Below, piece after piece: positions 1 through 64,000 of a stretch of DNA of 64,000 nucleotides (position 1 is the first letter of the stretch; each line of letters starts with the position of its first letter). The notes beneath the pieces are model-generated. The model was not told the DNA's origin, searched no databases, and saw only the letters and a list, made by a program, of their open reading frames with translations. The stretch is from Natrinema caseinilyticum (GTDB lineage Archaea; Halobacteriota; Halobacteria; Halobacteriales; Natrialbaceae): positions 3,655,369 to 3,719,368 of the forward strand of contig NZ_CP100445.1 in assembly GCF_024227435.1 (NCBI RefSeq), given 5' to 3'. The translations under genes and the position numbers were made by a program.

Positions 1-206
1 TACGGAATTACCGCGCCCGGCTTTTTCGGCGCGTCCGTCCGCTCGTGATTCGCCTCCTGTTCGGTCTGGAGACCGTCTCGAACTCGAGTCCGGTTTTCTG
101 ACCCCGTTTTCCGGGTGGAGTGGATGCCCGCTCCGTCCCGCGTTCGCTCGCTCGCCCGTCTGCCGTTTGCACCACGCTATTGGTGGTTCGCTCACGATAG
201 TCTTTC
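1..206. other. Upstream intergenic segment
   Basis: I see no convincing gene here. The stretch is G+C-rich and leads into the creatininase-family gene. A weak TATA-like GCTATTGG at about 176-183 lies 24-31 bases before that gene's ATG and may be its promoter. Any gene to the left lies outside the window. Confidence 0.5.
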
Positions 207-977
207 ATGTACCTCGGAAACGAAGCCTGGCCCGACCTCGAGACGTACTTCGAAACGGAATCGCTCGCGCTCGTCCCGCTTGGATCGACGGAACAGCACG
301 GCCCGCATCTGCCCGAAGCGACCGATCACCTGATCGCGGAGGCCTTCGCGAGGGAAGCCGCGGACCGGACCGGATACCTCTGTACCCCGACGATCAACGT
401 CGGCGTCAGCGGCCACCACCGTCAGTTTCACGGAACGATGTGGGTCGACCCGCCGGCGTTCAGACAATACGTGGAATCGCTGACTCGAAACCTCACGTCT
501 CACGGGATCGATCGGGTAATCTACGTCAATGCCCACGGCGGAAACGTTTCCCACCTGCGGGAGGTCGGGGCGCGACTCCGAGGGGACGGGACCGCGTACG
601 CTATCGAGTGGATGTGGGACGAATCGATTCCCGACCTCGTCGACGGCCTCTTCGCTCAGAACGGCCCCCACGGGGGCCCGAAGGAAACCGCCATGATCCA
701 GTACCTCGAGCCGGAACTGGTCCACGAGGACCGACTCGAGGAGGCCAGGGATACCGGCGTCCCCGACGTCGAAGCCGCCGAGACGATCAAGCACGGCTCG
801 CGGACCTTCTACGACGCGGCGGACAACACGGAAAACGGCGTGTTGGGCGACCAGACGGACGCGACGCCGGAGAAAGGGGAGCAACTGTTCGAGGCCGCGA
901 GCGATCAGCTCGTTCAGCTCTGCGAGTGGCTCGCGGACCAGCCTTTCGAGGATCTGCTCCCGGAGGCACACGTTTGA
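207..977 (+). CDS. Creatininase-family amidohydrolase
   Basis: The 256-residue protein belongs to the creatininase/MftE-like family of cytoplasmic metal-dependent amidohydrolases. Visible family marks are GSTEQHGPHLP near residues 26-36 with Glu29 and His31, Asp40 (third part of the first metal motif), the Asn-Ala-His-Gly-Gly-Asn loop in the middle, and a later His-Gly-Gly-Pro-Lys-Glu-Thr segment that replaces the usual His-Ala-Gly-x-x-Glu-Thr metal motif. Length is normal for the family. The start is the first ATG after a weak TATA element. The substrate cannot be read from the sequence: members act on creatinine, formamidopyrimidines or peptide-derived cofactor precursors. The nikR-like gene follows 37 bases downstream on the same strand, but a functional link is only a guess. 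Confidence 0.85.
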   Translation: MYLGNEAWPDLETYFETESLALVPLGSTEQHGPHLPEATDHLIAEAFAREAADRTGYLCTPTINVGVSGHHRQFHGTMWVDPPAFRQYVESLTRNLTSHGIDRVIYVNAHGGNVSHLREVGARLRGDGTAYAIEWMWDESIPDLVDGLFAQNGPHGGPKETAMIQYLEPELVHEDRLEEARDTGVPDVEAAETIKHGSRTFYDAADNTENGVLGDQTDATPEKGEQLFEAASDQLVQLCEWLADQPFEDLLPEAHV

Positions 978-1014
978 TGACAAGCCTTACTAACGACGAT
1001 TCTCGAGTTATTAC

Positions 1015-1440
1015 ATGGCAGTTGTCAGCGTCTCGATGCCGGACGAACTCCTCGACCGAATCGACCAGTTCGCCGAGGAACACGGATACACCGGTCGGAG
1101 CGAAGTCGTCAGGGAAGCCTCCCGAAATCTCCTCGGGGAGTTCGAGGACACTCGGCTCGAGGACCGCGATCTGATGGGAATCGTCACGGTGCTGTTCGAC
1201 TACGAGACCACCAGCGTCGAAGAGCGAATGATGCACCTGCGCCACGAACACGAAGATCTCGTCGCGTCGAACTTTCACAGTCACGTCGGCAATCACTACT
1301 GCATGGAGCTGTTCGTTCTCGAAGGCGAACTCGAGGACATCTCGGCGTTCGTGGGAAAGATCCGGGCGACCAAAGACGCCCTGACCGTCGACTACTCCGT
1401 TATTCCGGTCGATAGCTTCGATCCGCTCGCACAGTCGTAA
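1015..1440 (+). CDS. nikR: NikR-like nickel-responsive transcriptional regulator (CopG family)
   Basis: This 141-residue protein has the NikR layout: an N-terminal ribbon-helix-helix DNA-binding domain (residues 1-45, starting [15 protein letters not shown]) and a C-terminal ACT-like metal-binding and tetramerisation domain (about 55-135). The nickel ligands known from bacterial NikR are matched by His77, His88, His90 and Cys96 in the run [10 protein letters not shown]. With nickel bound, NikR normally represses nickel uptake genes. No nickel transporter or nickel enzyme is visible nearby, so its targets lie elsewhere. The A/T-rich CTTACTAACG about 20-30 bases upstream suggests its own promoter, although the preceding gene ends only 37 bases away. 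Confidence 0.85.
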
Positions 1441-1521
1441 CGTCCGGAGGCGAGGCGGGATCGGCGGCGAATCGTTTCCTCGATCGCCGCCAAAATCGCA
1501 CGGACCGAAACGGAACGCGTA

Positions 1522-1530
1522 GTTTTACTG
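1522..1530 (+). promoter_or_regulatory. TATA box of the cupin gene
   Basis: GTTTTACTG lies 23-31 bases before the cupin ATG at 1553, the spacing expected for a leaderless haloarchaeal transcript. Assigned by position and composition only. Confidence 0.45.
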
Positions 1531-1552
1531 TCGGCCTCTCCAATGGGTACGT

Positions 1553-1930
1553 ATGACATACCGGAAGGTGAACTACGAGAAAGTGGAGCAGGTCTCGAGC
1601 GCTATGCACTTCTTGAGCGACCCGCTCGAGACCGAACGGGTCGGCGTGACCGTCGCGCGCTGTGATCCGGGCTGGAACAGCAAGCCCCACGACCACACGG
1701 ACAACGACCACGAGGAGGTGTACGTCCTCATCGAGGGGAACGCGACGGTCGTCGTCGACGACGAGCCTGTCACGATGGAGACGGGTGACGCGCTGTGGAT
1801 CCCGCCGACGTCGACGCGGCAGATCCGAAACGGCGACACGGAGAGCGCGTTCGTCCTCGTGAGCGCGCCGAGCATCGCGGACGAAGACGGGAACGGCGAC
1901 GAGTGGTTGCTTACCGGATTCGCCGGATAA
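1553..1930 (+). CDS. Single-domain cupin protein
   Basis: The protein has 125 residues and a single cupin_2 barrel. The first cupin motif is visible as PHDHTDNDHEEVYVLIEG (around residues 45-62), giving His, His and Glu as likely metal ligands. The second motif region follows at about 75-100 (METGDALWIPPTSTRQIRN), where the usual His is not obvious, so metal binding may be partial. Such small cupins are isomerases, dioxygenases or ligand sensors; nothing here fixes the role. It is monocistronic with its own TATA element, and is followed by a long repeat-bearing intergenic region. Confidence 0.8.
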   Translation: MTYRKVNYEKVEQVSSAMHFLSDPLETERVGVTVARCDPGWNSKPHDHTDNDHEEVYVLIEGNATVVVDDEPVTMETGDALWIPPTSTRQIRNGDTESAFVLVSAPSIADEDGNGDEWLLTGFAG

Positions 1931-1980
1931 CGTCGCCTCCTCGGGCGACGATCGGCCGGCTCGGTGGCCTGCTGAAACGC

Positions 1981-2092
1981 CGTTTCCCGTTTCCCGTTTC
2001 CCGTTTCCCGTTTCCCGATTCCCGTTTCCCGTCTCCCGTCTCCCGTCTCCCGTCTCCCGTCTCCCGTCTCCCGTCTCCCGTCTCTCGTCCCC
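1981..2092. repeat. Heptanucleotide tandem repeat, about 16 units
   Basis: Read directly: from 1981 to 2078 there are 14 uninterrupted 7-bp units. The first block is CGTTTCC (five copies, one CGATTCC, one more CGTTTCC), followed by seven CGTCTCC. Two degenerate units (CGTCTCT, CGTCCCC) extend it to 2092. The two-block structure suggests one unit variant was amplified after a T-to-C change. It lies between genes, so it is not an expressed protein repeat. A polymerase-slippage minisatellite is the simplest explanation. Confidence 0.9.
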
Positions 2093-2470
2093 GTTCGATC
2101 CCCTGGACGACGCGTCGATTTCGTTCATCCAGTGCGTCGATCCGCATCGATTTCGTCAACTCGCGTGAGGTCCGCTTCCTTCGTCGGCGTGGCACCGTCC
2201 GCAGACGGTACTGTCGGCACCCACCGTCCTCGCAGGCGCCGTCGTCGCTCTGGAGTCCACCGCCGGAATCACGAGTTTCGACGCCCCGTCGGTAACCCGT
2301 CCGGCACCTGCTACGCGAATCTCTTGCCGATTTCGTCGGGGACATCGGCGGGTCGAGTCCGACACGAACCCAGCTTCGATTGGGGTACGAACGGCACACC
2401 GGGAACGAGAGACCGCGAACGTTCGTCACGACGATAGACGGCGCTTCCGGTTTGCAATGTTCGCCCCCGA

Positions 2471-2476
2471 CTATTT
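2471..2476 (+). promoter_or_regulatory. TATA box deciding the acyl-CoA dehydrogenase start
   Basis: CTATTT sits 26-31 bases before the ATG at 2502. This favours 2502 over the in-frame ATG at 2457, which lies upstream of the element. Confidence 0.45.
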
Positions 2477-2501
2477 CCACCGTGCGGCCGTCTCACGTGG
2501 T

Positions 2502-3653
2502 ATGGAGTTACTCGACGATAGCATCGTCCCGGAGCACGCACGCGGCGTCAAAGCCGAGGCTCGCGAGTTCGCTCGCGAGCACATCGAACCGAACGCACAG
2601 GAGTACTTCCAGTCGGGCGAGTACCCGGAGGAAATACTGGCGGCCGGACAGCAGGCGAATCTCGTCGCGCAGGACATACCGGAACGGTGGGGCGGGCGGG
2701 GGCTCGATCTGGCGCAACTGCTCGCGATGACGGAGGAGTTCTACCGCGCGGATGCGGGGATCGCGCTGACACTTCAGCTGGCGAGTTTCGGCTGCGAGAT
2801 TACCTACGAGCACGGCACCGACGAGCAGTGCGAGGAGTTCCTTCGGCCGGTCGCGGAAGGCGAGCAACGGTCGGGGCTCGCGGTGTCGGAACCCGACACC
2901 GGCAGCGACCTCTCGGGGATGCAGACCCGCGCGGAGAAAGACGGCGACGAGTGGGTGATCGACGGCGAGAAGTACTGGATCGGCAACGGGGTCGAGGCCG
3001 ACTGGATCACGCTCTACGCCCGGACCGGCGACGACGAGGAGAACCCGTACGGCAACCACTCGATGTTTATCGTTCCGACCGATACGGACGGCTACGAGGC
3101 CGAGCACATTCCCGAAAAGATGGCGATGCGCGCCTCCAAGCAGGCCCACATCGAATTCGACGACTGTCGGATCCCCGAGGATAACCTGATCGGTGAGGTG
3201 GGAGACGGGTTCCTCATGCTCGCGGACTTTTTCAACCACGGTCGTATCGCCGTCGCCGGCCACGGACTCGGTATCGCCGCGGCGGCCATCGAGGAAGCCT
3301 GGGCGTTCACGCACGACCGCGAGGAGTTCGGCCGAACGATCAGCGACTTCCAGGCCGTCCAGCACGGCCTCGCGGATATGATACTCGAGTTCGAGAGCGC
3401 CCGGGCGCTCACCTGGCGCGGTTGTCAGAAGGTGGCGAACGACGAGAACGCGGGGTACTGGGCGGCGATGGCGAAAACGAAAGCGACAGAAACGGCCGTC
3501 GACGTCTCGGAACGAGGCATGCAGTTCCACGGCGGTCGTTCGATTCTGGACGAGCGCCGAATCGCACGCGTGTATCGTGACGCGCGTATTCCGGTGATCT
3601 ACGAGGGGGCAAACGAGATACAGCGAAACCTTATTTACGGTCAGGCACCCTGA
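2502..3653 (+). CDS. Acyl-CoA dehydrogenase
   Basis: This FAD enzyme of 383 residues catalyses the alpha,beta-dehydrogenation of acyl-CoA, the first step of beta-oxidation or branched-chain acyl-CoA breakdown. Family marks are the substrate/FAD loop with the LAVSEPDTGSDLSG motif near 130-145, the WVIDGEKYWIGNG strand (about 155-167), and the C-terminal MQFHGGRS...RVYRDARI and YEGANEIQRN segments. The Glu in YEGANEIQ is the position of the catalytic base in most members. The ORF is open back to ATG 2457, but the 15 extra residues are not family-like and a TATA element lies between the two ATGs, so 2502 is preferred. Chain-length preference is not readable. Confidence 0.9.
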   Translation: MELLDDSIVPEHARGVKAEAREFAREHIEPNAQEYFQSGEYPEEILAAGQQANLVAQDIPERWGGRGLDLAQLLAMTEEFYRADAGIALTLQLASFGCEITYEHGTDEQCEEFLRPVAEGEQRSGLAVSEPDTGSDLSGMQTRAEKDGDEWVIDGEKYWIGNGVEADWITLYARTGDDEENPYGNHSMFIVPTDTDGYEAEHIPEKMAMRASKQAHIEFDDCRIPEDNLIGEVGDGFLMLADFFNHGRIAVAGHGLGIAAAAIEEAWAFTHDREEFGRTISDFQAVQHGLADMILEFESARALTWRGCQKVANDENAGYWAAMAKTKATETAVDVSERGMQFHGGRSILDERRIARVYRDARIPVIYEGANEIQRNLIYGQAP

Positions 3654-3785
3654 GAGTTCTTGGGACCGTCAGCCGTCGCGGGAGCACCGACCGATCTTCG
3701 GCGCCATCCACTTGATACGTTGGTCGAAAGAACAATCCCGGTTGACATCATGCATACCGGCAGACCCACTGCCATCGTGATGGAG

Positions 3786-3794
3786 ATGTATACA
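3786..3794 (+). promoter_or_regulatory. TATA-like element of the histidine kinase gene
   Basis: ATGTATACA lies 18-26 bases before the ATG at 3812, consistent with a leaderless start. Confidence 0.35.
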
Positions 3795-3811
3795 GGACGC
3801 ATTCCACTGCC

Positions 3812-5776
3812 ATGAGCCGGCCACGCGTACTCTGTGTGAGCAGCGATCGGTCCACACGAGCGGCCGTCACGCTGTCTCTGACCGATGCGCCCGTCGACGT
3901 CGTCATCGCCCAGCGGACCGATCACGCGATCGAACGACTGGAGCGGGAGACGATCGACGCGGTGGTCATCGACGCGCGGACCGTCGTGAACGTCGCGTCA
4001 CTCGTCGACACCATCGAAACGGAGACCGACCAGACGCCGACGTTCGTCCACTGGGGAACGGGCGGTGCGGACGTTGCGGTCCTTGGGGAAGTCGTCGCGA
4101 GAGCGGACGAAACGGTCTCGGTCGACCGGCTCGCCGACGCCGTCACCAGACGCATTCGCACAGACCCGACCGCCGAACTCACGTCCGATACAGACTCGAG
4201 CGCAGTCGAAACCGAAGTGGAAGACGACCGACAGCTGTCGGTTCGGGAACTTCCGGACGATCTCCGTCGGATGGTCAGCACCGTCCGGTGTCGGCTCGTC
4301 GACGTCACGTCGCCGCTCGCCGTCGAACGGATTCTCCGGGAGGAGATAACGGCCAGCGATCGGTTCACCGTCGCCTGGGTCGGCGAGTACGACCGCGGTG
4401 AACGGACGATCGTTCCGTGGCTCTCCAACCCGGACGCCGAGGAGTGGTCGCTGCAACGCACCTTCGTTATCGGGGGCGGCGATCACCCCCTGCTCGAGCG
4501 TGCGGTGCGAACTCGAGAGCTTCAGGTCAAGCGATACGACGCAAACAGTCTCGACGCGGTTCCGTTCGGCGATCAGGCGTACGACCGCGGCGTTCGATCC
4601 GTTGCCGTCGCCCCGCTTGCAGCAGACGGCGAACTGTTCGGCGTCCTGGCCGTCTACTCGCCGGATTCGATTTCCGAGCGCGAACTCGATGCGATACGTA
4701 TGATCGCGGTAACTGCGTCTCACGTCCTCGAAACGATCGTCGTCCGCGGGCAACTCGAACAACAGAGTCGGACGCTCCACCGCTACGAGCGACTCGTCGA
4801 GACGGCGGGGGACGGAATGTGCGTCCTCGACGGTTCGGGTCACTTCATGACCGTCAACGATGCGCTCGTTGAAATGACCGGCTACAGCCGTGAAGGGCTG
4901 CTCGCCGAACACGCTTCGATCCTGCTCGACGATGCGGACGTCGACGCGGCCACGGATACCATTCATTCGCTGCTCACGTACGGGGGGAATACCGACACCC
5001 TCGAACTCACCCTGGAGACGAAAACCGGAGAGACGATCCCCTGCGAAGTCCAAATCGCCGTTCTCGTTCCCGACGGGGAGTTTCACGGCTCGGTCGGCGT
5101 CATCCGCGACGTCACCGAGCGAAAACGTCGCGAACGGAAACTCCGCGAACGCAACGAACGACTCGATGCGTTCGCTCGGATCGTCAGCCACGACCTCCGA
5201 AATCCGTTGGGCGTCGCCCAGGGGTACCTCCAGTTGTTCGAGGAATCCGGCGACCCGGAACACGCGGACAAGATCCGCGACGGACTCGATCGGATGGAGA
5301 CGATCATCGAGGACGTCCTGGCTATCGCTCGCGAAGGCGAGTGGGCGACCGACACCGAACCCGTCGACCTCGAGTCGATTGCTCACGACGCCTGGGACCA
5401 CGTTTCGACGCCACAGGCGACGCTAACGGTCGCGGACACGACGACGCTCGAGGCGGATCGGTCACGACTCTTACGACTGCTCGAAAATTGCTTCCGTAAC
5501 AGCGTCGAACACGGCGGCGCAGCCGTGACCGTTCGTGTCGGACTCGAAGAAGCCGACGGCGAGGAGGGCAGCGAGCGGGGATTCTTCGTCGAGGACGACG
5601 GCTCGGGACTTCCCGAAGAACTGCGCAACCGCCTCTTCGACCCGTCGGTCTCCTCGTCATCGGAGGGGCTCGGAATCGGACTGTGGATCGTCAGAGAAGT
5701 CGCTACTGGGCACGGTTGGTCAGTCGTCGCAACCGAAAGCGAAGACGGAGGGGCCCGCTTCGAATTCGAAACGTAA
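3812..5776 (+). CDS. Cytoplasmic GAF-PAS sensor histidine kinase
   Basis: The 654-residue protein has no membrane segment, so it should sense an internal signal. Domains in order: a receiver-like N-terminus (1-115) with Asp54 but without the paired acidic residues of a working receiver; a GAF domain (about 165-310); a PAS domain (about 325-440); the HisKA dimerisation domain with phospho-acceptor His460 in the run SHDLRNPLG; and the HATPase domain (about 530-654) with the N box ENCFRNSVEHGG, VEDDGSGLP and SEGLGIGLWIV. The HalX regulator gene ends only two bases away on the other strand, so the two may be partners, although convergent genes are not co-transcribed. Confidence 0.88.
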   Translation: MSRPRVLCVSSDRSTRAAVTLSLTDAPVDVVIAQRTDHAIERLERETIDAVVIDARTVVNVASLVDTIETETDQTPTFVHWGTGGADVAVLGEVVARADETVSVDRLADAVTRRIRTDPTAELTSDTDSSAVETEVEDDRQLSVRELPDDLRRMVSTVRCRLVDVTSPLAVERILREEITASDRFTVAWVGEYDRGERTIVPWLSNPDAEEWSLQRTFVIGGGDHPLLERAVRTRELQVKRYDANSLDAVPFGDQAYDRGVRSVAVAPLAADGELFGVLAVYSPDSISERELDAIRMIAVTASHVLETIVVRGQLEQQSRTLHRYERLVETAGDGMCVLDGSGHFMTVNDALVEMTGYSREGLLAEHASILLDDADVDAATDTIHSLLTYGGNTDTLELTLETKTGETIPCEVQIAVLVPDGEFHGSVGVIRDVTERKRRERKLRERNERLDAFARIVSHDLRNPLGVAQGYLQLFEESGDPEHADKIRDGLDRMETIIEDVLAIAREGEWATDTEPVDLESIAHDAWDHVSTPQATLTVADTTTLEADRSRLLRLLENCFRNSVEHGGAAVTVRVGLEEADGEEGSERGFFVEDDGSGLPEELRNRLFDPSVSSSSEGLGIGLWIVREVATGHGWSVVATESEDGGARFEFET

Positions 5777-5778
5777 TA

Positions 5779-6357
5779 TTACTGTTGTTTCCCAGACTGA
5801 AGGTCTTGAAATGCGCCGACGAAGTCGTCGTGGGAGGACATGCCGGAAACCGTCTCGTCGACCCGCTCTGCGAGTTCTCCGACGTTGTCACAGAGGTTCT
5901 GATACTCGTCGTTGTCCGCGAGTTCTCGGTCGGCTTTCTCGGATTCCAGCAGCGCTTTTTTCGAGACGAGCGCGTAGTACTCCTGGATATCCGATTCGTA
6001 GTCGGAGCGGTCGGCGACGTCCTCTACGATCTCGACGAGTTCGTCCTTCGAAACCGGTTTGACGAGGTAATCGTCGAACCCCATCTCGATGATGTCGAAG
6101 TCCGGATCGACTGCTGTCACCATGACCACCCGCGAATCGAACCCACGGTCGCGAATCTGCTCGAGTACTTCGTCACCCGATAACCCCGGCATCCGCCGAT
6201 CCAGTAGGACGACTTCCACTGAGTCGGCCATCTTTTCGAGCGCTTCTTCCCCGTCGTACGCCGTCTCGACACCCCACTCGCCCTGGAGCCACGCTGCAAA
6301 CAGGTCCGCAAGGCGGGCTTCGTCGTCGACGACGACCACCTCTGGCCCATCAGTCAT
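5779..6357 (-). CDS. HalX-domain response regulator
   Basis: The 192-residue protein has an N-terminal receiver domain (1-120) with the acidic pair Asp11/Asp12, phospho-acceptor Asp53 in LLDRRMPGLSG, and the conserved Lys in DDYLVKPVS. The C-terminal part (about 125-192) matches the haloarchaeal HalX domain, a helical region of unknown output, here rich in Glu, Leu and Ala and likely coiled. There is no DNA-binding domain. Unlike many genes here it has a Shine-Dalgarno-like GGAGGGG just before the ATG, and a TATA-like ATTTATCAC about 65 bases upstream, so it is probably leadered. It converges on the histidine kinase gene with a two-base gap. Confidence 0.88.
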   Translation of the reverse strand: MTDGPEVVVVDDEARLADLFAAWLQGEWGVETAYDGEEALEKMADSVEVVLLDRRMPGLSGDEVLEQIRDRGFDSRVVMVTAVDPDFDIIEMGFDDYLVKPVSKDELVEIVEDVADRSDYESDIQEYYALVSKKALLESEKADRELADNDEYQNLCDNVGELAERVDETVSGMSSHDDFVGAFQDLQSGKQQ

Positions 6358-6364
6358 TGGGTAA

Positions 6365-6371
6365 CCCCTCC
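6365..6371 (-). promoter_or_regulatory. Shine-Dalgarno site of the HalX regulator
   Basis: On the minus strand GGAGGGG precedes the ATG at 6357 by seven bases. This supports the start and indicates a leadered mRNA. Confidence 0.5.
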
Positions 6372-6644
6372 ATTCTCTTCATCGATTACAGCCACGCGTC
6401 ACCAATGGTACCTCTGTGTGATAAATCTCGCGACCAATTATCAACTTCCATTTGTTTCTGCAGCTCAAATACGCCAACAGTGCGATCATTTAGCAGGGTC
6501 GATGGATGAGTAATATCCGCCGGTCGGGCGAACCGACGCCGATGCCGCCCGGTTTCGGTGCCCGCTAGCAGTGCACGTATCCGCAGTCGGACGGTCCCGC
6601 AGGGGCCAGGAGAAACGACGCCGAACGCAGCGTCGGGAATCGCG

Positions 6645-8627
6645 TTACTTGCCTTCGAATTCGGGCTCGTCGTCGCCGAAGAAGGCGCTGACGCCCTCCT
6701 CGACGTCCTCGGAGTTGACGACGTGTCCGAAGCCCATGGATTCGACCTCGAGTCCGGCCTCGTGGTTATCCCAGCCCTTCTGCATCGCGCGCTTCGTAAA
6801 GCGCATCGCGAGCGGCGGGCCGCCCGCGAGCTTCGCTGCGTAGTCCTGGGCCGCCGTCTCGAACTCGTCCGGTTCGACGACTTCGTTTACGAACCCGAAG
6901 TCAGCCATCTCCTCCGCAGAGAAGCGCTCCGCGGAGAAGATGATCTCCTTTGCGCGACCCATGCCGACGATGCGCTGGAGGCGTTGCGTGCCGCCCCAGC
7001 CGGGGAGCAGTCCGAGGTTGAATTCCGGTTGGCCGAACTCCGAGCGTGCGCTGGCGACCCGAACGTCCGCACACATCGAGAGTTCCATGCCGCCGCCGAG
7101 ACAGTACCCGTCGATGGCGGCGACGACGGGCATCTCGATTCGCTCGAGCCGCCCGAACGTCTTCTGGCCGAACTTCGAGAGCTCGACCGCGCTGAAGGGG
7201 TCGGCGCCACCTCCTGCGATGCTCATGAAGTCGGCGCCCACGGAGAACGCCTTCGAACCGGCGCCCGTCAGAAGGAGTGCACGGACGCTGTCGTCTTCCT
7301 CGAGGCGGTCGATTGCGGCGTCGAGTTCTTCGATGAGCTCGAGACTGATGGAGTTCATCTGCTGGGGACGACTGAGCTCGATCTGAGCCACCTTGTCACC
7401 CGGATAGGTCAATTCGATGGTGTCGAACTCGGTCGCACCCTCGTCGTCGCCCGCGTCGTCGTAGAAGCCGCCCTCTGCAGCGACTGTAGACAGGTACTCG
7501 ACGGGTTCGTATCGGGGATGTCCGGTTTCCTCGTAGGCATCCTGAAGCGCTTCAGACAGTGCGGCGACGCCGTACTCGTCGGCGAACTTCGCCGGCCCCT
7601 TCGGCCAGCGCCCGCCGAGTTTGACCGCGGTGTCGATCTCCTCCGGGGACGCGACGTCGTCGCCGACGAGGAAGGCGACTTCGTTCGCGATAACCGCGAG
7701 CAGTCGCTCCTTGACGGTCTCGTTGAACAGATCCTCGTCCATCGATACGTCCGCGCCGTCTCCGTCTTCGTAATCGTAGAAGCCGGCACCGGACTTCTGG
7801 CCGAACTCCTCGTTCGCGACCTTCGCTTCCATCATCGGGCACGGCTCGTAGCGCTCGCCCGCGACCTCGTTCATGTACTCGAGGACGTGGTAGCCGACGT
7901 CGATGCCGACGTAATCCGCGAGTTCGAAGCTCCCCATCGGCATTCCGATGTCGAATTTCGTCGTCGCGTCGACCTCTTCGATCGTGGCGACGTCGTCCTC
8001 GACGAGCCAGGCGGCCTCGTTCATGAGGGGAACGAGGATGCGGTTCACGATGAACCCGGGAACGTCTTTCCGGACGCGCACCGGCGTCTTCCCGAGATCC
8101 GACGCGAGCCCCTCGACGACGTCGAGCGTCTCGTCTTCGGTGTGCTCGCCGGAGATGACCTCGACGAGGTCCATTCTGATCGGCGGGTTGAAGAAGTGCA
8201 TCCCGCAGAAGGCCTCCGGCCGGTCCGTGAACTCGGACAGATCCGTAATCGAGAGGCTCGAGGTGTTCGTCGCGAAGATCGTCCGGTCGGGGGCGGCGGA
8301 CTCGAGTTCCTCGTAGACGTCCTTCTTGATCTCCATTTGCTCGGGGACGGCTTCGACGACCACGTCGGCGTCGCTGACCGCCTCTTCCATGTCGACGATC
8401 GGCGTCACGCGCTCGAGGACCGCGTCCGCCTCCTCGTCGGTGAGCTGGTCGTTTTCGGCCAGCTTCTGCAGCGACCACTCGATCGAGTCGTAGCCGTTCT
8501 GGACGAACTCGTCGTTGATGTCGCGCATGTTCACGTCGTAGCCCGCGATCGCGGCGACCTCCGCGATACCGTGGCCCATGTTGCCCGCTCCAAGAACTGC
8601 GATAGTGTTGATATCCTCGAGTTCCAT
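6645..8627 (-). CDS. 3-hydroxyacyl-CoA dehydrogenase / enoyl-CoA hydratase fusion
   Basis: This bifunctional beta-oxidation enzyme of 660 residues hydrates 2-enoyl-CoA and oxidises the resulting 3-hydroxyacyl-CoA with NAD. The dehydrogenase comes first: Rossmann motif VLGAGNMGHGIAE near residue 10 and the HFFNPP signature near 140. Its C-terminal helical domain appears to be duplicated, ending about 400. The enoyl-CoA hydratase domain fills about 400-660, with the oxyanion-hole run SKAFSVGADF, GGGMELSMCADV and GQPEFNLGLLPGWGGTQRL supplying both catalytic glutamates. This order is the reverse of bacterial FadB and usual in archaea. The open frame extends to 8675, but the family start MELEDINTIAVLGAG at 8627 is preferred. 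It is divergent from the acyl-CoA dehydrogenase gene, a natural pathway pairing. Confidence 0.92.
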   Translation of the reverse strand: MELEDINTIAVLGAGNMGHGIAEVAAIAGYDVNMRDINDEFVQNGYDSIEWSLQKLAENDQLTDEEADAVLERVTPIVDMEEAVSDADVVVEAVPEQMEIKKDVYEELESAAPDRTIFATNTSSLSITDLSEFTDRPEAFCGMHFFNPPIRMDLVEVISGEHTEDETLDVVEGLASDLGKTPVRVRKDVPGFIVNRILVPLMNEAAWLVEDDVATIEEVDATTKFDIGMPMGSFELADYVGIDVGYHVLEYMNEVAGERYEPCPMMEAKVANEEFGQKSGAGFYDYEDGDGADVSMDEDLFNETVKERLLAVIANEVAFLVGDDVASPEEIDTAVKLGGRWPKGPAKFADEYGVAALSEALQDAYEETGHPRYEPVEYLSTVAAEGGFYDDAGDDEGATEFDTIELTYPGDKVAQIELSRPQQMNSISLELIEELDAAIDRLEEDDSVRALLLTGAGSKAFSVGADFMSIAGGGADPFSAVELSKFGQKTFGRLERIEMPVVAAIDGYCLGGGMELSMCADVRVASARSEFGQPEFNLGLLPGWGGTQRLQRIVGMGRAKEIIFSAERFSAEEMADFGFVNEVVEPDEFETAAQDYAAKLAGGPPLAMRFTKRAMQKGWDNHEAGLEVESMGFGHVVNSEDVEEGVSAFFGDDEPEFEGK

Positions 8628-8711
8628 GGTCGAGGTTCCTATTCGAACCCGTTTCAACGTTTCCCTCTCGATCACGAGGAACTATACTTTAGTTTATTAC
8701 CGGTTACAAAG

Positions 8712-8720
8712 TTCTTTATC
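8712..8720 (+). promoter_or_regulatory. TATA box of acyl-CoA dehydrogenase (8743)
   Basis: TTCTTTATC lies 23-31 bases before the ATG, a typical leaderless arrangement. The 115-base divergent region also contains an A/T-rich stretch (8683-8700) that could serve the fusion gene on the other strand. Confidence 0.55.
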
Positions 8721-8742
8721 GCTCCGATAGCAATGATCGACT

Positions 8743-9888
8743 ATGGAATTCGGGCTCACCGAAGAACAGCAACAGATCCGCGAAGAAGTCCGCCGATTCG
8801 CCGAGAACGAAATCGACCCCAACGCCGAAAAATACGATACGGAAGAGACGTTCCCTCACGAGATCGTCGACAAAGCCGCAGAGATGGGTCTCGTCGGTTC
8901 CACGATCCCCATCGAATACGGCGGTGCCGGGTACTCGACCCTCGAGTCCGTGATCATCGCCGAGGAACTGTTCTCGCACGATCCGGGTATCGCGCTCTCG
9001 ATTATGGCCTGTTCGTTCGGGACGGAGGCCATCCGCGAGTTCGGGACCGAAGAGCAGAAAGAACGATTCCTCGAGCCGGTCGCGGCCGGCGAGAAGATCT
9101 CCGGCGCGGCGATTTCCGAACCCGACACCGGCTCCGACGTGTCGTCGGTCTCGACGCGCGCGGAAAAGGACGGCGACGAGTGGGTGATCAACGGAAACAA
9201 GATGTGGATCACCAACGGGACCGTCGGCGACTTCTTCGTCGCGCTCTGTAAGACCGACCCCGACGCCGAGGGTCGATACGACGGCTTCAGTCAGATCGTC
9301 ATCGAATCCGACCGCGACGGCTTCAGTTCGGAGAAGATCACCGGCAAACTCGGCATCCGTGCCTCCGACACCGCTGAACTCATCCTCGACGACGTCCGCG
9401 TTCCCGAGGAGAACCTCATCGGCGAACAGGACGCCGCGTTCCTCCAGCAGATGCACTTCTTCGACGCCACCCGCACCGGCGTCGCCGCACAGGGCCTCGG
9501 CATCGCGAAGGGCGCACTCGGAGCCGCCCTCGAGTACGCCGAGGACCGCGAACAGTTCGGCAAGTCCATCTCGGAGTTCCAGGCCATCCAGCACAAACTC
9601 GCCGACATGGCCACGAAGACGGAGGCCGCACGCAATCTGACTTACAAGGCGGCCTGGAACGTCGATCAGGGCAACGACATCACGAAACTCGCCTCGATGG
9701 CCAAGGAGTACGCCTCCCGCGTCGCCGTCGACGTCTCCAACGAGGCCGTCCAGATCCACGGTGGCGCCGGCTACGTCAACGACTTCCCCGTCGAGCGGTT
9801 CTACCGCGACTCGAAGATCACCCAGATCTACGAGGGGACGACCGAGATCCAGAAGAACGTCATCTCGCGCGAACTGCTGAACGAATAG
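8743..9888 (+). CDS. Acyl-CoA dehydrogenase
   Basis: The protein has 381 residues and full-length acyl-CoA dehydrogenase architecture: N-terminal helical domain opening MEFGLTEEQQQIREE, middle beta domain with ISEPDTGSDVSS and WVINGNKMWITNG, and a C-terminal helical domain with FGKSISEFQAIQHKLADM, IHGGAGYVNDFPVERFYRD and YEGTTEIQKNVI. The Glu in YEGTTEIQ is the expected catalytic base. It resembles the short/branched-chain members more than the very-long-chain class. Electrons would pass to ETF. It is divergently transcribed from the hydratase/dehydrogenase fusion, which acts next in the pathway. Confidence 0.93.
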   Translation: MEFGLTEEQQQIREEVRRFAENEIDPNAEKYDTEETFPHEIVDKAAEMGLVGSTIPIEYGGAGYSTLESVIIAEELFSHDPGIALSIMACSFGTEAIREFGTEEQKERFLEPVAAGEKISGAAISEPDTGSDVSSVSTRAEKDGDEWVINGNKMWITNGTVGDFFVALCKTDPDAEGRYDGFSQIVIESDRDGFSSEKITGKLGIRASDTAELILDDVRVPEENLIGEQDAAFLQQMHFFDATRTGVAAQGLGIAKGALGAALEYAEDREQFGKSISEFQAIQHKLADMATKTEAARNLTYKAAWNVDQGNDITKLASMAKEYASRVAVDVSNEAVQIHGGAGYVNDFPVERFYRDSKITQIYEGTTEIQKNVISRELLNE

Positions 9889-10247
9889 AACCGAAATCTC
9901 ACTTTTCGATCGCGGCGAAGCCGCACCCTGGCAGTATCTCCAGAAGAACGCGAAGCGCCGCTACCAACGGTTCTTTCGGAATCCCCCAGTCCGGAAGGGC
10001 CCCTGGCGACTCCCGGGCCTCGACCACGTCGGTCACGAGCGGCCACCTCCGTCCGTTCCGATCGCAACGCGGACCGTCACGGCGGTCGACGGCCCGGTCG
10101 GTCATCTGACGGGGTGGAACACACGGTTTCGCCGTCTGCTCGTAGACGCGACGTCTCTTTACGCACGGTTCGCGAAACTATCGCTCCCGTATCAATCACG
10201 GTTCCCGGATGGAGTCCGCACCTCCCTTCAATTGCGGTGTGGAGGTG
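9889..10247. other. Gene-poor gap
   Basis: About 360 bases without a gene I can support. A 68-codon minus-strand frame (9899-10105) is open, but it has no recognisable motif or clear promoter, so I do not call it. Confidence 0.4.
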
Positions 10248-10850
10248 TTAGAAGCCGTTCTTACGGCCGTTGCCCTTGCCGTTCTTACGGCCGTTGCCCT
10301 TGCCGTTCTTACGGCCGTTGCCCTTGCCGTCCCCGCGACCGTTGCTCTTGCCGTTCTTACGGCCGTTGCTCTTGCCGTCCCCGCGACCGTTGCTCTTGCC
10401 GTTCCTGTCACCGTCGCCCGGTCCGCCCCGCGTCGCCGGCTTGAACGATACCTTGTAGTACGGTGCCGGGTTGCCCTCGAGATCCTTGCACTCGAGTGGC
10501 TTGGCAGCGGTGAACTCGTGCCACTCGTCCTCGGCGTCCAGCTCGAGTCGCCGGTTCGGATTGACGAGCACTCGGACCTCACGACCGTCGCTCTCGTACC
10601 GGAGGACGTAGCACTGCCATTCCTTCGGACGGCCGCGACATCCTCTGGTAACGACGGACGTTTCTCTGACGATTCGGAACCGTTCGTCGTGACGGAGGTA
10701 GTACTGTCGGAGGATCCCGCTCCCGCCCTGTGTCGCCTGTGCGCCGTTCGCGTCAGTTATCCGCGCAGACGCGATCCCGGAAGCCGGGATGAGGGCACTA
10801 CTCGCCGCGAGTTTCAGCAGGTACGATCGCCGGGTGTTTCTCTCGGCCAT
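10248..10850 (-). CDS. Exported protein with a basic Gly/Asn/Lys/Arg repeat tail
   Basis: I do not recognise the family. Visible in the 200 residues: an N-terminal export signal with a twin-arginine-like run TRRSYLLKLAASSAL and a small-residue stretch ending SGIASA (about 1-29), pointing to Tat export; a middle domain (about 45-140) with three cysteines and mixed beta-type sequence; and a C-terminal tail (about 150-199) of near-perfect repeats of NGKSNGRGDGK and NGRKNGKG type. The tail is strongly basic, against the acidic norm of this proteome, which suggests binding to an anionic partner such as DNA, polysaccharide or the S-layer. That is inference. Confidence 0.65.
   Translation of the reverse strand: MAERNTRRSYLLKLAASSALIPASGIASARITDANGAQATQGGSGILRQYYLRHDERFRIVRETSVVTRGCRGRPKEWQCYVLRYESDGREVRVLVNPNRRLELDAEDEWHEFTAAKPLECKDLEGNPAPYYKVSFKPATRGGPGDGDRNGKSNGRGDGKSNGRKNGKSNGRGDGKGNGRKNGKGNGRKNGKGNGRKNGF
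10254..10397. repeat. 24-bp tandem repeat coding the basic tail
   Basis: Six 24-bp units run head to tail at 10254, 10278, 10302, 10326, 10350 and 10374. Two unit types occur, one with TTCTTACGG and one with TCCCCGCGA at the same place; the first three are nearly identical and the last three alternate. They encode eight-residue Asn/Gly/Lys/Arg units on the minus strand, and the repeat length keeps the frame, so unit number can vary without breaking the protein. Confidence 0.9.
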
Positions 10851-10870
10851 CGGTGGCCATTCGATTATTC

Positions 10871-10886
10871 AAATACCTTATTATAG
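10871..10886 (-). promoter_or_regulatory. TATA region of the exported repeat protein
   Basis: Minus-strand CTATAATAAGGTATTT covers positions -21 to -36 relative to the ATG at 10850, fitting a leaderless archaeal promoter. Just beyond it (10922-10942) GATCGTG is repeated three times. Confidence 0.45.
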
Positions 10887-11052
10887 CACTATTAACACAA
10901 AAGAGATCGAGATATTCGACCGATCGTGGATCGTGGATCGTGGATTCCGCGTTCGTTGCTCGAGTCGTGTCCACGACCGCTGGCTGCGACTCGAGCGAGG
11001 GGACGGTCCGTCGGCGGGAGGTCTTTGTCCCGTCGCTTCCTAGTCTACCCCG

Positions 11053-11799
11053 ATGAGAGAGTTCGTCTTCGCTCTCGAGTACGATCCCGGGACGAACCCG
11101 GTCGCGGACGTCCTCGAGGCCAATCCGCGGACGACGGTTCGGTCGTTGTCGTGTCACGTCACGCCCGAGAGCCTCTGGCGAGTCGACCGCGCGACAGGGC
11201 CCGAGACGGGAATCGAGGCCCTCGAGGCGGCATACCGCGAACCGTCGTACTGTGCTGACTGTCTGGTTCGGGACGATTGCGGCGCAGACTGCGAGACGCA
11301 GGTCCTCGATCGCTCGCGGGACGAACTCGTCGTCTACACGTACTGGGATCGGACCGACGTCTGTACGTCGGTTCCCCACCTCGCGCTCGAGTATCTCGGT
11401 GAGGGACTCCTGTTCGAGACGTATCGGGAGGGGCGACGCTACCGTTGGCGGATCGTCCTCGGGAGCGACGCGCCGATCGGCGACTTCTTCGACGCGCTCG
11501 GCGACGAAGTCGGCGAATGCGCCGGAATGGAAATGATCCGCCTGACCGAACTCGATCCGAATCGCGAACGGCTCGGGTCGGTGGATTCGTTGCCCGTCGA
11601 GCAGCGGACCACGTTACAGGCCGCGGTCGAACGCGGGTATTACGAGACCCCGCGTCGAATCGACCTCTCCGAACTCGCCGACGAACTGGAGGTGCCGCGA
11701 TCGACCCTCTCCTATCGGCTCCGGCGGGCCGAAGCGAGCCTCGCAACCGCGTTCGTCGCCGACGACGATTCGCTCGAGGCGATCACGACCGGGGAGTGA
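11053..11799 (+). CDS. Bat-type HTH regulator with a Cys cluster
   Basis: The 248-residue protein ends in a Bat/HTH_10-type helix-turn-helix (about 185-240: ALQAAVERGYYETPRRIDLSELADEL followed by STLSYRLRRAEASL). The N-terminal part carries four closely spaced cysteines, Cys67, Cys70, Cys76 and Cys80 (CADCLVRDDCGADC), a plausible metal site and unusual for plain Bat-type proteins. The Zn/Cd-class P-type ATPase gene starts 71 bases downstream on the same strand. I infer a metal-responsive regulator of that ATPase. A Shine-Dalgarno or clear TATA element is not obvious. A redox-sensing role for the cysteines is the main alternative. Confidence 0.78.
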   Translation: MREFVFALEYDPGTNPVADVLEANPRTTVRSLSCHVTPESLWRVDRATGPETGIEALEAAYREPSYCADCLVRDDCGADCETQVLDRSRDELVVYTYWDRTDVCTSVPHLALEYLGEGLLFETYREGRRYRWRIVLGSDAPIGDFFDALGDEVGECAGMEMIRLTELDPNRERLGSVDSLPVEQRTTLQAAVERGYYETPRRIDLSELADELEVPRSTLSYRLRRAEASLATAFVADDDSLEAITTGE

Positions 11800-11870
11800 G
11801 CGTCGTGACCGGACACCAGTTGGCGCACGCCGAATAACCCGTATGGGTCACGAGTGATTACGGTCGGGTA

Positions 11871-14507
11871 ATGAGTGATGCTTCGCCGCCGACGCCATCG
11901 GACGCCGACGAGGGCGCGGACTCGAGTCGGACCCTCGAACTCCGGATTCCGGACATGGACTGTTCGTCCTGTGCCGGGAAAGTGACGACCAGCGTCGACC
12001 GACTCGAGGGGGTCGACGACCTGGACGCGCGAGTGACCAGCGGCCGACTCGTCGTCGAATACGACCCGGCGCAAACGAGTGTGGACGCGATCCGCAAGCG
12101 CGTCCGCGCGGCGGGCTACGAGATCGAGGACGAGTACCGGTCCGGGAACGGAGACGGAGACAGGGACGGGGAGACCGAACTGACGGTATCGGTCCCCGAT
12201 ATGGACTGTGCCTCGTGTGCGACGAAAGTCGAAACCGCACTCGAGGGGGCTGAGGGCGTCGGCACGATCGAGACGCGACCGACGTCGGGCCGCGTGACAG
12301 TGACGGTCGAGGGCGGAACGGGCCCGGAAACGGTTACCGACGCGATCGGAGCGGCGGGGTACGACGCGGTCCCCCTCGGCGCCGAACGCGATCCGTTGGG
12401 TGGCGAGGACCCAGTCTGGAAGAGCCGACGAGCCGGTATCACCGGAATCGGTGCGGTTCTCGTCGCCGTCGGGATGGCCCTCGAGTTCGTCTTCACTGGC
12501 GCAAATCCGACGCTGTTCGACGTTGCCGGTCGGAGCGTCGACCTCTCGGCGGCGCTGTTTATCGTCACTGCAGCCGTCGCCGGCGCGCCGATCTTCCGGA
12601 ACGGCTACTACTCCGCGCGGAACCTGAGCCTCGACATCGATTTCCTGATGAGCGTCGGCATCGTCGCCGCGGTTGCCGCCGCGCATTCGTTCGAGGGCGC
12701 GATGCTCGCCGTCCTGTTCAGCATCGCCGAACTGCTCGAGCGGTTCTCGATGGATCGGGCGCGGGATTCGTTGCGGGAACTGATGGACCTCTCGCCTGAG
12801 ACGGCCACGGTGAAGGGCCCGGACGGGGCCGAGGAGACGATTCCGGCGGCCGACGTCGAGATCGGAGACGTCGTCGTCGTTCGTCCGGGCGAGAAGATAC
12901 CCGCCGATGGCGTCGTCCGCCGGGGAGAGAGTGCCGTCGACGAGTCGCCGATTACGGGCGAAAGCGTCCCGGCGGACAAGACGGAGGGCGACGACGTCTT
13001 CGCCGGCACCATCGCCGAATCGGGATACCTCGAGATCGAGGTCGAGCACGCGGCGAGGGACTCGACGATCGCGAAGATCGTTCGATTGGTCGAGGACGCC
13101 GAGCGCGAGCGGACCGAGCGCGAACAGTTCGTCGACCGGTTCGCGGGCGTCTACACGCCGCTCGTCGTCGCGCTCGCGCTCGCGGTCGCCGCCGGGCCGC
13201 CGCTACTGGTCGGTGCGTCCTGGGACGTGTGGTTCCTGCGCGGACTGACGCTGCTGGTCATCGCCTGTCCCTGCGCGTTCGTCATCTCGACGCCGGTCAG
13301 CGTCGTCTCGGGGATCACGAGCGCGGCGCGCAACGGCGTCTTGATCAAAAGCGGGCGCTCTCTCGAGGCCGTCGCCGAGAGCGAGGTCCTGGCGATCGAC
13401 AAGACCGGTACCATCACGACCGGTGACCTGTCGGTGACCGACGTCGTCCCGCTCGACGGTGCCGACGAGGCCGACGTGCTCGCGCGGGCGGCCGCGGTCG
13501 AACGCCGAAGCGAACACCCGCTGGGACGAGCGATCGTCGGCCACGCCGAGGAGCGGGGGCTCGACGCCGACGGAGCCACCGTGTCGGGGTTCGAGGCGCT
13601 GACCGGAAAAGGCGTCCGCGCCGATATCGACGGACGGACTCATTACGTCGGCAAACCGGCGCTCTTCGAGGGGATGGCCGGTCTCGAGCACACCCACGCG
13701 ACGACCGACGGCGGGGCGACGCTCGGGACGGAGACGGCCGAGGCCGCCGAGGGGGACTCACGGCCCGACTGCGAGCGCGGGCACTGTTCCGACGTGGCCG
13801 GGGAAATCGTCCCGCGACTCGAGTCCGAGGGCAAGACCGTCGTGGTCGTCGGCACCGAGGACGGACCGGTGGGTGTCGTCGCCGTCGCGGATCGAGTTCG
13901 CCCCGACGCAGCGTGGGCCATTTCGCGACTGCGAGAACGGGGCGTTCGCGTCGTGATGCTCACCGGCGACAACGAGGGCACTGCGAGCGCGATCGCGGAC
14001 CAGGTCGGGATCGACGAGTACCACGCCGGATTGCTCCCCGACGAGAAACTCGAGTGGATCCGGCAACTCGGTAGCGAGCGGTCCGAGGGTGGCGGAGCGG
14101 ACACCGAAGCCGAGAGCGGCGACCGGGTCGCCATGGTCGGCGACGGCATCAACGACGCGCCCGCGCTGACGACGGCCGACGTCGGCATCGCCATGGGCGC
14201 GGCCGGGACCGACACGGCGCTCGAGACGGCCGACGTCGCGCTGATGGGTGACGATCTCACCCGGTTGCCGTACCTCTTCCGACTCTCGCGGACGGCAAAC
14301 GGCGTCATCCGGCAGAACATCTGGGCGAGCCTGGCCGTGAAGGCGATTCTCGCCGTGGGCGCCCCGATCGGACTCGTGACGGTGATTCACGCGGTCGTCA
14401 TCGGCGACATGGGAATGAGCATCGGTGTGACCGGAAACGCGATGCGGCTCGCGGACGTCGAACCCGAAACGCCGACGCCAGCCGAGGGCGCCCCGACCGA
14501 ACGGTAA
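11871..14507 (+). CDS. Heavy-metal P1B-type ATPase, Zn/Cd class
   Basis: This 878-residue membrane pump uses ATP to export heavy-metal ions. Two N-terminal HMA domains carry CxxC sites at Cys31/Cys34 and Cys113/Cys116. Eight membrane helices are expected; the metal site Cys-Pro-Cys is at 466-468 and the phosphorylated Asp at 510 in DKTGT. CPCAFVISTPVSVVSG after the CPC and an Asp in the last helix (VIGDMGMSIGVTGNAMRL) resemble ZntA-like Zn/Cd/Pb pumps rather than copper pumps, where CPCALGLATP is usual. The nucleotide-binding domain contains a His/Cys-containing insert (about 605-643, with EHTHAT and CERGHC). It probably shares control with the preceding regulator. The stop codon touches a decayed flavoprotein fragment. 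Confidence 0.92.
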   Translation: MSDASPPTPSDADEGADSSRTLELRIPDMDCSSCAGKVTTSVDRLEGVDDLDARVTSGRLVVEYDPAQTSVDAIRKRVRAAGYEIEDEYRSGNGDGDRDGETELTVSVPDMDCASCATKVETALEGAEGVGTIETRPTSGRVTVTVEGGTGPETVTDAIGAAGYDAVPLGAERDPLGGEDPVWKSRRAGITGIGAVLVAVGMALEFVFTGANPTLFDVAGRSVDLSAALFIVTAAVAGAPIFRNGYYSARNLSLDIDFLMSVGIVAAVAAAHSFEGAMLAVLFSIAELLERFSMDRARDSLRELMDLSPETATVKGPDGAEETIPAADVEIGDVVVVRPGEKIPADGVVRRGESAVDESPITGESVPADKTEGDDVFAGTIAESGYLEIEVEHAARDSTIAKIVRLVEDAERERTEREQFVDRFAGVYTPLVVALALAVAAGPPLLVGASWDVWFLRGLTLLVIACPCAFVISTPVSVVSGITSAARNGVLIKSGRSLEAVAESEVLAIDKTGTITTGDLSVTDVVPLDGADEADVLARAAAVERRSEHPLGRAIVGHAEERGLDADGATVSGFEALTGKGVRADIDGRTHYVGKPALFEGMAGLEHTHATTDGGATLGTETAEAAEGDSRPDCERGHCSDVAGEIVPRLESEGKTVVVVGTEDGPVGVVAVADRVRPDAAWAISRLRERGVRVVMLTGDNEGTASAIADQVGIDEYHAGLLPDEKLEWIRQLGSERSEGGGADTEAESGDRVAMVGDGINDAPALTTADVGIAMGAAGTDTALETADVALMGDDLTRLPYLFRLSRTANGVIRQNIWASLAVKAILAVGAPIGLVTVIHAVVIGDMGMSIGVTGNAMRLADVEPETPTPAEGAPTER

Positions 14508-15122
14508 TCGGCGTCCGGTACGGAGCGAATCGGTTCGGGGAGAACTCGGTGACCGAAACCGTCGCGATCGGACAGCGAGTCGGCGATCACGTCGCGAGCG
14601 CCGTCACCGACGCCGACGTCGAGCCCGACGTATCCGACGGCCAGCGGGCGCCGAACGGGAGTTCCGGGCACTGCGCGCGCTCGCCGCCTCGGACGGCTCC
14701 GTCAGTCCGACGCGGCTCCTCTCTGACCTCGGTGAACTGCTCTGGGACCACGCCGACATCCTCCGCGACGAAGCGGGACTCCGGGCCGGGCTCACGGAAC
14801 TCGAGTCGCTCCGGACTCGTACCACCGACCTTCGCGTCGACGGCGGGCTCACCTCGAAGTCGTTCGAGCACGTCGTGGACCTCTCGATGGCGCTCGTCGT
14901 CGCCGAAGCGATGCTCCGGGCGGCGATCGAACGAACGGAGTCCCGCGGGGCCCACTACCGGACGGACGTCCCCGAGACGGAGTCCGACTGGCGGGTGAAT
15001 CTCGTCCTCGCAGCCGATACTGAGGCGTTTCGATCGGCCGCCGCGACGTGGTCGATCCCAGTCCGCCCGTTCGGGATGCGCTCGACGAGGGGTACGAACT
15101 CGACTATCACCACCTCGAGTAA
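14504..15122 (+). pseudogene. Truncated, frameshifted flavoprotein gene (NadB/SdhA/FrdA superfamily)
   Basis: Reading across frames recovers the C-terminal part of an L-aspartate oxidase/succinate dehydrogenase/fumarate reductase-type flavoprotein. The first frame (from 14504) gives YGANRFGENSVTETVAIGQ, the FAD-binding end motif; the second (about 14650 to 15045) gives LLWDHADILRDEAGLR and AAIERTESRGAHYRTD, both typical of the C-terminal helical domain; the third gives VDPSPPVRDALDEGYELDYH and a TAA at 15120-15122. Two same-direction frameshifts (each equal to loss of one base) and loss of the N-terminal 300 or more residues make it non-functional. The fragment begins exactly at the P-type ATPase stop. 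It is more divergent from the local sdhA than a recent copy would be. Confidence 0.8.
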
Positions 15123-15201
15123 GCGTCGTCACGTCGACGCTCGAGCGGTAACCGAGACACATATGCCGGTTCGATACCGTATTCCCGTATCCGTCTCAGA
15201 C

Positions 15202-15792
15202 ATGAGAGAAGAGGCACACACCGTCCTCCGGCGGGACCCCGTGATGGCGGATCTCATCGAGCGACACGATCCCTACGACGAACCGGACTGGGACGAGTAC
15301 GAGCGGCTCTGTATCTCCATCATCAACCAGCAACTCTCGACGGCGAGCGCGGCGGCCGTCCGGGAGCGCGTGTTCGACCTCCTCGAGGGGGACGTGACGC
15401 CGGCCGCGGTGCTTGCAGCGGACGAAGCGGCGCTCCGGGACGCGGGGCTCTCTCGGAGCAAGGTCGAGTACGTACGAAACGCGGCCCACGCCTTTCGGGA
15501 GAACGATTACACGCGAACGGGGCTCGCCTCTCACTCCGACGACGAGGTCGTCGACCTCCTCACCGAGATCAAAGGAATCGGCGCGTGGACCGCGCGCATG
15601 TATCTGTTGTTCGTCCTCGAGCGCCCCGACGTGTTGCCCCTCGGTGATCTCGCCGTTCGTCGCGGTATCGAACAACTGTACGGAAACGGCGCGGAACTGA
15701 GCCGCGACGAGATGCGCGAGATCGCCGACCCGTGGCGACCGTACCGGAGCGTCGCGACCCGATACATCTGGGCCGAGTACGAATCCGATTGA
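15202..15792 (+). CDS. alkA: AlkA-type DNA-3-methyladenine glycosylase (HhH-GPD)
   Basis: The protein removes alkylated bases from DNA in base-excision repair. It has 196 residues and the HhH-GPD core: a helical domain beginning LCISIINQQLSTASAAAV, the helix-hairpin-helix LLTEIKGIGAWTARMY (about 119-134), and the catalytic Asp149 in LPLGDLAVRRG. No iron-sulphur cysteines follow, which separates it from EndoIII/MutY. The frame is open far upstream because it runs through the decayed flavoprotein; the ATG at 15202 (MREEAHTVLRRDP) is the family-like start. It converges on katG with a 40-base gap. Confidence 0.88.
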   Translation: MREEAHTVLRRDPVMADLIERHDPYDEPDWDEYERLCISIINQQLSTASAAAVRERVFDLLEGDVTPAAVLAADEAALRDAGLSRSKVEYVRNAAHAFRENDYTRTGLASHSDDEVVDLLTEIKGIGAWTARMYLLFVLERPDVLPLGDLAVRRGIEQLYGNGAELSRDEMREIADPWRPYRSVATRYIWAEYESD

Positions 15793-15832
15793 ACGTGGAC
15801 GGAGCCACCGACCCTGTGGCTCTCGGCTGCGA

Positions 15833-18010
<2,178 letters not shown>

Positions 18011-18130
18011 CTATCCGGTAAGGAAGTCTTCGCTACAGCCCAAGCCTTCTGCTGGATTCGAGAACTAATATCAGTGATGGATGTTGGCTGTGTATTCAGC
18101 ACAACCGCTGTGATCCGCCTCTAATTAGGA

Positions 18131-18149
18131 ATTTCGACAAAATCGAAAT
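18131..18149. repeat. Inverted repeat ATTTCGA-N5-TCGAAAT
   Basis: Perfect 7-bp arms ATTTCGA and TCGAAAT surround the loop CAAAA. A further half-site, ATTTCGAC, follows near 18169. It is too far from katG (over 150 bases upstream of its start) for an ordinary operator, but could be a regulator site or the hairpin of a small transcript. Confidence 0.5.
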
Positions 18150-18330
18150 AGCAATTACATTATTTACAATTTCGACTTACAGTTAATCGATCCTCGATTC
18201 TGGCGCTGCAAAGAATATTTCGGTCTTTCTCACGGAGTGCGAACCGAGTGGAACCGACCGAGCGCCCCGTCCGACGTGGGCTTTTTAACGTCGTGTCGAA
18301 CGGGAGCGGTCGGGCTCGATTCCGGGCCGG

Positions 18331-19674
18331 TCACTCCTCTTCTTCGGGCGTATCGCCCGCGTCGCCGTCGATCCGGCGGCTGACGTCGACTTGATAGTTC
18401 TCGAGGATGTCCCGGCCGAGCAGGACGGGATAGTCCATGTGGCTGCGGTCTTCGACGCTCGCCGTGACGGTGTGCTGGTTGCCGCCGACGCCGACGACGA
18501 CGTCCACGACGGGACGGCTCTTGGCACTCTTGGAACTCCCCGATCGGATCCGCGTGATGGATTTGATCGGGCCGGCACCGATGTCCGCGGCGAGACTGGT
18601 GTCGATGCTCGTCCGAGTCGCACCGGTGTCGGACTTCGCCAGCACGGATTTCGAGCCGCTGGTCCCCGAGAGAACCACTTCCTCCGTGTATCCGATCACG
18701 GCCGGTTCCGAGTTCTGTGACACCGCTTCCGACGGTTGGGCCGTCGGTCGGGAATCGTCGAGGATGCTCGTGAGTTCCGCGACGCGTTCCTCGTCGACCT
18801 CCCCGCCGGCGCGTTCGATCGCCATCTGAGCGATGTACGGTGCCGGACTCACCTGCGTCGCCTGATAGAGCCCTTTGAACCCGGCCGTCGGGTTGACCTC
18901 GAGGACGAACCAGCCCTCGTCACCCTCGACGAGGTCGACGCCGGCGTAATCGAGTCCGACGACGGTTGCCGCGCGGCGGGCCATCTCGCCCGCTTCCTCC
19001 GGGAGGTCGTCGGTCGCGTCCTCCACCGACCCGCCGAGGGCGACGTTGGTCCGCCAGTCGTTCTCGGGTGCGTAGCGGTACATCGCGCCCACGATATCGT
19101 CGCCGACGACGTAGACCCGCAGGTCGCGATTGGGGACGCCTTCCTGATCGACGAGTTCCTGCAAGAAGGCGTACCGGTTGCCGACCTTCGCGTTGATCGG
19201 ATCGTCGGGCCCGACCTTCCACGTGCCCCCTCCGTGCGTCCCGATCGCGGTCTTGTACACCGCCTCCTCTCCGTAGCGCTCCCGTGCGGCGGTCAACTGT
19301 TCGGCGCTGAGCGCCAGCGTAACGTCGGGCGTTCTGATGTCGTCCGACGCGAGCGCCGTGGCGGTCGAGAGCTTGTGCATCGCCGTCATCACCGCGCTTG
19401 GCTCGTTGAGCGTCGGGACCAAACGCGAGAACGCGTTCGCAAGTCCGAGTTCCTCCGCGGGCTGTTCCGTGTTCGATAACAGCATCCGATTCGCGATCAC
19501 GTCGACCGACGGTTCGAGGACCGGGCTTCCGTCCACGACGCTGATGGTCGTGTTCTCGCTTCTGAGCCACTCGGTGTCGTGCCCGAGATCCTCGACGGCG
19601 TTGAGAATCGCTTTCGTTTCCTTGCTCGTATGAAGACTCAATACCCCGACAGTAACGGGATCGGCGACGGCCAT
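18331..19674 (-). CDS. RimK-like ATP-grasp ligase fused to a RimK/LysX-family protease-like domain
   Basis: The 447-residue protein has two parts. Residues about 1-290 are an ATP-grasp ligase of the RimK/LysX type (AVYKTAIGTHGGGTW near the ATP site, and the Mg-binding run GWFVLEVNPTAGFKGLYQ), which would join an amino acid to a carboxylate of a protein or small molecule. Residues about 325-435 match the RimK-associated aspartic-protease-like fold, with LAKSDTGATRTSID as the active-site-like loop and YPVLLGRDIL. The fusion suggests a ligase and a protein-binding or cleaving domain acting together; the substrate is unknown. The ATG at 19674 is preferred because a TATA element precedes it and the upstream extension is arginine-rich. 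Confidence 0.8.
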   Translation of the reverse strand: MAVADPVTVGVLSLHTSKETKAILNAVEDLGHDTEWLRSENTTISVVDGSPVLEPSVDVIANRMLLSNTEQPAEELGLANAFSRLVPTLNEPSAVMTAMHKLSTATALASDDIRTPDVTLALSAEQLTAARERYGEEAVYKTAIGTHGGGTWKVGPDDPINAKVGNRYAFLQELVDQEGVPNRDLRVYVVGDDIVGAMYRYAPENDWRTNVALGGSVEDATDDLPEEAGEMARRAATVVGLDYAGVDLVEGDEGWFVLEVNPTAGFKGLYQATQVSPAPYIAQMAIERAGGEVDEERVAELTSILDDSRPTAQPSEAVSQNSEPAVIGYTEEVVLSGTSGSKSVLAKSDTGATRTSIDTSLAADIGAGPIKSITRIRSGSSKSAKSRPVVDVVVGVGGNQHTVTASVEDRSHMDYPVLLGRDILENYQVDVSRRIDGDAGDTPEEEE

Positions 19675-19696
19675 ACGAGACAAACGCCGACCCCTC

Positions 19697-19706
19697 GGAT
19701 AAGTAT
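19697..19706 (-). promoter_or_regulatory. TATA box of the RimK-type gene
   Basis: Minus-strand ATACTTATCC is 23-32 bases before the ATG at 19674, fixing the leaderless start. Confidence 0.5.
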
Positions 19707-19766
19707 TGGCAGTTCGTTCAATTCGAACCGGCTGTACGGACGTGGTTCGGTTACTGCGATTACAGT

Positions 19767-21236
19767 TCACCCGATGACCGACCGGACTTGCCCCGGGTCG
19801 ACGAGTCCGCTCAGCACCGCGAGCACGCCCCAGGTGACCGCACCGACGGTGACCGCCCCGAAAAGCATGAGCAGGCTCGAGACCATCGGCGTGATGAGTA
19901 ATACCGCCACCCCCATCACGCCCGTAATCCCGCAAATGAGGCCGGTCGTTCGGGCGAGTCGACCGACGTTCAGCGAGAGTTCGGTGTGGACGACGTAGAG
20001 GTTCACCGCCACGTACACGGAGTGCGTTGCGACCGTCGCGATCGCAGCGCCGACGACCCCGATCGTCGGAATCAACAGGATGTTCAACCCGAGGTTGGCC
20101 AGCGCCGTCGCACCCTTCGCGACGGCGCGCGCTCGAGCACGTCCGAGGTAATCCAGGCTATCGCTGGTCAGGTTCGTGATCGCCTGCAACACGACGAACC
20201 CGGTGAGGACCTGCAAGACGGGTACCGCCGCCGCGTAGTCGGTCCCGAAGATCATGGTCAGGAACGGCCGTGCGACGATCGCGAGGCCGACCGCGGCCGG
20301 AATGTACAGCAACAGGACGTTCGTCAGCGACGTCTCGTAGATCCGTCTCGCCTCCGCGAGTTCGTCGGCGGCCTTCTGTTCGCCGAAGTTGGGCGAAATC
20401 GTGAACCCGAGCGACGCCGCTGGCGCCAGTACGAAGTCCGTAATCTGTTTTGCGAGGGTATAGAACGCGACCGCAGCGGGGTTGAGAAACAGTCCGACCA
20501 GGACGATGTCGATCTGTTTGTCGATGACGTTCGCGCTCTGGGTCGCCGTCAGGGGGACGCTGTACTCGAGCAGCCGCCGCGAGAGCCCCTCTTCGTACTC
20601 GTCGGCCGCTTCGTGTCGCCTGTAGAACCCGTAGTAGAGGATACCGATCCCGATGACGGCGGCGAGGGCGTAGCCGACGATATATCCGAAGAACGCGCCG
20701 AGCGCGCCGAGTCCGGCGAGAACGAACGCGACCGAGAAGAGCAGCCGTCCCGCGCCGCTGATCGCCTGGACGATCGCGCTGTAGCCGAGATGGTTGAACC
20801 CCTGGAACGCTACTTGCGCGAACGTGCTCCCGGAGTAGACGACGAGATACAACACGCCGGCAGCGAGAAACGGAGCCGCTCCGGGTTCGCCGAGCGCGTT
20901 CGCGATCCACTCGTGAAAGAGCAACAGGACGTACGCGACGAACGTGATCAGGACGAGTTTGGCCGTCACCGTCGTCTTGAGAAGGTACGGAATCTGTCCC
21001 GGATCCGTCTCCCGGTACTCGGAGAGATATCGGGCGACGGACCGCGAGAGACCGAGATCCGCGAACAGCTGGATGATAGCCAGTACACCGATCGCCCAGT
21101 ACAGCGCGCCGTAGCCGTCCGGGTCGAGCAGAAATCTCGCCAGTACGAACATGAGCAGCGCGCTCGAGATCATGTAGATCGCGCGCGCTACGAGCGTTGC
21201 CTTGAAGCCGTGAACGATGTGATCCTCCCTGTTCAT
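19767..21236 (-). CDS. Polysaccharide flippase (MOP/Wzx-like family)
   Basis: This 489-residue integral membrane protein has about a dozen hydrophobic helices across its length and a polysaccharide_synt-type N-terminus (HGFKATLVARAIYMISSALL). Family members flip lipid-linked sugars across the membrane for surface glycans or for S-layer N-glycosylation. No glycosyltransferases lie next to it, so it is an isolated member. The frame is open to 21344, but the first 36 residues are arginine/proline-rich and unlike the family, so ATG 21236 is used. Confidence 0.85.
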   Translation of the reverse strand: MNREDHIVHGFKATLVARAIYMISSALLMFVLARFLLDPDGYGALYWAIGVLAIIQLFADLGLSRSVARYLSEYRETDPGQIPYLLKTTVTAKLVLITFVAYVLLLFHEWIANALGEPGAAPFLAAGVLYLVVYSGSTFAQVAFQGFNHLGYSAIVQAISGAGRLLFSVAFVLAGLGALGAFFGYIVGYALAAVIGIGILYYGFYRRHEAADEYEEGLSRRLLEYSVPLTATQSANVIDKQIDIVLVGLFLNPAAVAFYTLAKQITDFVLAPAASLGFTISPNFGEQKAADELAEARRIYETSLTNVLLLYIPAAVGLAIVARPFLTMIFGTDYAAAVPVLQVLTGFVVLQAITNLTSDSLDYLGRARARAVAKGATALANLGLNILLIPTIGVVGAAIATVATHSVYVAVNLYVVHTELSLNVGRLARTTGLICGITGVMGVAVLLITPMVSSLLMLFGAVTVGAVTWGVLAVLSGLVDPGQVRSVIG

Positions 21237-21806
21237 TCCAGTGGACTCGTGTGATGGGATACTCGTAACCGACCGACGCCGTGGCCGAAAGCGACCAATG
21301 TACTCGTCGTCTCGAGGGACCGGCCAATTGTAATGCGGTGACAAAAGACGGATCGGGGTACTGCTGGAGGGGGTGACAGCGATCGTTTCGACACAGCGGA
21401 CCGTTTCGATAGCCGTCCGGACCGCTCGATCCCCGGTCAGCGGTACGGGTGTTCAAACGGGGACCAGGACGGCGGTATGTGGGGCCAAACGGTGGGAAAC
21501 GGATCGGTACCCGCGGTCGGTGGGTCCTGATACGTACCGCAGGTTGGAACTGACCGGCCGCGGGTGTGCGAAGCAGGATCCGGACCCTGACCGGGTGCGA
21601 GAGACCGCGTTTCCGAAGAATCAGGTGCCGACGAACGCGTTCTCGAACGGACGATCGTAGCCAAACGGACGAGAGAGCGGTCGCCGGGTCGCCGAGACCG
21701 AGTTCGCGAGAACGCGTCCTCGATCGCACGGTGAATCGAGACCGTCTCAGAACACGGGTCGTGTGTCGACTACCGGTTCGTCAGACGGGGCCGGGCTCGA
21801 GTCGAG
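21237..21806. other. Gene-free gap
   Basis: About 570 bases with no supportable gene. Minus-strand GAGTATCCC near 21258-21266 is a weak TATA candidate for the flippase. The remaining open frames are Arg/Pro/Ser-rich and lack motifs. Confidence 0.4.
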
Positions 21807-22559
21807 TCACAGGTACGAGGCGTCCCACCGGGTCGCTTTCCGGCGATTGCCGCAGGCGTTGCACTCGATTCGTCCCATCGCGTCCATCGCGTTGTCGATC
21901 GAGTCGCAGTTTCCGCACAACCAGGCGTACTGATTCTGCCGATCCGGCGATCGGTAAGCCGTGTAAAACGGCGATTTCGTTCCGCGAGCGGCCTCGCCGT
22001 AGCTCACGTAAATCGTCTCGCCGTCGACCGTCATTTCGTCGATCGCGTCCCAACTGCCGTCTTCCTCGTGGTCACTCTCGACGTACACGTTCTCGGTGAA
22101 CGTCGCGTCGCCGATCTCGACCTCGCGCTGGCCGGCCTGCTCGAAGCCGTGGTCCCGGTAGAACTGGTTTCCACCCTCGTTGTCCGCGAGCACGAAACAC
22201 TGAATCTCGGATGCGCCTTCCTCGAGTAACGCTTCGCGGGTTCGAACGAGCAGCCTGACGCCGGTTCCACCGTCGCGGTGATCCGGATGAATGTGTAGCC
22301 AGAGGAGGTGGCCGGTCGTGGCTTGCTGGCCGACCAGTTCGCTCTGGGAGAAGCCGACGATCTCGCCGTCCCGTTCGACGACCAGAAAGAGGACGCGATC
22401 GTCCTCGAGGTCGTCGGCGAACGAATCGCCGTACCACTGGTCGACCGCGGCGTCGATCGTGTCTTCCTCGAGGAAGGCGGTGTAGGTCGAGTTGAGCGAC
22501 TCGTGAGCGATCGATCGAATCGCGTCAGCGTCGGTGCCGGTTGCCTCGCGAATTACCAT
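21807..22559 (-). CDS. GNAT acetyltransferase with C-terminal zinc-ribbon domain
   Basis: The 250-residue protein has an N-terminal GNAT domain (about 1-150) with acetyl-CoA loop HPDHRDGGTGVRLL and the YRDHGFEQAG segment. The C-terminal part (about 165-250) contains CGNC...CNAC, a four-Cys zinc ribbon of the kind I recall in haloarchaeal DUF5816. The acetyl acceptor is unknown; the ribbon may recognise a protein or nucleic-acid partner. ATG 22559 (MVIREATGTDAD) gives the family start; the nine extra residues of the longer frame add nothing. Minus-strand TTTTGTATC about 23-31 bases upstream is a TATA candidate. Confidence 0.85.
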   Translation of the reverse strand: MVIREATGTDADAIRSIAHESLNSTYTAFLEEDTIDAAVDQWYGDSFADDLEDDRVLFLVVERDGEIVGFSQSELVGQQATTGHLLWLHIHPDHRDGGTGVRLLVRTREALLEEGASEIQCFVLADNEGGNQFYRDHGFEQAGQREVEIGDATFTENVYVESDHEEDGSWDAIDEMTVDGETIYVSYGEAARGTKSPFYTAYRSPDRQNQYAWLCGNCDSIDNAMDAMGRIECNACGNRRKATRWDASYL

Positions 22560-22720
22560 GGGTGCCAGTACTCGGGCCAGATACAAAACGTATGCCCACA
22601 GTCACAGATTCTGCCTGTCGTTGTTCGAGAGAATTTGCTTTTATCCAGAAAAACGACACGGAACGCTGTCGAAGAGCATGAAGGGGGAAGATTCACGTTA
22701 CCACCCCCTGAGAACGTCAT

Positions 22721-23827
22721 ATGAGCGACGACGCTGCGACGACCGAACCGCCCGACGAACCGGGCGCTACCGATCAGATGGAGGACGCGTTCACGTACAA
22801 CGGCGGCCGGGTCGACCCAGGCGAATCGGCGAACATTCGCTACGGCATCAGTGAGACGTATCTCGGGGACCCGGTCAGGATTCCGGTTACGGTTATCAAC
22901 GGCGAACAGCCCGGCCCGACGGTCTTCCTCTCGGCGGCGGCCCACGGCGACGAACTCAACGGAATCGAAGTCGTTCGCGAGGTGGCTCACGATTGGGACC
23001 ACTCCGTTCTCCACGGGACGTTAGTCTGTCTGCCCGTGATGAACGTTCCCGGCTTCATCGCCCAGGAGCGATACTTGCCGATCTACGACCGCGACCTGAA
23101 TCGATCGTTTCCCGGTCGGGAGGGATCGACGAGCGCCAGACGGATGGCACACCAGATTTACACGAACTTCATCGAGCCGTGCGATATCGGCGTCGACTTC
23201 CACACGTCGACGCGCGGGCGGACGAACATGCTTCACGTCCGAGCGAACATGGAGCGCCCGAACGTCGCCAGACTCGCGAACGCGTTCAGCTCGAACGTGA
23301 TTATCGCGGGAGAGGGCCCATCGGGAACGCTTCGCCGGGAGGCGACGGAGGCCGGCATCCCGACGATTACCGTCGAGATGGGCGAGGCACACCGGTTCCA
23401 GCGGCGATTGATCGACCGCGCACTCACCGGCGTCGCCAGCGTCCTCGCCGAGTTCGGCCTCCACCGGGACTCGTCGGTCCACTGGCCCGGGTGGCGAACC
23501 GTCATCGACACCGACGACGAGAAAACCTGGCTTCGCGCGGACGCGGGCGGCATCGTCGACATGAAACGCGGCCGCGGCGCGCTCGTCGAAGAGGGCGAAG
23601 TGATCTGTGCCATTACCAACCCGTTCAAAGAGGAAGAGGACATCGTCACCGTCGAGGCTCCCTTCACCGGTCTCATCGTCGGCGTCCTCGAGAATCCGGT
23701 GGTCTACCCGGGGAACCCGCTGTGCCATCTCGTCGGCCTTTCGCCGGACACGCTCACCGCGCTCGAGCGCGAGCGCACGACGGAACGGTCCCGATCCGAC
23801 CTTCGGCGCCAGGAGCACAGAGACTGA
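22721..23827 (+). CDS. Succinylglutamate desuccinylase/aspartoacylase-family hydrolase
   Basis: This 368-residue zinc-dependent amidohydrolase is of the AstE/AspA (M14-like) family. Zinc ligands are visible as His and Glu in AAHGDELNGIEVV (about 68-80) and His in VDFHTSTRGR (about 150), with the catalytic Glu in VEMGEAHRFQ. The C-terminal part (about 280-345) is a barrel-sandwich-like domain. Haloarchaeal members of this type are often tied to osmolyte or amino-acid acyl group removal, but the substrate is not determined here. It is divergent from the GNAT gene across about 160 bases; an acetyltransferase beside a deacylase is suggestive but unproven. Confidence 0.87.
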   Translation: MSDDAATTEPPDEPGATDQMEDAFTYNGGRVDPGESANIRYGISETYLGDPVRIPVTVINGEQPGPTVFLSAAAHGDELNGIEVVREVAHDWDHSVLHGTLVCLPVMNVPGFIAQERYLPIYDRDLNRSFPGREGSTSARRMAHQIYTNFIEPCDIGVDFHTSTRGRTNMLHVRANMERPNVARLANAFSSNVIIAGEGPSGTLRREATEAGIPTITVEMGEAHRFQRRLIDRALTGVASVLAEFGLHRDSSVHWPGWRTVIDTDDEKTWLRADAGGIVDMKRGRGALVEEGEVICAITNPFKEEEDIVTVEAPFTGLIVGVLENPVVYPGNPLCHLVGLSPDTLTALERERTTERSRSDLRRQEHRD

Positions 23828-24006
23828 ACGGGTGAACCGCGGTGCGGTCACACGTCCGGTCGGACGGTCTCGAATCGTTCGAGAGGACAGTCTCGACGTA
23901 TCTGACGGGAGGGTTCCGATCCGGGTCGGAGATCCTGTGACAAAACGTACTCGTTTCTGTAGTTATTTTCACGGACGCAACGCGTATACGGGGCGATAAA
24001 AGTAAC

Positions 24007-24014
24007 TTCTATAC
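24007..24014 (+). promoter_or_regulatory. Promoter element of the sdh operon
   Basis: TTCTATAC is 30-37 bases before the sdhC ATG, giving a leader of only a few bases. An alternative, CGATAAAAGT, lies about ten bases further upstream. Confidence 0.4.
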
Positions 24015-24043
24015 CCCCACGGTCAAACCGTCCACATGAGCGC

Positions 24044-24469
24044 ATGAGTCAGTCTTACAATCGCGGTCTCATCGAGGACTTCGGCCGCTGGAAGGAGTTC
24101 TCGGCCGGCATGTGGGCGTGGATCTTCCACAAGTTCACCGGGTGGATGCTGATCGGCTACCTGTTTACCCACATCGCCGTGCTGAGTACGTCTCTCGGCG
24201 CAGCGGGGAACGCATCGGCGATTCAAGCAGAAACGGACGTGTACACCACGACCCTCCAGGGCCTCGAGGGGCTCTTTCTCGTCCGCCTTCTCGAGGTCGG
24301 CCTGCTCGCGGTGGCCGTCTTCCACATTCTGAACGGCCTCCGACTGCTGATGGTCGACCTCGGCGTCGGACTCGAGGCACAGGACAAGAGTTTCTACGCT
24401 TCGCTGGTGTTGACGGGTGCGATCACCGTCGCGAGCGTCCCGACGTTCCTCTCCGGGGTGAGCCTCTGA
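24044..24469 (+). CDS. sdhC: Succinate dehydrogenase cytochrome b subunit
   Basis: This 141-residue membrane anchor is the first gene of sdhCDBA. It has three hydrophobic helices (about 24-52, 80-108 and 117-140), with the family run [20 protein letters not shown] supplying a candidate haem/quinone-site His and a second His in [14 protein letters not shown]. It anchors the SdhAB catalytic pair and passes electrons to menaquinone. Its stop overlaps the sdhD start (TGATG), so the two are translationally coupled. Confidence 0.92.
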
Positions 24470-24834
24470 TGGCGGAACGGTACTCTTCGTTCACGCCCGG
24501 CGGGACCGGCTGGTTCCTCCAGCGGATCACGGCGGCGTTTCTGGTCGTCGTTCTGGCCTTTCACTTCTTTCTGCTTCACTTCGTCAATCACGCGTACGAA
24601 GTAACCTTCTTGGCCACTCAGGCCCGAATGGAGAACGTTGGTTACTTCCTCACGATGGTGTTGTTCCTGATCACCGCCGCGTTCCACGGCGTCAACGGCG
24701 TCTACAACGCGCTGGTCAATCAGGGGCTCCAGGGGACTCAGAAGAAAGTTGTGCTGGCGGTGCTGGTCGTCGCTGCCCTCGCACTCGTCGCACAGGGAAC
24801 CTACGTCGCACTCGCGATGGCGGGGATGATCTAA
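24469..24834 (+). CDS. sdhD: Succinate dehydrogenase membrane anchor subunit
   Basis: The 121-residue second anchor subunit has three hydrophobic helices. WFLQRITAAFLVVVLAFHFF and AFHGVNGVYNALVNQGLQG are the conserved regions, with histidines positioned for haem or quinone binding. The ATG at 24469 overlaps the sdhC stop by one base. The frame is open further upstream through sdhC, but only this start gives a family-like protein. The stop is one base from the sdhB start. Confidence 0.92.
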   Translation: MAERYSSFTPGGTGWFLQRITAAFLVVVLAFHFFLLHFVNHAYEVTFLATQARMENVGYFLTMVLFLITAAFHGVNGVYNALVNQGLQGTQKKVVLAVLVVAALALVAQGTYVALAMAGMI

Positions 24835-24835
24835 C

Positions 24836-25705
24836 ATGAGTACGCAACAAGTCGAACCGGAGAGTCAGGAAGCACCGGAAGACCCGGCGATGAAGGGCGC
24901 GGAGTCGCCGGCCGCAGAAAAACAGAAAGAAGGCGAGGCGATCGACCAGACGACGGCCGACGCCTCCGAACTCGAGGGGGAGACGGCACACATCAAGGTG
25001 TTTCGATACGATCCCGAAGTCGAAGCGAAACAGGAACCTCGCTTCGACGACTTCCACGTTCCCTTCGAGAAGGGGATGACCGTCCTCGACGCGGTCATGT
25101 ACGCCCGCGACGAGTACGATTCGTCGCTGACGTTCCGACACTCCTGTCGGCAGGCCGTCTGTGGCTCCGACGCGTTCTTCGTCAACGGGAAGCAGCGACT
25201 GGGCTGTAAGACCCAGATCGCCGACCTGGAACAACCGATTCGCATCGAACCGCTCCCGCACCAGGAGGTCGTCAAAGACCTGGTCGTCGACATGGACCAC
25301 TTCTACGACCAGATGCACACCGTCGAGCCGTACTTCCAGCAGGAAGACCTCCCGGAGGGCGAACTCGAGGAGCAGCGACAGTCCCGCGAGAATCGCGAGA
25401 AGGTCAAGATGTCCACGCGCTGTATCTGGTGTGGCGCGTGTATGTCCTCGTGTAACATCGCCGCCGGGGACAACGAGTATCTGGGGCCCGCGGCGATCAA
25501 CAAGGCCTACCGGTTCGCGATGGACGAACGCGAAGACGAGGAAATCAAAGAGCATCGACTCCGCATTCTCGAGCAGGAACACGGCGTCTGGCGGTGTCAG
25601 ACCCAGTTCTCCTGTACCGAGGTGTGTCCGAAAGACATCCCGCTCACCGAGCACATTCAGGAGCTCAAGCGGGAAGCGGTCAAGAAAAACCTGAAGTTCT
25701 GGTAA
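24836..25705 (+). CDS. sdhB: Succinate dehydrogenase iron-sulphur subunit
   Basis: The subunit has 289 residues and carries electrons from FAD to the membrane anchor through three iron-sulphur clusters. The N-terminal ferredoxin-like domain has HSCRQAVCGSD...C, where an Asp stands in the third cluster position as in the E. coli enzyme. The C-terminal domain has CIWCGACMSSCN and CQTQFSCTEVCPKDIP for the 4Fe-4S and 3Fe-4S clusters. An acidic extension of about 50 residues precedes the ferredoxin domain, probably a halophilic addition. It is tightly packed between sdhD and sdhA. Confidence 0.95.
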   Translation: MSTQQVEPESQEAPEDPAMKGAESPAAEKQKEGEAIDQTTADASELEGETAHIKVFRYDPEVEAKQEPRFDDFHVPFEKGMTVLDAVMYARDEYDSSLTFRHSCRQAVCGSDAFFVNGKQRLGCKTQIADLEQPIRIEPLPHQEVVKDLVVDMDHFYDQMHTVEPYFQQEDLPEGELEEQRQSRENREKVKMSTRCIWCGACMSSCNIAAGDNEYLGPAAINKAYRFAMDEREDEEIKEHRLRILEQEHGVWRCQTQFSCTEVCPKDIPLTEHIQELKREAVKKNLKFW

Positions 25706-25707
25706 TC

Positions 25708-27546
25708 ATGTACGAACACGACGTTATCGTAGTCGGCGCGGGCGGCGCTGGCCTCCGGGCCGCGATCGCAGCACACGAAGCCGGAGCGGACGTGGCGATC
25801 GTCACGAAACTCCACCCGGTCCGCAGTCACACCGGCGCGGCGGAGGGCGGAATCAACGCCGCACTCCAGGAGGGCGACGACTGGGAACTCCACGCTTACG
25901 ACACGATGAAGGGGTCGGACTACCTCGGCGACGCGCCGGCGGTCGAGACCCTCGCCAAGAACTCACCCGAGGAGACCATCAACCTCGAGCACTGGGGGAT
26001 GCCGTTCTCCCGCGAGGACGACGGTCGGGTTTCACAGCGTCCGTTCGGCGGGCTTTCTTACCCGCGGACCACCTACGCCGGTGCCGAAACGGGCCATCAC
26101 CTGCTGCACGTCATGTACGAGCAGGTCGTCAAGCGCGGCATTCAGGTCTACGACGAGTGGTACGTCATGGACCTCGCGACGAGCGACGAACCCGATCCGA
26201 ACGACCGCACGTGCCACGGCGTCGTCGCTTACGACATCCAGTCCGGCAAGATCGAGGGCTTCAAGGCCACCGGCGGGGTCGTCCTCGCGAGCGGCGGTCC
26301 CGGACAGGCGTTCGATCACACCACCAACGCCGTCTCCTGTACCGGCGACGGCCACGCGATGGCGTATCGTGCGGGCGCACCGCTCGAGGACATGGAGTTC
26401 ATCCAGTTCCATCCGACCTCGTTGCCGTCGACCGGCGTTCTCATCTCCGAGGGCGTCCGCGGGGAAGGCGGCATCCTCTACAACAACGAGGGCGAGCGGT
26501 TCATGTTCGAGCACGGCTACGCGAACAACTCCGGTGAACTCGCCTCTCGGGACGTCGTCGCCCGCGCCGAACTCACCGAAGTCAACGAAGGACGCGGTGT
26601 CGACGACGAGTACGTCCATCTCGACATGCGCCACCTCGGCGAGGAGCGCATCATGGACCGTCTCGAAAACATCCTCCACCTCGCGGAGGACTTCGAAGGC
26701 GTCGACGGCCTCGTCGAACCGATGCCGGTCAAACCCGGTCAGCACTACGCGATGGGCGGCATCGAAGTCGACGAGAACGGTCAGACCTGCGTCGGCGGAC
26801 TCTACGCTGCCGGCGAGTGTGCCTGCGTCTCAGTCCACGGCGGGAACCGCCTGGGCGGGAACGCCTTGCCTGAACTCATCGTCTTCGGGAAGCGCGCGGG
26901 CCGTCACGCCGCCGGCGACGATCTCGGCGAGCCCAAAATCAAAACCGGCTACGGGGACGACGTCGAGGACGAGACCGACACCGAACTGCCGGTCGCCCCC
27001 GGCGAAGCGGGGCTGGACTCGACCAGCGGTGTCGCCGCGGACGGGGGGGTTACCGCCGAGGCAGACGGTATCCTCGAGCGCGCCGTCGAGTCGACTCGAG
27101 AACGAGTCGAGTACTTGATAGACAAAGACGACGGCGTACAGCACGCGGAGATCCGCGCGAAACTCCAGCGAGCGATGACCGACTACGTGAACGTCTTCCG
27201 TACCGGCGACGGAGTCAGGAAGGCCCTGCGGATCATCCGCGAGTGCCGCGAGGAGTACCAGGACGTGTACGTCGACGATCCGTCGCGAACGTTCAACACC
27301 GACCTCCAGCAGACGATCGAGACGCGCAACCTGATCGACGTCGCCGAGACGATCGCACTCGGCGCACTCGTCCGCAACGAATTCCGCGGGGCCCACTGGC
27401 GTCAGGAAAATCAGATCCGCGACGACGAGAACTGGCTCAAACACACGCTTATCTCGTGGGACAACGGCAATCCCTCGATCTTCTACCGTCCGGTCATCCT
27501 CGAGGGCGAGAACAAGACCTACGAGCCGAAAGAGCGTAGCTACTGA
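25708..27546 (+). CDS. sdhA: Succinate dehydrogenase flavoprotein subunit
   Basis: This 612-residue catalytic subunit oxidises succinate to fumarate with covalent FAD. Marks are the dinucleotide fold VVGAGGAGLRAAIAAHEAG at the N-terminus, the FAD-attachment run VRSHTGAAEGG (about 37-47, His on the loop), the substrate region HPTSLPSTGVLISEGVRGEGG, and GGNRLGGNALPELIVFGKRAG near residue 385. A variable acidic linker separates this from the C-terminal helical domain. The frame is open upstream inside sdhB; ATG 25708, two bases after the sdhB stop, is the proper start. Confidence 0.96.
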   Translation: MYEHDVIVVGAGGAGLRAAIAAHEAGADVAIVTKLHPVRSHTGAAEGGINAALQEGDDWELHAYDTMKGSDYLGDAPAVETLAKNSPEETINLEHWGMPFSREDDGRVSQRPFGGLSYPRTTYAGAETGHHLLHVMYEQVVKRGIQVYDEWYVMDLATSDEPDPNDRTCHGVVAYDIQSGKIEGFKATGGVVLASGGPGQAFDHTTNAVSCTGDGHAMAYRAGAPLEDMEFIQFHPTSLPSTGVLISEGVRGEGGILYNNEGERFMFEHGYANNSGELASRDVVARAELTEVNEGRGVDDEYVHLDMRHLGEERIMDRLENILHLAEDFEGVDGLVEPMPVKPGQHYAMGGIEVDENGQTCVGGLYAAGECACVSVHGGNRLGGNALPELIVFGKRAGRHAAGDDLGEPKIKTGYGDDVEDETDTELPVAPGEAGLDSTSGVAADGGVTAEADGILERAVESTRERVEYLIDKDDGVQHAEIRAKLQRAMTDYVNVFRTGDGVRKALRIIRECREEYQDVYVDDPSRTFNTDLQQTIETRNLIDVAETIALGALVRNEFRGAHWRQENQIRDDENWLKHTLISWDNGNPSIFYRPVILEGENKTYEPKERSY

Positions 27547-27567
27547 CGGGTCGGCCGCGGCGATCGG

Positions 27568-27572
27568 TTTTT
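27568..27572 (+). terminator. Possible T-tract terminator of the sdh operon
   Basis: TTTTT lies about 20 bases after the sdhA stop in an otherwise G+C-rich stretch, the kind of signal that ends archaeal transcripts. It is short, so support is weak. Confidence 0.3.
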
Positions 27573-27615
27573 CGGATTCGTCTTCACCTACCCGCCACGC
27601 GTCGCTACGGGGGCG

Positions 27616-27625
27616 AATATTTTTC
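27616..27625 (+). promoter_or_regulatory. TATA element of the small membrane protein gene
   Basis: AATATTTTTC lies 24-33 bases before the ATG at 27649. Confidence 0.45.
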
Positions 27626-27648
27626 ACGTTCGAAGCAACCGGTTATAT

Positions 27649-27882
27649 ATGGGCGAGAACCGGATCGGACGGCGACTCGACTTGATCATCGTTCTTCTAC
27701 TCGCTATCGTCGGCAACCTGTATTTCGAACTGCTCGTTCTGGTCCTGCAGTGGGTTGGGGCGGTGATTCCAGCCGTTCCCGCCCCGTTCCTGGGGATTCT
27801 CGCACCCGCCGTCGTCCTGGTGATAGCGTGGGTGCTCGCTCGGCTGTCGTTACTGCTCGAGTCGACCAGACACGATTCGTGA
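27649..27882 (+). CDS. Small two-helix membrane protein
   Basis: I do not recognise this 77-residue protein. It has two strongly hydrophobic segments (about 11-36 and 44-68), a basic N-terminus (GENRIGRRLD) and a short charged C-terminus, so it should be a membrane hairpin. A well-placed TATA element supports expression. It follows the sdh operon by about 100 bases but has its own promoter, and converges on the XapX-like gene. Confidence 0.6.
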   Translation: MGENRIGRRLDLIIVLLLAIVGNLYFELLVLVLQWVGAVIPAVPAPFLGILAPAVVLVIAWVLARLSLLLESTRHDS

Positions 27883-27907
27883 ACCGCGTCCCTTCTCGCA
27901 CGCCCCG

Positions 27908-28102
27908 TTACAGGCCGGCTATTTCGAGCAGATCCACGCCGATTCCCAGATAGTCGATCAGCTTATAGCCGACGTATATCCCGACGATTCCCACGACGCC
28001 GGGAAGTTCCGGTGGTGCAGGAATCGGAATCGCGAGATAGCGGAACAGTGCACCGGTGACGAGTCCGGTCAGGAGTGCGAGAACGGTGATGTGCATCGTC
28101 AT
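27908..28102 (-). CDS. XapX-domain small membrane protein
   Basis: The 64-residue protein matches the XapX/DUF1427 family: a first helix (TVLALLTGLVTGALFRYL), the family run PIPAPPELPGVVGIVGIYVGYKL, and a short tail. The function of the family is unknown; it is often found near xanthine or transport genes in bacteria. The frame is open to 28135, but ATG 28102 gives the normal family length. Confidence 0.75.
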   Translation of the reverse strand: MTMHITVLALLTGLVTGALFRYLAIPIPAPPELPGVVGIVGIYVGYKLIDYLGIGVDLLEIAGL

Positions 28103-28374
28103 TGCGTTTCCTCGTACTCGCCAGCGTGGCCACAAAAGCGATTCGCCTGAATTCAGGGTCCACAGTGCCTCTGAGAACCGTTAACACTGTGCCAGTGCGA
28201 CGCTCTGCGCGACTCTCTCGCGGCGCGACGACGACGCCACATCGAACGCGGTCACTACGACAATCGCCTATATCTGGAATTTCCGCTCTGATGACTCTCT
28301 TCCGGCGTCGACGCATATTCGTCGATCGACGATTCGACTATCGACAATCGAGAAAGTCGACCCGGGCCCATTAT

Positions 28375-28390
28375 TTCGACAATTGTTGAA
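28375..28390. promoter_or_regulatory. 16-bp near-palindrome upstream of the HTH gene
   Basis: TTCGACAATTGTTGAA reads the same on both strands except for one pair. It lies 39-54 bases before the ATG at 28429, just upstream of the TATA element, a good position for an operator bound by a dimeric regulator, possibly the product of the gene itself. Confidence 0.45.
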
Positions 28391-28397
28391 GGAGACA

Positions 28398-28405
28398 TTT
28401 ATTAT
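28398..28405 (+). promoter_or_regulatory. TATA box of the small HTH gene
   Basis: TTTATTAT is 24-31 bases before the ATG at 28429. This supports that start over GTG 28414 and ATG 28417. Confidence 0.5.
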
Positions 28406-28428
28406 CGTCGAAAGTGATGGGATCGAGT

Positions 28429-28653
28429 ATGACATCGACAGCGACGTCGGGTCTCGACGTATCGCTTCCGACGGAACTCGATTCCGACCGAGCGAAACTG
28501 GTGTACCTGTATCTCGCAGCGAGTAACGGTGCGACCGCCGAAGACCTCTGTACCGATCTCGCTGTCACGAAAGGCGCCGTCCTCTCGATCACGGGCACGC
28601 TGCGAGAACGGGGCTATCTCGAGCACACGGACGGACGATACGAACTCATTTGA
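28429..28653 (+). CDS. Small winged-helix transcriptional regulator
   Basis: The 74-residue protein is essentially one winged helix-turn-helix: LVYLYLAASNGATAEDLCTDLAVTKGAVLSITGTLRERGYLEHTDGRYEL is shared with MarR/TrmB-like and haloarchaeal DprA-HTH type domains (LxxNGATAEDL as helix 2, the TKGAVLSITGTL recognition helix, then the wing). No ligand domain is present, so it is likely a simple dimeric repressor or activator. The near-palindrome upstream suggests self-regulation. Confidence 0.72.
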   Translation: MTSTATSGLDVSLPTELDSDRAKLVYLYLAASNGATAEDLCTDLAVTKGAVLSITGTLRERGYLEHTDGRYELI

Positions 28654-28794
28654 TCACTGACCGCTCTCGAGACGGAGACGAAGGGGAACGGCCGTCTCGG
28701 AACTGAGGCGGTAATCAGACGGTCCCGCGAACGTGTCCACCGACGGGCAGACCAGCGACGAGTCGCGACTGTGGGGGCGGCGCGATAGACCCCG

Positions 28795-31755
28795 CTACTT
28801 GGGAAGCAGCATGATGACGGACGTGGTGTTGTGGTACCCACTCATCTGGCCACGTTCCATGCAGAGTTCACCGTAGGTCTCGAACCCACTGAAGGGAACT
28901 CCCAACTCGTCGTCGATCGCACCGACGGCGTCGTCGAACTCGTCGCCGAGGATGATCGAACGACACGCGCAGTCGTAGACGAATCCACCGGCGACGTCAC
29001 TGGATGCGTTTCGAACCGCGGCCCGTGCCGTGTCACGAGCGGACACGATCTGATCGTCCGGCGGACTGTGCATCACACGCAATACGATCCCTTCGGGGAC
29101 GCCGACGGGGAAGTCGAGCGGCCCTTCTTTCGAAAGCGTCAGGCCGGGCCAGCGTATCTTGTACCCGTCGTCGATCGCCCCGGCCCCTTCTTCGATACCG
29201 AACTCGAACTCCGACAAGAGTCCGAGCAGTTCCTGGCTGTCCTCTTCGACGGCATCGAAGTTGACCGTTCGACCAGTCCCGGCGAGATACGATTCGACCG
29301 CTTCGCGCCAGGCTTCGAACGCGGGCCTTCCATCGAGTTCCATGACTCGGCCACCCTCGGATTTCGTCACCGTCATCGGCTCGGAGATCGGCGAGTGGCC
29401 GTGATCGACGGTGATCGTCACCGGCTCTTTCGAGGCCATGAGCGCGATGACGACGGAGTCGGTCGCGATCGTGTCGCCGCGGAAGACGTGCGTCGCGTTC
29501 ATCAGCAGGTCGTCACCCGCCGACCCGCCAACGAAGCTCACATCGTGACCGAGGTTTCGCTGCGTGACGAGTGCGATTTGATCGCTGACTCCGGCCAACC
29601 CGTCGTGGAGGTTGATCGCCGAGAGATGTGGATACCCCTCGACCGACGACGGGAGATCCGCTACCGCTTGATTGACCGCATCCGCAGCCCCTTCGGAGAC
29701 GTCGGTTCCGAGTCCCGTGAAAAATTTGATCGTGTCGCTGGCGACGAGCGAAACTGCGACGCTCCCGTCTAACACGGCCTGTTCGGTGAATTCTCCCGCG
29801 GACGACGCACCGATCAGCTTCGGCGAGGATCCGATCACGTCGCGGATTCCGGCCAGAACGGCCTCGTATTCGTACTCCGGCGAACAAAAGACCTGACAGA
29901 AGTCGACACGATCCGTTCCCAACGCCTCGTGCGCCCTCGACGCCGCTCGATGGCCCGCATCGAAACTATCGTCGTCGATCGCCATGCCGGTCTGGAACTG
30001 CGTCGGAAGCGCCCCGGCGTCGTCCGTGCTATCGAACGAGAACCGCTCGGATTCCATCGTCGCCGGTGACGGCGACTCGGGCGTTGACTCGGGTTCCGTT
30101 TCCCGCGTCGAGGACTCCCACTCGGACCCGGTCGAACCAGAAGTGCCCCAGGTCGAATCGGACCAGTTGGACGTCCCCGCGGGTTCCGATGGCGTCGGTT
30201 CCACCGACGTCGATTTCGACGAGGCCGGTTCCGATGACCGCGAATCTCCAGCAGTTGCGGTCGTGGCATCGGGACGGACGGCGGGCGACCTGCGCTCTAG
30301 CCCCGGCGGGTCCTGGCGTGCTTTGTACATCTCGAGCGTATCGTGCAACCAGTTCGCGTTTTGAGACAGTTGTTTGGCACCGTTCGAAACGTCCGTAAGC
30401 GCGGCCGTCTGTTCTTCGGCCGACGCGGTGACTTCTTCGGCTAACTCGGAGGTCTGCTCGCTGATCGTCGTCGTTTCGTCGACGAGAGCGACCACCTCCT
30501 GCGTCGACTTGGCTTGCTGATCCGCTGCCGTGTGAATCTCCTGTACGCCGTGATTCGTCTCCGCCGCGTACTCCGCGATTTCGGCGAGCGCGTCGAGCGC
30601 GGTTTCGATCGAGTCGGTATGTTCCGCAATTCGTTCTTCCGTCTCTCGAACGGTATTCGTCGCGACTTCGGTCTGTTCGTGAATGTCGTCGATTCGCTTC
30701 TCGATGTCGTCGGCCGCCTCTTTGCTCTTTTCCGCGAGTTCTTTGACTTCCTTTGCGACAGCTGCGAACCCGCCTTTGTCCTGGGATGTATCGGTGCTGC
30801 GCGTTGCCTCGATGTTGGCGTTCAGCGCGAGCATGTTCGTCTCGTGAGCGACCTCGCTGATGAATTCGACCAGTTCGTCGATGGCTTCCATCTCCGCCCG
30901 GAGCGATTCGATGGCTTCGACCGCTTCCGTCGACCCGTCCTCCATTTGGTTCAACCCGTCGATCGCGGTCTGTGCAGCTCGTTGTCCTTCGCGTCCCGTC
31001 TCCGCTGTCCGCTCGGAGAGCGTCGCGACACCGTCGGAGAGGCTGGCGATCTCTTCGATGCTCGAGGAAAGGGTCCCCATTTCGTTCGTGACCGACTGGA
31101 GTTGTTCGGACTGAACCGTCGCACCGTGGGAGATTTCCTGGATCGTTTCGCCGATCTGATTGCTCGCTTCGCTCACCTCTTCGGTCCCCGATAACACTTC
31201 GTCGCTCGATGAGACGACGAGCGAGATGAAGTCTTTGAGGTGACGCATCGTCCCCTCGAGTTCGTCCATCATCTCGTTGAAATCGTCGGCGATGTCCAGT
31301 GACGACTCCTCGTCTGTTTCGATCCGATGCGCGAGTTGGCCGGCAGCAACGAGTTGCATCGCTTCCCGAAACCGTTCGGTATGGTTCTCGATCTGTTCCT
31401 TCTCTCGCTTCACACGCTGCAGTTTCGCCTCCAGGTCGTCTACCTCCTGGCGCTGCTTGCGTATCTCGTCGATCCGTTCTTTGATGACGAGGTCGACCTC
31501 TCGAATGTCACCGGTCGCTACCGCAGAATCGGGCTCTCCGATCGCCGTCTCGATATTCGCAATCACTTCGTCGTGTGTCCGATCGACGCGAGAGCCCAGC
31601 ACGTACCCCGTCACGGTGACGAGAATCACGCCGCCGACCAGTCCGGGAAAACCGGCCGCGTTGCCGGCTACGGCCATGATGACTGCTGCTCCGAAGACGA
31701 CGGCGCCGAACCGTATCGAGTAGTTCGACCCGTCTTCTCGTAGACTAACGCCCAT
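28795..31755 (-). CDS. Methyl-accepting transducer with C-terminal FIST sensor domain
   Basis: The 986-residue protein has an unusual order. Two N-terminal membrane helices (about 16-56) come with almost no outside loop, then a coiled coil and HAMP-like region (about 90-160), then the methyl-accepting signalling domain (about 165-480) with hairpin AHETNMLALNANIEATR near residue 318. A Ser/Thr/Glu/Pro-rich linker (about 482-600) leads to FIST N and C domains (about 605-986, with LIGASSAGEF and FVGGSAGDD), which bind small ligands such as amino acids in other proteins. The sensor is thus cytoplasmic and follows the signalling tip. It should feed the CheA/CheW system encoded further on. ATG 31755 is chosen by its TATA element over 31767 and 31824. 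Confidence 0.87.
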   Translation of the reverse strand: MGVSLREDGSNYSIRFGAVVFGAAVIMAVAGNAAGFPGLVGGVILVTVTGYVLGSRVDRTHDEVIANIETAIGEPDSAVATGDIREVDLVIKERIDEIRKQRQEVDDLEAKLQRVKREKEQIENHTERFREAMQLVAAGQLAHRIETDEESSLDIADDFNEMMDELEGTMRHLKDFISLVVSSSDEVLSGTEEVSEASNQIGETIQEISHGATVQSEQLQSVTNEMGTLSSSIEEIASLSDGVATLSERTAETGREGQRAAQTAIDGLNQMEDGSTEAVEAIESLRAEMEAIDELVEFISEVAHETNMLALNANIEATRSTDTSQDKGGFAAVAKEVKELAEKSKEAADDIEKRIDDIHEQTEVATNTVRETEERIAEHTDSIETALDALAEIAEYAAETNHGVQEIHTAADQQAKSTQEVVALVDETTTISEQTSELAEEVTASAEEQTAALTDVSNGAKQLSQNANWLHDTLEMYKARQDPPGLERRSPAVRPDATTATAGDSRSSEPASSKSTSVEPTPSEPAGTSNWSDSTWGTSGSTGSEWESSTRETEPESTPESPSPATMESERFSFDSTDDAGALPTQFQTGMAIDDDSFDAGHRAASRAHEALGTDRVDFCQVFCSPEYEYEAVLAGIRDVIGSSPKLIGASSAGEFTEQAVLDGSVAVSLVASDTIKFFTGLGTDVSEGAADAVNQAVADLPSSVEGYPHLSAINLHDGLAGVSDQIALVTQRNLGHDVSFVGGSAGDDLLMNATHVFRGDTIATDSVVIALMASKEPVTITVDHGHSPISEPMTVTKSEGGRVMELDGRPAFEAWREAVESYLAGTGRTVNFDAVEEDSQELLGLLSEFEFGIEEGAGAIDDGYKIRWPGLTLSKEGPLDFPVGVPEGIVLRVMHSPPDDQIVSARDTARAAVRNASSDVAGGFVYDCACRSIILGDEFDDAVGAIDDELGVPFSGFETYGELCMERGQMSGYHNTTSVIMLLPK

Positions 31756-31776
31756 AATATTACGCATACGGAAACA

Positions 31777-31786
31777 GTATAAGAAA
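31777..31786 (-). promoter_or_regulatory. TATA box of the FIST transducer gene
   Basis: Minus-strand TTTCTTATAC is 22-31 bases before the ATG at 31755 and lies too close to serve 31767. Confidence 0.5.
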
Positions 31787-31938
31787 TTGGTGTATTGACC
31801 GAAAACGCTCAAGTACGATTTCATAACTGCGAATATGTTTGTTAGAACGAGTAAAAATCGGAGTTTGCCGCGTCGAGATCGAACGCGACAGACGACACGT
31901 GACCGCCGGTCGAGGTCGACGACTGTTCGGACCCTCGA

Positions 31939-32754
31939 CTACAGTTCGATGCGCTCGACGAGTTGTTCTCGATTCTCGTTCGTGTTGACTGCGACGATTC
32001 GAATCTGGTCTTCGAGGCCGGAGTCTTTCAGTTTCGCTTTCAACAGGTTATCGACCTGATAGACTCCTGCGGCGTTAGTCATCTCGATTTCGACCATGAC
32101 GGGCGTGGTATCGCCCCGCTGGAGCGAAACTCGGCTGATGGCCTGGCTCGAGAGGGTGTTGATGCCTCGCCCACCGTGTTCGTAGGGGATTCTGGAGCGG
32201 CCGTGTTCCATATCGAGTGCGTCGGCGACGCGGATCACGCCCGCTTCGGTCGTGAGGGGCGTTTCGGATCGGTGGTGACAGAGGATCGCGTGGAGGACCT
32301 CACCTTTCATCCGCACCGAATCGGCAACGCTGTAGTACTCGGGAAGAATCCGATCGAGGATATCACCCGCTAACGGGATCGAGTAGTAGGCGTGGCTGTC
32401 ACGGTGGACGATGTGGCCAACGTCGTGGAGGGTCGCCGCGAGCGCGATGATGACCGATTCGTCCGATTCGTCCAACCCCTGCTGGCGCGCGCCGTTGAAA
32501 TCGACGTTGCCGCCCTTGAGCAAGTTATAGAGACACAGCGCTCGATTACGGACGATCTCGATGTGTTTCGTCCCGTGGTCGTTGTACCGCATCCGGTCGA
32601 CGGCGTTGACGTTCTGTGCCTCGAGATAGGCCGAGATCTCCTCGTCGGCGTCGACGAACTCGAGGACGGCGTTGAGCTTCTCGTCCGGAAAGTTGTGATC
32701 GTCGTCGGGGGAGTAGACGCGGCGGGGGTCCTCCTCGGCGGCGGAATCGGTCAT
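31939..32754 (-). CDS. HD-domain phosphohydrolase
   Basis: This 271-residue cytoplasmic protein of the HD superfamily has metal ligands visible as His of NDHGTKHIEIV, the His-Asp pair in ATLHDVGHIVHRDSH (about 108-122), and a later ILCHHRSETP. Such proteins hydrolyse nucleotides or cyclic dinucleotides. The C-terminal third (about 190-271) resembles a small sensing domain, with alternating strands and a charged end. Substrate unknown. A T-rich TATA element precedes ATG 32754. It lies upstream of the transducer on the same strand, but an own promoter separates them. Confidence 0.82.
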   Translation of the reverse strand: MTDSAAEEDPRRVYSPDDDHNFPDEKLNAVLEFVDADEEISAYLEAQNVNAVDRMRYNDHGTKHIEIVRNRALCLYNLLKGGNVDFNGARQQGLDESDESVIIALAATLHDVGHIVHRDSHAYYSIPLAGDILDRILPEYYSVADSVRMKGEVLHAILCHHRSETPLTTEAGVIRVADALDMEHGRSRIPYEHGGRGINTLSSQAISRVSLQRGDTTPVMVEIEMTNAAGVYQVDNLLKAKLKDSGLEDQIRIVAVNTNENREQLVERIEL

Positions 32755-32771
32755 GGGGATACATCGGTTGC

Positions 32772-32783
32772 GGACTAAAAAAA
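32772..32783 (-). promoter_or_regulatory. TATA box of the HD hydrolase gene
   Basis: Minus-strand TTTTTTTAGTCC, 18-29 bases before the ATG at 32754. Confidence 0.45.
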
Positions 32784-32819
32784 CGCTGCGACGGGTGTCC
32801 CTCTACCCACCGTCAGTCG

Positions 32820-33299
32820 TCAGGACAGGTTCTCGACCGCTGCTTCGACGTCGTCGTAGTCGGGTTCGACGCCCGGATCGTCGCTGATCCACGAATAGGC
32901 GATCTGGCCGTCGCCGTCGACGACGAACACCGAACGCTTTGCCACGCCGTAGACGCCGAGATCGGCGAAATCCATCGGGATGCCGTACTCGTCGGTGATC
33001 TCCCTGTTGTAGTCGCTTATCAGTCCGAATTCGAGGCCGTTCTGCTCGCGGAACTCGTTGAGCGTAAACGGCGAGTCGCGGCTGACGCCGTAGACGGTCG
33101 CCTCGAGGTCGTTGAACGCTGCGAGGCGGTCCTGGAACGCGCACATTTCGGTCGTACAGACGCTGGTGAACGCGCCGGGGAAAAACGCGAGGACGATCGG
33201 CGACTCCGTTTCGAGTCGGTCCGAAAGCGAGAACTCCTCGATGTCGCCGTTTGCGAGCGGTGCGGTGAAGTCGGGTGCGGCGTCTCCGGTTGCAGCCAT
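32820..33299 (-). CDS. Peroxiredoxin (AhpC/TSA, BCP-like)
   Basis: The 159-residue thiol peroxidase has the thioredoxin fold. The peroxidatic Cys48 is in FFPGAFTSVCTTEMC and the likely resolving Cys53 is five residues later, the pattern of BCP/PrxQ-type enzymes. It reduces hydrogen peroxide and organic peroxides using a thioredoxin-like donor. ATG 33299 is used; a GTG two codons earlier is possible. Together with KatG it gives this region two peroxide-removal enzymes of different classes. Confidence 0.88.
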   Translation of the reverse strand: MAATGDAAPDFTAPLANGDIEEFSLSDRLETESPIVLAFFPGAFTSVCTTEMCAFQDRLAAFNDLEATVYGVSRDSPFTLNEFREQNGLEFGLISDYNREITDEYGIPMDFADLGVYGVAKRSVFVVDGDGQIAYSWISDDPGVEPDYDDVEAAVENLS

Positions 33300-33499
33300 C
33301 GTCACCCCGTTGGGTGTAAACAGGAAAGATAGTTTCGTTCCCGGAACGGAGTGTGCTGCGTGCGTTCTTCGTCCGTCGCCGGTACGGCCGGAATCGCCGG
33401 TTCAGTTCCGCTCGGTTTCCGACCGGTGTCTCGAGTCCCCGGGTCACCACGACGGGAGTAGGGACGACCGGCGGGTCGGCGAACGGTGCGGCGACCCGC

Positions 33500-33604
33500 C
33501 CCTGTAAGGCTCGACGGATCTCGGTCGTACCACCAGCCCTGTAAGGTTCGACGAATCTCGGTCGTACCACCAGCCCTGTAAGGTTCGACGAATCTCGGTC
33601 GTAC
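33500..33604. repeat. 37-bp tandem direct repeat, 2.8 copies
   Basis: Two full 37-bp units (33500-33536, 33537-33573) and a 31-bp partial unit (33574-33604) lie head to tail without spacers. Units begin CCCTGTAAGG and end GTACCACCAG; the second and third are identical over their shared length, the first differs at two bases. With no spacers this is not a CRISPR array. Part of the unit (GGTTCGACGAATC) loosely resembles a tRNA T-arm, and a tRNA gene lies 500 bases away; I regard the likeness as possibly chance. Confidence 0.88.
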
Positions 33605-33646
33605 ATGGACTATCGCGGCCGCATGCTTGCCTTTGTGGTCCAAAAA

Positions 33647-33657
33647 GGTTATAATTG
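33647..33657 (+). promoter_or_regulatory. TATA box of tatA
   Basis: GGTTATAATTG is 25-35 bases before the ATG at 33682, an unusually good match to an archaeal TATA box. Confidence 0.55.
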
Positions 33658-33681
33658 CCAGCGGATAAGCCACGTATAGAG

Positions 33682-33969
33682 ATGGTAGTCGAAATCGCAC
33701 CGCTGTTCATTCCCGGCGGCATGGGGCCTCCGGAGCTCGCAATCATTCTCATCATCGCGATTCTACTCTTCGGGGCGAACAAGATCCCGAAGCTGGCACG
33801 ATCGACTGGTGAGGCCATGGGCGAGTTCCAGAAGGGACGCGAGAAGGTCGAATCGGAACTCGAGGAGATGCGGGACGGTGGACAGACCGGCAACCAGCAG
33901 GACGAAGACTTCGTCGACACGGAACCGGTCACCGAAGAGGAGTCGACCCGAGAAACCAACGAATGGTGA
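33682..33969 (+). CDS. tatA: Twin-arginine translocase subunit TatA
   Basis: The 95-residue protein has the TatA plan: a short N-terminus, one membrane helix (PPELAIILIIAILLFGANKIPKL, with the hinge Phe-Gly), an amphipathic helix (ARSTGEAMGEFQKGREKVESELEEM), and an acidic tail. TatA oligomers form the path for folded proteins across the membrane; haloarchaea export most secreted proteins this way. No tatC is in the window. The frame is open to 33655, but ATG 33682 fits the TATA box. A decayed copy of the amphipathic-helix region lies directly after the stop. Confidence 0.9.
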   Translation: MVVEIAPLFIPGGMGPPELAIILIIAILLFGANKIPKLARSTGEAMGEFQKGREKVESELEEMRDGGQTGNQQDEDFVDTEPVTEEESTRETNEW

Positions 33970-34064
33970 GGCCATAGGCGGGTTCCGGAGGGGACGTGGG
34001 ACGGTCGACTCTTCACTCGAGGCGATGCGGGACGGTGGACGGACCGTTCAGCGAAACCAACGAA
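33965..34064 (+). pseudogene. Decayed partial duplicate of tatA
   Basis: From 33965 about 27 codons align without gaps to tatA 33808-33890: GGTGAGGCCAT, GAGTTCC/GGGTTCC, CTCGAGG and the unchanged ATGCGGGACGGTGGAC. The copy conceptually reads GEAIGGFRRGRGTVDSSLEA against GEAMGEFQKGREKVESELEE of TatA. After losing the acidic stretch it again matches the tatA end at GAAACCAACGAA (34053-34064 versus 33952-33963). It lacks a start and the membrane helix, and begins inside the tatA stop region, where TGGTGAGG gives a short homology to the copied sequence. It is a tandem duplication remnant. Confidence 0.75.
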
Positions 34065-34079
34065 GATACTCTTATACCG

Positions 34080-34152
34080 GGGCGTGTGGCCTAGCGGAGA
34101 GGGCAGGAGGTTCCTAACCTTCTGATCGTGGGTTCGAATCCCGCCACGCCCG
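34080..34152 (+). tRNA. tRNA-Arg (anticodon CCT)
   Basis: A full 73-base cloverleaf folds: acceptor GGGCGTG with CACGCCC, D-arm GCCT...GGGC, anticodon stem GGAGG/CCTTC around loop TTCCTAA, a five-base variable region, T-arm GTGGG-TTCGAAT-CCCGC, and discriminator G. The anticodon CCT reads AGG (arginine). No intron and no encoded CCA are seen. Its 3' end is repeated about 98 bases downstream. Confidence 0.93.
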
Positions 34153-34224
34153 TACAGCGAGCCACGCAGTGGCGAACGAACCGACACGGCGGGACTCGAA
34201 TCAGGGAGCGAACACAGTGAGCGA

Positions 34225-34250
34225 CCGTGGTTCGAATCCCGCCACGCCCG
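34225..34250 (+). repeat. Second copy of the tRNA-Arg 3' end (att-like)
   Basis: CGTGGTTCGAATCCCGCC followed by ACGCCCG repeats the T-arm, acceptor 3' strand and discriminator of the tRNA-Arg gene with one G missing. It is followed by TTTTTGCG, a likely terminator, whereas the full tRNA is followed by unrelated sequence. Such direct repeats of a tRNA 3' end are left by integrases that use tRNA genes as attachment sites. No integrase remains in the 70 bases between the copies. Confidence 0.7.
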
Positions 34251-34255
34251 TTTTT
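34251..34255 (+). terminator. T-tract after the tRNA 3' copy
   Basis: TTTTT directly follows the repeated tRNA end and is the only T-run here. It may be the original tRNA terminator, displaced by the rearrangement. Confidence 0.35.
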
Positions 34256-34400
34256 GCGAGGAGCGGACGCGAGGAGCATGGGAACGAACTTCGAACCCGG
34301 CGAGTCGCAGCGCCGAGCGACGCGAGGCGACCGTCTCGAGGCGGGGTGTCCGCTCTCGTCCGAGCGCGAGGCTAGACGATCGTCCCTAGTCGGTCGTCCG

Positions 34401-35627
34401 TCACCGCCGATTCGGCTCGCCGAACCGGGTCAGTGGCTCGAGTTCCTCGGTGTCGACGTCCTCGAAGGCGGCGCGGGCGATGACCCGACGGTGGACCTCG
34501 TCGGCCCCGTCGACGATGCGAAATTGCCGAACCGATTCGTAGAAGTCCGAGAGCGGCAAGTCTTTCCCGATACCGTTCGCACCGCACGACTGGACGGCCA
34601 GGTCGACGGCGTCCTGTGTGACGGTCGCGGTAAACACCTTGCACATGGAGACGGGAATACGGGCCTCGTCTCCGGCGGCGATGCGGTCTGCAGCGTCTCG
34701 GATCGCGGTGCGGGCGACGTGAAGTTGCGTTTCTGCGTCGGCGATCCGGTGGCGCAGGGACTGTTTTTCCGAGAGCGGGGATCCGAACCCCTGTCGTTCG
34801 CTGAGGTACGCCTTCGCGATCTCGAGCGAGCGCTGGGCCATCCCCGAGTAGCGCATACAGTGGGTCAGCCGTGCGGGACCAAGGCGCTCCTGTGCGTGGA
34901 CGAACCCCTGGTTCAATTCCCCGAGCAGGTGTTCTTCGGGGACGCGGACGTTTTCGTACCGAATTTCGGCGTGTGACGCACCGCGATTGCCGCCACCCAT
35001 GTGGGGGACGTCCCGCACGACCTCGACGCCGTCGGCGTCAGACGGCACGAGAAACAGTGAGCAGCCTTCGTACGGGTGAGCATCCTCGTCGGTCCGAGCG
35101 AGAACGATCAGGACGTCGGCCTCGACGCCCTGGGTCGTCCACCACTTGTGGCCGTCGATGACCCACTCGTCGCCGTCTTTCCGTGCCGTCGTCCGGATCA
35201 TCTTCGGATCCGACCCGGCGCCCTGCATCGGCTCGGTCATCGAGAAGCCGGATTTGATATCGCCCGCGACGAGCGGCTCGAGGTAGGTTTCCTTTTGGAT
35301 CTCGTCGCCGGCGAGTTCCAGAAGGTGCATGTTCCCTTCGTCCGGGGCGTCGACCCGCATCGCGACCTGCCCGAGCAGGCTTCGGCCCGCTTCTTCGAAC
35401 GCCGGCAGGGAATCCCGGAAACTCAAGCCCATTCCGCCGTACTCTTCGGGTATCTGCGGGGCGTACACGTCGTACTCGCGGGCCGCCTCGCGGAGTTCCG
35501 CGACGGTGCCACTCGAGACGGCCATCCCCCCGGCTCGTTCGCGTTCGACCGGCAGCACGACCTCCTCCATCAACGCGGTGGCACGCTCGGCGACCTCGCG
35601 AGCCCGTTCACTGTCATTATATCGCAT
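34401..35627 (-). CDS. Acyl-CoA dehydrogenase (ACAD10/11-like branch)
   Basis: The 408-residue protein is a divergent member of the FAD acyl-CoA dehydrogenases. It shows FSMTEPMQGAGSDPKMIRTT in the FAD/substrate loop, WVIDGHKWWTTQG, ENVRVPEEHLLGELNQGF and GPARLTHCMRYSGMAQRSLE, and ends QFRIVDGADEVHRRVIAR. These details resemble the ACAD10/11-type and related phosphorylated or 4-hydroxy acyl-CoA enzymes more than the two classical members elsewhere in this window. Chain specificity is unknown. The acyl-CoA ligase gene lies upstream on the same strand, 229 bases away, so joint work in fatty-acid activation and oxidation is likely. Confidence 0.88.
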   Translation of the reverse strand: MRYNDSERAREVAERATALMEEVVLPVERERAGGMAVSSGTVAELREAAREYDVYAPQIPEEYGGMGLSFRDSLPAFEEAGRSLLGQVAMRVDAPDEGNMHLLELAGDEIQKETYLEPLVAGDIKSGFSMTEPMQGAGSDPKMIRTTARKDGDEWVIDGHKWWTTQGVEADVLIVLARTDEDAHPYEGCSLFLVPSDADGVEVVRDVPHMGGGNRGASHAEIRYENVRVPEEHLLGELNQGFVHAQERLGPARLTHCMRYSGMAQRSLEIAKAYLSERQGFGSPLSEKQSLRHRIADAETQLHVARTAIRDAADRIAAGDEARIPVSMCKVFTATVTQDAVDLAVQSCGANGIGKDLPLSDFYESVRQFRIVDGADEVHRRVIARAAFEDVDTEELEPLTRFGEPNRR

Positions 35628-35856
35628 ACTCTGAGTAGCTCGAAGACCTCCCTAAGAGTACAGGGAATCTCCATTCGATAGCAACTAGCCCAACATTTTT
35701 ATCTCACTTCGGTTCGACGCCGAACCTGATCGAGGCACGTCTCGAGGAGCGAGAGTCGGCGAGTAGACGGTGCGACGATCACGCGGTCGGGACCGCGTTC
35801 CCCACAGAACACGATGGAACGACGGTCTCGGATTCGATACCGCTTCGATCCCGCTC

Positions 35857-37476
35857 CTACCGATCCGCCGCTTCGGCGTCGTCGACGTCGAGTTCGTCGC
35901 GCAGGCTCTGCTTGTCGAACTTCCCGGTCGCGGTCTTGGGTATCCGCTCGACGGTGCGGATCTCGTCGGGGAGCCACCAGTCCGGCTGATCGAGCGTTTC
36001 CTGGAGGTGGGATCGCAGCTGGTTTTCGTCGGGGTCGCTCTCGTCGGCGGTCACGACGGTCGCGAGCGGCCGTTCCTGCCACTTCTCGTGGGGAACGCCG
36101 ATCACCGCCGCTTCGACGACGTCCGGGTTCGCCATCAGGGCGTTCTCGAGTGCGATCGACGAGATCCACTCGCCGCCGCTCTTGATGACGTCTTTCGCCC
36201 GGTCGACGATTTCGACGTATCCGTCTGTATCGACCGTGACGATGTCGCCGGTCTTGAGCCACCCGCCCTCGAAATCCTCCTCGGTGGCCCGTGGCCGGTT
36301 ATAGTACTCCGTGATGACCGACGGCCCGCGGACCCACAGTTCGCCGGCGGCTTCGCCGTCCCAGGCGACGTCTTCGCCATCGTCGTCGACGACGCGCATC
36401 TCGAGGCCGGGCGAGAGCAGTCCCTGTTTGCGTCGCTTTTCGTACGTCTGACTGCGGTCCAGATCGTCCATCCGTGCCTTCGGACGGGACACCGAACCGA
36501 TACTCATCGTCTCGGTCATTCCCCACGCGTGTTCGACGGTGACGTCGAACTCGTCTTCGTAGCGGCGCATCATCTCCTCGGGCGCGGCGCTGCCGCCGAC
36601 GACGATTCGTTCCAGGCTCGAGAGGTCGCCACCGTGTTCGTCGACGTGTTCGAGCAGGTTGATCCAGACGGTCGGGACGCCGGCGGTCATCGTCACCCCC
36701 TCTCGCTCGATCAGTTCGAGCAGGTCGGCTGCGGTGGGCGACGGACCGGGGTAGACCTGGGTCGCCCCGGCCATCGTGGCGGCGTAGGGAAACTCCCAGG
36801 AGTTGACGTGGAACATCGGCACGACGGGCATGACGACGTCGCGTTCGCTGATGTCGAGTCCAGCGGGCGTCATCACCATCATCGCGTGGGCGTAGATCAT
36901 CTTGTGGGTGTACTCGACGCCCTTCGGTCGGCCCGTGGTTCCCGACGTGTAGCACATTCCGGCTGGGAAGTCCTCCTCAAGGTCGGGCATCTCCTCGTCC
37001 GCGATCGGATCGGCCTCGGCGATCAGCTCCTCGTAGGCGACGGCATCGATGTCGGTCTCCGGGACCGTCTCGTCCATGACGACGACCTGCTCGACGGGGA
37101 GATCCGACCAGAGTCGTTCGATCGTTTCGAACGGCTCTCCGGGGTCGACGAAGAGGATGTCGTCGGCCGCATCCTCGACGATGAAGACGATGTCGTCGTC
37201 GCCCAATTGAACGTTGATCGTGTGCAACTGGGCGCCGGAAAGCGGCGCGGCGTAGTACGTCTCGAGGTGTCGGTGGTGATTCCAGCCGAACGTTCCGATT
37301 CGATCCCCGTGACCGAACCCGCGGTCCGCGAGTGCGGCGAGTAGCGATCGGACTCGCGCTCCGAACTCGCCGTAGGAGGTGTCGACGATTCCGTCGCGGG
37401 TCCGAGAGATCAACCGCGTCTCCGGGAAGAGATTCGTCGGTCGCCAGAAAAACGGCCGGATCGTCAGGTCCGTCAT
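35857..37476 (-). CDS. Long/medium-chain acyl-CoA ligase
   Basis: This 539-residue enzyme of the AMP-forming (ANL) superfamily activates a carboxylic acid to acyl-AMP and then acyl-CoA. Motifs: P-loop YTSGTTGRPKGVEYTH, the EHAWGMTETMSIG region, GWLKTGDIVTVDTDGYVEIVDR, and the C-terminal catalytic Lys in PKTATGKFDK. The long-chain/medium-chain type is indicated by the N-terminus and overall match to haloarchaeal fatty-acid ligases; exact substrate unknown. It lies upstream of the acyl-CoA dehydrogenase. Minus-strand TAATTTGAG about 25-33 bases upstream is a TATA candidate. Confidence 0.9.
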   Translation of the reverse strand: MTDLTIRPFFWRPTNLFPETRLISRTRDGIVDTSYGEFGARVRSLLAALADRGFGHGDRIGTFGWNHHRHLETYYAAPLSGAQLHTINVQLGDDDIVFIVEDAADDILFVDPGEPFETIERLWSDLPVEQVVVMDETVPETDIDAVAYEELIAEADPIADEEMPDLEEDFPAGMCYTSGTTGRPKGVEYTHKMIYAHAMMVMTPAGLDISERDVVMPVVPMFHVNSWEFPYAATMAGATQVYPGPSPTAADLLELIEREGVTMTAGVPTVWINLLEHVDEHGGDLSSLERIVVGGSAAPEEMMRRYEDEFDVTVEHAWGMTETMSIGSVSRPKARMDDLDRSQTYEKRRKQGLLSPGLEMRVVDDDGEDVAWDGEAAGELWVRGPSVITEYYNRPRATEEDFEGGWLKTGDIVTVDTDGYVEIVDRAKDVIKSGGEWISSIALENALMANPDVVEAAVIGVPHEKWQERPLATVVTADESDPDENQLRSHLQETLDQPDWWLPDEIRTVERIPKTATGKFDKQSLRDELDVDDAEAADR

Positions 37477-38017
37477 CGACGCTCACCACCAGTCGCACTA
37501 CTCAAATTACGCCACCTCCCGGGACATGACGTCGAGTTCTCGAGTCGGTCGATGTGGCTCAGACGCCCCCCCTGGAACCGTCGAACGGAGTCAGTCGGAC
37601 TACTCATCACACTGCAATCAGGGGAAAGATCAGATATAAGCGTGATGTATATATTCGGAGAGGAATCGTGCTGAGTTACGCTCCTTGGAACTGAATACGG
37701 TACCCTGGCTGCGGACCGAGGGGCCGAAATCATAACACAAAAACCATTGAATTACAGACGTGTGTGACACCGAGATAGTCGTCCCTAAGAGACGGAGAGC
37801 GCCTTGATCCTCTCGTGATCGGTTTTCGCTCGCGGCCGTTCGTTGCCGTCGAAGATATCTCAGACTCGAGAATATCGCCATTCGCGCCGTGCGGACTCAG
37901 CCGTCCGTTCGTGCTACCCGAAATAGTGGCGGAATCGGTAGAGCCTCCGGATCATCTGGATTATCAGCAATGGTAATTGGTGGATTGTTTATTTACGATT
38001 GGGAGGGAATGGATATA
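37477..38017. other. Divergent control region between the acyl-CoA ligase and pilB
   Basis: About 540 bases, less G+C-rich than its flanks, hold the promoters of the two divergent genes. Open frames here are short, without motifs, and I do not call them. Confidence 0.45.
37987..37996 (+). promoter_or_regulatory. TATA box of the pil operon
   Basis: GTTTATTTAC is 22-31 bases before ATG 38018, supporting that start; the longer frame from 37889 would begin upstream of the promoter. Confidence 0.5.
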
Positions 38018-41000
38018 ATGGCTGTTGACGAGACCAACCAGTCGGACGCCGAGGACCTTTCTGAGGGTGATGATTCCGACCCTATGTGGGAGGGTGAACG
38101 ATCCCACGAGTCGGGTCCGGTATCGAATTCGACCGTCCGGGTCGGCGAATACACGTGGGAGGTGTTCATGTCCGAGTACGGGTACGCCGACGAGATTTCC
38201 GTCCTCTATCCGGACGAGGCAGACGATCAGCTCGGACTCGATACGAACGAGGGGCGTTCGAAGGGGCCGAGCGGAGACGACTGGGACCGAGTCGACTTCG
38301 ATCCGACGGCGTACCTCGGTCACCAGCCGGACGACGTAGCCAACACTCTGCTCCCGGTAGCCGGCGACGCTGCTGACGCGCTCTGGAACCGGTTCGCAGA
38401 GTACGTCGACCCGGAGACGACGTCAGTCGTCAAAGACACCTGGTCGTGGGAACACTATAAGTGGGAATACTATTACGAAGCCAACGGGAGTTGCCCTCGC
38501 GACTCCAACGGCGATATCGTCCATCACGACGAGAAAGACGCACTCGGTTTCGACCCCGACACGCTCGAGGGACGACTCGCAGCCGGCAACGACGCCGCAC
38601 TGGAACTCGACGACGTCGTCGAGGAACGAACCGTCAATGTACGGGAAGAGATAGACGAAGACGAGTTCTTCTCGACTGCGGCGGGCAACACGACTGTCGC
38701 CAACCGGTACGACCTCGAGAAGACGGTCCCGTTCGAGAAAAAGACTCACTTCCGTGAGGTCGAGCGCTACTGGGTGAACAAACCCTATGCTTACGTCGTC
38801 ATTTTCCATTCGGAGAAGGAAAACGAGAAGAAGTACTGCATGGTCGAGCCGTACCAGAACGAGATCGAACTGGAGCTTCAGGAGTTCCTCTCGGGAAAAC
38901 TTCGGACGGCGATCAAGTACTCCGAGGACGGCATCAAAGAGAAGGCGACCGAGGACGGCCGCCGGACGGTCATCGAAGACGAAACTCGACGATTGCTGAA
39001 ACGGTACGACCTCTTCGAGGCGACGTCGGACGCAGCCTCGAAAGGAATCCTCGAGACGCTTCGGGGGCTGTTCGATGACGACACGGACGTCGATATCGAA
39101 ACCGCCGGCCCGAGCCAACTCGAGGGGATCGAAGTGCGCCCGGAACCGGTCATCATCGCGGAGGATCCGGACACGCTAAACGAATACCAGGTCGAAAAAC
39201 TACTCTACCTTCTTAAACGTGACTTCATCGGCTACGAGCGCATCGACGGCATCAAACACGACATCAACGTCGAGGACATTTCCGTCGACGGCTACAATTC
39301 ACCGGTCTTCGTCTATCACTCCGAGTACGAACAGATTATTTCGAACATCTTCCACGGCGAGGCCGAACTCGACGATTTCGTCGTCAAACTCGCCCAGCGC
39401 TCGGGCAAAGGGATAAGCAAACGACTCCCGCAGGTCGACGCGACGCTCCCCGACGGGTCGCGTGCCCAGCTCACGCTCGGCAAAGAAGTGTCCGACCACG
39501 GGACGAATTATACCATCCGCCAGTTCAAAGACGTCCCCTTCACTCCGGTCGACCTGATCAACTGGAACACGTTCAGCCTATACGAGATGGCGCTCCTCTG
39601 GCTCGCCATCGAGAACCACAAGAGCCTGATTTTCGCCGGCGGGACCGCGTCCGGGAAGACGACGTCACTGAACGCCGTCTCGCTGTTTATCCCCTCGAGT
39701 GCGAAGATCGTCTCGATCGAGGATACCCGCGAAGTCGAACTCCCCCAGCGAAACTGGATCGCCAGCGTTACTCGCCCCTCGTTCGCCGACGACGAACAGG
39801 GCGACGTCGACGAATTCGACTTGCTCGAGGCCGCACTCCGGCAGCGGCCCGACTACATCGTCATGGGCGAGATCCGCGGTGAGGAAGGACGGACGCTGTT
39901 CCAGGTCATGTCGACCGGTCACACGACCTACACGACGTTCCACGCCGACTCCGTCGACGAAGTCCTGAAACGGTTCACGACGGACCCGATCAACGTCTCG
40001 AAGACGATGTTCACGGCGCTGGACCTGGTTTCCATCCAGACCCAGACGCGGGTACAAGGCCAGAAGGTCCGCCGGAACAAGTCCCTGACCGAAATCAACC
40101 ACTACGAGGCCGAACACGACGAGATCAACGTCCAGGACGTCTACCAGTGGCAAGCGGAGACCGACGAGTACCTCAAGATGGGGGATTCGAATACCCTCGA
40201 TGAGATCCAGTTCGATCGCGGCTGGAGTAACGAGAAACTCGAGGACGAACTGTTCAAGCGGGAAGTCATTCTCGCGTACCTCATCAAGAACGATCTCAAC
40301 ACGTACGCACAGGTCGCGGCGACGGTCCAGGCATTTATCAACGATCCCGATACGATCCTGACGCTCATCGCGAACGGCCAACTCGAAGACAGCCTCGAGG
40401 ATCTCCGCGAGATGGAGAGCGTTCTGATCGACGTCGATCAGGAAAAAGAGGAACTCGTGCCGCGTCCCGAGGCGACCAGCGAGACGTACAACCTCTCGAT
40501 GGACCTCCTCGAGCGCGCGGAGGAGTCGTTGTTCGAGGAGTACCGAGGCAAGATCCCGAGCGGCCTCGCGAGCGCCCTTGGCGACGTCGAAGCCGAGAGT
40601 ACGATCGAGGTCGGCCGCACCGACACGGACGAGTTCGACTTCGGCGGTGACATCGACGACGGGGTCGACGAGGACGAGTGGGAACTCGGTGACGGCTCGA
40701 CCGACTTCGCCGACGACGGCGACGATCCGGCCTGGCTCGACGACGATACCGGGTTCGATATCGGCGGACCCGACAGTGGTGGAATTGGCACTGCGGACGC
40801 GTCAGCCGTCGGGGACGCCGGTGGGGGGACTGCCGGCGGTGCCGACGCGGCGATGGCGGACTCGGCCCCGGATGGCGAGACGTCGATGGTGGCCGTGGAC
40901 GTGGATGCTGGGACGGCGGCTAGCGGGAGCGCGGTTTCGGGAGACGATCGCCCGCCGTCGTCGAGTCAGACCCCTGAGTCGACCGGGAACGGAGCGGGAC

Positions 41001-41794
41001 AGACCGCGGAACCGACAGCCGACGAGTCGCGGGTATTCCCGTCGGACGACGCGGGGGACGGCGACCTCGGTGGGTTGTTCGACGACATGGGGGAGACGAT
41101 CGAAGAACTCGACGACCCGGCTAGCCCCGGACAGACGGACGACGACGTCGTCGGTGCGGCGATGAACCACCAGCCGGATACGTCGGGATTCGACGCCATG
41201 TTCCCGGATGGCGATCTCGATTCGATCTTCGACCCGGAGTCGTCCGAGACCGAATCGTCGACCGATTCGGGCGAGCAATTCGGTGCGGCGTCGGTGGGCG
41301 AGGAGGACGCTCCGCCGGCGGAGCCGGCCGACGATTCCGACGCGGAACCTGTCGAGAAGGAGCCGCCGACGATCGACATCGACGAGACCGCCGGGGACCC
41401 GCCGGACGACGACGATTCCGACCACGAACGGGCGCCCGATCGAGCGTCAGAGACGAACGGCACGCCGGAATCCGACCGCGACTCAGGACGGGGCGCGGAC
41501 ACGTCGGCCGACGACTCCGCGGCGGACGATTCGGAAGCCCCCGGGTCGCCGACAGACGACCCTGGGGCCGACGGCCCAGATTCGATATTCGGCGAGTCGT
41601 CGTCGGTTTTCAGCGACGACGAAGACGCAGGCGACGACGGCGGATCCCTGTTCGACGGTCGCGACTCGAGCGACGACGAGGACTCGATATTCAGAGGTGG
41701 TGACGATGGTCCCGATAGAACCGACCGCGGAACCTTCGACGCAGACGAGGGTGACGACGACGGTGACGAGAACGACGGGGAAACCGACACATGA
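38018..41794 (+). CDS. pilB: Type II/IV secretion (pilus) ATPase, PilB/GspE-like, with long acidic tail
   Basis: This 1258-residue motor ATPase is the first gene of a seven-gene pilus-type operon. It shares the core with PilB/FlaI/TadA: Walker A AGGTASGKTTSLNAV (about 541-555), the Asp box IVSIEDTREVELPQRNW, Walker B-type YIVMGEIRGEEGRTLFQ, and the His box STGHTTYTTFHADS. Residues 1-400 are a large N-terminal domain. From about 860 to the end is an acidic, Gly/Ser-rich tail with recurring short Phe motifs (LDSIFD, GPDSIFGE, EDSIFRGG, GGLFDD, GGSLFDG). The core is ordinary; the roughly 400-residue tail is not part of bacterial homologues. The pilC start overlaps its stop by four bases. Confidence 0.9.
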   Translation: MAVDETNQSDAEDLSEGDDSDPMWEGERSHESGPVSNSTVRVGEYTWEVFMSEYGYADEISVLYPDEADDQLGLDTNEGRSKGPSGDDWDRVDFDPTAYLGHQPDDVANTLLPVAGDAADALWNRFAEYVDPETTSVVKDTWSWEHYKWEYYYEANGSCPRDSNGDIVHHDEKDALGFDPDTLEGRLAAGNDAALELDDVVEERTVNVREEIDEDEFFSTAAGNTTVANRYDLEKTVPFEKKTHFREVERYWVNKPYAYVVIFHSEKENEKKYCMVEPYQNEIELELQEFLSGKLRTAIKYSEDGIKEKATEDGRRTVIEDETRRLLKRYDLFEATSDAASKGILETLRGLFDDDTDVDIETAGPSQLEGIEVRPEPVIIAEDPDTLNEYQVEKLLYLLKRDFIGYERIDGIKHDINVEDISVDGYNSPVFVYHSEYEQIISNIFHGEAELDDFVVKLAQRSGKGISKRLPQVDATLPDGSRAQLTLGKEVSDHGTNYTIRQFKDVPFTPVDLINWNTFSLYEMALLWLAIENHKSLIFAGGTASGKTTSLNAVSLFIPSSAKIVSIEDTREVELPQRNWIASVTRPSFADDEQGDVDEFDLLEAALRQRPDYIVMGEIRGEEGRTLFQVMSTGHTTYTTFHADSVDEVLKRFTTDPINVSKTMFTALDLVSIQTQTRVQGQKVRRNKSLTEINHYEAEHDEINVQDVYQWQAETDEYLKMGDSNTLDEIQFDRGWSNEKLEDELFKREVILAYLIKNDLNTYAQVAATVQAFINDPDTILTLIANGQLEDSLEDLREMESVLIDVDQEKEELVPRPEATSETYNLSMDLLERAEESLFEEYRGKIPSGLASALGDVEAESTIEVGRTDTDEFDFGGDIDDGVDEDEWELGDGSTDFADDGDDPAWLDDDTGFDIGGPDSGGIGTADASAVGDAGGGTAGGADAAMADSAPDGETSMVAVDVDAGTAASGSAVSGDDRPPSSSQTPESTGNGAGQTAEPTADESRVFPSDDAGDGDLGGLFDDMGETIEELDDPASPGQTDDDVVGAAMNHQPDTSGFDAMFPDGDLDSIFDPESSETESSTDSGEQFGAASVGEEDAPPAEPADDSDAEPVEKEPPTIDIDETAGDPPDDDDSDHERAPDRASETNGTPESDRDSGRGADTSADDSAADDSEAPGSPTDDPGADGPDSIFGESSSVFSDDEDAGDDGGSLFDGRDSSDDEDSIFRGGDDGPDRTDRGTFDADEGDDDGDENDGETDT

Positions 41795-43860
41795 GTCTCC
41801 AGACGGACAGCAGTGGCGGCTCGGGTATGTCGGCCAGTTCCGACGCGCTCGGTGATCGATTCTATCCGCTGTACGATCGGCTATTCGGGGAGGACAGCGA
41901 GTTCGTCGGCGACGTCGAGACGAAACTCGCCCAGGCCCGGATGACCGACACGGTCGAACTGTACCTCTCTCGAGCACTCGGAATCGGGTTCATAAGCGGC
42001 CTGAGCCTCTGGTTGATCGGGCTGATGCTCGGGTACGGCATTTTCGCGATCGGTCTCCTCTCGAACGAGGCACTCATCGGCATTCCGGTCGGTCACGGAC
42101 TCCTCCTCGAGATCATCGAACTGCTACGCGTGCCGGCCGTGGTCCTCTTTACCGGTCTCCTGTTCGGGACGCTCGGTTTCGCGATGGGGTTCGGATCGAT
42201 GGTCGCGATCCCCTACTCGCGGGCGTCCGCTCGGAAGCGAGAGATCAACATGTTGTTGACCGACGCGGTTTCGTTTATGTACGCGCTGTCGGTCGGCGGC
42301 CTGAACCAACTCGAGATCATCGAGGCGATGGCCCAGGCCGACGACACCTACGGGGAGGTCGCAAACGAGTTCCAGAGCATCGTCAAAGAGACCGAGTACT
42401 TCGACATCGATTACCGGACGGCCATTCGAAAACAGGCCCTCGAAACGCCGAGCAACGACCTCTCACAGTTCTTGACGGACATGCTCTCGATCGTCAACAG
42501 CGGCGGTGACATGGAGAGCTTCCTCGAGGACAAGAAAGAAAAGCACATGCGCACCGCAAAGCAGGAACAGGAACTCACGCTCGAGACGCTCGAGTTGTTC
42601 GGCGAGATGTATATGACGCTGTCGCTGTTCCCGTTACTGCTGATCATCATCATGGTCATCATGCAAATGGTCCCGAACGCGGACGTGACCAACGAAATGC
42701 TCTACATGACCGTGTATGGTCTGATCCCGCTGGTCGGGGTCGGTTTTATCGTCCTCGTCTCGACGGTCAAACACGACGAACCGGGCGACGGGTACCTGTC
42801 GATGGGGAACTCGGAACAGCGCACGGAAACCGGTCAGGAGGGCGGATTGTTGAGCCTCGGACTCGTCGAGCAGTTCACCGGTCACTACAGCGTCTTCGAC
42901 CGGATCAAGAACCGGGAAGGCACGCACGAGACGATGGAGGTCCTGACGAAGCCACATATATTCTTCCGGGACTACCCGATGGTCACCCTCGCACTGACCG
43001 TCCCCATCGCACTGGTGATCGTGGTGACGGCGATGGTCACTGGGGCGGCACCGACGTCCTGGAGTCAACTCCTCGATCGGCCGATCTGGGGGACGTTCCT
43101 CTACGTATACCTCCCGTTCTTTGTTACGGCGATTCCGCTATCGATTTTCCGCGAGTGGAACGTTCGCCACCGCAATTCCGTCGTCAACAAACTCTCGGAG
43201 GACCTGCGGAAGCTTTCCAGTTCGAACGATACCGGGCTGACGCTGCTCGAGTCGCTCAAGTCGGTTTCCGATACGACGAGCGGGAAACTGGCCCGGGAGT
43301 TCGAGATGATGCACACGAAGGTCAACTACGGAATGAGCCTGAAGGAGGCACTCATCGAGTTCAACAACAAGTACCATATCCCCCGGCTGGCGCGAACGAC
43401 GCGCCTGATAACGGAGGCCCAGGAGGCGTCGAATCAGATTTCGGACGTTCTCCGAACGGCGGCGCGTGCCAGCGAGAACCACGACGATATCGAACGCGAA
43501 CGGAAATCCCGGACCCGGATGCAGATCGTTATTATCATCATGACCTTCATGACGGTGCTCGCTGTCATCGCGATCCTCAAGACACAGTTCATCGACACCA
43601 TGGCCGGCCTCAACGCCGGCGGGAGTGGTGCCGAAGCGAGTTCGGGGGCCGCAAGCGCGAGCGGGATGGGCCAGGCGAACTTGAGCGAGAACATCGACGT
43701 CGAGATGTTGTCGGTGCTGTTCTTCCATGCGGTGACGCTGCAGGCGATCATCTCCGGGTTTATCTGCGGCTACATCCGAGATGCCGACCTGCTGAGCGGG
43801 TTGAAGTACACGATCGCACTCACGTCGATCGCCCTCATCGGCTGGACGCTGGTGGCCTAA
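41791..43860 (+). CDS. pilC: PilC/TadC-like inner-membrane platform protein
   Basis: This 689-residue membrane protein has two T2SSF-type domains and about nine hydrophobic segments. Examples are ALGIGFISGLSLWLIGLML near the N-terminus, TLSLFPLLLIIIMVIMQM in the middle and MQIVIIIMTFMTVLAVIAIL late in the chain. With the ATPase it forms the platform for pilin assembly. Cytoplasmic helical regions carry the family-type LSSSNDTGLTLLESLKSVSD and GMSLKEALIEF. The start overlaps pilB by four bases (ATGA), so translation is coupled. Confidence 0.9.
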   Translation: MSLQTDSSGGSGMSASSDALGDRFYPLYDRLFGEDSEFVGDVETKLAQARMTDTVELYLSRALGIGFISGLSLWLIGLMLGYGIFAIGLLSNEALIGIPVGHGLLLEIIELLRVPAVVLFTGLLFGTLGFAMGFGSMVAIPYSRASARKREINMLLTDAVSFMYALSVGGLNQLEIIEAMAQADDTYGEVANEFQSIVKETEYFDIDYRTAIRKQALETPSNDLSQFLTDMLSIVNSGGDMESFLEDKKEKHMRTAKQEQELTLETLELFGEMYMTLSLFPLLLIIIMVIMQMVPNADVTNEMLYMTVYGLIPLVGVGFIVLVSTVKHDEPGDGYLSMGNSEQRTETGQEGGLLSLGLVEQFTGHYSVFDRIKNREGTHETMEVLTKPHIFFRDYPMVTLALTVPIALVIVVTAMVTGAAPTSWSQLLDRPIWGTFLYVYLPFFVTAIPLSIFREWNVRHRNSVVNKLSEDLRKLSSSNDTGLTLLESLKSVSDTTSGKLAREFEMMHTKVNYGMSLKEALIEFNNKYHIPRLARTTRLITEAQEASNQISDVLRTAARASENHDDIERERKSRTRMQIVIIIMTFMTVLAVIAILKTQFIDTMAGLNAGGSGAEASSGAASASGMGQANLSENIDVEMLSVLFFHAVTLQAIISGFICGYIRDADLLSGLKYTIALTSIALIGWTLVA

Positions 43861-43861
43861 G

Positions 43862-44407
43862 ATGTGTCGGGAACGAACACACGGTCGGGATCGGAGGCGG
43901 ACGGCCGACCAGCGCCACGCGACGGTCTCGATATCGCTGGGCGATCGGGGACAGACGACGCAGGATTTCGCCATCGGGATCGGCATATTCCTCCTCGCGA
44001 TCGCGTTCGTCTTCTCGTTTCTCCCATCGGTCATCACGCCGTTCGACTCCGGGGTCGACGGGGCTGAGACGGCACAGGCGGATCGGATCGCGGACCTGGT
44101 GGTCCACAACCTGTCGACGTCGACTGGGACGGCTAATCAGATCAACGAAACCGATTTCACCGCCAGATATTCGAACCCGAACCTGAGCGCGGAACTCGGA
44201 CTTCGGGCGAGTGACAGCGACGATGTCGTGTACGACCGCGTGAACGTGACGGTCGAAACGTTTCAGGGAGCGGCCGTCGACACTACCACGCTGTCGGGCG
44301 GCGATGCGTACGAGAACGAATCGGCAGCGAGCGCCGCACGAATCGTCACACTGGAAAATTCGAGCAAGTGCGATCCCGCCTGCAGGCTCGTCGTGAGGGT
44401 CTGGTGA
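43862..44407 (+). CDS. Pilin-like protein 1 (resembles haloarchaeal DUF7287)
   Basis: The 181-residue protein has a short basic N-terminus, then RGQTTQDFAIGIGIFLLAIAF, which looks like a class III signal: Arg-Gly cleavage site, a Gln-rich start and one long hydrophobic helix, as processed by archaeal prepilin peptidase. The rest (about 65-181) is exported-type sequence rich in Thr, Ser and Asn with one late Cys pair (CDPAC). I recall this family as DUF7287. It begins one base after pilC, in the operon. I infer a minor pilin or pseudopilin. Confidence 0.72.
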   Translation: MCRERTHGRDRRRTADQRHATVSISLGDRGQTTQDFAIGIGIFLLAIAFVFSFLPSVITPFDSGVDGAETAQADRIADLVVHNLSTSTGTANQINETDFTARYSNPNLSAELGLRASDSDDVVYDRVNVTVETFQGAAVDTTTLSGGDAYENESAASAARIVTLENSSKCDPACRLVVRVW

Positions 44408-44411
44408 TAGC

Positions 44412-45044
44412 ATGATCGGTTCATCCACTCGAGGGCCCGACAGTGACCGCGGGCAGGCCTACACGCTCGAGGGATTCATCGGTGCCATGGTCGTTCTGAT
44501 GGCTGTATTGTTCGCGCTGCAGTCGGTCGTTCTGACACCGACGACGGGTGGGCTGGCGGATCGAACGGTTCAGGTCCAGATCCAACAGGAAGCACAGGAC
44601 GCGCTGATCGTCTCGAGTCGAGGGGGGAATCTCTCCGAAACCGTTCGGAACTGGGACGGCGAGGGTGGGTTCGCGAACGCAGATGGGCCGCCTGCGCCCG
44701 GTGAGGACAATCAGACGTACTCCGTGACGACGTTCGGTAACGAATCCGAACTCGGTGATATATTGGAACAGCGATTCGCCAGCAACGGGTGGAGTTACAA
44801 CGTCCAGTTGCATCCCGAGACGGGCGATCGGAAGACGCTGGTGTATCAGGGGAGTCCACCCTCGAGCGCGTTGACGGCGAGTTACACCGTCACGCTGTAC
44901 GACAACCAGACGATCACGTCGGACGGCGATTCGCGGACGCTCGAAGCGGCAGCGGACTCCGACGACGAAACCATCCCACACCGGGGAAGCAGCGATGAAA
45001 CGCCGATTTACAACGTCGTGGAAGTACGGGTGATACTATGGTGA
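44412..45044 (+). CDS. Pilin-like protein 2 (resembles DUF7288)
   Basis: The 210-residue protein begins with a charged stretch and DRGQAYTLEGFIGAMVVLMAV, a clear class III-like signal (Arg-Gly-Gln, then Glu of the +5 type followed by a hydrophobic helix). The remaining 170 residues are Thr/Asn/Ser-rich and exported. It lies four bases after the previous gene and overlaps the next by seven bases, so the group is translated together. Its role as a minor pilin is inferred from the signal and neighbours. Confidence 0.72.
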   Translation: MIGSSTRGPDSDRGQAYTLEGFIGAMVVLMAVLFALQSVVLTPTTGGLADRTVQVQIQQEAQDALIVSSRGGNLSETVRNWDGEGGFANADGPPAPGEDNQTYSVTTFGNESELGDILEQRFASNGWSYNVQLHPETGDRKTLVYQGSPPSSALTASYTVTLYDNQTITSDGDSRTLEAAADSDDETIPHRGSSDETPIYNVVEVRVILW

Positions 45045-45481
45045 CCGGGCACACGGAGCGCGCACAGGTGATCCTCATCGGCGCGATCGCGCTCGCGTTC
45101 ATCATCCTCGTCGTCGTCGTCGTCTTCAACGGCGTTCTCTACACCGAGACGCTGTCCTCGGGGGGGACGAGTCAGAGTGCGAGCAACGCCCACGTGGTCG
45201 AATACGAAGTCGAGCAAAGCGTCGGGTGTCTCCTCGAGAACGTCGACGAGGAATCGAGCGCTACCGGGACCACGTTAGCGGACTACGCGGAGGAAAATAT
45301 CACGGCACTCAGCAATTCCTACCGGAACACGACGCTCGAGTCGACGGCGACGGCTGTGACGATCAGCACGAACGACGTCTCGAAAAGCGGGGGAACGCTC
45401 GAGGCGAACATCACGATCGCGTACGACTCGGCCGGTATCAGTTCCGAACGAACGCGAACCGTCGAAGCGGGGTGTCTCTGA
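45038..45481 (+). CDS. Pilin-like protein 3 (resembles DUF7261)
   Basis: The 147-residue protein has an N-terminal hydrophobic segment (ERAQVILIGAIALAFIILVVVVVF) within the first 30 residues and an exported Thr/Ser-rich domain with two cysteines, one at GCLLENV and one at the very end (AGCL), a possible disulphide. The cleavage motif is less clear than in the two preceding proteins. It overlaps the previous gene by seven bases. Putative pilus subunit; family assignment from memory. Confidence 0.7.
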   Translation: MVTGHTERAQVILIGAIALAFIILVVVVVFNGVLYTETLSSGGTSQSASNAHVVEYEVEQSVGCLLENVDEESSATGTTLADYAEENITALSNSYRNTTLESTATAVTISTNDVSKSGGTLEANITIAYDSAGISSERTRTVEAGCL

Positions 45482-45483
45482 TC

Positions 45484-45969
45484 GTGTCACCCATCGAGCG
45501 ACGCGACGGACGGGATCGCGCGGTCTCGATTTCGATCACGCACGTCCTGACGGTCGGCATTACGACGATCCTCATCGCCATCCTGTTGACCAGCGCCGGG
45601 ACCATGCTCGACTCGGAGACGGACCGCAGCGCCGACTCTTCGCTCGAGACGATCGGCGAGCGACTGGCAGACGAAATCGGGAACGCGGACCAGATCGGGG
45701 CGCGGACGACGGACAACGCGACGATCAGGACCGATCATCCACGGACGGTCGCAAACGCCAGGTACACGGTCGAGTTACTCGAGGACTGTGATGCGCCGCT
45801 GCTCGACGGGAACACGGACTGTGTGAAGCTTTCGGCACACAATGCCGATGCCGTCGCCTACGTACCGATCAAAACCGACGCGACGATAGTCGAGAGTTCG
45901 ACGGCCGGCGGAACGATCGCGATCGTCTACGAGAACGGAGAGATATCGATCGAGGACGGGAACGCATGA
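45484..45969 (+). CDS. Pilin-like protein 4 (resembles DUF7266)
   Basis: The 161-residue protein reads from GTG 45484, two bases after the preceding stop. The N-terminus is DRAVSISITHVLTVGITTILI, a Arg-Ala-type pilin-like signal followed by a hydrophobic helix, then an exported domain with two cysteines (about 95-105). No ATG exists near the expected start, which supports GTG. The frame is open upstream but that part overlaps the previous gene. It overlaps the next gene by four bases. Confidence 0.68.
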   Translation: MSPIERRDGRDRAVSISITHVLTVGITTILIAILLTSAGTMLDSETDRSADSSLETIGERLADEIGNADQIGARTTDNATIRTDHPRTVANARYTVELLEDCDAPLLDGNTDCVKLSAHNADAVAYVPIKTDATIVESSTAGGTIAIVYENGEISIEDGNA

Positions 45970-46748
45970 GACGGACACGACCACGAACGGAGATGCGACG
46001 TCGGACCGACGACCGTGCTGTATCGGATATGATCGCGTTCATACTCGTCTTCGCGACGATCATCGGATCCGTTGCGATCCTGTCGACGGTCGGGTTTCAG
46101 GCGATGGCCGACTACCAGGAAGGCGAGCAGTTGCGTAACGCCGAACGGGCGATGGAGGCGCTCGCGGTCAACTTCAACTCTGTCATGCGACACGATGGCA
46201 TCGATCAACAATACGGCGAGTTGACGCTCCGAGAAGGGCGAGTGTCGACCGGGTCGGACGGGACGAATCTCACGATTCTCCTCGACGGCAATCCGAGTCC
46301 CGTCGCCCCCGTCGAACTCGGCGAGTTCACGTATCAAGCCGGTTCCGATACCATCGCCTACGAAGGCGGCGGCGTCGTTCGTGCCGACGAAACCGGCAGC
46401 GCGGTCGTCAAACAGCCACACGTGACCTGCCACCCGGAGACTGAGACGGTCGTCATCTCGCTGACCGAGGTCGAACCCACGAGTCGGGGGTCGATCCAGA
46501 GCACCGATGGTCTCGGACTCACGATGACGGAGCGGAGTCGAAAAACGCACTTCGAGGACGGGATCACCAACGTCTCGATACGGATTGACACGCCCTACGA
46601 GCGGGCGTGGAACGCGTCGCTCGAGCGGTCCGGCTGGGAAACGTCGGGGTCGGCAGGCGCGGATATACTCGCCACCTGTGAAGACAGCGGCGGCAATCCG
46701 GTGAACGACGTCGTGATTACGGTCGTCGAGACGGACGTCGAATACTGA
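45966..46748 (+). CDS. Pilin-like protein 5 (resembles DUF7289)
   Basis: This largest of the small subunits (260 residues) has a basic N-terminus (RRTRPRTEMRRRTDD), then DRAVSDMIAFILVFATIIGS, close to the haloarchaeal type IV pilin signal (Arg-Ala-Val-Ser-x-x-x). The exported part is beta-rich with two cysteines and may form a tip or adhesin-type subunit. It is the last gene of the operon and faces the convergent che-side genes across 58 bases. Confidence 0.72.
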   Translation: MRRTRPRTEMRRRTDDRAVSDMIAFILVFATIIGSVAILSTVGFQAMADYQEGEQLRNAERAMEALAVNFNSVMRHDGIDQQYGELTLREGRVSTGSDGTNLTILLDGNPSPVAPVELGEFTYQAGSDTIAYEGGGVVRADETGSAVVKQPHVTCHPETETVVISLTEVEPTSRGSIQSTDGLGLTMTERSRKTHFEDGITNVSIRIDTPYERAWNASLERSGWETSGSAGADILATCEDSGGNPVNDVVITVVETDVEY

Positions 46749-46806
46749 GCCTGCGTGGATCGTCGATCACTCGGTCGTGGCTTTCGACGATAGTGTCTCA
46801 GGGTCG

Positions 46807-48189
46807 CTAGTCCCAGTCTCCCGTTATCATCGCGCGCAATCCCGCTCGGGCGGTCAGTGCTTCGACGCGTCCGGCTCTGTCGTCGGCGTCGCCAGTGGTA
46901 TCGAGGTAGTGTCCGTTCGAGAGTCGCTGCGGTTCGGCCATCGGCGTTCCGTCGGCGTGTGCTGGTTCGGCGTTCAACACCGTTCCGTCGCCGTCGTCCG
47001 GGCCCCAGGGGACGTCGACGCCGGCGATCCCTCGCTTGAGGAGATACTCTGCGGCCTCGACGAGCGCCCCTCGAGATGTCGAGTGGCCGATCGCACCGAT
47101 CGAGCCGCGATCGTTGAAGAAGCGAACCACGTACTCCCCACCCGCCTCACCGTCGCCGTTCCTCGTTCCGTTACCACCCGTCTCACCGTCCGTCGACTCG
47201 CCGTCCGTCACTTCGCCTTCACCCGTTTCGTTTCGCCCCTCGGAATCGGTCCCGCCGGGGACGCCGGTCGAACCGGCGTTTCGATCGCCGGCGTCCGACT
47301 GTCGGTTCGTCTCGGGTGGACTCCGACTGCCAGATTCCTGGCGTGAATTGATGTCCGTCCTCGAGTCCGTCCGATCCGCGCGGTCCAGCGAGTCCGACTG
47401 TTCGTCGGTTCCGTGACTCTCGTCGCGGTTCTGGTCGTCACCGAACGCATCGGAACGTGCCGTCGGTTCGTCGCCGGCCGCCCGTGACTCGCCGGGATCC
47501 GTTATTTCTGATTCGCTGAACTCGATCGCCACGTCCCCGTCGGAATCCGGTCGCCCCGACTCGTCGGCAGCGAACGTGACGACGAGCCGGTCGAAAAACC
47601 GGTCGACTGCGGATTCGAGCTCGTCGGCGGAGACCGGTCCCTGGACGGTTGCAGCAGTGAGCCGGTCGACGATCGACTCGACGAGTCGCGTCCGTTCCAC
47701 GGCGAGCTGTCTGGCGACGTGGGTTCGGTCGTGGCACTCGAGACGTAGACTGCAGGCGTCACGGGAGTAGGGTGCGATCGCCGAAGACGAGTCGGCGAGT
47801 TCGGTGACCCTGAGGGCGTGGTACTCGACGTCGGTCGTCCCCGACAACAGCAGGTACTCCCGGCCATTGGTGTAGATCGCGCGATCGACGCCCGTCCATG
47901 CCATCGTTTGTCGAAGCTGGTTCGCTCGAGACTCCCGAAGCGGATCACCGTACGCCTCGACGGCCACGAACAGCGCTGGGACCGCATCGACCGTCGGGAC
48001 GTACTCGAGACGGATCCCGTCTACGGTGCGGTCCAGGAGGCACGCGTCGGCCCGGGTGTCCCAGCCCAGCGCCTGGAGGAACGGTTCGACGAGCAGCGTT
48101 CGCGTCTCGGGTACGTCTGTCGGCGGCGAGGAATCGACGAGCGCCGCGGCGCGGACGACGAACGGTCGGAGGTCGAGCGATGCCATCAT
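46807..48189 (-). CDS. Unknown haloarchaeal protein with restriction-like N-terminus
   Basis: I do not recognise a named family for the 460 residues. The N-terminal 190 residues (RTLLVEPFLQALGWDTRADACLLD... LFVAVEAYGD... YTNGREYLLLSG) resemble the N-terminal nuclease-like domain of type I restriction proteins (HsdR_N), but a full catalytic motif is not evident. A 130-residue acidic Asp/Gly/Glu/Ser-rich linker (about 215-345) follows, then a compact C-terminal domain with EYVVRFFNDRGSIGAIGH. It is downstream of cheR by 121 bases on the same strand and may be part of the che transcript. Function unknown; start at either of two adjacent ATG codons. Confidence 0.6.
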   Translation of the reverse strand: MMASLDLRPFVVRAAALVDSSPPTDVPETRTLLVEPFLQALGWDTRADACLLDRTVDGIRLEYVPTVDAVPALFVAVEAYGDPLRESRANQLRQTMAWTGVDRAIYTNGREYLLLSGTTDVEYHALRVTELADSSSAIAPYSRDACSLRLECHDRTHVARQLAVERTRLVESIVDRLTAATVQGPVSADELESAVDRFFDRLVVTFAADESGRPDSDGDVAIEFSESEITDPGESRAAGDEPTARSDAFGDDQNRDESHGTDEQSDSLDRADRTDSRTDINSRQESGSRSPPETNRQSDAGDRNAGSTGVPGGTDSEGRNETGEGEVTDGESTDGETGGNGTRNGDGEAGGEYVVRFFNDRGSIGAIGHSTSRGALVEAAEYLLKRGIAGVDVPWGPDDGDGTVLNAEPAHADGTPMAEPQRLSNGHYLDTTGDADDRAGRVEALTARAGLRAMITGDWD

Positions 48190-48311
48190 CGGACGTATAG
48201 CGCCGGACTAGTATGTAACATCCGGTCGTCCCCAGTCGCACGAACTGGAACCCCGTCGGTACCGGGCGTGGTTCGGGTCTCCCGACGGATCGGTTCGGAG
48301 ATGCGGCTCCC

Positions 48312-49241
48312 TCAGGGCTCGATGTTCGAATTCGCACGCCGGTTGGGACGTCCGACGCTCGTTCTCGCGGGGTCTCGCTGATAGATACGCAGACGGGCTT
48401 CGCGAACGGCGAACGACGACTGGAGGTTCGGCGGAATCGTTTCGGCCTTCCCGATAACGAGGTACCCCTCCGGACGAAGCGACCGGGCTATCGTTTCGAG
48501 CATCGACTCCTTGTACGCGTTGTCGATGTAGATAAACAGGTTGCGACAGACGACGAGATCGAAACCCGACTTCGGCTCGTCGTTGATCAGGTCGTGTCGC
48601 TGGAATCGGACGTTTTGTTTCACGCCGTTGCCGATCCGGTACGTCCGGCCATCGACGTCGACGTATCGGGTGTAGTCGTCGAGAAATGAGAGCTGATCGT
48701 CGAGATCGACGGTCCGAGACTCCTCGTAGACGCCCGCTCGAGCCGTCTCGAGTGCCGGCGTACTGATATCGGTTCCGAGGATGTACACCTTCGATTCGTC
48801 GATCTCCGGGTCGTCGCGGGCGAGCATCGACAGCGAGTAGGGTTCCCGGCCGTCAGCACAGGCCGCGCTCCACACCCGGACGGTCGGATAGTTCTCGGAG
48901 AGCCGACGGAGCACGACGCGAATTCCCGACCAGACGTCGGGGTTGCGAAAGAACCCCGTGACGTTGATACTCATTGCCTCGAGCAGCGCGTCCTGTTCGT
49001 CAGGATCGGTCCGCAGTATTTCGAAATAGGCGTCGTACGTGTCACTCTGGGTGCGGCGCATCCGGGAGGAGACGCGTCTGTCGAGGTAACTGTCGTTGTA
49101 GTGGCTCGTTGCAAAGGATAGTTCGTCCTCGACGAACGCGAGGAGATCCCCGAACGCGTCGGCGCTGCCTCGTTCGTTACCGTTGCTCCCGTCCGCATCG
49201 TCTCGAGGGAGTCCGGCGTCGCCATCGGTGCCTCCGATCAC
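48312..49241 (-). CDS. cheR: Chemotaxis protein methyltransferase CheR
   Basis: The 309-residue enzyme methylates glutamates on transducers using S-adenosylmethionine. The N-terminal helical domain (about 30-100) carries YLDRRVSSRMRR and GFFRNPDVW; the SAM-binding domain shows VRVWSAACADGREPYSLSM, GTDISTPALETARAG and FDLVVCRNLFIYI. An acidic N-terminal extension of about 25 residues is extra. It is the last che gene of the set and overlaps cheD by four bases. Confidence 0.94.
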   Translation of the reverse strand: MIGGTDGDAGLPRDDADGSNGNERGSADAFGDLLAFVEDELSFATSHYNDSYLDRRVSSRMRRTQSDTYDAYFEILRTDPDEQDALLEAMSINVTGFFRNPDVWSGIRVVLRRLSENYPTVRVWSAACADGREPYSLSMLARDDPEIDESKVYILGTDISTPALETARAGVYEESRTVDLDDQLSFLDDYTRYVDVDGRTYRIGNGVKQNVRFQRHDLINDEPKSGFDLVVCRNLFIYIDNAYKESMLETIARSLRPEGYLVIGKAETIPPNLQSSFAVREARLRIYQRDPARTSVGRPNRRANSNIEP

Positions 49242-49753
49242 AGCTCTGTCACTCCGGTTTCGCCGTTCGAGGTCTTCACGACGAGCTTTCCGGTTCCGGG
49301 TGTGAACTCGACGGTCCGGCCGTGATCGCCGCCGACGTCCTCCGCCTCGAGCGGGACGCCGAGTTTCTCGAGTTCATCTTTTGCAGCGGCGATGTTTCGC
49401 TGTCCGACGCCGTCACCGAAGCTTTCGAACTCGAACATATCGCTGCCGCCGGTGATCTTCGCTTCGACAGTGGTGTAGTTGGCACCTTGCTCGACCATTC
49501 GTCGGAGGAGCGCTCGGATCGCCGTGTCGGCGTACTTTCCGGGTTTGCGATCGCTGTTGTCCGCGGCATCGCCGTCGGGCAACATGACGTGTGCGAGGCC
49601 CCCAATCTCGGAGTTCGGATCGTACAGTGCGATGGCGAGACACGAGCCGAGCCCGTAGGACTTGAGCGTGTCGTCACCTTCGCTGACGACCAGTTCGGAG
49701 ATACCGACCTGGACGGGCGTTGGTGCGCCTGGTTCAGTACCGTAAGTTTTCAT
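49238..49753 (-). CDS. cheD: Chemotaxis receptor deamidase CheD
   Basis: The 171-residue protein converts glutamines of transducers to glutamates and works with CheC. The catalytic Cys is in SYGLGSCLAIALYD and the His in IGGLAHVMLPDG, as in the family. TTVEAKITGGSDMF and GVGQRNI follow. It overlaps the double-CheC gene and cheR by four bases on either side, so the three are coupled. Confidence 0.94.
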   Translation of the reverse strand: MKTYGTEPGAPTPVQVGISELVVSEGDDTLKSYGLGSCLAIALYDPNSEIGGLAHVMLPDGDAADNSDRKPGKYADTAIRALLRRMVEQGANYTTVEAKITGGSDMFEFESFGDGVGQRNIAAAKDELEKLGVPLEAEDVGGDHGRTVEFTPGTGKLVVKTSNGETGVTEL

Positions 49754-51018
49754 GTGGTATCGACTTCCTGGAACTCTGCCGTCGTCGGCGTCTCTTCGAT
49801 CCGATCGACGTCGAGGTCGTTCAGCGCGCGCTCGAGGTCCGATTCGTCGGGAATCGCGTACACCTCACAATCGAACTCGCGGCCGTCGGCCACGACGACC
49901 GTATCGAAGATGAACGCGAAGTCCTGATTTTCGCCGAGTTGAATAATGACTGGATCGACGGCTGCGGCGCCGATGTCGTGGATGAATTCCGGCGTCGAAT
50001 GGTCGATCGTCGTATCCAGGACGTTCGCCCACCCGTCGAGAAATCCGCTGGCCATGATGTTACCCAGTTCCGTGATCGCGCTCGTCCCCATCTCGCCGAA
50101 GCCGTCTTCGTCGACTTCCATCGGAACCATCGCGTCGACGATTTCGTGAGCCGATTCCTCGTCGAACAAGAAGAGGAGATAGCCGCTCGGCATTCCGTCG
50201 AATTCGAAGGCGACCCCGACGAGCTTCTCGTTCGCTACCTGCTCCGGGATCGCCTCGAGCGAGACGAAGTTCAGTCGCCGGATCTCGACGCTGGTATCGA
50301 TTCCGGTCAGCGTGGTCGCGGTCTTGGCTACCTCTTCGGCGCCGCGCTCGGCCATCCGATCGAAGCCGTCGAGTTTGTCGTACTCGATGCCGTCGCTGGT
50401 TCGCAGTCGCTCCAGAAGCGTCGACATCGACTCGCGTTTCGGGAAGAGATAGTGGCTGAAGCCCACTTCCGTGCCGACGGTTTCGATCCGGCTCTGAAAC
50501 AGCAAGGCGAGGTCGTCGTCGGCCGGCGCCTCGTCGATGTCGCCGAAAAATGGCTCGGCGGATTCGCCCTCGACGAACTCGGGCGTCGACACGTCGATGA
50601 CCGCCTCGAGCACGTCGGCCCAGCCGTCGATGAACCCGCTGTTCATGATGTGACCGACTTCGGTCGCGGCGCTTTTCGTCATCTCGTCGAACTCGTCGAT
50701 CTCGCCGATGTGGGTCTCGACGTCCGCATCCGGACTCGCCCCGGCGAGTAGTGTCTCGACGACCCTGAGCGCGTTTTCGCGCTCGAAGACGACGACCGAG
50801 TAGCCCTCGATCGCGCCGGTCAGTTTGACCCGAACGCCGACTTTCTCGACCGAATCCTCGAAGTCGTGGCTGATCTCCTGGCCCCGCATGAAGTTGAGTT
50901 TCGTTACGCCCACCTGCGTTTCGACGCCCAGCATGTGGGTGAGTCGGCCCGCCGCGAGCCCGGCGCCCTCTCGAGCCATCCGGTAGAACGTGCCGAGTGC
51001 GTTGACGTCGAGTTTCAT
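49750..51018 (-). CDS. cheC: CheC-family protein with two CheC domains
   Basis: The 422-residue protein is two CheC-like units in tandem (about 1-210 and 215-400). Each has the phosphatase-type helix motif: first MTKSAATEVGHIMNSGFIDGWADVL, second ITELGNIMASGFLDGWANVL, with Glu and Asn in the typical places. CheC removes phosphate from CheY and partners CheD. Two copies fused in one chain are longer than bacterial CheC (about 200). It overlaps the single-CheC gene by four bases, so three CheC domains come from consecutive genes. Confidence 0.9.
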   Translation of the reverse strand: MKLDVNALGTFYRMAREGAGLAAGRLTHMLGVETQVGVTKLNFMRGQEISHDFEDSVEKVGVRVKLTGAIEGYSVVVFERENALRVVETLLAGASPDADVETHIGEIDEFDEMTKSAATEVGHIMNSGFIDGWADVLEAVIDVSTPEFVEGESAEPFFGDIDEAPADDDLALLFQSRIETVGTEVGFSHYLFPKRESMSTLLERLRTSDGIEYDKLDGFDRMAERGAEEVAKTATTLTGIDTSVEIRRLNFVSLEAIPEQVANEKLVGVAFEFDGMPSGYLLFLFDEESAHEIVDAMVPMEVDEDGFGEMGTSAITELGNIMASGFLDGWANVLDTTIDHSTPEFIHDIGAAAVDPVIIQLGENQDFAFIFDTVVVADGREFDCEVYAIPDESDLERALNDLDVDRIEETPTTAEFQEVDTT

Positions 51019-51620
51019 GCGGGTTGGACTTCGATGCCGTTGACCATTTCCACGAACTCTTCTAAGTCCGGGAAGGCGTAAATCTCGGCTTCGATCTGGT
51101 AACTCGGCACGGACAGATCCGAATCGAAGAACAGCGCGAGGTCATCGCCGCCCAGACTGGCCGTCCGAGTAACGATGTCCCCGGTCGGCGCGTAGACGAG
51201 CTGTGGCGCAGCGATATCGATCGCCCGCCCGAGGACGTCGGCCCAGCCGTCGATGAACCCGCTGGCCATCATGTTCCCCATCTCCTCGACTGCGCTTCGG
51301 GCCATCTTGCCGGAGACGTCGCCCATGTCGTCGACGACATCGCGCAGCATGATCGCGGTGATTTTCTTGGCGCTCGCTTCGGGGAACAGGATGAGGATGT
51401 GTCCGTGTGGTGGATCGAGGAGTCGAACACGGACGCCGACCCGCTTCCCGCCGTCGAGTTGGGACTCGATGTCCTCGACGTCGATGAAGTTGGTCTTGGT
51501 CACCTCCATGTGGGAGTCTTGCCCGGTCAGTTTACTCATGTTGTCGGCGACGCCGTTCGTCCCGACCTTCGCCATTTCGTTTATAAAGCTCAACTTTCGA
51601 ATGTCGACCATCATCGTCAT
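51015..51620 (-). CDS. cheC: CheC (CheY-P phosphatase)
   Basis: This 201-residue single-domain CheC has the active helix motif MARSAVEEMGNMMASGFIDGWADVL (about residues 106-130) and the beta-rich CheC fold around it. A Shine-Dalgarno GGAGG five bases before ATG 51620 supports that start over the nearby internal ATGs. It lies 34 bases after the cheA stop. Confidence 0.92.
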   Translation of the reverse strand: MTMMVDIRKLSFINEMAKVGTNGVADNMSKLTGQDSHMEVTKTNFIDVEDIESQLDGGKRVGVRVRLLDPPHGHILILFPEASAKKITAIMLRDVVDDMGDVSGKMARSAVEEMGNMMASGFIDGWADVLGRAIDIAAPQLVYAPTGDIVTRTASLGGDDLALFFDSDLSVPSYQIEAEIYAFPDLEEFVEMVNGIEVQPA

Positions 51621-51625
51621 AGGTT

Positions 51626-51630
51626 CCTCC
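51626..51630 (-). promoter_or_regulatory. Shine-Dalgarno site of cheC
   Basis: Minus-strand GGAGG is five bases before the ATG at 51620. This internal gene of the operon uses a ribosome-binding site, unlike the leaderless first genes. Confidence 0.55.
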
Positions 51631-51654
51631 GTCGGTGTTGGTGTTCGCGTTCGT

Positions 51655-54600
51655 TCATAGTGTCGTCACGTCCAGTATGTTGACTACTTCCCCTCGTCCC
51701 CGAACCGTTGCCCCGCTGAGACCCGGAATGTCGCTCATGAATCCCTCGTAGGGTTTGACGACGACCTCCTGTTGGCCGTGGATGTGATCGCAGTGCAGGG
51801 CCACTTCCCGGACCTCTCCGCGGATTCGGACGACCATTCCCTCGCCGTTCACACCCGCCCTCGGCGTCTCGAGGACGTCGGCCAGCTTGACGACGCGGTA
51901 ATCGCCGTCGTCGCCCGGGAGGACGGATTCGCCGCCCGCCGTCTCGAGCGACGCGGCGGACTCGATGTCGCGGATCGCTTTCGTCGGAACGCCGAACTCC
52001 TCGCCGCCGCTTTCGACGAACAGAATCTCGTCGATCGCGACCGATACAGGGAGCTGCATCGTGACGGTCGTCCCTTCGCCCGGTTCACTGTCGATCGAAA
52101 CCGACCCGTCGAGATCTTCGATCGTCCGTTTGACGACGTCCATTCCGACGCCGCGACCGCTCACGTCGGTCACTTCGCTGGCGGTCGTAAGACCGGAGTG
52201 GAAGATGAGTTCGTACACGTCCTCGTCGGACAGCGTGTCCGCTTCGTCCTCCTCGATTATGTCGGCCGCCACGGCTTCGGTTCGAAGCCTGTCGGGATCG
52301 AGTCCACACCCGTCGTCTATGACGGTAATGGTCGCACGGTCGCGTGACCGTTCCGCGTGGACTTCGACCGTCCCTTCCCGAGGTTTGTCCGCGTCCTCGC
52401 GCACTTCGGGTGGCTCTATCCCGTGGTCCACAGCGTTACGCACCAGGTGGATGAGCGGATCGCCGATTCGATCGAGAATACTCCGGTCGAGTTCGACGTC
52501 TTCGCCGACCATTTCGAAGGTGGCCTCCTTGTCCTGTTCGCGGGCGATATCGCGGACGACTCGCGGGAGACGGTTCGTCACCGTCCGCAACGGAACCAGT
52601 CGAATGTTCATGACCGTCTCCTGGAGATCCGTCGTCAGTTCCGACAGCGAATCGAGTTCCGCCTCGAGCGCCGCATCGTCGTCATCTGCCTCAGCCGCGT
52701 GTCGAAGGCGGACGCGACTCGTCACCAGGCCCTCGACGAGCGTCAGCAGCGAGTCGATCTGGTCGACGTCGACCCGGACTGATTGAATCTCGCCGGTTTC
52801 CGCCTCGGCGTCGGGCCGGTCTGTCGCCTCCGGGACTGAGAGATCCGGAATCGGCAGTTCGGGTTCCTCGACGATTCGAACGACGTCGTCTTCGGAATCG
52901 TCGTCTGCGCCGACCGTATCGTCGCCGAACGAGGCTTCAGACGAGGGACTCGAGTCCCCCTCGACGCTCGAATCTGCCGTCGGCGAATCGAATCCGCCCC
53001 TCCCGACGTCGAACTCTTCGGTTCCAGCGAATGCCTCGTCGTCGAGTTGTTCGTCGAAGGGATCGTCGAAACCGGTCTCGAAGCCCTCGTCCACCGTCTC
53101 CGTCTCGGAATCGGCCGTACTCGCCGACGGTTCGTCCACTGCGTCGTCGAAACCGCCACTGGACTCGTCGTCGAAGCCGTCGCCAGACCCGTCGTCGTCA
53201 TCGAAGCCGTCGCCGGACCCGTCGTCGAATCCGTCACCGGACACATCGTCGAGGCCGTCGCCGGACACGTCGTCGAAGCCGGCGCCGGATACGTCGTCGA
53301 GGCCGTCGTCGAATCCGTCACTGGACTCGTCGTCGAAGCCGGCGATGCCGTCGTCTTCCGCGTCGAAGGCTTCTGTATCGTCCGCCGAGGTCTCGGCTGT
53401 GCCCGCAGCGGGTGTCGTCGGATCGAACTCACCTTCGGTATCCGACCCGAACGCTTCGCTGGTCGTCCCTTCGTCAGACTCCGACCGGCTTTCCGAATCG
53501 ACCGTCTCGAGGTCGCTCTCGTCACCGGCTTCGAAGGGGTCGGCAGCCTCGTCGACTGCGCCGAATTCGGCAGCGTCGTCGCTCGGTTCGGCTTCGGCGG
53601 TTTCCGACTGGACGCCGTACTCGGTCGAATCCGCGCCGACGCCGTCGCCGGCACCAGTTTCGTCGAATCCGTCGTCGAACCCGTCGTCGTCGAACCCGTC
53701 GTCGTCGAATCCGTCGTCGAACCCGTCGTCGTCGAACCCGTCGTCGTCGAATCCGTCGTCGAACCCGTCGTCGTCGAATCCGTCGTCGAATCCGTCGTCG
53801 AACCCGTCGTCGAATCCGTCGTCGAACCCGTCGTCGAACCCGTCGTCGAACCCGTCGTCACCTGAAATCTCATCGCCGTCATCGCCGATACCAGTCTCGG
53901 CGTCGAACCCTCCATCGTCGGTTTCAGTGTCGCCCGCGATCGTCTCGTCGACATCTCCGATCGTCTCCGTGTCCGTGACATCCACAGACGCACCGTCGGC
54001 GTCGGTCTCATCTGTCACTCCGTCGTCGACGACAGCCTCCTCGGGTTCGTCCGAATCGGCGATATCGTCGCCTGCAACACGCTCGATCGTCTCGTCTTCG
54101 TCCGGTGCATCGGTCGCTTCATCGGTCGGACCGACGGAGTCGGCATCTGACACGACTGGCTCGTCCGGTGAATCGGTCGACGGTGTCGCATCGATGGAAT
54201 CGTCGCCCGCAGCTGTCTCGATTCCGTTGGTCTCGACCACAGCCTCGACGTCGTCGGTATCCGAAGCCTGGGTTACATCGATGTCGCCCGCTGTCGGCTC
54301 GTATGCGCTTTCGGCATCGACGAGACCGTCGTCCTCGTCGCTCGCTGCAACGGTATCGGTACCACCGCCTTCGTCGTCACCGTCCACATCGACCGCACCC
54401 GCACTGCCCTCGTCGATCACGTCTGCGCCGTCCTCGTCATCATCCGTCGTATCAGTCGTGACGTCGTCGATGGCGCCCACTGACGGGTCAGTTTCGTCGA
54501 GGAACGAGTCGTCCTCGACGTCGTCGCCGAGGAGTTCGTCCATATCGACCTCCTCTTCGTCGTCGAACTCGTCGAACTCGAGTTCCGCGAGTTCGTCTTG

Positions 54601-55788
54601 CAGCTCGTCGAAGCCGACCATCTCGACTTCGTCCTTCAATTCGTTGAAAACCGCGCTTGCGTCGTCGACCTGGTCGTCCGGTTCGGACGCTGTACCGTCG
54701 TCCGCCGTGGCCCCGTCTTCGGGACCCGATTCGGAACCGGGTGCAGTAGTCGTCTCCGATTCGGACGCCGTCTCATCGTCTCCCTCGTCGATGGTGCTCG
54801 CCGGCGGTTCACCCGGCCCGGACTCGAGGTCGGCGGCCCCTTCGTCTTCCAGCAACTCGTCGAACGAGCCGGCATCGCCCATGTCGTCGAACGCCGACAG
54901 TTCGTCTTCGTCGACGTCTTTGACCATCTCGTCCAGGTCGTCGAACTCGGAAAACTCGTCGAGGAGGTCGTCGACGTTGAGATCCTGGGCCTCCTCGGAC
55001 GTCATCTCCTCACTGGGCACTGCTTCGGCCGCGCGCGGTTCTGCGCCCGGTTCGTCGTCGCCCTCCAACCGATCGGTGACGTCGACGATCTCGAACTCGT
55101 CGACTTCCTCGACCGGATCGAGACCCGACGAGATAGCGGCCTTGCCCACAGCGGTTGCGAAGACGGCGTCGAAGCGGCCGTCGTAGTCGGCGGCCGCGAT
55201 CCGTTCCTGGGGCGGATCAGTGCCGATCAGATCGAACGCGTCGATCAACGCGTCGACAACCAGTTTTCCGTTGTTGACGCCCGCTTCCTCCGCGATCGCC
55301 AACCGAGCGAGATAGACGTCGTGGCCATCGTCGATCGGCGGATCGAACCGCGAGCACACGTCGTCGATCTCGTCGGCCGACGGCGCGACGAGTCCGGTCG
55401 TCTCCTCAGTCGTATCTGTCTCGAGGTGATCTCGAAGGGCGGTTATCGTCGCCGACGGATCGGTCTCGACCGTGCCGGTGCGGGCGACCTCGTCGATCAT
55501 CGTCTCGAGTTCGTCGACGGCGTCGAAAATGACGTCCATCAACTCCGGTGTGACGTCGAGTTCGTCGGCGCGGACGGCGTCCAACAGATCCTCGATCGCG
55601 TGAGCGAGATCGCTCGCCGACTGGAGGCCCATCGCACCGCAGTTCCCCTTGAGGGTGTGTGCGACCCGGAAAATATTTTCCATGGCCTCCTCGTCGTTCG
55701 GATTGCGCTCGAGCGTGAGCAAATCGTTGTTCAGTTCCGTAATCCGTTCTTCGCTCTCCTGAACGAAATCTGTCAGATAATCAGTCAT
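51655..55788 (-). CDS. cheA: CheA histidine kinase with very long acidic insert
   Basis: The 1377-residue protein is about twice normal CheA length. P1 histidine-phosphotransfer domain (1-105) has His44 in RVAHTLKGNCGAMG. A P2-like region follows (about 125-235). Then comes an acidic, low-complexity insert of about 760 residues (about 240-1000), including FDDG repeats at about 641-710 and DVSGDGFDD-type repeats at about 814-886. The kinase core is complete: P3 dimerisation (from about 1000), P4 with HLVRNAVDHGIEPP, IDDGCGLD and GRGVGMDVVKRT, and the CheW-like P5. The usual linker between P2 and P3 is 50-100 residues. The frame is open to 55917, but MTDYLTDFVQESEERI at 55788 is the family start. 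Confidence 0.93.
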   Translation of the reverse strand: MTDYLTDFVQESEERITELNNDLLTLERNPNDEEAMENIFRVAHTLKGNCGAMGLQSASDLAHAIEDLLDAVRADELDVTPELMDVIFDAVDELETMIDEVARTGTVETDPSATITALRDHLETDTTEETTGLVAPSADEIDDVCSRFDPPIDDGHDVYLARLAIAEEAGVNNGKLVVDALIDAFDLIGTDPPQERIAAADYDGRFDAVFATAVGKAAISSGLDPVEEVDEFEIVDVTDRLEGDDEPGAEPRAAEAVPSEEMTSEEAQDLNVDDLLDEFSEFDDLDEMVKDVDEDELSAFDDMGDAGSFDELLEDEGAADLESGPGEPPASTIDEGDDETASESETTTAPGSESGPEDGATADDGTASEPDDQVDDASAVFNELKDEVEMVGFDELQDELAELEFDEFDDEEEVDMDELLGDDVEDDSFLDETDPSVGAIDDVTTDTTDDDEDGADVIDEGSAGAVDVDGDDEGGGTDTVAASDEDDGLVDAESAYEPTAGDIDVTQASDTDDVEAVVETNGIETAAGDDSIDATPSTDSPDEPVVSDADSVGPTDEATDAPDEDETIERVAGDDIADSDEPEEAVVDDGVTDETDADGASVDVTDTETIGDVDETIAGDTETDDGGFDAETGIGDDGDEISGDDGFDDGFDDGFDDGFDDGFDDGFDDGFDDDGFDDGFDDDGFDDDGFDDGFDDDGFDDDGFDDGFDETGAGDGVGADSTEYGVQSETAEAEPSDDAAEFGAVDEAADPFEAGDESDLETVDSESRSESDEGTTSEAFGSDTEGEFDPTTPAAGTAETSADDTEAFDAEDDGIAGFDDESSDGFDDGLDDVSGAGFDDVSGDGLDDVSGDGFDDGSGDGFDDDDGSGDGFDDESSGGFDDAVDEPSASTADSETETVDEGFETGFDDPFDEQLDDEAFAGTEEFDVGRGGFDSPTADSSVEGDSSPSSEASFGDDTVGADDDSEDDVVRIVEEPELPIPDLSVPEATDRPDAEAETGEIQSVRVDVDQIDSLLTLVEGLVTSRVRLRHAAEADDDDAALEAELDSLSELTTDLQETVMNIRLVPLRTVTNRLPRVVRDIAREQDKEATFEMVGEDVELDRSILDRIGDPLIHLVRNAVDHGIEPPEVREDADKPREGTVEVHAERSRDRATITVIDDGCGLDPDRLRTEAVAADIIEEDEADTLSDEDVYELIFHSGLTTASEVTDVSGRGVGMDVVKRTIEDLDGSVSIDSEPGEGTTVTMQLPVSVAIDEILFVESGGEEFGVPTKAIRDIESAASLETAGGESVLPGDDGDYRVVKLADVLETPRAGVNGEGMVVRIRGEVREVALHCDHIHGQQEVVVKPYEGFMSDIPGLSGATVRGRGEVVNILDVTTL
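53130..53345 (-). repeat. Acidic repeat block 2 in cheA
   Basis: An imperfect tandem repeat of about 30-36 bp codes the DVSGDGFDD and GSGDGFDDDD-type units (residues about 814-886). Unit length varies, but always in multiples of three, keeping the frame. Confidence 0.8.
53657..53866 (-). repeat. Acidic FDDG repeat block 1 in cheA
   Basis: Short tandem repeats of 12 and 15 bp (minus-strand units coding Asp-Gly-Phe-Asp or Asp-Asp-Gly-Phe-Asp) span about 210 bases. The repeat is on the sense strand of CheA and is its most regular part: about 17 consecutive units each placing one Phe between acidic residues. Confidence 0.9.
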
Positions 55789-57028
55789 CGTTCTCACCGT
55801 CCGTCGTGAACGCATCGACGATCGCATCGACGATGCCGTTTGCGGGCGCGACTCGATCGACACAGCCCGTATCGATTGCCTGACAGGGGATGCCAAAGAC
55901 CGGACTCGTTGCCTCATCCTGTGCGATCGTCCGCCCGCCAGCGGCCTTGATCGCCTCGATGCCGGCTGCGCCGTCGCGACCCATACCGGTCAAAACGACG
56001 CCACAGAGTGCGTCCGAAACCCGCTCGGCTGCGCTGGTCATCGTGACGTCGATCGCCGGCCGCACGCCGTGGATCCGGTCGCCCTCGTCGAGTCGGAGGC
56101 GTAGCGCCCCTCCGACGTTGCTTGCCACCTCGAGGTGGGAGTGGCCCGGCGCGACCGCCGCCTCGCCAGACGTGAGTCGCTGTCGGTCCGTCGCTTCGCT
56201 GACGTCGTACGTGCTCAACGAATCGAGACGGTCGGCCAACCGCGACGTAAACTCCGGAGGCATGTGCTGGACGACCAACACCTTGGCCTCGAGGTCGGTC
56301 GGCAGCCGTTCGAACACTCGCTCGACGATCTTCGGGCCGCCGGTCGATGCGCCGATGATCACCGTCGGTGCGTCCGCGCGGTCGTCACCGACCGTGATCG
56401 GGGGCGCGGGTTCGCCGGATTCGAATCCGGATTCGATTTCGGGACGCGCGTCCGGCCCGGTCGTTTTGCTGTCGCACGTGGGATGGGCGTCGGACCCGCC
56501 ACCGGCGACGGCATTACCGATTTCCGTTTCGGTGCCAGCCCCTGTCCCGGCAGTTGACGTTCGTCCGGTACGACTCGCGGTACCCGTCCTCGTCGCGTAG
56601 GCGGTCGCGGACGCACGAGCGAGCGCGACGGAAGAAATCTGTGCCTCCGCGAGCTCGTCGACTGTCTCGACGACTTCGTCGGTGAGATGCGCGATGTTGC
56701 GCGAATCGGAGCCGTCCGGCTTGTGAATAAAATCTACAGCCCCTCGTTCCAGGGCGTCGAACGTCGCCTCGGCGCCGCGTTCGGTGTGGACGCTGAGCAT
56801 GAGAAGGATGGTCGGGTTCGTCGCCATAATCCGTTCGACGGCGTCGATCCCGTCCATTTCCGGCATTTCGACGTCCATCGTCACGACGTCCGGATCGAAC
56901 GTGGCGGCGAGTTCGACCCCTTCGGATCCGTTCGCAGCTGTTTCGACCTCGTACCCGGCTTCGGTGAGCGCGTTGCCGATGACTGTCCGCATAAACCTCG
57001 AGTCGTCGACAACGAGTACTCGCGTCAT
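55781..57028 (-). CDS. cheB: Chemotaxis response regulator/methylesterase CheB
   Basis: The 415-residue protein removes methyl groups from transducers. It has an N-terminal receiver with Asp9/Asp10-type pair (VVDDSRF) and phospho-acceptor Asp52 (MDVEMPEMDG). A linker (about 130-220) joins it to the esterase domain with the Ser in IIGASTGGPKIV, His in QHMPPEF and Asp in LTGMGRDGAAG. The linker is longer than in bacteria and Gly/Ala/Thr-rich. It overlaps cheA by eight bases and cheY by four. Confidence 0.94.
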   Translation of the reverse strand: MTRVLVVDDSRFMRTVIGNALTEAGYEVETAANGSEGVELAATFDPDVVTMDVEMPEMDGIDAVERIMATNPTILLMLSVHTERGAEATFDALERGAVDFIHKPDGSDSRNIAHLTDEVVETVDELAEAQISSVALARASATAYATRTGTASRTGRTSTAGTGAGTETEIGNAVAGGGSDAHPTCDSKTTGPDARPEIESGFESGEPAPPITVGDDRADAPTVIIGASTGGPKIVERVFERLPTDLEAKVLVVQHMPPEFTSRLADRLDSLSTYDVSEATDRQRLTSGEAAVAPGHSHLEVASNVGGALRLRLDEGDRIHGVRPAIDVTMTSAAERVSDALCGVVLTGMGRDGAAGIEAIKAAGGRTIAQDEATSPVFGIPCQAIDTGCVDRVAPANGIVDAIVDAFTTDGENDD

Positions 57029-57387
57029 GCCGCAACGACGTCTGAAAGGGCCTTTCTGACGCTGGGTTCCTCGAACGGCTTCGTGACGTAACCGTCCGCG
57101 CCAGCCTTCACGGCGAGTTTCATTTTCTCACGCTGTCCGACACTCGTACACATGATGACGCGGGAGTCCGGGTCGATCTTCTTGATCGCCGCGGTCGCCT
57201 TGATGCCGTTACACTTCGGCATCACGATGTCCATCATGACGATATCGGGATCGTGTTCTTTGTACAATTTTACGGCTTCTGCTCCGTTAGACGCCTCTCC
57301 GAGGATGCGGTAATCCTGCTCCAGGATCTGACGAAGTAGGTTCCGCATAAAATGAGAGTCGTCCACGATGAGCACCCCTGTCGACAT
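57025..57387 (-). CDS. cheY: Chemotaxis response regulator CheY
   Basis: The 120-residue single-domain receiver has acidic pair Asp9/Asp10, phospho-acceptor Asp53 (MDIVMPKCNG), Thr at the switch position in MCTSVGQ and the conserved Lys in YVTKPFEEP. Phosphorylated by CheA, it acts on the archaellum switch. It is first in the cheY-cheB-cheA-cheC-cheC2-cheD-cheR run, each joined by overlaps or short gaps. Minus-strand TTGTATCTC about 25-33 bases upstream may be its promoter. Confidence 0.95.
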   Translation of the reverse strand: MSTGVLIVDDSHFMRNLLRQILEQDYRILGEASNGAEAVKLYKEHDPDIVMMDIVMPKCNGIKATAAIKKIDPDSRVIMCTSVGQREKMKLAVKAGADGYVTKPFEEPSVRKALSDVVAA

Positions 57388-57524
57388 TCAGTAGTACACC
57401 AAACTCTGGTAGAGATACAACTACCATAAATGCTGTCTCTCGATTATCAGACATGATAACCGTCGAATATGCCCCGGAAACCCGCTCGCAACGCCTGTTC
57501 GTAATCTGGTCGACCGGACGACTC

Positions 57525-58292
57525 TCAGGCGTGACCCGAGGCCAGCAACAATCGATCGACGTCGATCAGCGCAGTCGCTTCCACGACGATTTCCTGCGGC
57601 GAGTCGTCCGCCGGTTCGTCGTCCACCTCCGGTTCGATCTCGAACGTCTCGCCCATCGGTTCGCCGAACCTGCCGGCCGTCTCGCGGACCGACGTCATCG
57701 CCGTCGAGACGCCGATTCCAGTCCCGACACCGGTGTCCGACTCGAGTCGCTCTTCCTCCGGTCCGTCGGCCACCATGTCACTAACGTCGATCCGCTGCTC
57801 CCGTTCTTGCGTCACGAGCGCGACGACGAGGGGGTGTTCCAGTGCGTCACCGGCAAATTCGCTGCTCTCGATCCCGTCGCTGTCGATCACGTCGCTTTCG
57901 GGAACCGTTTCGACACCGACGACTTCGTCGACCCGGATCGCGGCCGATTGCTGGTCGCCCGGCCGGTCGAGGACGAGCAGTCGTTCCTTCTCCGACCTGG
58001 GTTCGTCCACCGGAAAGTGAACGCGCGTGTCGACCACCGCAGTTATTTCCCCTCGGAGGTCCATCAGTCCCTCGATCGCGGGGGGCGACCGCGGGACTCG
58101 AGTCAACGACGTCGGCGGTTCCGTAATCGTGCTGACCGCGTCGACTGGAAGTGCGAGTCGGTGATCGCCGATGCGGACGAAGACGAATTGAACGAGATCC
58201 TCACGCTCGCGTTCCCCACCGACCTCGTCGCGGGTCCGTTCGGCGCCGTCGATATCGATTCCAAGGAGCTTTTCAGAGAGATCCGGTGCCAT
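57525..58292 (-). CDS. cheW: Chemotaxis adaptor CheW with extended C-terminus
   Basis: The 255-residue adaptor links transducers to CheA. The CheW fold occupies about residues 28-205: DLVQFVFVRIGDHRLALPVDAV, PPAIEGLMDLRGEITAVVDTR and PGDQQSAAIRVDEVVGV. The C-terminal 50 residues are acidic and not part of the fold (ordinary CheW is about 150-170). It lies 137 bases upstream of cheY, and has its own promoter with a palindrome, so it may be separately controlled. Confidence 0.88.
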   Translation of the reverse strand: MAPDLSEKLLGIDIDGAERTRDEVGGEREREDLVQFVFVRIGDHRLALPVDAVSTITEPPTSLTRVPRSPPAIEGLMDLRGEITAVVDTRVHFPVDEPRSEKERLLVLDRPGDQQSAAIRVDEVVGVETVPESDVIDSDGIESSEFAGDALEHPLVVALVTQEREQRIDVSDMVADGPEEERLESDTGVGTGIGVSTAMTSVRETAGRFGEPMGETFEIEPEVDDEPADDSPQEIVVEATALIDVDRLLLASGHA

Positions 58293-58317
58293 GATCCTAG
58301 TAGTATATCAGGTTCCA

Positions 58318-58327
58318 ACAATAAAAC
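58318..58327 (-). promoter_or_regulatory. TATA box of cheW
   Basis: Minus-strand GTTTTATTGT is 26-35 bases before the ATG at 58292. Confidence 0.5.
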
Positions 58328-58338
58328 GTTGACTCCCG

Positions 58339-58352
58339 CGTGAACGTTCACG
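58339..58352. promoter_or_regulatory. 14-bp perfect palindrome upstream of cheW
   Basis: CGTGAACGTTCACG reads identically on both strands and sits 47-60 bases before the cheW start, directly upstream of its TATA element. A dimeric regulator of the che operon could bind here. Confidence 0.45.
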
Positions 58353-58664
58353 TTTCCAATATGCGATCCGCGGCCAACCCGCTCGATCGGGGCCGGGGAA
58401 CTCCTTCTCGGTTAGTCTCTTCGTGGGGAGGCAAAGCGGATTGCGCCTCGGTGTGGAGAGACGAAGCGGATACGGGCCCCAATCAGGGCCGAGTCGGCGC
58501 GACAGTGGCCATCGAACGAGCGACGAACGAAAGCCACACGGCGATGGTACGCGAGGCGAATCCGAGGCGGTGGCCGGCCCCTGTACGCGCTCCGCTATCG
58601 TTCGATGCAGGCGACTTGTCCGATACAGAAGACTTATTCTCCGTGTCGCCAGTCATCGCAGCGA

Positions 58665-59033
58665 ATGGAATCGGCTTCGGACCACGGCACCAGTATCCAC
58701 GACGAGCGCGCCACCGTTCTCACGTTCGACCTCGAAGAGAGACGATACTGCGTCGAGGCCGCGTCGGTCGTCTCCGTGCTCGGTATCGCGGACGAAACGT
58801 TGCTTTCGGGTACGGGGGACCCGTGGAACGCCGGGACGCTCACCGTCGCCGGTGAGCGTGTCAGGGTCGTCGATCTGCCGCGGGTGTTCGGGTCTTCGCG
58901 TCGGACGGCGGATCGGGTCACGGATCCGAACCTGCTCGTTCTCGACGTCCCGAACGACGAAGACTGGTATTACGGCTGGCTGATCGACGACTCGGAGACG
59001 GTCTGGCTCAACGAGCAGGCGATGCACGACTGA
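58665..59033 (+). CDS. Short CheW-like domain protein
   Basis: The 122-residue protein is a single CheW-type fold: ATVLTFDLEERRYCVEAASVVSVLG at the start and AGTLTVAGERVRVVDLPRVFG in the middle. It is shorter than CheW and lies on the opposite strand, away from the operon, followed by the tfe gene set. It could be an alternative adaptor for a subset of transducers. ATG 58665 is chosen over an upstream ATG (58605) because GACTTATTC lies 26-34 bases before it. Confidence 0.75.
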   Translation: MESASDHGTSIHDERATVLTFDLEERRYCVEAASVVSVLGIADETLLSGTGDPWNAGTLTVAGERVRVVDLPRVFGSSRRTADRVTDPNLLVLDVPNDEDWYYGWLIDDSETVWLNEQAMHD

Positions 59034-59120
59034 CAGTCAGTCGACGTCGGAGGGCGCGTTCGACGGCGACCGAGTTGCCGAAATACACGGAAAACGCCTC
59101 GCCCGGTAGGGGAGCGGCTA

Positions 59121-59900
59121 TTACCGCAGTCCCGGCGGCGGCCCGCCGTCGGAATCGTCGTCGATATCGACGTCGACGCCGTGCTCCTCGCGCTGCCGTT
59201 GCAGTCGTTTGACCTGCCGGTAGTAGTATGCGATCCCGACGCCGCCGAGCAAGAGCGCACCGCCGATCAACCCGAGAAACAGCGGGATATCACGAGCCAG
59301 GTAGTACCGAACCGAGATCGTACTGTCCGCCTCTACGTCGTCCCAGACGAGTCGCTCCTGGCCGTCGACGATCTCGCGTTCGTAACCGCCCGGTGAGACG
59401 TCCCCGAACATGAAGTTCGACGTTCGGTGCCCGTCCGGGATCGTCACCTGGTACGATCCCGCGACGAATGCCGGCAGGCTGAACGTTTTTCGGCCGGCTT
59501 CCCCGGAGAACGCGATCGTTCCGTTTTCGTCGGGCACCGTCACCGTGGTGGCCGAGCGTCCCTGCTCGACCTCGAGTTCCGAGCCCGTTACCTCGGTGCC
59601 GTTCGGATACCAGTAGCGGACGCTGTGGATCTGCAGCGGTTCGTCCCGATAGATCGTCGATCTCGAGAGCGACAGTTCTTTCGTCCCGTTGAGGTCGTAG
59701 ACCGCCCGGTACTCGCCGCCGCGTATCAGGTTTCCATCGTCGATATCGATCCTCACGTCCGCGTCGCTCTCGCGGAGGTCGCTGTAATCCTGTTCCCGGT
59801 CGAGTTGCTCGTCCGAAACGCCGCCGAGGAACGACGAACACCCCGCTCCCATCGTGAGCAAGGCAACCGCGATCACGGCCCACACGAGTCGACGATTCAT
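59121..59900 (-). CDS. DUF5803-type lipoprotein with C-terminal membrane anchor
   Basis: The 259-residue protein has an N-terminal hydrophobic segment ending in a lipobox (LLTMGAGCSSFLGG, Cys near residue 21), a beta-rich outer domain, and a second hydrophobic helix (about 205-230) followed by an acidic tail. It matches what I recall as the haloarchaeal DUF5803 family. Function unknown; it may act at the cell surface. It lies one base after the DUF2110 gene and in the tfe-DUF2110-DUF5803 order common in haloarchaea. ATG 59900 is used. Confidence 0.75.
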   Translation of the reverse strand: MNRRLVWAVIAVALLTMGAGCSSFLGGVSDEQLDREQDYSDLRESDADVRIDIDDGNLIRGGEYRAVYDLNGTKELSLSRSTIYRDEPLQIHSVRYWYPNGTEVTGSELEVEQGRSATTVTVPDENGTIAFSGEAGRKTFSLPAFVAGSYQVTIPDGHRTSNFMFGDVSPGGYEREIVDGQERLVWDDVEADSTISVRYYLARDIPLFLGLIGGALLLGGVGIAYYYRQVKRLQRQREEHGVDVDIDDDSDGGPPPGLR

Positions 59901-59901
59901 A

Positions 59902-60603
59902 CTATGGCACGACACACCGGAGTTCGGCGGGAAGGTACTCGCCGACGCTGGCCAGCAGGCCGGGTGGGTCGGTATCCTCTGTACAGATCACGCTCTGCTC
60001 GAGCAGTCCGAGCCGTTCGACGGTGACGTAGTCCTGTGCGTGGCCCGCGCGGTTGAGCGTGGCTCGCACTTCCGCACGGGTGCCGCTGTTGACGTTGAGT
60101 CGACCGGCCCCGCGGGTCCACTCGTAGAGCCGGTCCCGTTCGGCGTCCGCGAGCCGCGATGGGGTGGCGTCGTTTCCGTCGGCGCCCGTGTCGTCCTCGC
60201 CACCGTATACGAACTGCAACGGCACGTGTTGGACGAGCCCGTACCGCTCGCGGATTTGCGTCGCCGACCCGGGACCGAGTCCGAGTTCGTCGGTCGGGAT
60301 TCGGACCGCCTGCCCGGCATCGAGAACGAACCCCGCATCGTCCCAGGACTCGAGGGTTCCGACGTAAGTCTCTCCGACCTCGAGATCGGGTACGATCTCG
60401 CCGAATTCCTCGCGAAGGACGTTGCGAGCGACGGTGGCGTCGTCGCCCTCGATCGTCACGGACGGAAAGTCGTCGTGGCGCACGCCGAGTTCGAACTCGA
60501 CGTCGAGGTCGTCGATCTGGTTGCCGACCAGCGAGCGCAGAGAGTCGAGCGCCCGCTCGCGGGCGTCCCCCTCCACGTACAGCTTGGTTGCGAGTACGAC
60601 CAT
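59902..60603 (-). CDS. DUF2110-family protein
   Basis: This 233-residue protein of unknown function is conserved in archaea next to tfe. Visible parts: an N-terminal alpha/beta region (MVVLATKLYVEGDARERALD) and a middle small-barrel-like segment (VGETYVGTLESWDDAGFVLDAG) that resembles RNA-binding folds; the C-terminus is helical. The start ATG overlaps the tfe stop, so the two are coupled, suggesting a transcription-linked role. The longer frame adds only arginine-rich residues and is not used. Confidence 0.82.
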   Translation of the reverse strand: MVVLATKLYVEGDARERALDSLRSLVGNQIDDLDVEFELGVRHDDFPSVTIEGDDATVARNVLREEFGEIVPDLEVGETYVGTLESWDDAGFVLDAGQAVRIPTDELGLGPGSATQIRERYGLVQHVPLQFVYGGEDDTGADGNDATPSRLADAERDRLYEWTRGAGRLNVNSGTRAEVRATLNRAGHAQDYVTVERLGLLEQSVICTEDTDPPGLLASVGEYLPAELRCVVP

Positions 60604-61127
60604 CAGGCGTCGGCGTCGATGTTGAGTTCGTCCTCGAGGGCGTCGAGGCGGTCGTCCATCGAAGTGACGAGACGGTTGTTGTCCATGGATTCGAGCGGCG
60701 AACCGCATTCGGGACATTCGAACCCGAAGTCCATCGCTTCGCCGAACTCGAACCGGATCGAGCAGATTTCACAGAGGTAGAACTCGTGATTCCGCTCGTA
60801 CTCCCGTCGGTCCTCGAGTGCCTCGTGGAGGCGGTACATCTCCTCCTCTAAGTTCTCCGGAATGTTGTCGTACTCGAAGGTCCACAGGTAGGTCAACCAC
60901 CCCGAATCCTCGTCGCGCAGCCGCCGATAGCTGGCGAGATCGTTCTCGTAGAGTATAAACAGCGCCCGCCGTACGTCGTTCAACTCGAGGTCGAGTTCCT
61001 CCGCGAGCTCCTCGTCGGTTACCTCCCCGTCCGGGGGTGCCGCCGCGACGGGCATCCCCTTGGGACCGACCAGCTCGTGCAAATATTTCTGGATCACCGG
61101 GTCCTCGAGCAGGTCCTCAAAAGCCAT
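60603..61127 (-). CDS. tfe: Transcription factor TFE (alpha subunit)
   Basis: This 174-residue archaeal TFIIE-alpha homologue aids promoter opening by RNA polymerase. It has an N-terminal winged helix (about 1-90: DEELAEELDLELNDVRRALFILYENDLASYRR) and a zinc ribbon with Cys119/Cys122 and Cys138/Cys141. The C-terminal tail is acidic and helical. It is first in the minus-strand tfe/DUF2110/DUF5803 set, with a TATA element 24-33 bases before the ATG. Confidence 0.93.
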   Translation of the reverse strand: MAFEDLLEDPVIQKYLHELVGPKGMPVAAAPPDGEVTDEELAEELDLELNDVRRALFILYENDLASYRRLRDEDSGWLTYLWTFEYDNIPENLEEEMYRLHEALEDRREYERNHEFYLCEICSIRFEFGEAMDFGFECPECGSPLESMDNNRLVTSMDDRLDALEDELNIDADA

Positions 61128-61150
61128 TACCTATGCGTAACGCCATGTCG

Positions 61151-61160
61151 CCATTAAGTC
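61151..61160 (-). promoter_or_regulatory. TATA box of tfe
   Basis: Minus-strand GACTTAATGG is 24-33 bases before the ATG at 61127. Confidence 0.45.
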
Positions 61161-61273
61161 TTTTGAGACGTCGAACGGGTCGGGAATCGGCTCGCATCAG
61201 CGTTCGCCGACACCGCGGCCGGCGAAACCTGCAGACGCGACGTTTATGCCGCTGGGTCGCAGTCCTCTGGACG

Positions 61274-62662
61274 ATGACGACCGACACCTCCTGTCGCACC
61301 GTTCCGCCCGACCGGGCGCTCTCGCGAATTCATCGACTCGAATTCGACGTTCCGTGGCCGCCGAAACACGTCGCGGCGTACTTGCTCGAGGGGCCGGAGT
61401 CGATCCTGATCGACGCGGGTGCGCCGGGCGAGGCGGGCCAGTCGGAATTGCTCGACGGGCTGGCGGAAATCGATCGGGACCCGGCCGACGTCGATCACGT
61501 CCTCGTCACCCACGTCCACAGCGATCACATCGGTCAACTGCCCGTCCTCAGGGAGGCCGGCGCCACGGTTCACGTCCCGAAGGCGTCGATTCCGAGACTC
61601 GAACGGGATCTCGAGGCGGTACGAGCCACTGTCCTGGACGAGACGAGAGCGGTGGGCTATCACGGTGAGGAGCTCGCCGAGATCGTCGACGAAGAGATCG
61701 ATTCGATCCGTCGGGCTCGGCGGCTGGTCGATCCCGACACCGCCCGGCCGGTCGATCCGAGCGGACCGATTACCGTCGGCGAGCGCGAGTTCACCGCCTT
61801 CGAGACGCCCGGACACGAGATCGATCACCGCTGCTACCAGACGACGATCGAGGACACGACGGTCCTCTTCGCCGGTGACGCGCTCATCGAACCGTTTCGA
61901 GCCGGCGCCTTCCAGGTCGACTTCGAACGAGGTGCCGCCGACGCTGTCGACGAGTACTACGCGGCCATGGATCGGCTGACCGAGACGACTGCAACCCACG
62001 TCTTCCCCGGCCACGGGCCCGCGTTCGAGGGGCCACAGCGGATCGTACAGAAGACGCGCGATCGGCTCGACGAACTGCTGGCGGAGACGCGGGAGGCGAC
62101 CGCGGCGATCGAACCTGCGACGGCGCTCGCGATCACCGAACAGCGAACCGGCAGCATTCGCTATCATGCCCCGGTCCTCGACACGATCGGTGCTCTCGGC
62201 TCGCTCGTGGACCGCGGGGCGCTCACGTTCGAGACGGAAGACGGTGTTCGATACTACGAGACATCGGAGGCGAGACGAACGATCGGAGACGGTGGAACGT
62301 CGGAAGTGAACGGAACGGTCGGAGACGGTCGAAGCGGGAAACGGGAGGCGGATCCGCGTCAGTCAGTTCGTTTCGGTCAGTTCGCGTCGTCCTCGAGTCT
62401 GTACTTCTGGACTTTCCCCGACGTCGTCCGGGGGAGTTCGTCGATGAACTCGATTTCGCGGGGGTGTTTATATCCCGCGACTTCGTCGAGACAGAACTCC
62501 TTGATCTCCTCGGCCGTGACGTCCGCCCCGGGTTCGACGCCGGATGCGGGGACGACGAACGCTTTCGGGACCTCGTTGCGCCGTTCGTCGGGGATACCGA
62601 CGATGGCCGCGTCCGCGACGGCCTCGTGCTCGAGCAGGAGGTTCTCGAGTTCACTGGGGTAG
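61274..62662 (+). CDS. Metallo-beta-lactamase-fold hydrolase with run-on C-terminus
   Basis: The 462-residue frame starts with a metal-dependent hydrolase: LVTHVHSDHIGQLPVL (about 74-89) is the HxHxDH motif, FETPGHEIDH and VLFAGDALIEPF supply further ligands, and HVFPGHGPAFEGP ends the domain. The family ends near DGVRYYET (about residue 331), but no stop follows. The frame runs on through a repetitive GGAGACGGT segment and then 286 bases antisense to the acyl-CoA ligase gene, giving Ser/Arg-rich residues. The real protein probably ends earlier, its stop lost or a frameshift present. The substrate is unknown. Confidence 0.7.
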   Translation: MTTDTSCRTVPPDRALSRIHRLEFDVPWPPKHVAAYLLEGPESILIDAGAPGEAGQSELLDGLAEIDRDPADVDHVLVTHVHSDHIGQLPVLREAGATVHVPKASIPRLERDLEAVRATVLDETRAVGYHGEELAEIVDEEIDSIRRARRLVDPDTARPVDPSGPITVGEREFTAFETPGHEIDHRCYQTTIEDTTVLFAGDALIEPFRAGAFQVDFERGAADAVDEYYAAMDRLTETTATHVFPGHGPAFEGPQRIVQKTRDRLDELLAETREATAAIEPATALAITEQRTGSIRYHAPVLDTIGALGSLVDRGALTFETEDGVRYYETSEARRTIGDGGTSEVNGTVGDGRSGKREADPRQSVRFGQFASSSSLYFWTFPDVVRGSSSMNSISRGCLYPATSSRQNSLISSAVTSAPGSTPDAGTTNAFGTSLRRSSGIPTMAASATASCSSRRFSSSLG

Positions 62663-63954
62663 ACGTTGTACCCGGCCGTGACGATGACGTGTTTCTTTCG
62701 GTCGACGATCTCGTAGTAGTTGTTGCCGTCGCGGCGGGCGATGTCGCCGGTCCGGAAGTAGCCGTTTTCGGTGAAGGCGTCGTCGGTCGCGTCGGGGAGT
62801 TGGTGGTAGCCCTTCATCACGTGAGGGCCGCGGACGAGGAGTTCACCGTCCTCGCCGGGCGCGACCTCGGCACCCGAATCGTCGACGATCTTGCAGTCGG
62901 TCATCCGGAGCGGCTGTCCGATCGTCCCGTGTTTCAGGCCGAACGTCGACCCCATCTGCGTGTGGGTCGCGCCGTGGGTTTCCGTCAGTCCGTACCCCTC
63001 CGAGATGTCGACGCCCGCGGTTTCCTCGAATCGCTCCTGGACCGCCGTCGAGAGCTTCGCGCCGCCTTCGGAGGCGGACTCGAGGCTGCTCAAATCGTAC
63101 TCGCCGAAGTCGTCGGCTTCGACCATGTCGGCGTACATCGTCGTCACGCCGACGAAGTGCGTGATCTCCTCGTCCTCGATGAGTTGCATACACGCCTGGG
63201 CGTCCCACTCGAGCGCGCTGCGGAAGTAGAGCCGGCCGCCGCCGACCAGCGGCTGGAGGGCGGTGTGGGTGAAGCCGGTGATGTGGTACAGCGGGAGCCA
63301 GGTGAGGCTGCGCACGTCCTCGGGTTCGACGTCGACGTTCGACGCGGTCAGCGGCCACATCAACTGGGCTCTCGTGTTCTCGTGGGTGAGCTGGACGCCT
63401 TTCGGATCGCCGGTCGTTCCGGAGGTGTAGGGCAACAGGGCCACGTCGTCGTCGTCGCGCTCGACCAGCGCCGGCTCGCCGCGCAATTCCTCGAACGCGT
63501 GGTCGTCCGGATCGCGATCCCAGTCCTCGCTCCGGATGGTGATCACGTCGGGGTCCATCCCGGCGTCCGCGGTCGCCTGGTCGACGATCGGTCGCAGCGC
63601 CGGATGGGTCACGATCGCACCCGCGTCCGTGTCCTCGAGCTGGTAAGCCACCTCGCGGCGCTTGTACTGCGGGTTGACCGGCGAGATCACGACGCCCGCT
63701 TTGAACGCGCCGATCGAGGCGATCAGGTACTGCGGACAGTTCGGCAGAAAAAGCAGCATCCGGTCGCCGGGCTCGAGGCCGAGACCGTGGAGGCTCCCGG
63801 CTAACTCGGCGGTCCAGTCTCGTACGTCCGCGTGGGTCCAGCGTCGGCCGTGATGTTCCATCGCCTGTGCGTCACCGTGGTGGGCCGCCGTCTGGTCGAA
63901 GAGCTTCGCGACGTTCCCGTCTCGGGCGGATTGCGCTACCGCGTCCAGGTCCAT
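62377..63954 (-). CDS. Long-chain fatty acid CoA ligase
   Basis: This 525-residue AMP-forming acyl-CoA synthetase has P-loop LLPYTSGTTGDPKGVQLTH, the EGYGLTETHGATH region, NGYFRTGDIARRDGNNYYEIVDRKK (adenylation strand and hinge) and a C-terminal catalytic Lys in LPRTTSGKVQKYRL. It differs clearly from the other ligase in the window. It has an N-terminal domain with AKLFDQTAAHHGDAQAMEHHG. The TATA element upstream is strong. Its 3' end overlaps the run-on frame of the metallo-hydrolase, but the ligase motifs near its C-terminus are intact, so this gene is the reliable one. Confidence 0.9.
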   Translation of the reverse strand: MDLDAVAQSARDGNVAKLFDQTAAHHGDAQAMEHHGRRWTHADVRDWTAELAGSLHGLGLEPGDRMLLFLPNCPQYLIASIGAFKAGVVISPVNPQYKRREVAYQLEDTDAGAIVTHPALRPIVDQATADAGMDPDVITIRSEDWDRDPDDHAFEELRGEPALVERDDDDVALLPYTSGTTGDPKGVQLTHENTRAQLMWPLTASNVDVEPEDVRSLTWLPLYHITGFTHTALQPLVGGGRLYFRSALEWDAQACMQLIEDEEITHFVGVTTMYADMVEADDFGEYDLSSLESASEGGAKLSTAVQERFEETAGVDISEGYGLTETHGATHTQMGSTFGLKHGTIGQPLRMTDCKIVDDSGAEVAPGEDGELLVRGPHVMKGYHQLPDATDDAFTENGYFRTGDIARRDGNNYYEIVDRKKHVIVTAGYNVYPSELENLLLEHEAVADAAIVGIPDERRNEVPKAFVVPASGVEPGADVTAEEIKEFCLDEVAGYKHPREIEFIDELPRTTSGKVQKYRLEDDAN

Positions 63955-63976
63955 GCATTGTGTTATCGATGGTCAT

Positions 63977-63985
63977 GATATAAAA
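63977..63985 (-). promoter_or_regulatory. TATA box of the acyl-CoA ligase (63954)
   Basis: Minus-strand TTTTATATC lies 23-31 bases before the ATG, the clearest leaderless promoter in the window's right end. Confidence 0.55.
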
Positions 63986-64000
63986 TTATCTTTTCACACG

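Follow-up and report, generated by a model that had tools for sequence, protein, structure and literature searches.

How could a chemoreceptor use a sensor module that follows its signaling domain? This question is raised by a gene of Natrinema caseinilyticum (28795 to 31755, minus strand) within a window of 64,000 nucleotides, by which we mean the whole stretch of DNA that was analyzed. The gene encodes a methyl-accepting chemotaxis protein (MCP) that ends in a FIST module, here called MCP-FIST. We show below that MCP-FIST is a real, conserved gene fusion of single origin, and propose how its terminal module might act.

A chemoreceptor that continues into FIST

The gene lies in a single uninterrupted frame (28795 to 31824) with no stop inside, as read from the open reading frame list and its translation, and encodes 985 amino acids from an ATG at 31755 to a stop at 28795. 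In-frame starts also exist further upstream, at 31767 and 31824. The ATG at 31755 is favored because the N termini of orthologues fall near it in the alignment and because a TATA-like box (TTTCTTATA, found by eye at 31778 to 31786) lies ~27 nt upstream. Residue numbers of the protein count from the in-frame start at 31824, not from this ATG, and all features of the gene given below are on the minus strand.

Hydropathy indicates a hydrophobic stretch at residues 34 to 80 in which a short turn is all that separates two helices; Kyte-Doolittle windows place the membrane hairpin at residues 39 to 80 (31585 to 31710), in agreement with the initial annotation, which had described a membrane part with almost no external loop. 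A coiled coil and HAMP-like region (residues 85 to 200; 31225 to 31572), assigned by reading the sequence, is kept in orthologues; its HAMP-like stretch (LVAAGQLAHRIETDEE..DDFNEMMDELE) was recognized by eye and received no Pfam call for HAMP. The MCPsignal domain (PF00015; residues 281 to 453; 30466 to 30984) scores 102 bits (E = 4.2e-29) against a curated cut-off of 34.6, which identifies the protein as an MCP. Its hairpin tip, NMLALNANIE (residues 330 to 339; 30808 to 30837), is the expected point of contact with CheA/CheW and is kept in the aligned orthologues together with the AEEQT motif. From YKAR to the start of FIST runs a low-complexity linker (residues 504 to 605; 30010 to 30315), 82% of which consists of S, T, E, P, D, G, or A; a Ser/Thr/Glu/Pro linker had been noted before, but at 120 residues, and its length is 102. 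It contains a Phe-Ser-Phe sequence (residues 595 to 597; 30034 to 30042) 11 residues ahead of FIST. The whole FIST module (residues 606 to 1009; 28798 to 30009) aligns with a complete stand-alone FIST protein, and both of its domains exceed their Pfam cut-offs: FIST_N (PF08495; residues 641 to 833; 29326 to 29904) with 128.8 bits against 23.2 (E = 3e-37) and FIST_C (PF10442; residues 847 to 988; 28861 to 29286) with 75.1 bits against 28.5 (E = 7.2e-21). Because MCPsignal (281 to 453) precedes FIST (641 to 988), the protein departs from the conventional sensor-before-signal order, and the arrangement originally described, a single transducer with FIST after the signaling domain, is borne out by the Pfam order MCPsignal-linker-FIST_N-FIST_C in one frame.

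Distribution and single origin of the fusion

A sample of 242 Halobacteria genomes, drawn from the class, and a sample of 125 Natrialbaceae genomes were searched by FIST family. FIST genes occur in 40 of the 242 and in 29 of the 125. The initial annotation had proposed a search for the same domain order, and MCP-linker-FIST recurs in 12 of the 125 Natrialbaceae genomes (13 proteins, two of them in one genome), including those of Natrinema gelatinilyticum, Natrinema salsiterrestre, Halobiforma nitratireducens, and Halobiforma haloterrestris. No fused form was found outside Natrialbaceae in the 242-genome class sample, and the longest-frame FIST matches outside the family, read individually, lack an MCP domain. 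The protein nearest to MCP-FIST of the window is that of N. gelatinilyticum, with 92% identity in FIST. Identity of orthologues to the window protein is 69 to 82% in FIST and 60 to 80% in the MCP core, compared to 20 to 34% in the linker and 32 to 47% in the transmembrane part; FIST is conserved as well as the signaling domain, where loss of its conservation had been named as grounds for rejecting the proposed transducer.

In a maximum-likelihood tree of FIST, the FIST parts of all sampled fused proteins form one clade (support 100/99), and the fusion arose once, as far as the data show. Given this one clade and the conservation of FIST, the fusion is older than the split of the genera that hold it, and its FIST part has been maintained. 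Three genomes contain both states, stand-alone FIST and fused MCP-FIST, together. The gene neighborhood varies: in other genera MCP-FIST lies downstream of rpsG (ribosomal protein S7) and near the EF-2 gene, in a neighborhood of translation genes (L032 to L035, L053), and in Natrinema-type genomes it occupies two other places, one of them beside succinate dehydrogenase.

Stand-alone FIST proteins and their partner kinase

The majority of haloarchaeal FIST genes are stand-alone and, as with bacterial NosP, immediately precede a histidine kinase gene. A PAS-HisKA-HATPase histidine kinase gene lies directly downstream on the same strand in 21 of 26 stand-alone FIST loci, a few of which are one genome counted twice; the five loci without a kinase neighbor are L043, L050, L051, L056, and L058. 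An adjacent downstream kinase is found at none of the 10 fused MCP-FIST loci. When the N-terminal region of the kinase was sought in the 125 Natrialbaceae genomes, it was present in exactly those that carry stand-alone FIST of this clade (12 of 12, including the genome of the window), and the nine with only the fused form all lack it, a split with a chance probability of 3e-6 if the kinship of the genomes is ignored. Bacterial FIST genes in the loci examined are likewise paired with kinases, and NosP-NahK systems pair a FIST protein with a histidine kinase (PMC12570481, PMC12997753). Based on the pairing in stand-alone relatives and in NosP-NahK systems, the usual output partner of FIST is a kinase, whereas here it would be a chemoreceptor. 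The N-terminal region of the kinase does not significantly resemble the fused receptor anywhere along its length, so no common docking piece was found.

Some FIST loci appear to be degenerating. In Halopenitus persicus (L073:5956-6537), a shortened FIST remnant of 191 amino acids, with its middle missing, is flanked by genes for a response regulator and a histidine kinase, which makes this a decaying FIST-kinase locus. On a plasmid of Haloplanus sp. (L101:4001-4514), a sensor kinase and a response regulator are followed by a FIST fragment that is unannotated and broken into several pieces, probably also a remnant, and in a genome of the same genus as the window (G266:C1:845328-846854) stand-alone FIST is split by an internal TGA beside an intact kinase N-terminal region. 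Among bacteria, FIST-kinase pairs (L093, L155, L157) adjoin PQQ or alcohol/aldehyde dehydrogenase genes, making alcohol or aldehyde metabolism a further lead for the FIST ligand.

The fusion joint

Long acidic tails are frequent at the ends of ordinary Natrialbaceae receptors. Among 26 ordinary MCPs with tails of at least 25 residues (a few from other families of the order), 14 have Phe-x-Phe in the last 25 residues, compared to 0.38 expected from shuffles (L103, L104, L106, L122 to L127, L132 to L136); the motif is mostly FTFG or FSFG, with the general form F[ST]F[GDT]. Phe-x-Phe also occurs in 12 of 13 distinct fused linkers (0.29 expected), 10 to 18 residues ahead of FIST, both counts being of related proteins and not of independent events. 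At the other side of the joint, the FIST part starts (LPTQFQTG) where stand-alone proteins start (e.g., MDTQVGTG). Because the linker keeps the F-x-F that ends ordinary haloarchaeal receptors, the simplest history suggested by these sequences is an in-frame fusion of two complete proteins, a receptor and a FIST protein.

A bacterial CheR-binding pentapeptide (xZxxZ) is absent from the C terminus of MCP-FIST, which is FIST itself, and the internal F-x-F of the linker differs in spacing from this aromatic pentapeptide. In Halobacteriales, bacterial-type CheR/CheB pentapeptides were reported in 0 of 2730 receptors (PMC7390727). The F-x-F tail may be the docking tail that haloarchaeal receptors have of their own, and is notable in receptors reported to be without bacterial-type adaptation pentapeptides.

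Chemotaxis array and proposed mechanism

A che operon lies ~17 kb from the MCP-FIST gene, inside the window (48312 to 58292, minus strand), in the order CheR, (CheD, CheC, CheC), CheA, CheB, CheY, CheW; CheR, CheA, CheB, CheY, and CheW were assigned by Pfam and CheD and both CheC by reading the sequence. CheA and the methylation enzymes are both encoded here. Because its CheA is the only clear one of the genome, there is an array to signal to: the CheA array onto which FIST had been suggested to feed is available, and this operon would encode the array to which MCP-FIST signals. The genome has seven MCP genes, and only MCP-FIST has a recognized folded domain after the hairpin. Elsewhere in the window, a 37-bp tandem repeat (33500 to 33604; 2.8 copies, 97% matches) is located near a TatA-like gene and a tRNA-Arg gene, and a 24/48-bp tandem repeat gives rise to an open reading frame of hydrophobic VALAVLTA repeats (10209 to 10886) that may not be a genuine gene.

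In an MCP, the chain comes back at the C-terminal end of its hairpin to the membrane-proximal base. A FIST module tethered there would be near the HAMP and methylation helices, or would roam as far as the linker reaches, and not be beyond the CheA tip; the initial description of FIST as lying beyond the hairpin is correct for the order of the sequence but not in space. The sensor would probably be cytoplasmic, in keeping with the part of the earlier proposal that concerned intracellular sensing. A long, poorly conserved, low-complexity linker could not transmit a rigid twist, which favors signaling by docking over rigid helix coupling. A full-length AlphaFold model built from five sequences had a mean pLDDT of 40 and is uninformative on the docking surface.

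We therefore propose that MCP-FIST is probably a membrane-anchored receptor, derived from one fusion, whose tethered FIST module senses a cytoplasmic cue and alters MCP control of CheA. In Natrialbaceae, a single fusion would have brought together an MCP and a stand-alone FIST protein, both complete, the MCP down to its acidic tail with F-x-F. Ordinarily a FIST protein controls a histidine kinase in trans, following the logic of NosP-NahK, and in the fused protein the chemoreceptor would have replaced this kinase. On its flexible linker, FIST could sense a cytoplasmic cue, and the signal would most likely pass by docking of FIST under control of the ligand, either on the receptor, at HAMP or the adaptation helices near the base of the hairpin, or on array or adaptation proteins. 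Docked FIST might then alter MCP control of CheA and hence swimming. The partner swap has its observed basis in the architecture, its conservation and single origin, the pattern of partner kinases, the intact hairpin tip, and the che operon; the sensing, the docking, the direction of the signal, and the ligand we infer. We speculate, with more doubt than conviction, that a heme- or metabolite-binding FIST module that once regulated a kinase now steers swimming while the adaptation-tether motif of the receptor is still working within the linker.

Fold and candidate ligands of the FIST module

An AlphaFold2 model of residues 611 to 1009 (pLDDT 88, pTM 0.88) has as its nearest solved fold FBXO22 (Z 20 to 21, 255 to 272 residues aligned by VIA-align), followed by the Toblerone-fold cyclic amide hydrolases and chorismatase (Z 12 to 13); RidA-like and FtsZ C-terminal domains match single thirds of the model. 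Searches by sequence, with the single protein or with a family profile, found no solved structure, and FBXO22 was recovered by fold only. The model speaks for a pseudo-threefold module in which a small ligand could be held, and the fold names none. Invariant positions in the haloarchaeal FIST set include His808, Cys952, Tyr984, and His998, within a set of Cys, His, Tyr, and Arg residues.

The initial annotation had predicted an amino acid ligand, which for FIST is reportedly an old prediction from genome context; nothing in our analysis supports it. The FIST ligands found with experimental backing are NO via heme in NosP and heme in CdpA (PMC12570481, PMC8846402). FIST might accordingly bind heme and sense NO, or heme itself, as a transducer for archaeal NO-taxis, a special case of the tethered sensor proposed above with the ligand named. 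Apart from the precedent of these two FIST proteins, the best NCBIfam match of the FIST part is the NosP model (NF041558; 4.6e-23), stand-alone haloarchaeal FIST genes have the FIST-kinase order of NosP, and Cys952 and His998 are kept both in the haloarchaeal set and in the seven NosP or NosP-like proteins compared. However, the score of 81.9 bits falls below the NF041558 cut-off of 450, and of the near-invariant NosP histidines, one near 889 is Lys in MCP-FIST and one near 809 is offset by one position. Nor is Cu nitrite reductase, a source of NO, enriched with the fused gene (8 of 12 genomes compared to 60 of 113; p = 0.54), and the genome of the window has none above the cut-off. Heme/NO sensing by MCP-FIST is a candidate reading that we consider unlikely.

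A pocket of the pseudo-threefold fold might instead bind an amino acid or another organic metabolite of the cytoplasm. Toblerone-fold cyclic amide hydrolases and chorismatase bind small ring compounds in their active sites, and in two Natrinema-type genomes the gene adjoins succinate dehydrogenase, but a common fold does not show function, and other genera have the gene between rpsG and the EF-2 gene. Since the neighborhood differs between genera, it gives no constant metabolic clue, and a metabolite ligand seems to us also unlikely, if slightly less so than heme/NO. It is less probable still, and in our opinion improbable, that FIST does not sense at all and serves adaptation or as a scaffold by recruiting CheR/CheB/CheD, a kinase, or machinery of the cell pole. 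The FIST domain of FBXO22 acts through protein contacts (PMC13316043), as does FIST in NosP-kinase pairs, and the tail motif kept in the linker could itself be a docking peptide; against this, ordinary receptors of the same genome have no such module, and the invariant Cys/His/Tyr/Arg set suggests a chemical site. Finally, with a stand-alone FIST family in existence, a missed stop is conceivable, by which two genes would have been misread as one or a decayed fusion taken for an intact one. The initial annotation had named evidence for two proteins as a refutation of the transducer, but the frame runs without a stop in the window and in every orthologue, and FIST is strongly conserved (69 to 82% identity in orthologues). 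This reading is refuted computationally and retains practically no probability.

Whatever its ligand, the sensor module seems to have exchanged a two-component kinase for the chemotaxis array as its output during evolution, and related genomes still show both states. This provides a natural experiment on FIST signaling, as the surface of FIST must work on a kinase and, when tethered, on a receptor, and makes MCP-FIST a tractable handle on what archaeal FIST domains sense. If FIST binds heme/NO, it would be an archaeal receptor for NO-taxis.

Comparison with known systems

MCP-FIST has the FIST_N and FIST_C module in common with NosP-NahK pairs (PA1975-PA1976 of P. aeruginosa and relatives), and in haloarchaea, too, its stand-alone relatives are followed directly by a kinase gene. 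In contrast, MCP-FIST is fused to a chemoreceptor, lacks an adjacent kinase, misses the NosP cut-off, and has one NosP histidine replaced. The FIST domain of FBXO22 shares a common fold with that of MCP-FIST (Z 20 to 21), but FBXO22 is a eukaryotic F-box protein with ~12% identity to it and another function. Ordinary Natrialbaceae transducers, such as a 561-amino-acid MCP of the same genome (L113), are ~40 to 50% identical in the signaling core and have the same acidic tail with an F-x-F end motif, but stop there, whereas MCP-FIST continues into FIST.

A plasmid-encoded protein of Pantoea agglomerans (WP_191914328.1) likewise combines FIST_N, FIST_C, and MCPsignal in one protein; there FIST (51 to 387) precedes MCPsignal (484 to 645) in the usual order, which in MCP-FIST is reversed and on a long linker. 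Titles and abstracts, a search into which the original FIST paper did not fall, yielded no report of an MCP-FIST protein. The initial statement that ordinary transducers sense before signaling describes what is usual but not universal, since CZB is C-terminal in the chemoreceptor TlpD (PMC13001251), as is PilZ in Azospirillum Tlp1 and Aer (PMC6406031). Like MCP-FIST, these receptors carry a regulatory or sensory domain after the MCP hairpin; unlike CZB and PilZ, which are smaller modules with known ligands, the FIST module of MCP-FIST comprises ~400 residues and belongs to an archaeal transmembrane receptor. C-terminal sensor domains on chemoreceptors were thus already known from CZB and PilZ, and it is the evidence for a swap of partner that is the new part.
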